NCBI GenBank assembly: GCA_030549895.1
Contig: JAUQQM010000001.1
Span: 1-44,090 of the forward strand
Source of the DNA: Patescibacteria group bacterium
GTDB lineage: Bacteria; Patescibacteriota; Minisyncoccia; UBA6257; HR35
Length of the DNA stretch: 44,090 nt
Reading direction: 5' to 3'
In this document: positions 1 through 44,090 of the stretch, piece after piece
How the letters are laid out: every line of letters begins with the position of its first letter
Position numbering within the stretch: the first letter of the stretch is position 1
Made by a program: the position numbers and the translations under genes
Notes under the pieces: generated by a model
The model's database searches: none
What the model saw: only the letters and a program-made list of their open reading frames with translations
Told to the model about the DNA's origin: nothing

Positions 1-848
1 TTTCCTAATAATAATATCCAAGACCTATTTGGGGGTAAAATAGATACTTTAATCCATGCTTCAATGGAGTGAATAGTATTACCCGTTGATAAACCTGAAA
101 CTGAAGCTACATTCACATAATCATCCATTCCATCAAAACTTAAAGCCTTACCTACTTTACCATCTACCCATTGAGGTCCATTATATAAAGTTCCATGATT
201 ATTATTTCCAGAATAATCTTTAGCAATATTTCCACTTCCTTCATCAAAAGGCCAATAACCTACTAAACCTTGAGCTTGATCTATTAAGTTTTTATTATTA
301 CCTACAGAATAGATATGAGGAAAATTATCTCCATCTTGTTTTGATGAGACTTTCTCACCTTTAAGATTCTCTAAAAAACTATAAAGAGCATAACTTCCTC
401 CAACAACAAAAGAATAATAATAAGGAGGCTTATTAAGAGGATCTATTGGTAGTCTAGCAAGCTCTAGATTAGGGAAATTACTAAAAGGAATAGGTATCCA
501 GCCAGTACCATCTACTTTAGAAGGATTATTAGAACATCTATAAGACCAACCTGGAGGAAGACTAGGAAGTTGACTTAACCAGCTTCCACAAGTACTTGAG
601 CTATCTTTTAAGGAAATATAGACAGTATTAGATGAAGCATAACTATTAGGATCAAAATTACCATCAGTCTCTACTGAAAGAAAATAAAAGGCTCTATCTA
701 AAGAATTAAGATCAGTAACTCTTCTTGTATCTCTTACTTTCTTTAAAAGTTCAGCTGGATTAAGAGTTGCAATAAGGATTGTTGCCAGAATTACAATTAT
801 TCCTATAACTACAATAAGCTCTACAAGAGTAAAAGATTGGAGTTTCAT
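1..848 (-). CDS. Type IV prepilin-like protein with C-terminal LamG/concanavalin-like domain (C-terminus cut by window edge)
   Basis: Open reverse frame from ATG at 848 to the window edge: MKLQSFTLVELIVVIGIIVILATILIATLNPAELLKK (prepilin N-methylation motif), later GLVGYWPFDEGSGNIAKDYSGNNNHGTLYNGPQWVDGKVGKALSFDGMDDYVNV (typical LamG-like start). Absent from the ORF track because it is truncated. Confidence 0.88.
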   Translation of the reverse strand, partial: MKLQSFTLVELIVVIGIIVILATILIATLNPAELLKKVRDTRRVTDLNSLDRAFYFLSVETDGNFDPNSYASSNTVYISLKDSSSTCGSWLSQLPSLPPGWSYRCSNNPSKVDGTGWIPIPFSNFPNLELARLPIDPLNKPPYYYSFVVGGSYALYSFLENLKGEKVSSKQDGDNFPHIYSVGNNKNLIDQAQGLVGYWPFDEGSGNIAKDYSGNNNHGTLYNGPQWVDGKVGKALSFDGMDDYVNVASVSGLSTGNTIHSIEAWIKVSILPPNRSWILLLG

Positions 849-864
849 GTTATTTACCTAGATT

Positions 865-892
865 ATAAGGCAAAAAAGAAGATTGAGCAAGT
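865..892 (-). promoter_or_regulatory. Putative promoter of the prepilin gene
   Basis: On the minus strand, TTGCTC, 17 nt, TATAAT, followed a few nt later by the ATG at 848. Confidence 0.45.
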
Positions 893-933
893 ATTTAAGT
901 TTTCCACAGGGTTTAGTGCAATAAATAAATTTC

Positions 934-944
934 TATGTTATAAT
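934..944 (+). promoter_or_regulatory. Extended -10 promoter element TATGTTATAAT upstream of the M23 gene
   Basis: Exact match to a motif recurring before other genes in the window. Confidence 0.5.
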
Positions 945-961
945 ATAATAATACGCTTTAG

Positions 962-1003
962 GCCCTTTAAAAGGGCTTTTTAATTTTAAAAAGTCCTTTT
1001 AGG
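962..1003 (+). other. Hairpin leader / terminator-like structure between promoter and CDS
   Basis: gccctt-taa-aagggc followed by ttttt, overlapping a second possible stem agggcttttta...taaaaagtcct. Confidence 0.5.
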
Positions 1004-1037
1004 GTTTATCAAAATTAGTAAGTTTTTAAAAATATTA

Positions 1038-1763
1038 TTGATTTTTCTCCTTCTTACAAAAGTAGCTTTGGCTGTAGAACTTGAAAATATTCATTTTTCT
1101 ATAGAAAACAATAAAATATTAAACTTTAAGCAAAATTTAGAAAAAAAAGAAACTTCTTCTAAAAAAATAGTCTCTAAAACTAAACCATCTCAATATTATA
1201 TTTATCAAGTTGCTCCTGGAGATAGCATTTGGAAAATAGCTAAAAGATTTGGTGTTTCAGTTGAATTTTTGAAAGAAGTTAATAACCTCTTAGAAGGCTC
1301 AGTAATTTATGTAGGTCAAAAAATAATAATTCCGACTATAAGAAGAATCACTTTAAGTGGTTTTCCTATATTTTATGCGGCTTCAAGACCAAAAGAATAT
1401 GTAAATGCTTTTGATAAAATCAATGAAGAATTAATTGTCCCTGTAAGTGGTTACAATTGGGGAGTTGCTCATTACTATAATGCTGTAGATATTGCTGCTC
1501 CTTGTGGCCAAGACATCTATGCTAGTCATAGTGGAAAAGTAAAGTATACTGGATATTCAAATAGTTACGGGTATTATATAATAATTGAGTCCGAAAAAGG
1601 ATTTTCTAGCCTTTATGGCCATCTTTCAAAAATTTTAGTCAAAAATAACTCTTATATCAATCAGGGAGATTTAATTGGTAAAGTAGGTAAGACAGGTATT
1701 ACTACTGGCTGTCATTTACATTTTGAGTTAAGAGGTATAGAGAATCCTTTAATTAAAGAATAA
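1038..1763 (+). CDS. LysM domain plus M23 family metallopeptidase, secreted (true start probably upstream)
   Basis: YQVAPGDSIWKIAKRFGVSVEFLKEVNNL (LysM) and HYYNAVDIAAPCGQDIYASHSGKV...GHLHFELRG-like GCHLHFELRG (M23). Confidence 0.88.
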   Translation: MIFLLLTKVALAVELENIHFSIENNKILNFKQNLEKKETSSKKIVSKTKPSQYYIYQVAPGDSIWKIAKRFGVSVEFLKEVNNLLEGSVIYVGQKIIIPTIRRITLSGFPIFYAASRPKEYVNAFDKINEELIVPVSGYNWGVAHYYNAVDIAAPCGQDIYASHSGKVKYTGYSNSYGYYIIIESEKGFSSLYGHLSKILVKNNSYINQGDLIGKVGKTGITTGCHLHFELRGIENPLIKE

Positions 1764-1764
1764 C

Positions 1765-3036
1765 TTATAAATTTTCTGGTCTTTCAGTAAGACTCACATA
1801 AACTTCAAAAGTATTATTTCCTCTTAGAACCTTTAATTTAACTTTTTGACCAACTTCTTTTTTTGAAATAATATAAGCTAAGGAGTTTTCTTTTGTTATT
1901 TTTTCTCCATCAACTTCTAAAATAATATCTCCTTCTCTAAGACCTGCTTCTTTTGCTGGTGTTCCAGGTAAAACTCCTGGTATTGAACCACTACCTTCAA
2001 TTAAAGCTCCATAACTAACAGGTAGTCCTCTGGATTTAGCTATTTCTTCAGTAATTATTATATATCTTATACCAAGAAAAGGTAATTGAATTTTTCCAGT
2101 TTTTTTAACTTTCTCAAGCATAGAAATAACTCGAGAGGCAGGAATAGCAAAACCTATGTTTTGAGCACCAGAAACAATAGCTGTATTGACTCCTATAACT
2201 TGACCATTAAGATCAATTAATGGTCCACCAGAATTACCATAGTTTATAGCTGCATCAGTTTGAATTAAACTTTCAAGATATTCAGCATTCCCAACTCTAT
2301 CAGAAGCAACAATATTTCTTCTCAGACCAGAAATTACTCCTACACTTACGGTATTTTGAAATTCACCCAAAGCATTACCAATAGCAATAACTGTCTGACC
2401 TAATTCTAATGAATCTGAACTACCAAATTCAGCATAAGGAAGATTAGAAGCATTTATCTTTAAAACTGCTAGATCATCTATTGGATGTTTAGCAATTACT
2501 TTTGCTTTAAATTCTCTTCCATCATTAAGAAAAACTGTATATTCAGCTTTATCATCAGAGACAACATGTTTATTGGTCACAATCAGGCCATCTGGAGAAA
2601 CAATAAAACCACTACCACTAGAGATTTTCATTTTCTGAGTCTCTCTTTCTGGTCGTTGAGGAGTAAAAAATTCTGGTGGTAAAATATCTTGAAATTCTGG
2701 AGGTATTAGTTCTAAAGGAAAGTAAAAACCTCTTTTGATTATTTCAACATCCTTTGTAGCTACTATACTTACAACTGCTGGAGCAACTTTCTTTACTGCC
2801 TCTATTTTTGCTTTTTCATAGTCATTAATGACAATAACTTTTGAAGTTGTTGGTAAACTAGTCGGTGTTGGTGAAGCATTTTTAAATTCAAAAATTCCTC
2901 TAAAAAGATTTATTATTTGCTGAAATTGACTTTCAATAGAATTTTGCCCTTGACCAAAACTTATTCTAGCTAAAATAAAGAAAAGTAAAATTCCACAAAT
3001 TATTATAAAATTTCTAAAATTTTTCTTTGATTCCAT
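1765..3036 (-). CDS. Trypsin-like serine protease with PDZ domain, DegP/HtrA family
   Basis: GSGFIVSPDGLIVTNKHVV, DDLAVLKI, GNSGGPLIDLNGQVIGVNTA, C-terminal PDZ GTPAKEAGLREGDIILEVDG; N-terminal TM segment. Confidence 0.93.
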   Translation of the reverse strand: MESKKNFRNFIIICGILLFFILARISFGQGQNSIESQFQQIINLFRGIFEFKNASPTPTSLPTTSKVIVINDYEKAKIEAVKKVAPAVVSIVATKDVEIIKRGFYFPLELIPPEFQDILPPEFFTPQRPERETQKMKISSGSGFIVSPDGLIVTNKHVVSDDKAEYTVFLNDGREFKAKVIAKHPIDDLAVLKINASNLPYAEFGSSDSLELGQTVIAIGNALGEFQNTVSVGVISGLRRNIVASDRVGNAEYLESLIQTDAAINYGNSGGPLIDLNGQVIGVNTAIVSGAQNIGFAIPASRVISMLEKVKKTGKIQLPFLGIRYIIITEEIAKSRGLPVSYGALIEGSGSIPGVLPGTPAKEAGLREGDIILEVDGEKITKENSLAYIISKKEVGQKVKLKVLRGNNTFEVYVSLTERPENL

Positions 3037-3059
3037 AAATAAAATTATACCATAAACTT

Positions 3060-3536
3060 TTAAATCTGAGAATTTTCTAAATCTAATTCTAGCTCTTTAA
3101 AAGTAAACTTAATTTTGTCTATTGCTTCATGAATTTTTAAATGATCTTTAAATAAAATTTGGGGGTTTTCCGCAACTTTTAAGATATCTTCATAAAAAGT
3201 AAGTTTTTCTTTTGGGACATTTTTAATTCTTTGTTGAAGATTTTCTCCTTCATAACCTAAATAATCAAGATATCTTTCTAAAAGACTTAAGGCCTCAAGT
3301 AATGCTTGTTGGGCATTTTCTTCTAAAAGCATTTTTATTTTCTCCCATTTTTGATAATAAAATTCATAATCAAATTCCAGTGGCTCAGTAAGATTTCTAA
3401 ATCTAAAATTTAAAGACCAGATATCTTGAATGAATCTTGACCTTAAAATTACAAGTAAAAGAGCAACAAAAAGAAAGGTTGAAATTGAAAGGGAAATAAC
3501 TTTTAAAATATAAATTATCTTTAGAATGAGCTCCAT
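3060..3536 (-). CDS. Hypothetical protein with one N-terminal TM helix
   Basis: ORF overlapping gatA by 16 nt; hydrophobic N-terminus followed by a charged helical region. Confidence 0.6.
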   Translation of the reverse strand: MELILKIIYILKVISLSISTFLFVALLLVILRSRFIQDIWSLNFRFRNLTEPLEFDYEFYYQKWEKIKMLLEENAQQALLEALSLLERYLDYLGYEGENLQQRIKNVPKEKLTFYEDILKVAENPQILFKDHLKIHEAIDKIKFTFKELELDLENSQI

Positions 3537-4906
3537 TTTTTCTCTAAAATTTCAGCAAAATCAAGTAAAGAAAGATCTGAAAAATGATCTCCTATAATCT
3601 GAAGGCCAACAGGAAGACCCTCTATAAAACCTATATTTAAAGAAAGAGCTGGAAGGCCAGCTAAATTAACCCCAACAGTATAAAGATCAGAAAGATACAT
3701 AGAAAGTGGATCTTTTATTTTCTCTCCAAATTTAAAAGGAAGAGTAGGGGAGGTTGGGGTAAAAATAAAATCTACTTCTTTAAATACTTTTTTGAAGTCT
3801 TCTTTAATTTTATTTCTAAGTTTTAAAGCTCTAACATAATAAGCATCATAATAACCGTGAGAAAGAATAAAAGTACCTAAAAATATTCTTCTTTTTACTT
3901 CTGGCCCAAAACCAGAGCCTCTAGTTGTTTCATAAAGTCTTAAAATACTACTTTGATCTTTTCTCCAACCATAACGAATGCCATCATATCTTGCTAAATT
4001 AGCACTTACTTCTGCTGGCATAACTAAATAATAACAAGCTAAAGCATATTTTGACATTGGAAGATTTATTTCTTTTATCTGAAAATCGCTTTTAATTTCT
4101 TCAATTCTTTCAAAAATTAAATTTTTTATCCTTTCATCAAGACCTTCTTGAAAATATTCTTTTGGTATACCTATTATTTTTGGCTGGACTTGCTTAAAAG
4201 TAAAATTTTTATGAGTTGTTGCATCTAAAGGATCTGGACCAAGGATACTTTCAAAAAGTATTTTTGCATCTTTAACTGTTTTGGCAAATGGTCCTATTTG
4301 ATCTAAAGAAGAAGCCATAGCAATAAGACCATATCTTGAAACAAGACCATAAGTTGGCTTAAAGCCAACAATTCCACAAAAACTAGCTGGTTGTCTAATA
4401 GAACCACCTGTATCAGAACCTAAAGCAAGAGGAGCAAAATCTTTTGCTACAGCTACAGCAGAACCACCAGAAGAACCTCCAGGAACATATTCTGGATTAT
4501 AGGGATTTTTTGTTTTCTTAAAAGCTGAATTTTCTGTTGAAGATCCCATAGCAAATTCATCTAAATTTGTTTTCCCTATAAAAACAGCTCCAAGTTCTCT
4601 TAGTTTTTTTATTACCGTAGCATCATAAGGAGCAATAAAATTTTCTAAGATCTTTGAACCAGCAGTACAAGGATAATCTTTTATAAGAATGTTATCTTTA
4701 ACAGCGATAGGAATACCTGTTAGAAGATGCGCTTTTTTTTCATCAATTAACTTTTGAGCATAATTTATTTGTTCTTCGTCTTCTATTAAATAAAGAAAAC
4801 TTCCATAATCTTTATCTTGTTTTTTTATCCTTTGAAGGTACTCTTGAAAAAGTTCTTTTACACTTATTTCTTGGGCAACAAGCTTTTTGTGAAGCTCTTC
4901 TACCAT
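3521..4906 (-). CDS. gatA: Asp-tRNA(Asn)/Glu-tRNA(Gln) amidotransferase subunit A
   Basis: Amidase signature: AVKDNILIKDYPCTAGSKIL, GKTNLDEFAMGSSTENSAF, PGGSSGGSAVAVA, GSDTGGSIRQPASFCGIVGFKPTYG. Confidence 0.95.
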   Translation of the reverse strand: MVEELHKKLVAQEISVKELFQEYLQRIKKQDKDYGSFLYLIEDEEQINYAQKLIDEKKAHLLTGIPIAVKDNILIKDYPCTAGSKILENFIAPYDATVIKKLRELGAVFIGKTNLDEFAMGSSTENSAFKKTKNPYNPEYVPGGSSGGSAVAVAKDFAPLALGSDTGGSIRQPASFCGIVGFKPTYGLVSRYGLIAMASSLDQIGPFAKTVKDAKILFESILGPDPLDATTHKNFTFKQVQPKIIGIPKEYFQEGLDERIKNLIFERIEEIKSDFQIKEINLPMSKYALACYYLVMPAEVSANLARYDGIRYGWRKDQSSILRLYETTRGSGFGPEVKRRIFLGTFILSHGYYDAYYVRALKLRNKIKEDFKKVFKEVDFIFTPTSPTLPFKFGEKIKDPLSMYLSDLYTVGVNLAGLPALSLNIGFIEGLPVGLQIIGDHFSDLSLLDFAEILEKKWSSF

Positions 4907-4912
4907 AAAGAA

Positions 4913-4935
4913 ATTTTAACATATTATGTTATAAT
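4913..4935. promoter_or_regulatory. Back-to-back divergent extended -10 elements (gatA on minus, tRNA-Ala on plus)
   Basis: Minus TATGTTAAAAT (4913-4923) and plus TATGTTATAAT (4925-4935), near inverted repeats 1 nt apart. Confidence 0.6.
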
Positions 4936-4943
4936 TTAAAATT

Positions 4944-5017
4944 GGGCCCGTAGCTCAACTGGCTAGAGCGCCTGTTTTGCGAACAGGAGGTTACCGGTTC
5001 AAGTCCGGTCGGGTCCA
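4944..5017 (+). tRNA. tRNA-Ala (UGC)
   Basis: Full cloverleaf; acceptor GGGCCCG/CGGGTCC with G3:U70, anticodon loop TTTGCGA (TGC), A73. Confidence 0.95.
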
Positions 5018-5021
5018 CCTT

Positions 5022-5094
5022 GGGCGCGTAGCTCAGTTGGTAGAGCGTCTCGTTGACGTCGAGAAGGTCCTAGGTTCGAGTCCTAGCGCGCCCA
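5022..5094 (+). tRNA. tRNA-Val (GAC)
   Basis: Full cloverleaf; acceptor GGGCGCG/CGCGCCC, anticodon loop TTGACGT (GAC), A73. Confidence 0.95.
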
Positions 5095-5102
5095 CAAATT
5101 TA

Positions 5103-6332
5103 ATGCAGCTTTTTTCAGATTTACATATTCATTCAAAATATTCTCGGGCTTGTTCTAAAGAAATTAGCATTAGAACACTTGCCCAAGGAGCAAAGTGGAA
5201 AGGTATTAATCTTCTTGGTACTGGTGATTTTACCCATCCTTTCTGGCTAAAAGAAATAGAAGAAAATTTAATTGAATTTAAACAAGGAAGTGGTCTTTAT
5301 ATTTTTTCAGAAATACCTGAAGTCTTTTTTGTTCTTTCTTCAGAAATAAATTTCATTTTTCAAAGAGAACAAAAAACAAAAAGAATTCATTTTGTAGTTC
5401 TTACAGAAAATATTGAAAAAGCAAAAGAAATTAACAAATTTTTATCTTTTTATGGAAATTTAGAAGCTGATGGAAGGCCTACTATAACCTTAGATCCGAA
5501 AAATTTTCTCAAAAACGCTTTAGAAATTGATCCTGAAATTATTCTCATACCTGCTCATATTTGGACGCCATGGTTTGGTATTTTAGGCTCTTTTTCTGGT
5601 TTTGATAGTATTGATGAGTGTTTTGAAGAATTAACTAATGAAATTTTAGCAGTAGAAACAGGTCTTTCTTCTGATCCTTTAATGAATTGGCAAGTTGAAT
5701 CTTTAGATAAATTCGCCATTGTTTCATTTTCAGATTCTCATAGCAGTTTACCTCATAGACTTGGAAGAGAAGCTACAGTTCTTAATCTTCAAGAACTTTC
5801 TTTTAAAGGAATTAGAGATGCTTTAAAAAATAAAAAAATAGATTTTACTATTGAATTCTTTCCTGAGGAAGGAAAGTATCACTATGATGGCCATAGAAAT
5901 TGCGGAGTAAGTTTTAGTCCTGAAGAAAGTGAAAAAATAAATAACATATGTCCTGTTTGTCAAAAACCTCTTACAATTGGTGTTTTACATCGAGTTAAAA
6001 AATTAGGAAACAGAGATCCTAATAAAGCACCTAAAAAAATTCCCTTCTTTCGCCTCGTACCTCTTTCAGAAATAATTGCAAAAACTTTTGGTACGTCTGA
6101 GTGGTCAAATAAAGTTAAGGATATTTACTTTTCACTGGTAGAGTCTTTTGGAACAGAATACTCTATCCTTTTAGATGTACCCCTAAAGGAGCTTCAAAAA
6201 GTAGCCCCACAAAAATTAGTTCTTGCTATTGAAAAAGTAAGAAAAAACGATTTAAAAATTATTCCTGGTTATGATGGAGAATATGGTAAAATTGAATTTA
6301 GATTTGATGATGGTCAAAAAAGTCTTTTTTAG
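5103..6332 (+). CDS. PHP-domain protein, endonuclease Q (EndoQ)-like
   Basis: MQLFSDLHIHSKYSRACSKEIS, GTGDFTHP, SFSDSHSSLPHRLGREAT, and a zinc-ribbon-like CGVSFSPEE...CPVCQKPLTIGVLHRVKKLGNR as in EndoQ family. The ORF-track start (4977) lies in the tRNAs; ATG at 5103 is preferred. Confidence 0.8.
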   Translation: MQLFSDLHIHSKYSRACSKEISIRTLAQGAKWKGINLLGTGDFTHPFWLKEIEENLIEFKQGSGLYIFSEIPEVFFVLSSEINFIFQREQKTKRIHFVVLTENIEKAKEINKFLSFYGNLEADGRPTITLDPKNFLKNALEIDPEIILIPAHIWTPWFGILGSFSGFDSIDECFEELTNEILAVETGLSSDPLMNWQVESLDKFAIVSFSDSHSSLPHRLGREATVLNLQELSFKGIRDALKNKKIDFTIEFFPEEGKYHYDGHRNCGVSFSPEESEKINNICPVCQKPLTIGVLHRVKKLGNRDPNKAPKKIPFFRLVPLSEIIAKTFGTSEWSNKVKDIYFSLVESFGTEYSILLDVPLKELQKVAPQKLVLAIEKVRKNDLKIIPGYDGEYGKIEFRFDDGQKSLF

Positions 6333-6339
6333 TTAGTCT

Positions 6340-6672
6340 ATGATTTTAGTAGTTTTAATAAATGAAATTTTAAAGCTTATAGAGACATTTATAAGTTTTT
6401 GGTATAAAGATATACCTAAACATTTTTGGCAAAACTTCCTTGAGCTATTTGATGGTCTTGAACGAAAATTTGCTGTAAGAATAACTTTAGAAAATATATT
6501 TGTCCCACTCTGGCAGGACTACAGTCTTCTAGGTAGAATAATTTCTTTTCCTATAAGAATTTCTAAAATTTTAATTGGAATTTTAATTTATATAGCATTT
6601 TTTTCTGTTAGTTTTGCTATTTTTATTTCAATAGAAGTTTTACCAATTATTTTAATATACCTTTCACTTTAA
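6340..6672 (+). CDS. Small membrane protein upstream of the Clp-like ATPase
   Basis: 110-aa ORF with two hydrophobic segments, 1 nt before the next CDS. Confidence 0.7.
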   Translation: MILVVLINEILKLIETFISFWYKDIPKHFWQNFLELFDGLERKFAVRITLENIFVPLWQDYSLLGRIISFPIRISKILIGILIYIAFFSVSFAIFISIEVLPIILIYLSL

Positions 6673-6673
6673 A

Positions 6674-9073
6674 ATGTGGTATGAACTTCATCCTTTAGAA
6701 AGAATACTTATCTGGAATTTTAATATAGCCGTAAGAATTTTTCTTCTTGTTGCTTCCTTATTTTTTATTTTAAAAGTTAATATTTATTTTGGAATTTTTC
6801 TTTTAATATTTACGATTGTCAATTTTAAAAAATACTTTAAAGCTCAAAAGGAAATTTTACATGAAAAAGGAACACCAGAAGAATTTTTAGATTTTAAATC
6901 AAGAAAAATTTTACTGAAAACATTAAATGAGGCAGAAATTTTAAAAACATTAGATATAGATAAGATCTTTTTAAATTTAGCTTTAAAAGAAAAATATATA
7001 AAAAACATCCTTGCAAGAGCTGGAATGGAAAGTAAGGAATTTTCAAAACTCATAAATGGCTATGAAAAAGAAATTGAAGGAGAAATCAAAAATTCATTTA
7101 AAAAAATTTTAGTCCAAAATATAAACTCTATCCTTAATAAAAGCTATCTTGAGGCCTTGAACTTAGAAATAAATTATATTCCTTTTGGAATCTTATTTAT
7201 AAAATTTTTAGAGTATGATCCTGAACTTGTAAAAAAAATTAAAATAAATCTCCAAGTAGATGAGGAAATTTTATTTAGTGCATTTTTAATTGAAGAATTT
7301 GGAAAAAAAATTAGAGTGAAAGAAAAATATCAAATTACCAAAAATATTTTTGTAAAACCAAAAAAAACGAGTTTTGTAAATAGAGCTTGGACATCAAGAC
7401 CAACACCATTATTGGATTCAATGAGCGAGGATTTAACTTTTCTTGCCTCTTTAGGTAAGATAGGTTATATCGTTGGCCATAAAAATGAAATAGAATTAAC
7501 CTTAGCAGTCCTTGAAAAACCACAAAATAATAATGTAATTTTATTAGGTGAAGTAGGAAGTGGAAAAACAACAATTCTTTATCATTTAGCCTGGTTAATA
7601 AAATCTGATAAAGTACCCAAAAATTTATTTGACAAAAGACTAGTTCTTTTAAATTTAAATCTCCTATTAGAAAAAGAAGAAGAGGTTATTGCAAGAATTA
7701 ACAAGATAATTTATGAAATAAATAGAGCTAAAAATATAATTTTGGCAATGCCTGATGATCCAAGAACAGAAAAAATAATAGAGCATTTCAAAGACTTAGT
7801 TATCTCTCAAACACCATTAATTGTTTTAGCTTCACCTGAAAATTATAAAAATCTTTCAAAACATCCTTATGTAGTTGATACCTTTACTGTAGTTAGAGTA
7901 GGATCGCTTTCTGAAAAAGAAACTCTAACACTTCTTACTTTCGAACTTATAGGCTGGGAAATAAAGTTTAAAATTAAAGTAACAATAAAAGCATTAAAAA
8001 CTGCCATAAAACTTGCAAATAGATTCCTAAAACCAAAACTTTTGCCTGGATCAGCAAGAGAATTGATGTTAGAAACTATAAATATAGCAAAGATAAAAAA
8101 TTTAAAAATAGTAGATGAAAATTTAGTGGCTGAAACGCTTTCTCAACTTATAAATATTCCTGTCAAACCACCAGAGCTTGAAGAAACTCAACTTCTTTTG
8201 AATTTAGAGGAAATAATTCACCAATCATTAATAGATCAGCAAGAGGCAGTAAAAGAAGTCTCCGAAGCCTTAAGAACTTATAGAGCTGGTCTTGGAAAAA
8301 CAAAAGGTCCTATAGGAGTTTTTCTATTTTTAGGACCTACGGGGGTTGGAAAGACAGAACTTGCAAAAACAATAGCAAAAATCTACTTTAACGGTGTTAT
8401 GATAAGACTTGATATGGGTCAATTTCAAGAAGTAAATACAATAGATAATTTAATAGGTTCTGAGTCAACTTCAGGTATCCTTACTGAAAGTGTAAAAAGA
8501 AAACCTTATAGTGTCTTGCTTTTAGATGAATTTGAAAAATGTCATCCAAAAATTTGGGATATATTTTTAGCAATCTTTGATGAGGGTAAAATTCAAGACT
8601 TTACTGGTAGAGAAATAGATTTTTCTAATACAATAATTATTGCGACCTCAAATGCTTTTTCAGAAATAATCTATCAAAAAATAAGAGAAAATAAAACTTA
8701 TGAGGAAATCAAATCTCAAATAAAAGAAAAACTTTACACTATATTTCCCCCAGAGCTTTTAAATAGGTTTGATGGAATTATAATTTTCAAGCCATTAAGT
8801 AAAGGGGATATTAAAAGCATCACCAATTTAAAATTGAAAGACTTAAAGGAAAAAATAAATAAAATTGGATATGAAATTGAAATAAAAGAAGCGGCTATTG
8901 AAAAAATTATTGAAGAAGGATATAGTGAAGTTTTTGGAGCTAGAGCTTTAGAGAGGACAATCCAGGAAAGAATTTATGATGTCCTTTCTAAAAAAATTCT
9001 TGCCAACGAATTTACTAAAGGAAAGAAAATAATTGTTGATTTTCAAAATGAATGGAAATTTTATCAAATATGA
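6674..9073 (+). CDS. Membrane-anchored divergent Clp-type double AAA+ ATPase
   Basis: N-terminal hydrophobic segments; NBD1 Walker A GEVGSGKTT; NBD2 GPTGVGKTELAKTIAK, SVLLLDEFEKCHPKIWDIFLAIFDEGKIQDFTGREIDFSNTIIIATSNA; Clp C-terminal subdomain GYSEVFGARALERTIQERI. Confidence 0.87.
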   Translation: MWYELHPLERILIWNFNIAVRIFLLVASLFFILKVNIYFGIFLLIFTIVNFKKYFKAQKEILHEKGTPEEFLDFKSRKILLKTLNEAEILKTLDIDKIFLNLALKEKYIKNILARAGMESKEFSKLINGYEKEIEGEIKNSFKKILVQNINSILNKSYLEALNLEINYIPFGILFIKFLEYDPELVKKIKINLQVDEEILFSAFLIEEFGKKIRVKEKYQITKNIFVKPKKTSFVNRAWTSRPTPLLDSMSEDLTFLASLGKIGYIVGHKNEIELTLAVLEKPQNNNVILLGEVGSGKTTILYHLAWLIKSDKVPKNLFDKRLVLLNLNLLLEKEEEVIARINKIIYEINRAKNIILAMPDDPRTEKIIEHFKDLVISQTPLIVLASPENYKNLSKHPYVVDTFTVVRVGSLSEKETLTLLTFELIGWEIKFKIKVTIKALKTAIKLANRFLKPKLLPGSARELMLETINIAKIKNLKIVDENLVAETLSQLINIPVKPPELEETQLLLNLEEIIHQSLIDQQEAVKEVSEALRTYRAGLGKTKGPIGVFLFLGPTGVGKTELAKTIAKIYFNGVMIRLDMGQFQEVNTIDNLIGSESTSGILTESVKRKPYSVLLLDEFEKCHPKIWDIFLAIFDEGKIQDFTGREIDFSNTIIIATSNAFSEIIYQKIRENKTYEEIKSQIKEKLYTIFPPELLNRFDGIIIFKPLSKGDIKSITNLKLKDLKEKINKIGYEIEIKEAAIEKIIEEGYSEVFGARALERTIQERIYDVLSKKILANEFTKGKKIIVDFQNEWKFYQI

Positions 9074-9945
9074 AAAAGTTAATTGTCCTCACGGGTCCTA
9101 CAGGAAGTGGAAAAACTGAATTCTCTTTGTACCTTGCTAAAAAAATCAACGGAGCTATAGTAAATGCTGACTCAAGAAATGTATATAAATTTTTAGATTT
9201 AGGAACTGATAAACCTAAAAATTTAAAGGTAGAAAATTATCTCTTTGACTTTGTTCATCCTAAAAATCAATACTCTCTTTTTGATTGGTTGAGCGATGTT
9301 GAAAAAATAATCAAAAAAACTACAAAACCAATAATTATTGTTGGAGGAACATGGTTGTGGATAAAAGCTCTAGTTCAAGGATGGGAATTACCTAAGGTAG
9401 GACCTAATAAAAAGTTGAGAAAAGAACTTGAAAATTTATCAGTTGAACGACTCCAAGAAATTTTAAAAAAATTAGATCCAAGAAGATTTAAAGAACTTAA
9501 AGAAAATGTCAAAAATAAAAGAAGGTTAATAAGAGCAATTGAGATAGCTAAAAGTTTAGGAAAAGTTCCAAAAATAAGAAAGAAGAAAAAATATGAAATT
9601 TTACTTTTAGCAATAAAAAGAAAAAAGCTCGAAAAAATAATTAAAAAAAGAATTTTAGACTCAATTAAAAATGGCCTTATAGATGAGATAAAAAATCTCC
9701 ATGAAAAAAAGGGAATTTCTTATAAAAAAATTCAAAGTTTTGGCCTAAGATACAGGTATTTTACTCTTTTTCTTTTAAAAAAATTAACTCTAAAAGAAGC
9801 TGTGGAAAAAACTTACAAAGATACTTTAAAGTATGCTAAAACCCAAATTAGAGAAATAAAAAAATTAAAACCAATTTGGATAAGTAAAAAAAGTGAAGCT
9901 TTAAAAATAACGAAGAATTTCTTAAAAGAAGAAGTAATGCCTTAA
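9070..9945 (+). CDS. miaA: tRNA dimethylallyltransferase
   Basis: [49 protein letters not shown]...; ATGA overlap with preceding stop supports start at 9070 rather than 9052. Confidence 0.93.
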   Translation: [291 protein letters not shown]

Positions 9946-9955
9946 ATATTTCTTT

Positions 9956-11443
9956 TTAAAGATCTTTAGATTTAGATTCTCTAAAAGCATTTTCTTTATT
10001 AGATTTGAGAGTATCTATATCTTTTTGATAACTCTCGGCTATACGCATTACATCATCTCCATAAAATCTATAAGCAGGTCTGTTCCAGTTTGAGCCAGCA
10101 AAATAAATCATAGCAGCTTTCCATTCAGCATACTTTGTTCCTGCTGTAGCTCCAGCATCAGCTAAATAAAGAGCAGCAGCAACAAAAGAGTCAATTATAT
10201 TCCAAGGAGAAGGTGGATTATGACCAGTAATATCACTTATTCTCTTTTTATATTTTACCCAAGTACTAGGTAAAAATTGAGCAGGGCCCATAGCTCCTCC
10301 CCATCCATACCATTGTTTGCAAGATACTGGCATTTGATCTGGATCAAGACCAAGTTCAGAAACAAGAGATTCAAAAATTGGCCATTCTTTCGGATTCATA
10401 GCTTTTTTATAGTTACAAGTTCCAACATTTTTTCCTATTTTAGATTCATAATCAAGAACTGCTAAAATCAAAGCTGCTCTTACACCAGTTACTTGAGAAG
10501 CGAGTTCTGCATATTTTAAAGCTGTCTCAAAAGTAATATCTCCTACACCACCAGCAAGCTGATAAATTTTTGTCCTTATTTGAGCTGCTGTTTTTTCAGA
10601 CTCTTTTAAAAGTTTTTGATAATTAGCTTCAATACCCTTTGTTTTTGCTAAGAGATTTTTCTTTTCTTTTAAAATTTCATTTAATTCTTGTCTTCTAATC
10701 TCTTGACTATTTAAAAGAGCTATTTTTTGAGCTTGTTCGTCTTCAAGTTGAGCTTCTTTTTCCATCAGATCTTTTTGAATGACTTTTAGAGCATCTATAC
10801 TTTCTTGAATTGAAATTTGAATTTTATCTAAAGTAACTATTTTATTGAAAAAATCAGAAAGTTGTTTACTTTCTACTAAAATATCAATAAGACTTTTTTT
10901 CTGATTTTTATAAATTTCTCTCAAAGCCTCTTTTAATTTTTCCTTATTTCTATTTATTCTTTCTTTGGTTTCCTTTATACCTTTTTGAGTTTCGTCTATT
11001 TTCTTATCTAACTCCTTTATCTCTAATTCTATGGCCTTAATTTCAAGGTTAATTTTTTTAACTAAAGTATCATAGTACTGAATCTGTTTTTGAAGAGTAT
11101 TTTTTTCTTTTGATATTTTATCAAGTTGATTCTTATATTCATCTATTTGTTTAAGAACTTCTTGAAGTTGAGTTTCTAAACTCTGACGATATTCTTCAAA
11201 AGGATTAAGAGGTACTTGTTTTTCTTCAGAAGAGTTTTCAGTCGAAGTCGTTTTATTATTGGATTTTTCTTCTGTTTGAGCTGGTGCTAAAGAAATTGAC
11301 CAGAAAAATAGCGAAATTATTATTGAAAAGACTAAAAATAAATTATAAAATTTAAAGTTAGGCTTAATTTTTAGGTCTTCTTTTTTTTCTTTAATTTGAT
11401 GTCTTTTTTTAAAGGGTTTTATTTCTAAAATTAAATTACTCAC
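9956..11443 (-). CDS. Coiled-coil protein with C-terminal lytic transglycosylase (MltB-like/SLT-type) domain
   Basis: Long Lys/Glu coiled coil, then AALILAVLDYESKIGKNVG...WYGWGGAMGPAQFLPSTWVKYKKRISD...AALYLADAGA. Confidence 0.85.
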   Translation of the reverse strand: MSNLILEIKPFKKRHQIKEKKEDLKIKPNFKFYNLFLVFSIIISLFFWSISLAPAQTEEKSNNKTTSTENSSEEKQVPLNPFEEYRQSLETQLQEVLKQIDEYKNQLDKISKEKNTLQKQIQYYDTLVKKINLEIKAIELEIKELDKKIDETQKGIKETKERINRNKEKLKEALREIYKNQKKSLIDILVESKQLSDFFNKIVTLDKIQISIQESIDALKVIQKDLMEKEAQLEDEQAQKIALLNSQEIRRQELNEILKEKKNLLAKTKGIEANYQKLLKESEKTAAQIRTKIYQLAGGVGDITFETALKYAELASQVTGVRAALILAVLDYESKIGKNVGTCNYKKAMNPKEWPIFESLVSELGLDPDQMPVSCKQWYGWGGAMGPAQFLPSTWVKYKKRISDITGHNPPSPWNIIDSFVAAALYLADAGATAGTKYAEWKAAMIYFAGSNWNRPAYRFYGDDVMRIAESYQKDIDTLKSNKENAFRESKSKDL

Positions 11444-11681
11444 TTAAAAAAAGATCGAAGTGGATTACCTCGTCAGTCAATGGATGTCTTTGAATTTCCT
11501 TTATAATTCCTCTATATTTTTGGCCCTCAAAAACAAAATCAATACTTTGGCCTTCATAAAACTTAAACTCCTTAGAAAAAACAGCTATTTTTGCTGATTT
11601 TTTACCATATAGAATACCTGGTAAAAAGCCTTTTTTTCTTACTTTTTCTGCTTTTTCTTCCCGTGTAATCACTTCGATCAT
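11436..11681 (-). CDS. 50S ribosomal protein bL25, short form
   Basis: REEKAEKVRKKGFLPGILYGKK...IKEIQRHPLTDEVIHFDLFLSE matches the bL25 RNA-binding domain pattern; only 81 aa. Confidence 0.8.
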   Translation of the reverse strand: MIEVITREEKAEKVRKKGFLPGILYGKKSAKIAVFSKEFKFYEGQSIDFVFEGQKYRGIIKEIQRHPLTDEVIHFDLFLSE

Positions 11682-11703
11682 AAAATAATTATACCATAAA
11701 AAA

Positions 11704-12957
11704 TTAACCTAAAACCTTAAGATCATCATAGCTAACGTACCCTTGAACAAGAAAATCTTCAAAAATTCTTGAAAATTTTGGCCCTAAAGCTTTTTCAAAA
11801 AGCTTATTCCACATAGCTTCTTGCTGATGGTAAACAACTTTTTTCATAGTCCTTGATTGTTCTACTAAATTCATAATAACATCTACCAAATTAAAACTAA
11901 TTAAAACTTCTATCCCATTTTCATCTAAGAAAAGATCTCCAACCCAGTCTATATCTTTCCAAAAATCAATATTATGGCCAATTTCCTTAGAAAAATCTGC
12001 TAAAGCCTTCAAAGAAGAGCTATAATGGTAAGCTTCAGTATTTACTCTTGGCAGAAAAAGTCTTGAATCCCATTCATCATCTTTATAAAGATATCTTTGA
12101 ACAACTAAAATAGAATTTTGGTTAGCTTCTTCTAAAACTTCGCCTTTTATACACCAATTTATAACCTTGAAAAAATCTTCTTTTTTTGCGTATTTTTCAA
12201 AAATACTTGAATAAAACTTAATTTCAAAGCTATAATGAAAAACTAAAGTAAGTAATCTAAAAAGAGTACCCTCAAGTTCAAGATCAGTAGGAATAACAAA
12301 AATAACACCGTATTCTTTAAGGTGACTTACATTATGAAGCTTATGTTCGCAGAATTTTTTTGCTATTTCTTTGTACTTCGGCTCAAGACAAATAAGTTCT
12401 ATTTTCCTTTTTTCAAAATCTTCATAAGTCAAATTTCTTGAAAATTCCTCAAAACTTTTATTTAGCCATTCAGCTTCTTCAGAAAATCTAAGAGCACTCA
12501 AAAGATATTCAATTTTCTCTTTTTCTATTAGCTCATCAACATCTCTTGCGCCTAAAAATGAAACTAAATTCTTTGGAGGATACTTTCTTAAAAATTCAAT
12601 ACCTTTTTCCCATTTCAAAAAGAATCCTTCGTAGTTTATCCTTGTCTTTAAAAATGAAAGAATATTATCAAGATCATTTTTTGAACTAAGTTTTGGTCGA
12701 GAAAAAAATTGTTCAAAAAAGAAGTTATCTAATCTTATTTTTTGAAAAAGAACATTAAAGACTTCACTAGCAACTGATTTTGGGTACCAATTAAAAATTT
12801 TCAAAAATATATCTCTTATAACTTTCTCCTTTTCTTCATAAATTTCTTCAATAAGATCTCTTTTGGCAATACTATTTAAAATCTCAATCAAACTTTTAAA
12901 TCTTCTTTGATCTATACGTAAAATTTTTGCTATTTTTTGAAATTTTAAATCTTCCAT
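11704..12957 (-). CDS. Hypothetical protein (417 aa), no recognised family
   Basis: Long ORF overlapping the PfkB gene by 13 nt. Confidence 0.7.
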   Translation of the reverse strand: MEDLKFQKIAKILRIDQRRFKSLIEILNSIAKRDLIEEIYEEKEKVIRDIFLKIFNWYPKSVASEVFNVLFQKIRLDNFFFEQFFSRPKLSSKNDLDNILSFLKTRINYEGFFLKWEKGIEFLRKYPPKNLVSFLGARDVDELIEKEKIEYLLSALRFSEEAEWLNKSFEEFSRNLTYEDFEKRKIELICLEPKYKEIAKKFCEHKLHNVSHLKEYGVIFVIPTDLELEGTLFRLLTLVFHYSFEIKFYSSIFEKYAKKEDFFKVINWCIKGEVLEEANQNSILVVQRYLYKDDEWDSRLFLPRVNTEAYHYSSSLKALADFSKEIGHNIDFWKDIDWVGDLFLDENGIEVLISFNLVDVIMNLVEQSRTMKKVVYHQQEAMWNKLFEKALGPKFSRIFEDFLVQGYVSYDDLKVLG

Positions 12958-13886
12958 TCTCTAATAGTTAATTTTTGCCATCTTAATTTATTATAATCCT
13001 TTTTAGAAAGATGGCTAGTATTAGCACCAAGACTTTCAATTATTGAAGTTGCATTGGCACTTCCCCAAACAAGAGCTGTTTTAATATCTTTACCTAATAA
13101 AATAGCTGAAGTAAAACCAACGGCAAAAGCATCACCAGCACCTGTTCGATCAACAATTTGTCTTTCTGGAAAAATATCAGCTCTTAAGACAAAATCTCTA
13201 AACATACATAAAGAGCCTTCTTTTTCTAACGTGACAACAACAATTTCTGGGCCCGCTTCTTTTAAAACTTTAAGAGATTCTTTTAAGTCTTCTTTTTCTG
13301 TCAAACTCTGACATTCTTTTTTGTTTAAAATTAAAATATTTACATTTTGTAAAATACTTTTCAGTTGGGAAATACCAAGACTTGCATGATAAAAAGAAGG
13401 GTTCCAAATTATTGGAACATTTTGCTTTTTAAAGTGTTGGACAATAGATTTTAAAATTAAAACTTTAGTAAGACTTGGTCCAAGATAAAGAGACTTTGTT
13501 TTTATTTTTTTTATCTTTTTTACATCTTTAAATTCTAAAACTGAACTTGCTCCTCTCCAAACAAAAGGATAATCATCTTTGTTCGAGACTCTTAAAATAA
13601 AAGAAATTGCTGTTGCTTTTCTTGAGCGATCAAAATAAACATTAATTTTCTTTTTTTTAAGTTCTCTTAAAATAAAATCTCCTATTAAATCTCTTCCAAC
13701 TTGAATATAAGTTGCGGTCTTAAAACCTATTTTTCTAAATCCTAAAGCGGTATTAACAGCTCCTCCACCAAGAAAAATATCTAACTTATCAAGATCTACT
13801 TTAAAGTTTGGTTGAAAATCATTTAATGTTTGTTTAAAGGCAAATATATCTAAAGTAGCGCTTCCAATTGTCAAAATATCATTCAT
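12945..13886 (-). CDS. PfkB/ribokinase-family carbohydrate kinase
   Basis: IGSATLDIFAF, LGGGAVNTALGFRKIG, C-terminal DRTGAGDAFAVGF signature. Confidence 0.9.
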   Translation of the reverse strand: MNDILTIGSATLDIFAFKQTLNDFQPNFKVDLDKLDIFLGGGAVNTALGFRKIGFKTATYIQVGRDLIGDFILRELKKKKINVYFDRSRKATAISFILRVSNKDDYPFVWRGASSVLEFKDVKKIKKIKTKSLYLGPSLTKVLILKSIVQHFKKQNVPIIWNPSFYHASLGISQLKSILQNVNILILNKKECQSLTEKEDLKESLKVLKEAGPEIVVVTLEKEGSLCMFRDFVLRADIFPERQIVDRTGAGDAFAVGFTSAILLGKDIKTALVWGSANATSIIESLGANTSHLSKKDYNKLRWQKLTIREWKI

Positions 13887-13889
13887 AAG

Positions 13890-14996
13890 CTAGGCGCTAG
13901 GATTTAAAACATAAAGAAAAGAATCGAAGCTTACCCTGTGGGGCATATTTTTTCCATAAAAACCTGAAAATATTGTATAGTTTTCATCATATTTTCTATA
14001 ATCTTCTCTCGTAAGTCTTTTCTTTACCTCTTCTGTAAAATTAAAGAAAAATCTTACTAATTCTCTATATAGCTCACCTTTAAGAAAGTTTTGGCGATTT
14101 TCATTTATAAAATTAACTAAAACTTCTTTTAGCTCATTGTTTGTAAAGTTTTTAAAATAAAAATGCAAAAATGCCTCAAAAGAAGGAAGATAATTTTCTG
14201 GCATTGAAAGCTGCTTAAGAAAAGCAATCCTTAAAAACTCTTCTAAAATAGCCCGTGGAATTAAATCATCTCTTATAATAACCAACTCACCACTGTGAAT
14301 TTTTTCTTCTAAAAGTTCATTAAATAAATAACTTCTTGTAGAGATATGATATTCTACCCCACCATACTCACCGGTAAAAATTGTCTTTGGAATCTCATTT
14401 TTAAGATCTATATTACTTTCTCTTTCTAAAATTCCAAGAGCAAGTCTTATAATCTCCGGCCTTACGACCAATAATTGTTTTTCTTTTTTGAAATTTTTAC
14501 CTTCAAGAATCTTTGTTAAAATATCTTCATAAAAAGGAATTTTTTCTTTCATTCTTTCAAGTAAAATTTTAGATAGTTCATCTATAAAACTTTGAGCGAA
14601 ATTTTCCTGGTCTTTTAAATTTTTAGCTAAATTAATAAGTTCTTCTTCGCTAAAAAGAGAGTTTGCACTAAAACCTTCTTTTTCAAAATCTCCTAAAAAT
14701 TCTATATTTCTTATTTTTCCAGTACAAAAAAGCCAAAGTAATGCTTTAACCTCATCTTCTTGCCCTGGTTTTATAAACTTTGAAATTGAAGGAAAAACTT
14801 CTTGAGGAAATTTTCTTTTCTTTAAAGCATCTTCAATTTTTTTAAAAGCATCTTTATTATTAAAGTAATTATCACAAAAAATAACTCTATCTGGCAAAAA
14901 TGTACTATCTTTAAATAAATGTGAAATGACAGCAACTGTAATTTCTTTTATCTCTTTTTCTTTTTTTCTTCCAGCCAAAAACTCAAATAATTTCAT
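13890..14996 (-). CDS. Hypothetical protein (368 aa), no recognised family
   Basis: Long ORF; ATG 2 nt after the tRNA-Trp 3' end; 3 nt before the PfkB gene. Confidence 0.7.
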   Translation of the reverse strand: MKLFEFLAGRKKEKEIKEITVAVISHLFKDSTFLPDRVIFCDNYFNNKDAFKKIEDALKKRKFPQEVFPSISKFIKPGQEDEVKALLWLFCTGKIRNIEFLGDFEKEGFSANSLFSEEELINLAKNLKDQENFAQSFIDELSKILLERMKEKIPFYEDILTKILEGKNFKKEKQLLVVRPEIIRLALGILERESNIDLKNEIPKTIFTGEYGGVEYHISTRSYLFNELLEEKIHSGELVIIRDDLIPRAILEEFLRIAFLKQLSMPENYLPSFEAFLHFYFKNFTNNELKEVLVNFINENRQNFLKGELYRELVRFFFNFTEEVKKRLTREDYRKYDENYTIFSGFYGKNMPHRVSFDSFLYVLNPSA

Positions 14997-14998
14997 AG

Positions 14999-15070
14999 CG
15001 GGGCCGGCAGGACTCGAACCTGCAGTCCTGGTTTTGGAGACCAGTGGTTTACCAATTAACCGACGGCCCC
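14999..15070 (-). tRNA. tRNA-Trp (CCA)
   Basis: Cloverleaf on minus strand: GGGGCCG acceptor, anticodon loop CTCCAAA (CCA), G73. Confidence 0.94.
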
Positions 15071-15078
15071 AAAAAATT

Positions 15079-15087
15079 ATTATAACA
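15079..15087 (-). promoter_or_regulatory. Extended -10 promoter TGTTATAAT for tRNA-Trp and downstream operon
   Basis: 8 nt upstream of the tRNA 5' end, the same spacing as tRNA-Ala. Confidence 0.6.
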
Positions 15088-15090
15088 CAA

Positions 15091-15122
15091 AAAGGCCCCT
15101 GCCTAATTGCAGGGGCCTTTTG
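15091..15122 (-). terminator. Intrinsic terminator of the 1093-aa surface protein gene
   Basis: AAGGCCCCTGC-loop-GCAGGGGCCTTTTT, GC-rich stem with U tract on minus strand. Confidence 0.85.
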
Positions 15123-15147
15123 AGTTTCGAGAATTTCTAGAGTAACT

Positions 15148-18100
15148 TTAGTGTTGGTAAGTGTAGCTTAACTGAGTACCTGGATTAAGCGTAGAATCAA
15201 GATTTATTCCAGTAGCTACACCATCTCCAAATTGGAAGCTATCAACTCTAAATGTGGTGCTATAAGTACCTTGAGCAGATTTTTCACTTACATTAACAAG
15301 TCTCAAGGTGTAATTCTTTGCACCAGAAATATCTCTATTATTAAAGTTAATCACATATAGTTTAGATGTATCCCCTTCATTCCAACTTACTTGAGAACTG
15401 GTAGCTATTAAATTACCACCATCATAAACTTCAAGAACTGTATTAGTGGAGGTTGTAATTTTATTACTAGTTACAGTAAAGGTAGCTGTACCTAATTTAA
15501 TTGAATCAACATTGCTTTCTTTTATTATTGGAGTCAAAGCTAGAGTTACAAAGTTCGTACCAAAACTCCAACCACTCACAGGTTTAACTTCAACTTTTAG
15601 ATTTCCTCTATAAACTGTCATTTGATTTCCTACAAGAGCACTAGTAGTTGTAGTAATTTGCTGAGAAGAATCAACTCCTCTATAAACAATCTCGGTAATA
15701 GCTGGTGTAATTGTTGCAGGAGTATTAATATTAACTGAAGAGTAGGCTGCCACACTTGATTTCAAAGAAAGAACTTTCTCGCTATTAGCATTTACCACAA
15801 AATTAAGACCTGTAAATCTGATGGTTGATGTTTCTGAACCTATATTTTCCCAACCGTATCGAGTTTCGCTTATTTGACCATCTGTAAGAGTTAGATTATA
15901 AAAGTAACCAGGCTTTGTTGTTGAAGCTCTAACAACTATTTCTTCTATCTTTATATTCTCTTCTTTGCTTGCTGAAAGTTTAATCCTTAAAAGTTCTTCA
16001 CCAGTTGAATTAGTAACTAAGTAACGAGAGACTGGAGTATCTGAATGAAGAGCGAAGTTCAAACTACCACTTTCAGTTACTGTTATCTGTTGACCAGCAA
16101 TTGATGGAGATCCAGAGTTACCACTTGGAGTGATGTAAGAAATTGTAGCTGTAGAGACTATTGGAGTTCCTGTTGGAGCTGAAGTTAAGATATCAGCGTA
16201 AACTTCAATAATCTTTTGAGTTCCTTTAGAAACATTAACATTGACAGAAAAGTTTTCAGAAGAAGCTGGAACAACTCTTACATCATTTGGAGCTAAAGAA
16301 ATTCTTAGATTTCTATAAGCAGTTGTTGTAGAAAGACTAATTTGGACTGAAGTAATAGTAAGATCTTCATATTGAGAAGCACTAACAACATAAGAACCAA
16401 TTTTAGCTCCTACTTTTCCTTTTACAAATGACTGATCTCCATAAGAAGAATCTTTTGCCACAGTAGCTTGACCAGTAACTACACTCACACTATCTGCGCT
16501 CATATCACTACTTGGAACAGAAATAAGATTTAATGATTGAGTACCCTGAGCATTATTTGATCCTCCGAGTAATGTTAAAGTAATCGATCTACCACTACTT
16601 GGCTCACTTGTATTCCCTGGATCAGTCAAATCAGCCCATACTTCTAAAATAGCTTTTTGTCCTGGATAAACTACAAAGTTAAGATTATTAAATTCAGTAC
16701 CACTAGAGGAGGTTGAAATGTTAAGAGTAGGACCAACTTGTGAGTTATTTAGATACAAAGCACCATTTCTTAAACCAAAACTTGCTCCAGTAAAGGTAAC
16801 TCTTAATTTTAAGGTTTCTACTTTAACTGGTTCACCATAAGCATTCAATTCAAATTTTCCAATAACTGTTCTTGAGTCTTTGACGACATAAGGAGAACTA
16901 AGAGGTAGTCTTTGTATTACTAACTGACCACCTTGAATTGTTAAGGTTCCAGTATTTCTTGGCGTTCCTGTAATTTCAACACCTGCATTGTATTGAGAAT
17001 CAACAACATCAAAGTCAGATGGATATCTTAAAGAGAAAGAAAATTGTCTTGTAGAACCACCAACAATATCAGCTCTTACTTCGAAGTTTCTGTTTCCGGT
17101 CTTTAAAGTAATTGGTGATTGAGGCTTGAAAACAACATAAGAGCCCTCCCAAGAACCATCAGCTATTTTTTGACCATCAATGTAAAGGGCAAAATTTTGA
17201 AGATCCTGTTGACTAACAGAACCAATCAATCTTAATCTTAAACCTTTAAATAAGACTTCTCTATTATTTACCTGAACTTGATCACGATAAACTGTATAAG
17301 CCATTGAACCAGCATTTACTGTTCCGCTTGTTGGTTGAACTGTACCGGTGAAAGAAATATTAGCAAAATCTGATGGCTTTGAAGCTATTTGGAAGTTAAA
17401 ACCTCTTATTGGGAAATTACCAGTTGCTGTTACCCCAGAAATGTCACTGGCACTTTCAAGAGAAAAACCAACTGTCTGACCAGAAGTTCCACTACTTACA
17501 TCTGCAACCACAGAAAATGTAGCACTACTACCTGCTGGGATTTTTACGCTTAAACCAGTAAAGTTAGCATAATTTTGAGTTACTGAGGCAGGATCAGATA
17601 CTCTTTCATTATTTACATAAAGATAAACATTCTTTAAAGAATAATCAGAAGAAACTCCGGTTCTTTTAAGTTTTAACCCACTAATTGTCACTTCACTATT
17701 TGTACCATTAGAGACAATAAATTTAAGTAAGACAGCTCCTGATTGAGTCTCAATTAGAGTTCCTCCTGTTGGATTGTCAGAAGCTAAACTAACACTAACT
17801 TCTCCGCTTGGAGTTGGTGCTTGGCTAGGTTGACCCTGTTGGCTAAGTAATGTTAAAAGTAATGGTAAGATAGCCTGCAATTGAGGATTACCTTGGGCTA
17901 ATTGTTGTAAAAGCCCTATTAAAGCTGCTTGCTGGTTAGGTGATGGCTGTTGTTGAGCTGCCCCAGCACCATAAAGTTCATTTGCTTTTGCTCTGGTAAC
18001 TGGACCAAAGACACCTGTTTGACTAATTCCATATTTTTTCTGAAATGCTTTTACAGCTTCAACTGTAAGTGGTCCATAATAACCAGTAAGTTTATCTTTA

Positions 18101-18429
18101 TCTAAAATATTCTCACAATAAGCTAACATTTCCTGAAGATCTCTTACTTGAGAATCTTTCAAACCTTTATATAGGGTCTTTGTAAAATTATATTGACCTG
18201 CTCGACAACTTTGAGCAAGTGGAGATTTTAAACTTGGAACTAATAGCCAAGTTATCACAGCCACTGTTAGGATTATTGAAGTGGCTTTTAAAGTATTTTT
18301 ACTCATAAATTTTTTTATTTTTCCCTGGCTTCCAAAAATTTTTGGAAAACCAGAGAATTTGTTACTAAAATTGATAAAATTATAAAGGATATTATAAAAT
18401 TTTGTCAACTGTGAATAACTTTTACTCAT
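15148..18429 (-). CDS. Large secreted surface protein: PG-binding-1 domain plus repeated beta-sandwich-like modules (S-layer-like candidate)
   Basis: TKTLYKGLKDSQVRDLQEMLAYCENILDKDKLTGYYGPLTVEAVKAFQKKYGISQTGVFGPVTRAKANEL (PG_binding_1); repeated module endings with V/L-x-A-D. The start could be 18429 or the second MSK at 18306. Confidence 0.85.
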   Translation of the reverse strand: MSKSYSQLTKFYNILYNFINFSNKFSGFPKIFGSQGKIKKFMSKNTLKATSIILTVAVITWLLVPSLKSPLAQSCRAGQYNFTKTLYKGLKDSQVRDLQEMLAYCENILDKDKLTGYYGPLTVEAVKAFQKKYGISQTGVFGPVTRAKANELYGAGAAQQQPSPNQQAALIGLLQQLAQGNPQLQAILPLLLTLLSQQGQPSQAPTPSGEVSVSLASDNPTGGTLIETQSGAVLLKFIVSNGTNSEVTISGLKLKRTGVSSDYSLKNVYLYVNNERVSDPASVTQNYANFTGLSVKIPAGSSATFSVVADVSSGTSGQTVGFSLESASDISGVTATGNFPIRGFNFQIASKPSDFANISFTGTVQPTSGTVNAGSMAYTVYRDQVQVNNREVLFKGLRLRLIGSVSQQDLQNFALYIDGQKIADGSWEGSYVVFKPQSPITLKTGNRNFEVRADIVGGSTRQFSFSLRYPSDFDVVDSQYNAGVEITGTPRNTGTLTIQGGQLVIQRLPLSSPYVVKDSRTVIGKFELNAYGEPVKVETLKLRVTFTGASFGLRNGALYLNNSQVGPTLNISTSSSGTEFNNLNFVVYPGQKAILEVWADLTDPGNTSEPSSGRSITLTLLGGSNNAQGTQSLNLISVPSSDMSADSVSVVTGQATVAKDSSYGDQSFVKGKVGAKIGSYVVSASQYEDLTITSVQISLSTTTAYRNLRISLAPNDVRVVPASSENFSVNVNVSKGTQKIIEVYADILTSAPTGTPIVSTATISYITPSGNSGSPSIAGQQITVTESGSLNFALHSDTPVSRYLVTNSTGEELLRIKLSASKEENIKIEEIVVRASTTKPGYFYNLTLTDGQISETRYGWENIGSETSTIRFTGLNFVVNANSEKVLSLKSSVAAYSSVNINTPATITPAITEIVYRGVDSSQQITTTTSALVGNQMTVYRGNLKVEVKPVSGWSFGTNFVTLALTPIIKESNVDSIKLGTATFTVTSNKITTSTNTVLEVYDGGNLIATSSQVSWNEGDTSKLYVINFNNRDISGAKNYTLRLVNVSEKSAQGTYSTTFRVDSFQFGDGVATGINLDSTLNPGTQLSYTYQH
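18325..18353 (-). other. Strong inverted repeat at the 5' end of the surface-protein gene
   Basis: CTGG-tt-TTCCAAAAATTTTTGGAA-g-CCAG, just upstream of the internal start at 18306. Confidence 0.6.
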
Positions 18430-18445
18430 AATCTAACTTATTGAA

Positions 18446-18456
18446 ATTATAACATA
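18446..18456 (-). promoter_or_regulatory. Extended -10 promoter TATGTTATAAT for the surface-protein gene
   Basis: Exact motif 16 nt upstream of the first ATG. Confidence 0.6.
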
Positions 18457-18491
18457 CAATTAATTTGATGCAAATTAGATTGTGGATAAGT

Positions 18492-18497
18492 TATAAT
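18492..18497 (+). promoter_or_regulatory. -10 element TATAAT for tRNA-Pro
   Basis: TATAAT 9 nt before the tRNA 5' end. Confidence 0.5.
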
Positions 18498-18506
18498 TTT
18501 TTATTA

Positions 18507-18577
18507 CGGGCTGTAGGATAACGGTAGTCCGCTGCCTTGGGGTGGCAGTAGACCGGGTTCAACTCCCGGCAGCCCGA
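18507..18577 (+). tRNA. tRNA-Pro (GGG)
   Basis: Acceptor CGGGCTG/CAGCCCG, anticodon loop TTGGGGT (GGG), A73. Confidence 0.93.
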
Positions 18578-18580
18578 AAG

Positions 18581-20344
18581 CTAGGGTAGTTCTAAGTCTA
18601 AATCTTGATAACCTGATTGTCTTAAATTTTCTTTTAGTAAAGGGTAAAATTTTTCGAAAAATTTAAATTCTTGAGATTTCCTCTTTAAATAATTTATTGC
18701 TTGTTGAGGATCATTTTTAATATTAATAAAGTAGTTAAGAGCAACTAAAACTGCATGAGGATAATTTGGAAATTCTTTTATATAAAATTCTATTTGTCTT
18801 TTTACAAATTCTTTTTCCTCATCTTTTAAGGATGGATAAATATAAGAGCTTAAATTCATATAAAGGGAAGAAGTTCTTAAATCTGATTTTTCTTTTAGAT
18901 ATTGATTTCTTACTACCTCGTAAAAAAGAGAAACTTCATTTAGTTTCATTTTTGAGAGTTCTTTTAAAAACATAGAACCAACATGAACAACAAGTTCTGC
19001 ATCATAAGGTCCTACTTTAGGAAAAGAATCAACAAATTTCTCTAGGCTTGGATTTCTTATATTATCAATTACAAGCCTAATCTGAAAGAAATTTACAACG
19101 CTTAATACAATCATTAAAACTGCTAAGGCTGGCCTTAAAAGAATAAAATTAAACTCTTTTGGAGATTTATGAAAATGACTCGAAATCCAAGCACAAAAGC
19201 CAAAAAACACAATCCAAGTATACTGAATGTCGAAAATAAAAAAGTTATTAACAAAAAAAGCACCAAATAAAGCTAAAAGTGACGGTAAAATTCTTTTTTC
19301 AAGTTTTATAATTGCTAAAATTAAAGAGAAAAATAAAAATAAGTAACTTAAAAATCCAAAAATTCCTTGAGTGGCTAAAAGTTCAACATATTTGTTATGA
19401 GCTCTATCAAAAATTGCTTGTTCAATTTCTAAAAGTCTTGGATTTAAAAATTTGCCAAATATATAAGGAGAAGATTCTGGTCCATAACCAAAGAATGGTC
19501 TTTCCAGCCAACCATTAAGAAAAATTTTCCAAACTAAAAGCCTGGTAAGACTGCTTCCTACAATTTTCCCATGTAAAATCTCAGAAACTCTTGAAAGAAT
19601 AACTAAAGGAAACTTTTCTGGAGGGATAATTGCTAGAATTAAAATAAAGACTCCTAGAAAAACTAAAAATAAAATTTTAAAAATTCTTGGAAATTTTAAA
19701 AAAGCATAAAGAGAAATACCAAAAAGAAAACCCAAAAAGGCACTCCTTGTCTGTGAAATTAAAAGAAGCAAAATACCAAAAATAAGTCCTAAAATTGAAA
19801 TTATCTTTAAAAATATATCTTTACTTTCTTTTTTCCAATCTAAACAAAAAAGAGAAATAAAAAAAGTTAGCATCCCTACAATTCCCATATAAGCTCCATT
19901 TCCCATTATTCCTTCTGGTCTTATTTTAGGATTTTTAATCCAGGCTGGCAGAACATCAAGAGTAGCTACAATCCCGAAAATTATAAAAGATATCAAGAAT
20001 ATAGTTAAAGCATCTTTTTTATTTTTAAAAATTTCCCTCAAAATTAAAAATAAAATTAAATAAAAAAATAAAGAAATAAATCCCTCCATTCTTTCAGCAT
20101 TACCCCAAAAAGCTCTATAAGGAGAAATTGAAAGAATAGTACTTATAAAAGTAGAAATAAAAAAAAGGAAAACGCCTAGAAAAATTTTCTCTTTAAAATC
20201 AAAAGTTAATTTTTTTACAGTCAAAAGACCAATTGCTGTTAGAACCCTTAAAGAAAGAGCTTTAAAAGTAATAAAAGGAAAAAACATAAAATTAGCAACA
20301 AGATAGTTTGAGGCCGGTATTAAAAACAAAAGAAGGCTTTCCAT
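18581..20344 (-). CDS. O-antigen ligase/Wzy-family-like polytopic membrane protein with C-terminal soluble region
   Basis: Many TM segments; SQTRSAFLGFLFGI and large loop FGYGPESSPYIFGKFLNP...DRAHNKYVELLATQGIFG (Wzy_C-like signature). Confidence 0.85.
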   Translation of the reverse strand: MESLLLFLIPASNYLVANFMFFPFITFKALSLRVLTAIGLLTVKKLTFDFKEKIFLGVFLFFISTFISTILSISPYRAFWGNAERMEGFISLFFYLILFLILREIFKNKKDALTIFLISFIIFGIVATLDVLPAWIKNPKIRPEGIMGNGAYMGIVGMLTFFISLFCLDWKKESKDIFLKIISILGLIFGILLLLISQTRSAFLGFLFGISLYAFLKFPRIFKILFLVFLGVFILILAIIPPEKFPLVILSRVSEILHGKIVGSSLTRLLVWKIFLNGWLERPFFGYGPESSPYIFGKFLNPRLLEIEQAIFDRAHNKYVELLATQGIFGFLSYLFLFFSLILAIIKLEKRILPSLLALFGAFFVNNFFIFDIQYTWIVFFGFCAWISSHFHKSPKEFNFILLRPALAVLMIVLSVVNFFQIRLVIDNIRNPSLEKFVDSFPKVGPYDAELVVHVGSMFLKELSKMKLNEVSLFYEVVRNQYLKEKSDLRTSSLYMNLSSYIYPSLKDEEKEFVKRQIEFYIKEFPNYPHAVLVALNYFINIKNDPQQAINYLKRKSQEFKFFEKFYPLLKENLRQSGYQDLDLELP

Positions 20345-20348
20345 AAAA

Positions 20349-20600
20349 TTAAAGAATCTTTACAATTTTAAAGTGTTTCTCTTTGCTTAGAGGTCTTGTT
20401 TCTTCAATAACGACTTTATCTCCAACCTTAGTTTTATTGTACTCGTCATGAGCCTTAAACTTTCTTTTAACTTTAATATATTTTTTATAGAGAGGATGTT
20501 GAAAAACTCTAACAACTTCAACAACTCTTGTTTTTTGCATTTTATCAGAAACTACTGTACCAATAAACCTTTTTTTAATTTTTTTGTTTTTTTCTTTCAT
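20349..20600 (-). CDS. rpsQ: 30S ribosomal protein uS17
   Basis: [72 protein letters not shown]. Confidence 0.95.
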
Positions 20601-20772
20601 TGATAATTGTCAAAATCCTAGCAATGTCTTTTTTAATTAATTTTAATATTTTAACATTCTTTGTCTTACCTTGTTTTAAATTCAAATATTCCTCTTGAAA
20701 TTTTTTTCTAAGATCAGAAAGTAATTTTGAAAGTTCTTGATCTGTTTTTTGTCTTAATTCTTTTGCTTTCAT
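20575..20772 (-). CDS. rpmC: 50S ribosomal protein uL29
   Basis: [61 protein letters not shown]. Confidence 0.92.
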
Positions 20773-21173
20773 TTTTTAACAAACTTAGTTTTAATGCCAA
20801 GTTTATAATGAACTTGTTTTAAAAACTTTCTTGCTTCAGTTTCGGAAATTCCATCAAGTTCAACAATTATCTTGCCTCCTTGAATTGGAGAGACATAATG
20901 ATCAACATCCCCTTTACCTCCGCCTAAAGTAACCTCTGGTGGTTTTTTTGTCACTGGCTGATGAGGAAATATCCTTAACCAATATTTTGCTCCTTTTGGT
21001 AATTTTTGAAGTACTTTAACAATAGAATCTAGCTGAGCACCACTAAGCCAACGAGTCTCAAGAGCTTTCAGTCCATAACTCCCGAAACAAAGTTCTGTTC
21101 CTTTAGTGGTAAGTTTTCTTTCTCTTGATCTACCTTTCTGAGATTTTCGATATTTCGTTTTTTTGGGTTGCAT
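20769..21173 (-). CDS. rplP: 50S ribosomal protein uL16
   Basis: MQPKKTKYRKSQKGR...FGSYGLKALETRWLSGAQLDS...RIFPHQPVTKKPPEVTLGGGKGDVDHYVSPIQGGKI. Confidence 0.96.
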   Translation of the reverse strand: MQPKKTKYRKSQKGRSRERKLTTKGTELCFGSYGLKALETRWLSGAQLDSIVKVLQKLPKGAKYWLRIFPHQPVTKKPPEVTLGGGKGDVDHYVSPIQGGKIIVELDGISETEARKFLKQVHYKLGIKTKFVKK

Positions 21174-21411
21174 TTTGGCTTATTTTTTGGACCTGTTGGT
21201 CCAGAAAATTAGAAAATTGAAGATTTATTATTTTTATTTTTCTAAGAATTTTAAGTAAAAAGATATTTAAATTTAATTTTAAATTTTCTTCAATTTTTTC
21301 TAATCTTTCGCCTTCAAAACTAACGATATCAAGACTTATCAATTTTTTATGAGTTAAAACAACTAACACAGCCAGAATGAAAAGTATTAAAAATTCTAAA
21401 AAAATATTCAT
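21130..21411 (-). CDS. Small membrane protein between tsf and rplP
   Basis: 93-aa ORF with N-terminal TM helix; ATGA overlap with tsf stop; overlaps rplP start by 44 nt. Confidence 0.6.
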   Translation of the reverse strand: MNIFLEFLILFILAVLVVLTHKKLISLDIVSFEGERLEKIEENLKLNLNIFLLKILRKIKIINLQFSNFLDQQVQKISQNATQKNEISKISER

Positions 21412-21989
21412 AATTCCAAAATATAAAATCTCCCAACTTGAATTTTTTCTCCAAACTTAAGGGAGTTTTCATTAATTAAGTCCTCAATCTTTAAATTTTG
21501 ATCTTTAATCCATGGTTGTTTTAAAAGGACAACTTCCTGATACCATTTTTCCATCTTACCATTAAGAATTTTTTCTTGAACATCTTTTGGTTTACTTAAA
21601 ATACTTGGATCTTGTTCAAGGACAATTTTTTTAAACTCCTCTTTTTCTTCCTGACTAATCTGGTCATCAGAAACATATTTTGGTTTCATTGAAGCAATCT
21701 GAAGAGCAATCTCATGAGCTAGTTTTTTAAACTCACTATTAGAGGCAACAAAGTCGGTTTCACATTTTAACTCAACAAGAACTCCAATTTTGCCTTGGTG
21801 GACATAACTTTCAATAATACCTGAGTTTGTTTGTTTTGTCCTTGAAGAAAATTTTAAAGCACCTTTCTTTCTAAGATAGTCTTTTGCTTTTTCAAGATCC
21901 CAGTTACTATTTTCAAGAGCTTCTTTACAAAGACTAAATGAGACTAAAGTTTCTTCTCTTAATTTTTTTATTAATTCATTTTTCTCCAT
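21408..21989 (-). CDS. tsf: Elongation factor Ts, short form
   Basis: KLREETLVSFSLCKEALENSNWDLEKAKDYLRKKG...GVLVELKCETDFVASNSEFKKLAHEIALQIA. Confidence 0.94.
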   Translation of the reverse strand: MEKNELIKKLREETLVSFSLCKEALENSNWDLEKAKDYLRKKGALKFSSRTKQTNSGIIESYVHQGKIGVLVELKCETDFVASNSEFKKLAHEIALQIASMKPKYVSDDQISQEEKEEFKKIVLEQDPSILSKPKDVQEKILNGKMEKWYQEVVLLKQPWIKDQNLKIEDLINENSLKFGEKIQVGRFYILEL

Positions 21990-21990
21990 G

Positions 21991-22704
21991 CTATATTTTT
22001 ATGCTCTCTTTAAGATAGTCAAGTAAAAATTTAATGCTTCTTGGAGCTTTGTCATTTGCTGGAATAATATATTCAACGCCTTCTGGGTCATTATCAGAAC
22101 CACAAATAGCTATTATTGGAATTTTCATCTTAAGTGCTTCTCTATGAGCTGTTTTGTGATTTTTAAAGCTCAAATCTACAATAAAAATTGCCCCTGGAAG
22201 CCTTTCCATATCTTTTACACCTTCATACATTTTAATAAGTTTTTCATATTCTCTTTGCATAGCTATTTTTTCTTTTGGAGGGTATTTTTCAATTTCCCCA
22301 CTTTTTATTTTCTCTTCTAAACTTTTAAGAAAATCTATTCTGGACTTAATAGTAACAAAATTTGTTAAAAAACCTCCTGGCCAGCGAAAAGTAATCCAAT
22401 ACTGACCCAAAAAATTAGCAACTTCTTTTACATAATTTGCTGCTGGTTTAGTACCGACAAAAAGAATTTTTTCTCCTTCCTTTATAAGTTTTGACATGAA
22501 TTGAGCAGCCTTATCAAGTAGCTCTTTAGTTTTGTCTAAGTTAAATATTTCTATATTACCAAGGGTTGGAAGATTAATTAGATATTCTTTCATTTTTGGA
22601 GAAGTGAGAGTTTTTTTTCTTCCATAGAAAACACCAGCTTCAATAAATTTTTGTAAAAGTTCTTGATCAATATTTTGGGCAAGTTGTGAAACTTCAATTT
22701 TCAT
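21991..22704 (-). CDS. rpsB: 30S ribosomal protein uS2
   Basis: EAGVFYGRKKTLTSPKMKEYL, ILFVGTKPAANYVKEVA, WITFRWPGGFLTNFVTIKSRI, PGAIFIVDLSFKNHKTAHREALKMKIPIIAICGSDNDPEGVEYIIPANDKAPRS. Confidence 0.96.
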   Translation of the reverse strand: MKIEVSQLAQNIDQELLQKFIEAGVFYGRKKTLTSPKMKEYLINLPTLGNIEIFNLDKTKELLDKAAQFMSKLIKEGEKILFVGTKPAANYVKEVANFLGQYWITFRWPGGFLTNFVTIKSRIDFLKSLEEKIKSGEIEKYPPKEKIAMQREYEKLIKMYEGVKDMERLPGAIFIVDLSFKNHKTAHREALKMKIPIIAICGSDNDPEGVEYIIPANDKAPRSIKFLLDYLKESIKI

Positions 22705-22706
22705 TT

Positions 22707-22755
22707 TATGTTATAATTAAATTGCAATATTAAATTGGCGATAAATAATATTATA
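22707..22755. promoter_or_regulatory. Overlapping divergent promoters: plus TATGTTATAAT (22707-22717) and minus TGGTATAAT (22750-22758)
   Basis: Plus motif reads toward bL31/prfA; minus motif reads toward rpsB. Each sits in the predicted leader of the other. Confidence 0.5.
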
Positions 22756-22757
22756 CC

Positions 22758-22958
22758 ATGAAAAAAGGTATTCACCCCCAATATAAAAAAATGGAAATTG
22801 TCTGCGCTTGTAATAATAAATATTATACTTATGGGACAAAAGAAAAAATTGAGGTAGAAACTTGCTGGAAATGTCATCCTATTTTCATAGGTACTGAAGA
22901 GAAAAAAGCAATAGTTGGCCAGGTAGAAAAATTCCATCGAAGGTATAAGAAAAAATAA
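22758..22958 (+). CDS. rpmE: 50S ribosomal protein bL31 (zinc-binding type)
   Basis: MKKGIHPQYKKMEIVCACNNKYYTYGTKEKIEVETCWKCHPIFIGTEEKKAIVGQVEKFHRRY. Confidence 0.93.
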   Translation: MKKGIHPQYKKMEIVCACNNKYYTYGTKEKIEVETCWKCHPIFIGTEEKKAIVGQVEKFHRRYKKK

Positions 22959-22982
22959 AAATCTAAACTAAAAAATTTAAAA

Positions 22983-23714
22983 ATGACTAAAGATGGTATT
23001 TTAATGGAACTTAGAGCTGGAGTTGGTGGGGAAGAAGCTGCTCTTTTTGCCCAAGATCTTTTAAGAATGTATCAAAAATACTGTCAGAAAAAGGGTTTTA
23101 ATTTTAAAATTTTAGATAAAAATGAAAGTGAACTCGGTGGAATTAAAAGTGCAACAATAGAGATAACAGGAGAAAATGTTTTTGAAATATTCAAAAATGA
23201 GGCTGGAGTCCATAGAGTACAAAGAATACCAGTTACTGAAAAATCAGGAAGAATTCATACCTCAACTGCCTCAGTTGCTATTTTACCTCTTTTAGAGTTA
23301 GAAGAAATAAAAATAAATCCTCAAGATATCGAAGTTGAATTTTTTAGAGCTTCAGGTCATGGTGGTCAGAATGTCAACAAAGTTGAAACAGCTGTAAGAA
23401 TAAAACATAAACCAACAGGAATAGTAGTTAGCTGCCAATCAGAAAGATTTCAACACAGAAACAGAGAAATTGCTATAAAAATGCTTAAGGCAAAACTTTA
23501 CGAATTAGAAGAAAGTAAAAAAATTGGAAATATAACTGAGTTAAGAAGAAAACAGATAGGAACTCAAGAAAGGTCAGAAAAAATAAGAACTTATAACTTC
23601 CAACAAAAAAGAGTTACCGATCATAGAATTAAAAAATCTTGGCAGAGGCTTGATGAAATTCTTGATGGTGATTTAGATATAATAGTTAAAGAGTTCTTAA
23701 AAACTAATAGTTAG
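22983..23714 (+). CDS. prfA: Peptide chain release factor 1, lacking domain 1
   Basis: [40 protein letters not shown] (PVT), [21 protein letters not shown] (GGQ), [15 protein letters not shown]; only 243 aa. Confidence 0.93.
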
Positions 23715-24709
23715 CCAAAAATTTTTTCTTTTAATTTTTTAAATATTTCTTCATAAAGATCTCTGTTTTCATCTAAATATTTTTTGACACTTTCAAGTGA
23801 AGAACCTAATTTTTTGTCTTCAAAAACTAAGGAATTACCTGATTTTCTAATTATTTCATATTTAAGACCTAAATTAACTAAATTACCTACATCATCAATG
23901 CCTTTGTTATAGAAAATTTCAAACTCAGCTGTTCTAAAAGGAGGAGCAACTTTGTTTTTTACTATTTTTGCTTTTATTCTATTACCAATAATTTCTCCCC
24001 CTTTTTTAATTTGGGCAACTTTTTTAAGTTCTATTCTAACTGAAGCATAAAATTTTAAAGCTTTACCACCAGGAGTAGTTTCAAGTCCACCAACTGGCAC
24101 AAAACCAAAACCACCTATTTTTGCTCTTGTCTGATTAAGAAAAATTACAATTGTCTTTGTCTTAGAAATCACTCCTGTAAGCTTTCTTAAGGCCTGAGAC
24201 ATTATTCTTGCTTGAAGGCCTATTTGATGTTCTCCAATTTCTCCTTCAAGTTCTGCTTTAGGAACTAAAGCAGCAACAGAATCAATTACGATAACATCAA
24301 AAATTTCTGACTTAACTAGTTTTTCAACAATATTAAGAGCATCTTCGGCGCTATCTGGTTGAGAAATAACTAAATTCTCTAAATTAACTCCTATTCTTTT
24401 TGCATATTCTGGGTCAAGAGCATGCTCAACATCAATAAAAGCTGCCTTACCTGATTTTCTTTGGGCCTCAGCGACAATTTCAAGAGCTAAAGTAGTTTTA
24501 CCTGAACTTTCAGGACCAAAAATTTCAATTATTCTTCCTCGAGGAATACCACCAACACCTAAAGCTAAATCAAGAGCAGGACAACCAGAAGAAATTACCT
24601 CAACTTCTTTTACGGGTGATTCAGAAAGAATCATAATAGACCCCTCACCAAATTGGTCTTTTATCTCTTTGATTAAATTTTCAATCTCCTTGTCTTCTTT
24701 TTTCTTCAT
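23711..24709 (-). CDS. recA: Recombinase RecA
   Basis: [100 protein letters not shown]. Confidence 0.97.
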
Positions 24710-24713
24710 GTTT

Positions 24714-24752
24714 TTAACAGTTAAAAGAAGAATAATTTCTTTTAACTGTTAA
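24714..24752. repeat. Perfect 16-bp inverted repeat with 7-nt loop upstream of recA
   Basis: ttaacagttaaaagaa-gaataat-ttcttttaactgttaa; includes the stop codon of the HTH gene. Confidence 0.9.
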
Positions 24753-25339
24753 TCTAGACTTTGATAAATTATTACTTTTTCTAACTCTTTAACTCTATTT
24801 AATTTATTTACTACTTTAATTTTAAATCTATTTACTCCTTTATCAAGGTAAAGCTCTTTTTTAACTTTACCTTCTTTGTTTGGATAAATTTTAACATCGT
24901 TAATATAAACTATTGAGTCAGGTGGTTGGACAGTGAATTCTAAAACATAGTATGGATCAGTTACTAAAAGTTCTCCTTCTACAAGATTTACCTTTGGTGG
25001 TTCAATGTATTTTTTAAATGACCAGCCAAAATAAATTAGAAAAAATAAAAGAATTATTAAAAGAAAAATATCAAGATTTAAAATTCTATTTATTTCGTAC
25101 CTGTTTTTAGGAAGTTCGTCTTGGAAACTATTAAGATAAAGTTGAAAAAGATCTTTTTCAGCTTTAAGCAGTTCATTTGCTTTAGTTAAAATTTTTTTAG
25201 CTAAAATTAAATTTATACTCTTACCGCTCTCTAACATCTCAACTAGAGTTACCTTAACATTTAACTTTTGAGCTAACTCTTCTTTTGTAAGACCTGCATC
25301 TTCTCGTAATTTTTTAAAATATTCATTAAACTTTTCCAT
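24749..25339 (-). CDS. RodZ-like HTH membrane protein (cytoplasmic HTH, TM helix, extracytoplasmic domain)
   Basis: YFKKLREDAGLTKEELAQKLNVKVTLVEMLESGK (XRE-type HTH), LDIFLLIILLFFLIYFGWSF TM, then beta-rich domain. Confidence 0.75.
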   Translation of the reverse strand: MEKFNEYFKKLREDAGLTKEELAQKLNVKVTLVEMLESGKSINLILAKKILTKANELLKAEKDLFQLYLNSFQDELPKNRYEINRILNLDIFLLIILLFFLIYFGWSFKKYIEPPKVNLVEGELLVTDPYYVLEFTVQPPDSIVYINDVKIYPNKEGKVKKELYLDKGVNRFKIKVVNKLNRVKELEKVIIYQSLD

Positions 25340-25346
25340 TAAATTA

Positions 25347-27275
25347 TTATAAATTATTTAAATCTTCTGGTTTTATAAGAACTTTTCTTGGTTTTGATCC
25401 TTCTTGTGGGCCAACAATTCCATTTTGTTCTAAAAGATCTAAAAGTCGAGCTGCTCTGGCATAACCTATTTTAAGCTTCCTTTGCAAAAATGAAGTAGAT
25501 GCTTTTTGACTTTCAACTACAAGCCTTAAAGCTTCATCATAAAGTTCGTCTTCGGTTTCAGTCTGCTCAATTTTTGGTTCAGCTTCTTTTATTTCTATTT
25601 TTTCAATATCCTCTGATGTTTGTTTTTGCCAAAACTTAACTATTCTTTTAATCTCAGAATCACTTATATAAGGAGATTGGATTCTTTTTGCTTTTGTCCA
25701 ATCTGGCATCAAAGCAAGCATATCACCAGAGCCAAGAAGTTTTTCAGCGCCTGAATAATCTAAAATAATTCTCGAATCAACTGACGAAGAAACTTGAAAA
25801 GCAATTCTAGCTGAAATATTTGCTTTGATAAGACCAGTAATAACTTCAACTGATGGTCTTTGGGTCGCTAAAACAAGATGAATTCCTGTTGCTCTTGCCA
25901 TTTGGGTTAGTCTTACAATATAACTTTCTATTTCTTTCCCAGCAACGGTCATAAGATCTGCTAATTCATCAATTATCATGACAATATAACTCATAAAACT
26001 TAAATCTTTCTTTTCTTTCTTTAGTCTTAAAATTTTTGAATTATAACTATTGATATCTCTTACTTTAAAATCCAAAAATATTTGGTATCTTCTTTCCATC
26101 TCTTCAATTAACCATTTAAAAGCTCCAATTGTTTTTTTAGCTTCTAAAATGGGCTCAGCAATAAGATGAGGGATACCAGAGTAATTTGAAAGTTCTACTC
26201 TTTTTGGGTCAATTAAAATTAATCTTAAAATGTCTGGAGTGTTTCTCATTAAAAATGTTGAAATCATTGTATGAATAAAAACTGACTTACCAGAACCAGT
26301 AGCGCCGCAAATTAAAAGATGAGGAAGTCTTTCTAAATTAGCTGCTTGAACTTGACCCCTTAAATCTAAACCTAAATAAAAAGTAAGAGGATGAGATTTT
26401 TTGTAGTTTTGATTTTCTAAAATCCAACCAAGGTTCACTGGTACTCTTTCTTTGTTTGGAACTTCAATCCCAACGAGTGATTCTCCTGGTATTGGTGCTT
26501 CTATCCTTATAGGATGAGAGGCTAAAGAAAGAGCTAAATTATCTGCTAAAGTTTTGATTTTGGTAATTTTTGTTCCTTGAGCTGGTTTGACAGTATATTG
26601 AGTGACTGTTGGTCCAACCCAGATAGGTCCAAGTTCGACATTAATTCCGAAATTCTCAAGTGTCTGTTTTATCAAAAGAGCATTTGCTTTTATATTTTCT
26701 TCTTTTACAGTATTAAAGTTTCTTGCTAAAAACTCTAAAGGAGGAAGACGCCATTTTCTTGTTTTAATTTCTTGAAAAATTTCATCTTTAAACTCTTTTG
26801 TTTTTTGAAAAACTTCTTGATGATTTACTTGAATAACTTCTTTAGGTTTTATTTTCTCTTGTTTAATTTTAATAGGTTGAATTTTTTGTAAGTTTAATTT
26901 TTCTTTTGAAAAAACATAAATTAAGGGAAAAAGAAGAAATAAAAACCAAAGAAAAAATCTTAAATCACCTAAAAAACTAAAAAATTTGTTTAAAAATTTA
27001 CTAAGCAGACCTGAATTTTTAAAAAATCCAAAAATGCCAAAAACCGGAATAACTAAATAACCTGGATGAATTTTTACTAAACCTAGAAAATAAAAACCAA
27101 AAAATGCAAGTAAAAAATAGACCAAAAATCTTAAAAAACCGAATGTTGCTTTTAGAAAATAAAAAACTAATTTTCCCAATAAACCAAAAAAACTAATCTC
27201 AGCCAAGAGAAAGAAAATTAAAAGTAAAAAAGAAAAACTCCCAATCAATATCTTGGGATTTAAAGAAATTTTCAT
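25347..27275 (-). CDS. ftsK: DNA translocase FtsK/SpoIIIE
   Basis: N-terminal TM helices; LLICGATGSGKSVFIHTMI, LILIDPKRVELSNYSGIPHLI, MIIDELADLMTVAGKEIESYIVRLTQMARATGIHLVLATQRPSVEVITGLIKANI; C-terminal gamma-like winged helix. Confidence 0.95.
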   Translation of the reverse strand: MKISLNPKILIGSFSFLLLIFFLLAEISFFGLLGKLVFYFLKATFGFLRFLVYFLLAFFGFYFLGLVKIHPGYLVIPVFGIFGFFKNSGLLSKFLNKFFSFLGDLRFFLWFLFLLFPLIYVFSKEKLNLQKIQPIKIKQEKIKPKEVIQVNHQEVFQKTKEFKDEIFQEIKTRKWRLPPLEFLARNFNTVKEENIKANALLIKQTLENFGINVELGPIWVGPTVTQYTVKPAQGTKITKIKTLADNLALSLASHPIRIEAPIPGESLVGIEVPNKERVPVNLGWILENQNYKKSHPLTFYLGLDLRGQVQAANLERLPHLLICGATGSGKSVFIHTMISTFLMRNTPDILRLILIDPKRVELSNYSGIPHLIAEPILEAKKTIGAFKWLIEEMERRYQIFLDFKVRDINSYNSKILRLKKEKKDLSFMSYIVMIIDELADLMTVAGKEIESYIVRLTQMARATGIHLVLATQRPSVEVITGLIKANISARIAFQVSSSVDSRIILDYSGAEKLLGSGDMLALMPDWTKAKRIQSPYISDSEIKRIVKFWQKQTSEDIEKIEIKEAEPKIEQTETEDELYDEALRLVVESQKASTSFLQRKLKIGYARAARLLDLLEQNGIVGPQEGSKPRKVLIKPEDLNNL

Positions 27276-27276
27276 T

Positions 27277-27289
27277 TATAATTTTACCA
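27277..27289. promoter_or_regulatory. Overlapping divergent -10 elements between ftsK and smpB
   Basis: Plus TATAAT 27277-27282; minus TGGTAAAAT 27281-27289; only 17 nt separate the two start codons. Confidence 0.5.
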
Positions 27290-27292
27290 TGA

Positions 27293-27736
27293 ATGTTAAT
27301 TAACAGTAAAATAAATCAAAATTATAAAATTGAGAAAATTTATCAAGCTGGAATAGTTTTGACTGGTTTTGAAGTAAAAAGTATAAAAAAAGGTGGTGGA
27401 GATATTGTTGGAAGTTATGGAACTGTACATAAAAACGAAGTTTGGCTTTTAAATTTTAAAATACCACCTTATCAACCAAAAAATGTCCCTTTAAATTGGA
27501 GTAGTGATAGACCTAAAAAATTACTTTTACGTAAAAAAGAAATTTCAGAAATTGTTGGTTATCTTCAACAAAAAAAATATCTTTTAGTGCCTTATAAAGT
27601 CTATCTTGAAAATAACTTAGTAAAAGTAGATTTAGCTCTCTGTCAACCATTAAAAAAATATGAAAAAAGAGAAAAAATTAAAAAAAGAGAGTTTGAAAGA
27701 CAAAAACAAAGAGCCTTAAAAGGAAAACTTTACTAG
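27293..27736 (+). CDS. smpB: SsrA-binding protein
   Basis: NYKIEKIYQAGIVLTGFEVKSIKKGGGDIVGSYGTVHKNEVWLLNFKIPPY...RPKKLLLRKKEI. Confidence 0.94.
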   Translation: MLINSKINQNYKIEKIYQAGIVLTGFEVKSIKKGGGDIVGSYGTVHKNEVWLLNFKIPPYQPKNVPLNWSSDRPKKLLLRKKEISEIVGYLQQKKYLLVPYKVYLENNLVKVDLALCQPLKKYEKREKIKKREFERQKQRALKGKLY

Positions 27737-27738
27737 TT

Positions 27739-28197
27739 ATGGAAAAAATTCCTAAAGAAAATTTAGAAAAATTTAAAAATCAAATAAAAAGCAATGTCAA
27801 AGTGCGTGAATTAGAATTCATAGAATATATACCCTCGCCCCACCAAGAAAAAGCAATTGCTGTTGAATTTAATTTTAAACTACCAACTGATCCATCAATA
27901 GCTTACGAAATTTTAGAAGTTCTTGAGAAAACAATAAAATATTATCTTAAAAATCTTCATGAAGATTTTCAAATTCCCAAACACTATCTTGAAAAGGTCT
28001 ATTATGAAAAAGAAGTTTTTAATAACTGGTATAGTATTGTTGTCAGACTCCCAATCGATAAAAAAGCAATTGGCCAAAAATTAGGAAAATTTATAAAAGA
28101 AAAATTCGAAGAAATAATTCTAAAAATAACACGGGGCTCATTAGAAAAAAGAAAAATAGATGAAATTTTAGAAAAAATTCAAAAGGATTTAAAATAA
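27739..28197 (+). CDS. Hypothetical protein (152 aa)
   Basis: ORF directly downstream of smpB; no recognised family. Confidence 0.65.
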   Translation: MEKIPKENLEKFKNQIKSNVKVRELEFIEYIPSPHQEKAIAVEFNFKLPTDPSIAYEILEVLEKTIKYYLKNLHEDFQIPKHYLEKVYYEKEVFNNWYSIVVRLPIDKKAIGQKLGKFIKEKFEEIILKITRGSLEKRKIDEILEKIQKDLK

Positions 28198-28203
28198 TTT
28201 AAA

Positions 28204-28287
28204 GGAGGGGTGGCAGAATGGTAATGCGCTGGCCTCGAAAGCCAGTGGCCTATTGTGGCCTTGTGGGTTCGAATCCCACCCCCTCCG
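28204..28287 (+). tRNA. tRNA-Ser (CGA)
   Basis: Acceptor GGAGGGG/CCCCTCC, anticodon loop CTCGAAA (CGA), long variable arm, G73. Confidence 0.95.
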
Positions 28288-28315
28288 CAGACTATTGTTG
28301 ATTTAAAAATAATTC

Positions 28316-28340
28316 AGAAAATTCTCAGTAATTTTCTTTT
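28316..28340 (+). terminator. Weak AT-rich terminator-like hairpin after tRNA-Ser
   Basis: agaaaatt-ctcagt-aattttct followed by ttt. Confidence 0.4.
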
Positions 28341-28378
28341 GCCTAAAAAATTTTTAAACTCTTAAAATTAAGTCTGTT

Positions 28379-28387
28379 TGTTATAAT
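28379..28387 (+). promoter_or_regulatory. Extended -10 TGTTATAAT for the comEC/rnpA/yidC operon
   Basis: Exact motif in the intergenic region before 28436. Confidence 0.5.
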
Positions 28388-28435
28388 TAAGTTGAAAACT
28401 AAAATATTAGTAGTGTAAAAGATTAGCTAAATTAT

Positions 28436-29737
28436 ATGAGTCTTGAATACTTTATTTTAGGGATTAGTTTTATTTTTGGAGTTTTTATAAGAATTAAAAG
28501 TTTAGTTAGTCTTTTGGTAATTTTTTTAATTTCTTACTTATTCACAATAAAAAAAATAAAAATTAAGCTAATACCTTTAATGTTAGGATTTGCTCTGATT
28601 GGTTTTTTGATTGCTGGAGGACAAAGTAAAGAGATAAATTTCCCAGAAGTTTTTAAGATCAAATCTGGAGCAAATTTTACAGAGAAATCAAAATATTTTT
28701 ATAGTGATGAGATTGTGATTTTTGTTCCTAAAAATTCAACTCTTGAATATGGAGATAAAATTTTAATTGAGGAAGCTTTTAGAAATGAAAATGAATTTTA
28801 CTCTAAAAGGGCAAAATATATAACTTTCATAAATGAACCTAAAATTGTTGGTAAAAATAAAGACATTTTATATTTCATTTTCAAAATTAAAGAAGGTCTT
28901 AAAGGCTATCTTGAGAAAAATCTTTCTTTTTATCCTTCGCAAATTTTTAAAGGAATAATCTTGGGTGAGAACCCTCAAGATGAGGTAAAAGAAATTTTTA
29001 AAAATTCTGGTCTATTACATTTACTAGTAGTCTCTGGTCAGAATTTAACTATCTTAACTTTAATACTTTGGAAATTTTTAAAAAATTTTTTTCATCGAAA
29101 AATAATCCTTTTGTTTTTGATAGTTTTTATTCTTTTTTTAAGTATTCTTATAGATGAAATAGCAACTTGGAGAGCTGGAATAATGGCAATTCTGGTAATA
29201 ATTTTTCAAATTTTAGGAAGACCAGTTTTAGTTAGAAATTTACTTTTAAGTGTCATTTTAATTTTTTTAATAATAGAGCCGAAAATAATTCATAACTTAA
29301 GCTTTCAACTTTCTCTTTTGGCAGTTATTGGTCTTTTTTATTTTTCCCCTACCTTAGAAAATTTTTTTTCAAAATTTAATTTACCGAAAATAATCTCAGA
29401 GATAATAGGAGTCCAGTTATTTTTATTTCCATTTTTAATTTACAATTTCAAAATTTTTTCTTTTTCTGGTTTTTTATCTAATTTGTTAATTCTTCCAATT
29501 TTCCCTTTAATATTTATGCTGAGTATTCTCTCTTTATTTTTAATTTGGTTAGAACCAGTTAAAATTTTAATTGAATTTATTTATCAGATTATTTTTCAAT
29601 TTGCCAAAATTTTCTCATTAATGCCCTTAAATTTGAAGTTTAACTTACCGCTATTTTTTGTAATAATTATTTATGGATATTTTGCTTATTTAATTTTAAG
29701 AAATAAAAATCTTCCTGATTTTAGATGGGAATTTTAA
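28436..29737 (+). CDS. ComEC/Rec2 competence channel domain protein
   Basis: Polytopic protein with FKGIILGENPQDEVKEIFKNSGLLHLLVVSGQNLTIL, typical of ComEC. Confidence 0.9.
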   Translation: MSLEYFILGISFIFGVFIRIKSLVSLLVIFLISYLFTIKKIKIKLIPLMLGFALIGFLIAGGQSKEINFPEVFKIKSGANFTEKSKYFYSDEIVIFVPKNSTLEYGDKILIEEAFRNENEFYSKRAKYITFINEPKIVGKNKDILYFIFKIKEGLKGYLEKNLSFYPSQIFKGIILGENPQDEVKEIFKNSGLLHLLVVSGQNLTILTLILWKFLKNFFHRKIILLFLIVFILFLSILIDEIATWRAGIMAILVIIFQILGRPVLVRNLLLSVILIFLIIEPKIIHNLSFQLSLLAVIGLFYFSPTLENFFSKFNLPKIISEIIGVQLFLFPFLIYNFKIFSFSGFLSNLLILPIFPLIFMLSILSLFLIWLEPVKILIEFIYQIIFQFAKIFSLMPLNLKFNLPLFFVIIIYGYFAYLILRNKNLPDFRWEF

Positions 29738-30552
29738 AAAAAATATTAATAGCTAGTATTGTAGTTTTCATAGTCACTAGTTATATAGTTTTGGAATTTA
29801 TTTTGCTTGAACCAAAAACAGTCTTCTTTAATGTTGGACAAGGAAGTTCTGTAGGAATATTTAGTAAAAAAGTTACTATCCTTTATGATGTTGGTAATTC
29901 AAGATCAATTATAAACAAAATTGCTAAAAACTTACCTTTCTGGAAAAAGACAATTGACTTTTTAATAATCTCTCACAAAGACAAAGATCATTATGGAGCA
30001 ATCTACGATGTTTTACAAAACTATAAAGTAAGATTTTTAGTTGTTGGTGAATGGAACCCTGATGGCGCTTTTGAAAATTCTCTTACAAAATTTTTAAAAG
30101 ACACTAAAGTTTTGATTGTAAAAAAAGGAACAACAATTAAAACACCAAATGAATTTTTCACATTTTTAACAGATGCTCGCGGTAAAAAAGAAGATAATGA
30201 AAAAAGTCTTGTTGTTAAGTTTAGTCAAAAGGAAACTTTTTGGGGTTTTCCAATTTTGAGGAAGTTTCTTTTAATGGGAGATTTTCCAATAAAACTTGAA
30301 AAAGAAATAGAAAACTTTGATCTTAGCTCGGATATTTTGCTGGTTGCCCATCATGGATCAAAATACAATACCTCTTTAAGTTTTATTGAAAAAGTAAAAC
30401 CACAAATAGCTGTAATTCAAGTTGGACCTAATAATTATGGTCATCCCCATAAAGAGGTTATAGAAATTCTTCAAAAAGGTAATGTAAAAATTTTAAGAAC
30501 TGATAGAGATGGAACAATAATAATTTCTGGCAAGGGATTTAAAAAGTTATAA
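29725..30552 (+). CDS. ComEC-type metallo-beta-lactamase-fold hydrolase
   Basis: VFFNVGQGSSVGIF, ISHKDKDHYGAIYDVL, LVAHHGSKYNTS, HPHKEVIEIL. Confidence 0.88.
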   Translation: MGILKKILIASIVVFIVTSYIVLEFILLEPKTVFFNVGQGSSVGIFSKKVTILYDVGNSRSIINKIAKNLPFWKKTIDFLIISHKDKDHYGAIYDVLQNYKVRFLVVGEWNPDGAFENSLTKFLKDTKVLIVKKGTTIKTPNEFFTFLTDARGKKEDNEKSLVVKFSQKETFWGFPILRKFLLMGDFPIKLEKEIENFDLSSDILLVAHHGSKYNTSLSFIEKVKPQIAVIQVGPNNYGHPHKEVIEILQKGNVKILRTDRDGTIIISGKGFKKL

Positions 30553-30553
30553 A

Positions 30554-30877
30554 ATGCTGAAGAAAAAATATATTCTTCCAAAAACAAAAAAAACACAAAA
30601 TTTTTTAAAGTCAGAAAATACAAAATTTTTTCTAATTAAATATAAAGAAAATAATTTTGACTTTTGCCGATTTGCTGTAGTTGTGCCAAAAAAACTTGTA
30701 AAAAAAGCTGTAGAAAGAAATAAAATCAAAAGACAAGTAAAAGCTATCCTTAAAGATTATGTTAAAATTGGTAATTATGATTTTTTAATATTTTTGAAAA
30801 ATAAAAGTAATTTTGCTGGTTTTAAAGAAGACTTAGAAGAATTTTTTAAAAAATTCGAACATGGAAAAAATTTTTGA
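30554..30877 (+). CDS. rnpA: Ribonuclease P protein component
   Basis: RFAVVVPKKLVKKAVERNKIKRQVKAIL (RnpA RNR motif) immediately upstream of YidC. Confidence 0.88.
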   Translation: MLKKKYILPKTKKTQNFLKSENTKFFLIKYKENNFDFCRFAVVVPKKLVKKAVERNKIKRQVKAILKDYVKIGNYDFLIFLKNKSNFAGFKEDLEEFFKKFEHGKNF

Positions 30878-31445
30878 AAACGTCCTAATTTATTTTTACC
30901 AGCAGTCTGGTAATATTGTCTTAGCTACTTTTCTTGTTACAGTCATAATAAAAATTCTTCTTTCTCCTTTTGACTATCTTAATTTTGTAACTCAAAAAAA
31001 GTTAGAAAAAATCAATCCAATCATTAAACAACTCCAACAAAAATACAAAGAGGATTATAAAAAACTTTCTGAGGAGACTGTAAAAATATATAGACAAGAA
31101 AAAATTAATCCAATTTTCAATTTTTTAAACTTCATAATTCAAATGATAATTCTTATTGGAATTTTTAGTGCTATTAAAAATATAGTAAATAATCCTCAAA
31201 TAAATTTTAACTTTTTCATAGATCTTAAAAAGCCATCAATCCCCCTAGCCCTGATTGTTACCCTCATTCAGGCTCTTCAACTTTTACCAAAAAAAGAAAC
31301 TCCAAAATGGATTTATTTATTTTTAGGATTTATCGCTGTTGTTCTTGTTAGCCTTCCTTCAATTTTAGTTCTTTATTGGCTTTTCAGTATGCTTATTTAT
31401 TTTATTGAGACTTTAATATTTAAAAAAATAAAGCCTATTGATTAA
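30861..31445 (+). CDS. yidC: Membrane protein insertase YidC/Oxa1 family, short form
   Basis: NIVLATFLVTVIIKILLSPFDYLNFVTQKKLEKINPIIKQLQQKYKEDYKKLSEETVKIYRQEKINPI. Confidence 0.9.
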   Translation: MEKIFENVLIYFYQQSGNIVLATFLVTVIIKILLSPFDYLNFVTQKKLEKINPIIKQLQQKYKEDYKKLSEETVKIYRQEKINPIFNFLNFIIQMIILIGIFSAIKNIVNNPQINFNFFIDLKKPSIPLALIVTLIQALQLLPKKETPKWIYLFLGFIAVVLVSLPSILVLYWLFSMLIYFIETLIFKKIKPID

Positions 31446-32589
31446 TTTTTGTTCTATAAAGTTTCCAACTAGTTTTATCTATAAAATAAAACCAACCCTG
31501 ATAGACTTGAGGGTAAATTATGTCGTAACTTTCGTCAAGTTTGTAAATTTTATAATTTCTCTCTTTAAGATTATAGACAAAAATTTCATTACTTAAAGAT
31601 TTTTTTTCAAATGAATACCATTCATCAGGACTAACTTCAGAAGAGGCACAAACAAATGTAGTGTAGTTTGTACATTTTTCTAATATACTTACTTCTGGAA
31701 GATAACTAATGGGTTTTCCACTTCTATCTATAACTTTTGTGTTTGGACCTTCATAATAAGTACTTAGAAGAATTTGAGAGCTTGTAGCAAGAGCAAAAAC
31801 CCCAGTTGACTCATCACTAATTACCCTCATTCTTCCGTCTTTTAAGTTTAAAACCCATAGATAACTTGAAACATTTGCTGAAGGAAGCTCAAAAATTAGA
31901 ACTTCATTATCTGAAAATGGTTTTATTAATATCTCTTCAAAAGCTACATCCTTTAATTTTCTTAAAGATCTACCTTTAAAATCAAAAATACCAATATAAT
32001 TTACAGAATTTTTATAATGAGCGACAAAACTGTCTTTATAAAATGAAATTTCTTTTATCTCTTCTGGTAAGTTATAAACAGAATCATTCAAATAGTCCAG
32101 AACCACAAAATAATTTTTACCTTCATTGTAAACCTTAAAAACAAAAATATTGTCATTTGGTCCCCAATAAATTTGAGTTACCTTTTCATTCTTATAAATG
32201 GGAATTATTAAATCATTATTAAAATCATAGTACTTCAATGTTTTATCTTCAAGATCATAAAAATAGAGCTTATCTTTAAAAATTTTAAAATCTAAAACTG
32301 GGTTTTTCAAAAAAAGTTGAGTTAATTTTTCTTCCTTTTTTTCTTCTTTTTTCTCTTCTTTAACTTCTGGTTTTTCTTCTTTAACTTCTGGTTTTTCTAT
32401 TTCTTCTGGTTTAGTGGGTGTTGTTATTATTTGTGGTGGTAGTGTTGGCCCAAGTTCAGGAGTTACTTTTTCTCTTATTTCTGGAACTTTTGTTTCTCTT
32501 AAAAAATGATAAAAAAGATATCCTATACCAATAACAACTACAATAAACAAAGCTACTATTGAAATTGTGATCCAATCTATTTTCTTCAT
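31435..32589 (-). CDS. Membrane-anchored protein with Lys/Glu/Pro linker and predicted beta-propeller-like extracytoplasmic domain
   Basis: N-terminal TM, EKPEVKEEKPEVKEEKKEEKKEEK linker, then repeated short beta-strand segments. Confidence 0.65.
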   Translation of the reverse strand: MKKIDWITISIVALFIVVVIGIGYLFYHFLRETKVPEIREKVTPELGPTLPPQIITTPTKPEEIEKPEVKEEKPEVKEEKKEEKKEEKLTQLFLKNPVLDFKIFKDKLYFYDLEDKTLKYYDFNNDLIIPIYKNEKVTQIYWGPNDNIFVFKVYNEGKNYFVVLDYLNDSVYNLPEEIKEISFYKDSFVAHYKNSVNYIGIFDFKGRSLRKLKDVAFEEILIKPFSDNEVLIFELPSANVSSYLWVLNLKDGRMRVISDESTGVFALATSSQILLSTYYEGPNTKVIDRSGKPISYLPEVSILEKCTNYTTFVCASSEVSPDEWYSFEKKSLSNEIFVYNLKERNYKIYKLDESYDIIYPQVYQGWFYFIDKTSWKLYRTKINQ

Positions 32590-32592
32590 TTA

Positions 32593-34251
32593 TTATTTTA
32601 CTTCAATATGAAGTGGATGACCAACTACATGTTCGTAACCAGCAAATTTTATTTTACCTCTGTCACTTCCAGATATACCCCATCCCATTGAGCTAGAGGC
32701 AATGAATTTTATTAAACTTTTAAATGGTTCTTCACATCCATTCTCAAATTCATTTATATCTATATTTGGGCGTTGACTAGGATAATGAGGGTTATGACGT
32801 TGGAAGAGATACTCTCCGTCTAATGGTCTATCTATTTCGAATGCCTGCCAACCGAGAAGTGTTAAACATTTTCCTAGGGGATCATTAGGATTAGCTTTAT
32901 TAAATTCAAAAGCTATAACATCAATATTATTTTGAGCTGAAAGTCCTTGAACAAATTTTGCTAAGGATTGTATTTCGCAATCATCATTATCTACAGCGTC
33001 TTTATAGCTTATATCAATAGCTTTCCCATTGTAATGTTTATGATCAATATGCTTAGCTGATGGTGGCCAAGCTTCAGTAATTGTAAGTTTAACATTACAG
33101 CTATTAGCTAAATAATCTGTCCACTTAACAGCTTCTTTTATGCTCTGGGCAAGGGATAAGTCAATTAAAACTGCCTCTGGGTTATCATCTTCGCCTGTAA
33201 ATAGTCTTAAAGGGCCACCAGAACAGTAGGATATTGTATCTATCGTTGTTGGATTATATTTACCTAAGTACCTTAAAAAATTCTTCTTTTTAAACTTAAC
33301 CGCAGAAAATGCATTATTGTTTATCATATTTATTAAATCTTTTACATAAGTCATTGATGCTGACGAGGGGTTAAAATTAATATTGAATTTTATAAAAAAC
33401 TCATCTATATTACCTTTGTTTTTTAAGTCATTCATAAAGTCATTAAAATTTTTAAAGTTTGTTGCATCATAAGTAAAAGCAAATTCAAGATCTTTTAACA
33501 AATCTTCTCCTTTATTTTTAATCAACCTATTAAGAGTATTATTAAATTCTTCCTTTTGTTGTTGTAAAATAGGCTGATTTAAATAGTCTAAAACACTATG
33601 AAGTCTTCTAATTCTCTCACTAACTTTGGTAGGATCCATACAATAGACATCATATCTATCTTTTAAAATAAAATAAAGATCTGAGCTGCTCATATTATAA
33701 AATCTTGAAGCTATATAACCCGTAACAGCTAATTTAGCGGCTTGTTCATCTTTTAGAGAAGTAATAGGAATAAAAGTTGTATCAATTTTAGCTCTCCAGT
33801 TAGTTGTAGTTTCACTCGCTAAAAATATAAAACCAACTAAATTACCTTCTAAGCTTGGAATTCCCGCATCATATGGAATAACATAAGAGGTAGTTAATTT
33901 TGAAATTTTCTTTAAAACAAGTTTTGGAGTTTTTATTCCAGGATCAATTTGGTTAATTATAAAGTCAATAGAAAGTAAAATTACAAGACCTACTAAAGTC
34001 ATTACAAGTCTTCTTTGGGCTTTTTTGACAGCTGTTGGTTGAGCACCACCAAAACCAGAAAAGATATACATTGCGCCAGCAACAATAATTGAAATTATGG
34101 CTGCTACAATTCCAAGGCCAAATAAAAATTTATAAAGATTAGCTAACAAACTAAGATCAGCAGTTTGACCAGCTGGCGCACCTGGAAAACCAAATTGAGG
34201 TGTAAAAACTTCTTGAGCTAAAACTTCAATCATATTAGAAATTTTTTTCAA
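32593..34251 (-). CDS. VirB2/TrbC-like pilin segment fused to probable M15-type peptidase domain
   Basis: N-terminal two-TM region with conserved GAMYIFSGFGGAQPTAVKKAQRRLVMTLVGLVILLSIDFIINQI; C-terminal HYNGKAID (HxxxxxxD) and HPLHIEV motifs. Confidence 0.7.
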   Translation of the reverse strand: MKKISNMIEVLAQEVFTPQFGFPGAPAGQTADLSLLANLYKFLFGLGIVAAIISIIVAGAMYIFSGFGGAQPTAVKKAQRRLVMTLVGLVILLSIDFIINQIDPGIKTPKLVLKKISKLTTSYVIPYDAGIPSLEGNLVGFIFLASETTTNWRAKIDTTFIPITSLKDEQAAKLAVTGYIASRFYNMSSSDLYFILKDRYDVYCMDPTKVSERIRRLHSVLDYLNQPILQQQKEEFNNTLNRLIKNKGEDLLKDLEFAFTYDATNFKNFNDFMNDLKNKGNIDEFFIKFNINFNPSSASMTYVKDLINMINNNAFSAVKFKKKNFLRYLGKYNPTTIDTISYCSGGPLRLFTGEDDNPEAVLIDLSLAQSIKEAVKWTDYLANSCNVKLTITEAWPPSAKHIDHKHYNGKAIDISYKDAVDNDDCEIQSLAKFVQGLSAQNNIDVIAFEFNKANPNDPLGKCLTLLGWQAFEIDRPLDGEYLFQRHNPHYPSQRPNIDINEFENGCEEPFKSLIKFIASSSMGWGISGSDRGKIKFAGYEHVVGHPLHIEVK

Positions 34252-34843
34252 AACTTTCTAAGGGAAATTCTGGATTTATAACTTTTAATTTAACTCCAGA
34301 AAGATCGCCTGAAAAACTTAAATCAGAACTTAAAACTCGAGCGTCTTTTTCCCAAGAAACATTTAAAGACTTTGTATGAAAATAAAATGGAACAATTTTA
34401 AATTTGCCATTCTTTAGTTCAATTACTTTTGGTGGTTCAGTATCTTGGAAAATAAAAACTTTTGGTTTTGCCAAGTTAAAGCTCCAACTTTTCTCATAGA
34501 ATCCATAAGAGGTAGGAATTTTAGCCACAATCTTGAAACTTTCAAAATTAAACGGTAGCATTATTTTTATCTTACTTCTTTGACTATAAGAAGGGAAAAC
34601 ATAGTCTAAAAATTTTGGTTCAAGAGAAACATATATTTGAGAATTTTTTGGTGTAAGTATTTGGCCACCATCAAATATTTCCCAATCAAAATTAAGATTA
34701 AGAGTTGAATAGTTAGCTGGAAGAATTTTATATGAAGAAAACCATTTTGGTTTTATCTCATCAACTGACCAAGAAAGATGAAGCCAACTCTGCGCAAAAA
34801 CTAAAGTTGGGAGAAAAATAATTGCAACCAAGAATTTCTTCAT
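34235..34843 (-). CDS. Hypothetical secreted protein (202 aa) of the T4SS-like operon
   Basis: Signal peptide MKKFLVAIIFLPTLVFAQS; overlaps next gene by 17 nt. Confidence 0.65.
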   Translation of the reverse strand: MKKFLVAIIFLPTLVFAQSWLHLSWSVDEIKPKWFSSYKILPANYSTLNLNFDWEIFDGGQILTPKNSQIYVSLEPKFLDYVFPSYSQRSKIKIMLPFNFESFKIVAKIPTSYGFYEKSWSFNLAKPKVFIFQDTEPPKVIELKNGKFKIVPFYFHTKSLNVSWEKDARVLSSDLSFSGDLSGVKLKVINPEFPLESFEKNF

Positions 34844-34882
34844 AATTTAATTTTAAACCAAAATTTTTAAAATTACAAATTA

Positions 34883-35401
34883 TTATTTCTTGTTTATTAA
34901 ACTCAAAACTTTAGAAGCTGCTTGCGCTCCTTTTGTCTGAGGTAGAATCATAGAAATTCTCCCAAGAAGACTCATTAATTTTTCTATTACACCAAACTCA
35001 AATAACATAACAACTATTAAAGATAAAGTTCTAAATGGTAGAAAGTCACCAAAAAATGAAAAAATAAAGCCTAGGTTTTCTGGTACAACTCCACCAAAAA
35101 AGTGAATAAAAACGCTCCTATATTTTTTAAGACCCTTAAATGCTCTTTTTATCATTGAATATTCTTGAAAAGATTCGTTTTTTTCTTCATCAAAAAAGGT
35201 ACTTAAAAGAAGAAAAAAAGAAATAGTAATGTCGCAAAGTTTAGTAATGATTCCACCTACAAAACCGACAATAAAACCAATAAATACTATAGAAAGTCCA
35301 GACTTTATAATGAGAAGAACTAGATCTAATAAATCAACGAATACAGCAATAATAAAAGCAAGGAAAATTAAAATATATTTAATCAATTTTATTGTGTTCA
35401 T
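34883..35401 (-). CDS. Polytopic membrane protein (172 aa) of the T4SS-like operon
   Basis: Several hydrophobic segments; overlaps VirB4-like gene. Confidence 0.65.
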   Translation of the reverse strand: MNTIKLIKYILIFLAFIIAVFVDLLDLVLLIIKSGLSIVFIGFIVGFVGGIITKLCDITISFFLLLSTFFDEEKNESFQEYSMIKRAFKGLKKYRSVFIHFFGGVVPENLGFIFSFFGDFLPFRTLSLIVVMLFEFGVIEKLMSLLGRISMILPQTKGAQAASKVLSLINKK

Positions 35402-37226
35402 CTTCTTTTTGAAGTTTTTTTCTTATTTCCTCTTCTCTTTTAAGAGCAAAAAGTTGTTCAGGAGAAGTTGTAATAATTTTGTCCTCAGTAAATGAAGCAA
35501 CTATTTTTATTGGAACATGCTTTAAGCCAGCAAAAAATATTCCTTCACCTATTCGAGCATTAACAAGAATATCTTTTTCAGCATCAGTTAATTTGAAAAC
35601 TTCTTGAAGAAGAGGGGCGGCTACAGGAGATTGTTTTAAAAGAAGGGCTAAAGCTGAATTTGTGATAATCGGTCTTCCGAAAGGAGAATTTAAAAAATCT
35701 TCAACATCTTGAGTAATAGTTGTAACTCCTAAATACCATTTTCTTCCTCTTTTTACAACATCTAAAAGAAAACTACCTCCTTGTTCATTTTTAATAAGCC
35801 ACCATGCCTCATCTATCACCAGAATTCTTTTCCTCAACTCTTTTCTTATGCTATTTACCACATAATTAATTATTATGTACATCGCAATAGGTCTTAAATT
35901 TTCTTGAAGATCTCTTATGCCAAAAACTATAAAGTTAGAATCAAGTTTTATATTTGTTGGTTGGTTAATAAATCCTGAAAAATTACCTCGAGTATAAGGA
36001 TAAAGTTTGTCAGCAATTTTCTCACCGCCTTCTATTGATCTTAAAACAATTTCAAAATCATTAAGAGTTGGATAAACTCTTATATCCTCGTATTTTGTTT
36101 GGGGAGTAATATTAAATGAAGCATAAGTTGCTGTTATTGCTTGATCTAAAATCGTAAGTTCTTCTGGGCTAATTTCTTCTAAGATTAATTTAAAAAGACC
36201 TAAAAGATAAGCTGCTTTTTCTTTTAAAACATCTAAGAATGTTTCATCCTCTCTTGGTGGTGGTAAATCAAAGGGGTTAATATGATATTGAGATCCTAAA
36301 GAAATTGGAATAAATGTTCCACCAAGATGATCGCAAAGTCTTTTATATTCATTTTCAGGATCAACAACAATAACATCAGTCCCTATCATTAAAGATCTTA
36401 TTATTTCTAATTTAACAGCATAAGATTTACCCGAACCAGATCTAGCAAAAATTGTCATATGAGCATTCTCCAAAGAGAATCTATCAAAAATTACAAATCC
36501 ATTTGTAAATTGATTTATCCCATAAAAAATTCCTTTGTCACTCGTAAGATCTGAAGTAATAAAAGGAATGAAAGTAGAAAGAGGTGAAGTATTTAACTGA
36601 ACAGTGAAATTAATTTTGTCTTTATTAAGAGGAAGATTTGTCTCAAATCCTTGGAGATGTTGAAAAATTATTTTCTTTGGTAAAATTAAACTTCCTTCCA
36701 AGATTTTAAGAAGTTCATTTTCTACTTGAATTAAGCTATCAAGGTTTTTATTTAAAATTGTTATATAAACTCCAACTTCAAACATTTTTTCTTGGCCCTG
36801 AGTAAGAAGATCTCTCAATTCTTCAATATCTTGATGAGCTGTCTCTAGTTCTGGAGATCTTACCATGCCTTTTTCTTCTCTTTCAATAATCTCTGCCTCT
36901 ATTCTTGCAATCTTTTTCTGAAGAACTTTCAAAAATTCGCTAGTTTCAATAGGTTTTACATAAATAGAAAGATTAAGAGGAGAATGAATATTTATAATTC
37001 GAGCTAGCCAACCAGCAAAAAGATATCTTGAATAAGAAGAAATAATTATTGTCTTTAAATAAAAATCGCCTATCTGAATATATGTTGGTTCTTGCCTAAA
37101 ATATTGAGGAGCTAAAATATCTTTAATATCAGAAAGACTAATCACTTGGCCAGTTTCGAGTTCAATTTTTTTTGGCTCTTTTTTCTTTAAAAATGGTAAA
37201 TTAAAATCAAATGGTAAGTTAATCAT
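35379..37226 (-). CDS. VirB4/TraC-like type IV secretion ATPase
   Basis: MTIFARSGSGKSYAVKLEIIRSLMIGTDVIVVDPENEYKRLCDHLGG, ILVIDEAWWLIKN, VTTITQDVEDFLNSPFGRPIITNSALALLLKQ. Confidence 0.92.
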   Translation of the reverse strand: MINLPFDFNLPFLKKKEPKKIELETGQVISLSDIKDILAPQYFRQEPTYIQIGDFYLKTIIISSYSRYLFAGWLARIINIHSPLNLSIYVKPIETSEFLKVLQKKIARIEAEIIEREEKGMVRSPELETAHQDIEELRDLLTQGQEKMFEVGVYITILNKNLDSLIQVENELLKILEGSLILPKKIIFQHLQGFETNLPLNKDKINFTVQLNTSPLSTFIPFITSDLTSDKGIFYGINQFTNGFVIFDRFSLENAHMTIFARSGSGKSYAVKLEIIRSLMIGTDVIVVDPENEYKRLCDHLGGTFIPISLGSQYHINPFDLPPPREDETFLDVLKEKAAYLLGLFKLILEEISPEELTILDQAITATYASFNITPQTKYEDIRVYPTLNDFEIVLRSIEGGEKIADKLYPYTRGNFSGFINQPTNIKLDSNFIVFGIRDLQENLRPIAMYIIINYVVNSIRKELRKRILVIDEAWWLIKNEQGGSFLLDVVKRGRKWYLGVTTITQDVEDFLNSPFGRPIITNSALALLLKQSPVAAPLLQEVFKLTDAEKDILVNARIGEGIFFAGLKHVPIKIVASFTEDKIITTSPEQLFALKREEEIRKKLQKEDEHNKID

Positions 37227-37810
37227 GTTTTACCTTCAATAAGTTTCATTAAATTTTTAATTGAATCTATTTTATTGACATAGAACTCATTTGGATTGTA
37301 ACAATTGTAAATAAAATTTAAAAGTTCATCACCCTCTAAAATTGTCGGATTACCTCCCATTGAAGATAAAAACCTCAAAACTAAATCTGCTCTTTGAAAA
37401 AGGGTATCGAGAACTTCTTTTTCGCTTCTTAACTTTTCTTTCTGAACAGAAACTACTGCAAAAAACATCCTTTTCATTACAAGAGACTCCCCTGCTAAAC
37501 TTTCTATAAAACTTATATAATCCTCCAACTGTAACTCTAAGAGAGTATTTTTTTGTTTACCCTTAAAAGATAAAAGATAATTTATATAACTATCTAACTT
37601 AGCGTACCTTGTCATTACTAAAAATTGAAGAGGAAAATCTAAACTATTAAGAAAACTTTTAAACTGATCAATAATAACTGCTTTTGATTCTTCATCCATT
37701 AGAAAAAACTGAATTCCTTCGATAGAAATTATCAAGCAGTAAGTATCATCATCTAAAACAAAAAAACTGTTTTCTACTTTTTTTATTTTTACTAAATCTC
37801 TGGTGTTCAT
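37223..37810 (-). CDS. TraC/VirB4 N-terminal-like small protein
   Basis: 195-aa ORF between PrgI and VirB4-like genes, ATGA overlap with VirB4; DDDTYCLIISIEGIQFFLMDEESKAVIIDQFKSFLNSLDFPLQFLVMTR resembles the VirB4 N-terminal module. Confidence 0.65.
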   Translation of the reverse strand: MNTRDLVKIKKVENSFFVLDDDTYCLIISIEGIQFFLMDEESKAVIIDQFKSFLNSLDFPLQFLVMTRYAKLDSYINYLLSFKGKQKNTLLELQLEDYISFIESLAGESLVMKRMFFAVVSVQKEKLRSEKEVLDTLFQRADLVLRFLSSMGGNPTILEGDELLNFIYNCYNPNEFYVNKIDSIKNLMKLIEGKT

Positions 37811-38232
37811 TTTCTTGGTAAAAATCTATAAGGATTAGTTGAAGGTATTTCCTTTTTTTGCTCAAATTTAGGTAATTCTTTCTTTTTTGGCTCCTTTTTT
37901 TCTTCCTTAAATTTTATTTCAGGAATTCTTATTTCTTTTTTAACTGTTTTTCTCACTGGTTGCCAGGTACCAGATCTCATAAATAAAATATTACTTAAAA
38001 CTTCTGGAAATATTTTATAAAATGGTTGATTATTTATTCTCACAAAGATAACAGCAGTAATTATGCCAAAAGTAAGAAAGCTAAAAACTAAAAAGAAAAA
38101 AAAATTAAAAAGCTGATAGTAGGCTATCGAAAGAAAAATGCCTATAGCATAAATAAAAAGTTGCTTAAAAGTAAAAAGTCCTAAAATCTTTCCTTCTTCT
38201 TTTAAAAATTGAGGTACTTTTTCTTGCTCCAT
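37807..38232 (-). CDS. PrgI/VirB3-like membrane protein
   Basis: EQEKVPQFLKEEGKILGLFTFKQLFIYAIGIFLSIAYYQLF..., directly upstream of the VirB4 genes. Confidence 0.8.
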   Translation of the reverse strand: MEQEKVPQFLKEEGKILGLFTFKQLFIYAIGIFLSIAYYQLFNFFFFLVFSFLTFGIITAVIFVRINNQPFYKIFPEVLSNILFMRSGTWQPVRKTVKKEIRIPEIKFKEEKKEPKKKELPKFEQKKEIPSTNPYRFLPRK

Positions 38233-38235
38233 AAT

Positions 38236-38856
38236 TTAAATATTTGCAAGATTCTTTTTATCCTCCTCTTTTTTTTCTTCAACAATTTCAATCTTTTGTG
38301 GCTCCTTTTTAACTTCTTCCTTAATCTTATCCCAGTCTATTTCTTTTGGAAAGGAAAATTCAACTTCATATTCTTTTTTAGGAGGAGTTTCTTCTTTTAG
38401 ATTTATTACAGGTTCAATTTTTTCTTCATGTTTTTCTTGAACTACTTCTTTTAATTTTTCTGTTAATTCTTCTAGTCCCTCAGAAATTTCTTCTTCTAAA
38501 AGTTTATCTTTATTTTCCCAAAGTTCCAAAACTTCATTATAAATAGGACCGAGAACTTCTTCCCAATATCTTTTAGAAAGAATTCTTGGAAGCTCTCCAG
38601 TTATAAAAAGATAGTTTTTAAAAAGATCTGTAAGCTCATCTATATTTGAGGGTTGTTTTAGTCCTGAAATTATAAGATCTGAAATATTTAAAAATTCAAT
38701 CATTCTTTCTTCATCCTTTTCAAAAAACTCTTGAGCTAATTTAATAGCTTTACTTTCAATAATCCCATTATTGATAAGTTCTTTAATTTTAAGCTCACTT
38801 TTCTTAGCCTCACTTAATATTCTTAAAGCTTTTTTTAGTTCTTCGTATGTTACCAT
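38236..38856 (-). CDS. Hypothetical protein (206 aa) of the T4SS-like operon
   Basis: Helical, charged; leaderless-type promoter upstream. Confidence 0.6.
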   Translation of the reverse strand: MVTYEELKKALRILSEAKKSELKIKELINNGIIESKAIKLAQEFFEKDEERMIEFLNISDLIISGLKQPSNIDELTDLFKNYLFITGELPRILSKRYWEEVLGPIYNEVLELWENKDKLLEEEISEGLEELTEKLKEVVQEKHEEKIEPVINLKEETPPKKEYEVEFSFPKEIDWDKIKEEVKKEPQKIEIVEEKKEEDKKNLANI

Positions 38857-38862
38857 AAATTA

Positions 38863-38871
38863 ATTATAACA
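38863..38871 (-). promoter_or_regulatory. Extended -10 TGTTATAAT, 6 nt before the ATG at 38856
   Basis: Motif on the minus strand inside the T4SS-like operon. Confidence 0.5.
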
Positions 38872-38881
38872 GTTTAATTAT

Positions 38882-40966
38882 TTAAACCATCCCAAGTTTT
38901 TGTAGGAGGCGATAAAAGTAAGAGGGGCGAATTTTATCTAATTCGTAATTATCCGCTAGATCCTTCTTGAATTGATCAAAAGTACCTATGCTTTGTAGTT
39001 TATTTTTAATATCAGAAAGACTTCCTTCAATTATATTTTGTACATCCGAAGGAGTAATTCCATAACTAAGCATATTTCTAAGTAAAAATCCTTTAACTAC
39101 ATTTTCTATAGCTCTATCGTCCATTAATTTCTTAATTTCTGAAGTAGAAAGATCACTTGCTGTCTGAAGGAAAACACTAATTGCCTCATAAATGTTTCCA
39201 GTAAATCCTTGTCTTACAAGATTTGAAATAATTTCATCTGTAGATCTTGTTAAAATATCTGGGTTCTCAATGATCATTCTTCGAAGCTTATTTTCAATTT
39301 CTTTTAATACATCTGATTTTGTAAGATCCTCGCTACCGCCGCCTACTTTGAAAAATACCCCCTCTGGTTTTCCTCTTAACCCCAATTCTACTTTACCTGT
39401 GTAACTTTCTACTATGTTTACAAAATCTTTATATAAATCTTTATATTTTGGATCTAGAGTGCTAGCGATACTTTTTCGTAACGCCTCATTTTTTTCTAGT
39501 AATTCTTTCCAGTACATTAAACCATCAAATTCTCCTTTTCCTGTCTCTTTTTTGATTAATTCCATAATATTTTTAAGAGCATCTTCTTTCTCTTTTTTAG
39601 TTTTAGCCTCTGTATATAGACGATGAGTAGCTTCTCTTTTAGATTGTCGATTTTTTCTAATTCTTTCATAGTTATCAATAATGGGTCTTGTTAATCCAGT
39701 AAAAGCTTTTGTAAGAAAATTTTCTTTACCAAGTTTAGCTTCTAACTTTTTCTGCATATTTTCTACTTTCCCTCCCAAAAGTCTTCCTGAAAGATATCCA
39801 CCTAAACCCCCAATTAATCTTTGCTTAAGTAATTTATCAACAAAAAAATCAGAAACTTTTTTTCCTACCGCGACTGCACCTGAAGAAACGTTATTTGCAA
39901 AAAGAAAAGTTAAAAAGAACATCACTACAATAAATAAATTTTGAAGAGCAAAAAAAGGAGAAGTAATCTCTATTCTAACATCACTAAAACCACAAACATT
40001 AGTTTCTCCTAAACATCCAAGAGTTTCGGCTGTAAGAAGGGTAAGATAAACAAAAAATAAAACTAACGGTGGATAAATTGCCCATCTTATAAGCTCATTA
40101 AGCCATTTCTTAAAGTAACTTTGAGTAAAACTAAGGACAAGTAAAGAAAAAGCAAGCGGAGAAAGAATAATCAAAAATATAAACATTCCCACTCTCAATA
40201 AAAGTATAAGAGAAAGGGCAACTAAAATTGTTAAAAGTGCACTACCAAAAACAAAAAGAAGAATTAGATTCAAAACTCCATTCATCATAATAGAAAGAGC
40301 GCTTTCCTTTTCTATATTTTGTTGATATCTCCAAAAGTAATCATGAAGATTTTTTATAACTTGGGCAACTTTTTCATCTCCACCATAAATCTTTTGATAC
40401 GATTCGCTAAGAACCGCAATAGTACCCTGAACAGTAGCATTTTCAATATTAGAAAAGGCTATTTTCGAAAAAGTATCTAAAGCACCTGAAAATGAGATCG
40501 CATTAAGTCCGTTTTTGATTAAATAAATAAAATAATTAGAAAGGTCGTAAACAGCTCCTGTAAAAAGCATACTATAGTTTATTAAAAGAGCTACAACTAT
40601 AAGCTTGAAAAAGCTTTTTTTAGCATCAAATTTTTCTATATCTAAAATAAAACCAAAAGCAATAAGTAAAAGAGAAAAAATAATCACTAAATTACTAACA
40701 TCTCTCATTATTGTCCAAGGAATAGTTGCAGCTTGTTTTACATTTATTATCTCAGGATTTAAAGTAATATCTAAAACTAAGCCAAAAATTGTCAAGAAAA
40801 ACCAAATAATAAACCTGAAAATATAAATAAAAACCATCAAAACACCCTTAATTGCAAAATAGGTGATATCTTCAATTATCGTAGCACTAGCTATTTTAGG
40901 TAAAATTAAAGAGAAAATAATGATACCTGGAATTAAAAAATATTTTTTGTTTAACAATTTATTCAT
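38882..40966 (-). CDS. VirB6/TrbL-like polytopic membrane protein
   Basis: Signal-like N-terminus, about 8 hydrophobic segments, long cytoplasmic helical tail; position in VirB4/PrgI operon. Confidence 0.75.
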   Translation of the reverse strand: MNKLLNKKYFLIPGIIIFSLILPKIASATIIEDITYFAIKGVLMVFIYIFRFIIWFFLTIFGLVLDITLNPEIINVKQAATIPWTIMRDVSNLVIIFSLLLIAFGFILDIEKFDAKKSFFKLIVVALLINYSMLFTGAVYDLSNYFIYLIKNGLNAISFSGALDTFSKIAFSNIENATVQGTIAVLSESYQKIYGGDEKVAQVIKNLHDYFWRYQQNIEKESALSIMMNGVLNLILLFVFGSALLTILVALSLILLLRVGMFIFLIILSPLAFSLLVLSFTQSYFKKWLNELIRWAIYPPLVLFFVYLTLLTAETLGCLGETNVCGFSDVRIEITSPFFALQNLFIVVMFFLTFLFANNVSSGAVAVGKKVSDFFVDKLLKQRLIGGLGGYLSGRLLGGKVENMQKKLEAKLGKENFLTKAFTGLTRPIIDNYERIRKNRQSKREATHRLYTEAKTKKEKEDALKNIMELIKKETGKGEFDGLMYWKELLEKNEALRKSIASTLDPKYKDLYKDFVNIVESYTGKVELGLRGKPEGVFFKVGGGSEDLTKSDVLKEIENKLRRMIIENPDILTRSTDEIISNLVRQGFTGNIYEAISVFLQTASDLSTSEIKKLMDDRAIENVVKGFLLRNMLSYGITPSDVQNIIEGSLSDIKNKLQSIGTFDQFKKDLADNYELDKIRPSYFYRLLQKLGMV

Positions 40967-40972
40967 AAATAA

Positions 40973-43045
40973 TTAATATGGATCTTTACATCCTTGGGAA
41001 AGTGTACTACTTGCCTTAGATATATAGGCAAGAAGCCTATCATAAGCATAAGTAAGAAACTTATTTTTATATTCACTTTTGAATTTATTGTTATTGTCTA
41101 ATTTAGTTTTAATATCAGACAAAATAGACTTTGAAGAATTTACAAAATCTATAACTTTATTCCATTTATCTTTGGCATTTTGATATTGCGAATCAGAACC
41201 GCATTGATTATTAACTGTATTTTCCAAATTTTGAATTTCATTACTCAATCTTCCAACTAGACCATCATCCCACCTTAAACTATCTTTTAAGTTTACATAG
41301 CTACTTTGATTTTCGCAACTTAAAGATGAAACAATATTACTGTTAGTATTTATTAAATCATTAACTATATCATTTAACTTGCTAATACTTGATGAAAGTT
41401 CATCTATACTTTTTTCGCTATCCATATTAATATTGTATATTTCTTCATAGGTTGTAGAAGCTTTATCAAATAGTTTAACTGTATATTCTGCTACCTCATC
41501 AATTCTTTGACTGTCTTTGTTGATATCAAAATAAATATTACTGCCATTAATTAAATTATTAGCATAACCACCTATTAAGCACATTTTAGCCATGTAAAAC
41601 ACATTATCAATCTGACTCAAATCAACGCTTAAAGTAAGATTAAACTTACTTTGAAGAGTTGAGTTTATGTTAGCAACTAAGGAATTAACATTTTGATAAT
41701 CACCATAAGTATTTATAACTCCTTCGATTAATCTCTCAGAAAGAGAAGCTAAACTATCAGCAAGATTTTTTTTGGCCTCAGAAGCTGCTTGAGCGATATA
41801 AACTTGTGAAGCTTCGGTAAAAGCTGCACCCCGCAGATTCCTTTTAAGCCCTTCTTTGATATAGACTGAAAGTGCATTATTACTTAAAATAATAAACCAC
41901 ATAGAAAGAAGAGCTTTTAAATCTGAAAGAGATTGAATATTTTGAGCTTTTTGAAAGATATTCTCAATAGGAGCTTTAAATCCAAAAACCATTAATTCTT
42001 TGGTTAAACTTGCTGGATGAGAAATTTCTTTTTCGATACAAACACCTGTTGCTGGATCAACTCTTTTACAAACTTGAGCTGAAATGAAACCCTCAGAAGT
42101 AAGAAGATTCATTTCTTGGACTGCTCTTAATTGAATTCTTTCTTTTTGTTCTAAAAGTAAGTTATAGCGCCAGGCAGGATCCTGAAGAGCAAGTCTATTA
42201 ATTCTTACTTCTAGATGCTTCCATGGATTATCGAATTGCTGAGCAAGCTCTCGGTTAAAGTCTTTTATATTATTGTAAATATCAGTAAGTCGACATCTGA
42301 AACTTCCTATAGATGGTGGTGGCTGAATTGTATAAAGATTCAAAAGAAATTTAAAATCATCTATTTGAGCACCACTACAGAGAAGTTTACCTAATCCATA
42401 AGGATTATATTCATAAATAAATTCTCCAAAAGCTTGATTAAAAGCAGACTGAGTAAGGGCTCTATAACTGTAAACAAAAAGAGGATCACCTTTAAAACCA
42501 GCATTTATCCAATTTAAAAGACTAAAACCGATTTCGTTTATTAAAGAAGCAAAATAAAAGGCTAAAGTTTTATTGACGCATTCAGTAAAAGCTTTTTCAA
42601 TTTTCTCAGCAAAAATTTTTTCATCAAAATTTACAACTTCAACATATTGAGGTATTGAAGTTTTTGAAAAAAAGTCTGAAAGAGCATCACCTACAAAAGG
42701 AACTAATTTAAGAAGAGAAGCTGCCCCTTGCATAATAGCCCTTCCTACAGTCATTCTTGCTAAAGTTGAAAAGAAACCCTTAACTTTATATAAAGCTTTT
42801 CCCAGTTCTGATTTAAGATAATTAACGGCTGCATCAATTAAAGCTTGACCCACACCAACAGCCCCACAAATTCCAATTATCTTTGCTGAGTCAACAGCTA
42901 TTCTCTCGCCCATATCTTTTACAATTTCTCCCCAGTCAATATCTGTTTTCTCATCATACATTCTTATAGGTTGAGCAAAAGTAATATTGACAAAAATGAT
43001 ATTGACTAGCAAAAATATTGAAATTATTTTTTTAAACTTTTTCAT
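40973..43045 (-). CDS. Large secreted protein (690 aa) of the T4SS-like operon
   Basis: Signal peptide MKKFKKIISIFLLVNIIFVNITFAQ; helical domain; several Cys near C-terminus. Confidence 0.7.
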   Translation of the reverse strand: MKKFKKIISIFLLVNIIFVNITFAQPIRMYDEKTDIDWGEIVKDMGERIAVDSAKIIGICGAVGVGQALIDAAVNYLKSELGKALYKVKGFFSTLARMTVGRAIMQGAASLLKLVPFVGDALSDFFSKTSIPQYVEVVNFDEKIFAEKIEKAFTECVNKTLAFYFASLINEIGFSLLNWINAGFKGDPLFVYSYRALTQSAFNQAFGEFIYEYNPYGLGKLLCSGAQIDDFKFLLNLYTIQPPPSIGSFRCRLTDIYNNIKDFNRELAQQFDNPWKHLEVRINRLALQDPAWRYNLLLEQKERIQLRAVQEMNLLTSEGFISAQVCKRVDPATGVCIEKEISHPASLTKELMVFGFKAPIENIFQKAQNIQSLSDLKALLSMWFIILSNNALSVYIKEGLKRNLRGAAFTEASQVYIAQAASEAKKNLADSLASLSERLIEGVINTYGDYQNVNSLVANINSTLQSKFNLTLSVDLSQIDNVFYMAKMCLIGGYANNLINGSNIYFDINKDSQRIDEVAEYTVKLFDKASTTYEEIYNINMDSEKSIDELSSSISKLNDIVNDLINTNSNIVSSLSCENQSSYVNLKDSLRWDDGLVGRLSNEIQNLENTVNNQCGSDSQYQNAKDKWNKVIDFVNSSKSILSDIKTKLDNNNKFKSEYKNKFLTYAYDRLLAYISKASSTLSQGCKDPY

Positions 43046-43776
43046 TGGCTAAAAATTTCTTTTATTAAATTTTCATTAATATTTTTTAAAAAATATAAAC
43101 CAGCTATCAATTTAAAAGGATCATCAGTGCTATAGATATATTTTAGACCGTTTTTGACAATAATAATTCTTTGAAGAATATTAAGATGTTCTTCTTTTAA
43201 TTCTTGAGGAACAGGTTGCTTTGCAAATCTTTCAAATAAAACTTCAAATTCTACTATCTCTTCTTGTACTTTTTGAGGATCTTCTTTTGTTTTTATATCT
43301 TCTAATTTTTTAACAAGACTTTCGAATGATAAAAAATAATTCTCTAAATTCTTTTCGCTAGTTGGTTCTATTTTAAGACTAGAGACTAACCTAAAGTATT
43401 CTTCCCTTAAATCTTCTATAACGTAATTAGCTAAATCATAGCCTATTTCCTTTGAAAATTCATTAATCTTTTCTGGTCTAAAATATTGAGGATTTATATT
43501 TACTTTGTTATTTTCTAAATCAAGATTTACAATTGAACTAAGAAAATAACTTTTTATTTTCTCATTTAATTTTTTTGTTAAATTCTCTTGAGTTATTCGC
43601 TTGTAGCTTTTTTCTGGTTCTTTAGGTTTTATAAAATTTTGGCTACTTTCAAAAGAAATTTCTATTTTTGTTTTAGGGAAAAATACATAATAACCAAATA
43701 GTATCAAAACAAGAGCAATAGTTAGATAAAAAATATTTTTTTTAATAAATCCCCAAGTTTTAAAAAATATTCTCAT
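43042..43776 (-). CDS. Single-TM protein (first gene of the T4SS-like operon)
   Basis: MRIFFKTWGFIKKNIFYLTIALVLILFGYYVFFPK; ATG at 43776 preferred over the TTG at 43782, which falls in the promoter spacer. Confidence 0.7.
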   Translation of the reverse strand: MRIFFKTWGFIKKNIFYLTIALVLILFGYYVFFPKTKIEISFESSQNFIKPKEPEKSYKRITQENLTKKLNEKIKSYFLSSIVNLDLENNKVNINPQYFRPEKINEFSKEIGYDLANYVIEDLREEYFRLVSSLKIEPTSEKNLENYFLSFESLVKKLEDIKTKEDPQKVQEEIVEFEVLFERFAKQPVPQELKEEHLNILQRIIIVKNGLKYIYSTDDPFKLIAGLYFLKNINENLIKEIFSQ

Positions 43777-43782
43777 TAACAA

Positions 43783-43791
43783 ATTATAACA
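43783..43791 (-). promoter_or_regulatory. Extended -10 TGTTATAAT for the T4SS-like operon
   Basis: 6 nt before the ATG at 43776. Confidence 0.6.
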
Positions 43792-43796
43792 CTAGG

Positions 43797-43868
43797 AGCC
43801 CGTGGTCGGACTTGAACCGACAACCTACCGCTTACGAAGCGGTTGCTCTCCCCTTGAGCTACACGGGC
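43797..43868 (-). tRNA. tRNA-Thr (CGU)
   Basis: Acceptor GCCCGTG/CACGGGC, anticodon loop TTCGTAA (CGT), U73. Confidence 0.92.
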
Positions 43869-44037
43869 TTTTCAAATTATAAACTAGTTAAAAGGTCTAG
43901 TCAAAAGATAATTTTATATTAGAATACAAAAATTAATAAAAGTCAATAGCAATTTCTATACTATACAACAAAAACAAAAAATAGTCAATTATTTTAGGCA
44001 ATCTTATAGAAAAACAATTAAACCTTGTTAACCTAAA

Positions 44038-44053
44038 TGTTCCTCAAGAAACA
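44038..44053. promoter_or_regulatory. Degenerate parS-like site TGTTCCTCAAGAAACA
   Basis: 14 of 16 positions identical to the second site at 44073-44088. Confidence 0.55.
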
Positions 44054-44070
44054 TTAAATTTATCTCAGGA

Positions 44071-44090
44071 AGTGTTTCTCGAGAAACACT
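44071..44090. promoter_or_regulatory. parS-like perfect palindrome AGTGTTTCTCGAGAAACACT
   Basis: Core TGTTTCTCGAGAAACA matches the ParB parS consensus TGTTTCACGTGAAACA except the two symmetric central positions. Confidence 0.75.

Follow-up and report, generated by a model that had tools for sequence, protein, structure and literature searches.

A membrane-anchored, Clp-like double AAA+ ATPase of Patescibacteria with a conserved second ATPase site, eroded pore loops and a small membrane-protein partner

Hsp100 proteins are the textbook threading motors. In ClpC and ClpA, an N-domain is followed by two AAA+ domains (D1 and D2), each with an active site, and a small C-terminal domain (D2-small). 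Other AAA motors, including FtsH, Msp1 and Bcs1, are held at the membrane by N-terminal helices; these have a single AAA ring and belong to the classic AAA clade, with FtsH also carrying a protease domain. ClpB is driven mainly by its second ring (AAA2) and cannot disaggregate without the pore tyrosine of that ring, Y653 (PMC6593972). The arginine pair of D1 couples nucleotide to oligomerisation (PMC4239642). Torsins are Clp/Hsp100-related AAA+ proteins that lack aromatic pore loops, associate with the membrane by an N-terminal hydrophobic region and depend on a membrane-protein cofactor (PMC5425593). They contain one AAA domain and are located in the ER lumen; their arginine finger is supplied by the cofactor (LAP1 or LULL1), which has a degenerate AAA fold. 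The question of what an Hsp100 does without threading has so far been raised mainly by these eukaryotic proteins; a bacterial phylum that keeps the D2 motor without its grip asks it again.

The window that we analyzed is a 44,090-nucleotide stretch from a Patescibacteria genome (470,788 bases in eight contigs). As the first-pass annotation had noted, two open reading frames, the first for a small transmembrane protein, lie 1 nucleotide apart (Table 1); they are found in the order tRNAs, TIGR00375-like gene, small protein, ATPase and miaA, all on the + strand. A sequencing artefact or pseudogene is ruled out by the intact frames and by motifs conserved across 91 relatives; because the same features recur in these aligned relatives, which come from dozens of families, they are not due to chance. 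A scan for promoters and terminators gave matches no more frequent than in shuffled sequences. The mechanically called frame for the TIGR00375-like protein (4977-6332) begins inside the tRNA genes for Ala (4944-5019) and Val (5022-5095); its true start is probably the ATG at 5103, which would exclude 4977-5102. On the other side, convergent with miaA, 9956-11443 (-) encodes a PcsB-type coiled coil with an SLT transglycosylase domain, a likely peptidoglycan hydrolase.

Table 1. Features of the two-gene locus, in window positions.
Feature	Positions	Strand	Basis
Small membrane partner, 110 aa	6340..6672	+	ORF list; conserved upstream relatives
Clp/Hsp100-like double AAA+ ATPase, membrane-anchored, 799 aa	6674..9073	+	ORF, domains, alignment, model, tree
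N-terminal transmembrane helical hairpin, residues 7-54	6692..6835	+	Hydropathy; AlphaFold helices 7-34 and 37-54
Divergent double-repeat Clp N-domain, residues 68-215	6875..7318	+	hhalign; eight helices in model
D1 (NBD1), degenerate AAA+ domain	7379..8098	+	AAA fold in model; motif table
D1 Walker A GEVGSGKT, intact in window	7547..7570	+	Lys retained in 74/91 of family
D1 IILAMPDDPRT at the Walker B position, without DE	7736..7768	+	DE retained in 14/91
D2 (NBD2) with ClpB_D2-small C-terminal domain, intact ATPase module	8177..9058	+	PF07724, PF10431, conserved motifs
D2 Walker A GPTGVGKT	8333..8356	+	GxTGVGKT pattern in 91/91
D2 pore-loop position LIGSESTSGILTE, shortened, aromatic GYVGY missing	8450..8488	+	Alignment; motif table
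D2 Walker B region LLLDEFEK	8513..8539	+	DE in 91/91

The first-pass annotation had described a Clp-like second AAA+ domain without the GYVGYEEGG pore loop and a degenerate first domain that keeps its Walker A, and both descriptions hold. D2 matches PF07724 (E 2.7e-43) and ClpB_D2-small (E 2.7e-20). We compared its motifs and those of D1 in 91 aligned relatives (three doubly degenerate ones, L140-L142, were set aside) with those in seven canonical paralogues. The D2 Walker A, Walker B, arginine finger (Asn-Arg) and sensor 2 (Arg) are found in all 91 relatives and sensor 1 in 90, implying selection for hydrolysis in most lineages. When the window sequence is aligned with Thermus ClpB and S. aureus ClpC (GYVGYEEGG and GYVGHDDGG), LIGSESTSGILTE shows a gap, with the loop missing exactly at the GYVG position. 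The GY[VP]GY loop occurs in only one of the 91 relatives compared with all seven canonical paralogues; in most relatives the loop is shortened and no conserved new aromatic takes its place. Full-length loops are present in 17 relatives and some aromatic residue in the loop in 18, so, judged from these residues, some members may have a weaker D2 grip. The residual loops include GYPGYEEGG (L082), GMPGYEAGG (L103) and GFAGAERGG (L077).

In D1, the ClpC paralogue encoded by the same genome has YIVFIDEIHTL at the Walker B position and the window ATPase has IILAMPDD. The D1 pore aromatic (K[YF]RG) is found in none of the 91 relatives and the D1 arginine pair in two. The two active sites that characterize ClpC and ClpA are not both present: the window D1 has MPDD for its Walker B, and few members of the family retain the acidic pair (14/91) or the arginine pair. 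The most ancestral D1 domains are those of members in which the small partner is fused to the ATPase (vide infra), with the Walker B DE in 9 of 11. Residual D2 loops such as that of L082 suggest erosion of the grip from a normal ancestor.

The relatives set aside, L140 (6072-8477), L141 (1007-3418) and L142 (5976-8261), belong to genomes G002, G004 and G013 of the same taxonomic family as the window. Their D2 is also degenerate (loss of the arginine finger, Walker B or sensors), yet the small partner is still located upstream in L140 and L142. Judged from these motifs, their products are apparently pseudo-ATPases in both rings, so ATP hydrolysis may be dispensable in some lineages.

The features that connect Hsp100 proteins to a protease or to disaggregation are also absent. 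The ClpP-docking loop ([LIVM]GF-type), which the first-pass annotation had proposed looking for, is found in none of the 91 relatives, either by length or by motif; among the canonical paralogues, the D1 and D2 features are present in 7/7 and the sequence motif of the ClpP loop in 5/7. The coiled-coil M-domain that ClpB/Hsp104 disaggregases carry between D1 and D2 is likewise absent from all 91, with a spacer of 143-148 residues between the D1 arginine finger and the D2 Walker A compared with a canonical median of 267. The window ATPase scores 368.9 bits against the NCBIfam ClpB equivalog, below the cut-off of 1232.1. Threading, disaggregation and delivery to a protease are therefore most likely outside the repertoire of this machine, which has lost the aromatic grip of each ring together with the ClpP dock and the M-domain. 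The suggestion that it is not a normal unfoldase is well supported: across the family the aromatic pore loops have gone from D1 and D2 alike, as has the ClpP-docking loop, and the D2 ATPase site is strictly kept.

The N-terminal region had been described as a replacement of the Clp N-domain by hydrophobic segments and a new helical region. The hydrophobic segments are confirmed as a helical hairpin, predicted to lie in the membrane; the replacement is not confirmed. A Pfam search of this region of the ATPase gave no Clp_N match, a result that would have favored replacement, but profile-profile comparison overturned that reading: the profile of the 91 family N-regions matches that of canonical ClpC N-domains from the same phylum with a probability of 99.2% (hhalign, P 2.4e-19), and with 98.8% after linker trimming; in the controls, reversed sequences and the small-protein profile each gave 0.2%. 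The Clp N-domain is retained in divergent form, now beside the membrane. An AlphaFold model of the 799-residue ATPase (68-row family alignment; mean pLDDT 90.8, pTM 0.84) places the hairpin before eight helices at residues 74-215 and then two AAA domains. Among solved structures, ClpC chains come closest, reaching a TM-score of 0.85 (by target length) over D1-D2. The window ATPase thus has the ClpC/ClpA architecture, sharing with ClpC, ClpA and ClpB the N-domain, D1, D2 and D2-small in the same order as well as the D2 catalytic motifs; it differs from them in the hairpin and small partner, the degenerate D1, the absence of aromatic pore loops, ClpP loop and M-domain, and its separate clade (vide infra).

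The small partner has an N-terminal part of about 70 residues with conserved F..WY, PL[YW]..Y and R73, followed by a C-terminal hydrophobic segment (residues ~77-110); Pfam and NCBIfam searches of the 110-residue protein returned no family, and neither database has a family name for the pair. Its gene immediately precedes that of the ATPase in 30/30 loci from the same order. In 74 fully read loci, the partner is identified by similarity at position -1 in 52 and is fused to the ATPase in 11; most of the others have, at the corresponding position, a gene for a protein of 108-153 residues whose C-terminal segment is hydrophobic. A profile search detects the partner in 99 of 287 genomes sampled evenly across the phylum; in 89 of the 99 the listed ATPase match either follows it closely or includes it, and in 31 of them it forms part of a single open frame of more than 700 residues, that is, it is fused to the ATPase. 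When a natural fusion was modeled as one chain (pLDDT 86.1), helix 56-101, which starts in the partner part, and helix 103-126 formed one hairpin. Adjacency plus gene fusion is strong evidence that the two proteins function jointly, and they may bind one another directly. That the ATPase is tethered to the membrane and paired with a small membrane protein, as the first-pass annotation claimed, is strongly supported by the conserved adjacency and the natural fusions.

Most of the Patescibacteria phylum carries this membrane-anchored family. Among 61 genomes sampled from the same order, a family-level match at E < 1e-100 is found in 49 and the degenerate version in another three; in the phylum sample, about 177 of the 287 genomes (>150 families) have a family-level match. 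The cut-off for the phylum sample, about E < 1e-125, was chosen by eye to lie beyond the scores of canonical ClpC (about 1e-100 to 1e-118). These counts, with the partner adjoining or fused in 89 of 99 carriers, provide the co-occurrence survey proposed with the first-pass annotation, and the phylogeny proposed with it separates the family from canonical Clp proteins: in a D2 tree that includes E. coli ClpA and ClpB, the 91 family sequences form one clade (SH-aLRT 99 in a quick search without bootstrap). The family coexists with conventional machinery, since the genome of the window also encodes a canonical ClpC (GYVGYEEGG, LGF) and ClpP. In G206, G246, G067 and G089, nothing other than the membrane Clp matches the family profile, and it may be the sole Hsp100; G335 has two copies on one contig (C10: 18265-20070 and 25344-27005). 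At L107 (9811-12387), a Clp that retains GYVGYEEGG and the D1 motifs but lacks both the M-domain and the ClpP motif immediately precedes a membrane Clp pair on the same strand and is a possible intermediate form. In the open-access literature we found no paper on this gene pair, on a transmembrane ClpB-type AAA+ protein in Patescibacteria or on a bacterial torsin-like protein, and given that scope these absences are weak evidence; Clp and AAA go unmentioned in the main text of a Saccharibacteria Tn-seq paper.

The genome neighborhoods point to the envelope. Recurrent neighbors include MraZ (10 loci), RsmH (11), a SpoVD/FtsI-like PBP (8), MurE (9), LCP (5), FtsX (4), M23/EnvC-like (5) and GT4/MraY-like proteins (4), in counts that include related genomes; these cell-wall and division genes are nearly always on the same strand as the ATPase. 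The 10 loci with mraZ compare with about 1.3 expected by chance (Poisson 1e-6, relatedness ignored). In genome-wide coordinates, mraZ is located 0.5-8 kb from the pair on the same strand in 19 genomes from eight families, and its varying sides and distances argue against a single inherited arrangement; no canonical ClpC was found within 10 kb of a listed mraZ when the listed coordinates were compared by eye. The family is present in 159/240 genomes with MraZ compared with 18/47 without (Fisher 0.0005, relatedness uncorrected). The window ATPase itself is flanked by the TIGR00375-like gene and miaA, not by dcw genes, and its genome has mraZ on another contig; in close relatives of the window, LCP and MurE are directly downstream. 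From these neighborhoods, cell-wall and division complexes are the likely clients.

We infer a role in membrane remodeling or extraction and, with about even confidence, favor a membrane-tethered, D2-driven, probably non-threading Hsp100 that would act as a two-gene machine to remodel envelope or division complexes. In this mechanism, the small protein and the ATPase hairpin would jointly anchor the complex, presumably a hexamer, in the membrane; the divergent N-domain beside the membrane would be the likely contact for a client or adaptor; D1 would serve as a structural or regulatory pseudo-ring; and D2, as the sole ring with a fully conserved ATPase site, would drive the conformational change. 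Driven in this way, the ring would probably take apart or reorganize assemblies at the membrane, with those of cell-wall synthesis and division the likeliest; both this non-threading action and the identity of the clients are predictions. With FtsH, Msp1 and Bcs1, compared by domain content, the family shares membrane anchoring by N-terminal helices. Torsins with LAP1 or LULL1 are a separate family but, in mode of action, the nearest analogue known; the likeness extends to a Clp-like AAA+ protein without an aromatic loop, membrane association and a membrane-protein partner; the bacterial family differs in its two AAA domains, an inferred cytoplasmic placement, a small helical partner and an Asn-Arg finger supplied by its own D2 in 91/91. 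More tentatively, and with the balance tilted against it, the family could be an independent bacterial counterpart of the torsin mode, that is, a phylum-wide, two-component membrane Hsp100 in which one active ring remodels wall or division complexes without threading and which has decayed to a pseudo-ATPase in some lineages.

The leading alternative, which we regard as unlikely, is an extraction or translocation machine of Msp1-, FtsH- or PTEX/HSP101-like mode, one that still threads membrane or exported proteins and grips them by non-aromatic loop residues or pore loop 2. It is consistent with a ring motor having all of the D2 catalytic motifs, an N-domain and membrane anchor on one side, and the residual loops in L082, L103 and L077; however, the D1 aromatic is absent in 91/91, the D2 loop is mostly shortened without a new aromatic, the corresponding D2 tyrosine is essential in ClpB (PMC6593972), and the recurrent neighbors include no linked protease or export gene. 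An ATP-dependent scaffold or switch, in which the ring organizes envelope proteins through the N-domain and partner and ATP sets the state of assembly instead of powering mechanical work, ranks behind the extractor as a rather improbable general explanation: D1 is already a pseudo-ATPase in most members, and the doubly degenerate relatives, two of which keep the small partner, favor a scaffold in at least some lineages, but the strict retention of the D2 motifs indicates that hydrolysis is selected in most. An ordinary ClpC-type protease ATPase with an added membrane anchor, as the ClpC-like fold and Clp N-domain might suggest, was rejected as highly improbable on the basis of the lost aromatic loops, ClpP-docking loop and M-domain, the degenerate D1 and the separate canonical ClpC and ClpP in the genome.

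The preferred reading, a non-threading remodeling machine, would make this widespread gene pair a concrete handle on how very small bacteria build and remodel their envelopes, and the naturally fused bacterial form of the two-component system should be simpler to purify. Elsewhere in the window, 35379-37226 (-) encodes a TraG/VirB4-like ATPase with uncharacterized neighbors, which suggests that the region at 35-43 kb is a type IV secretion-like cluster.
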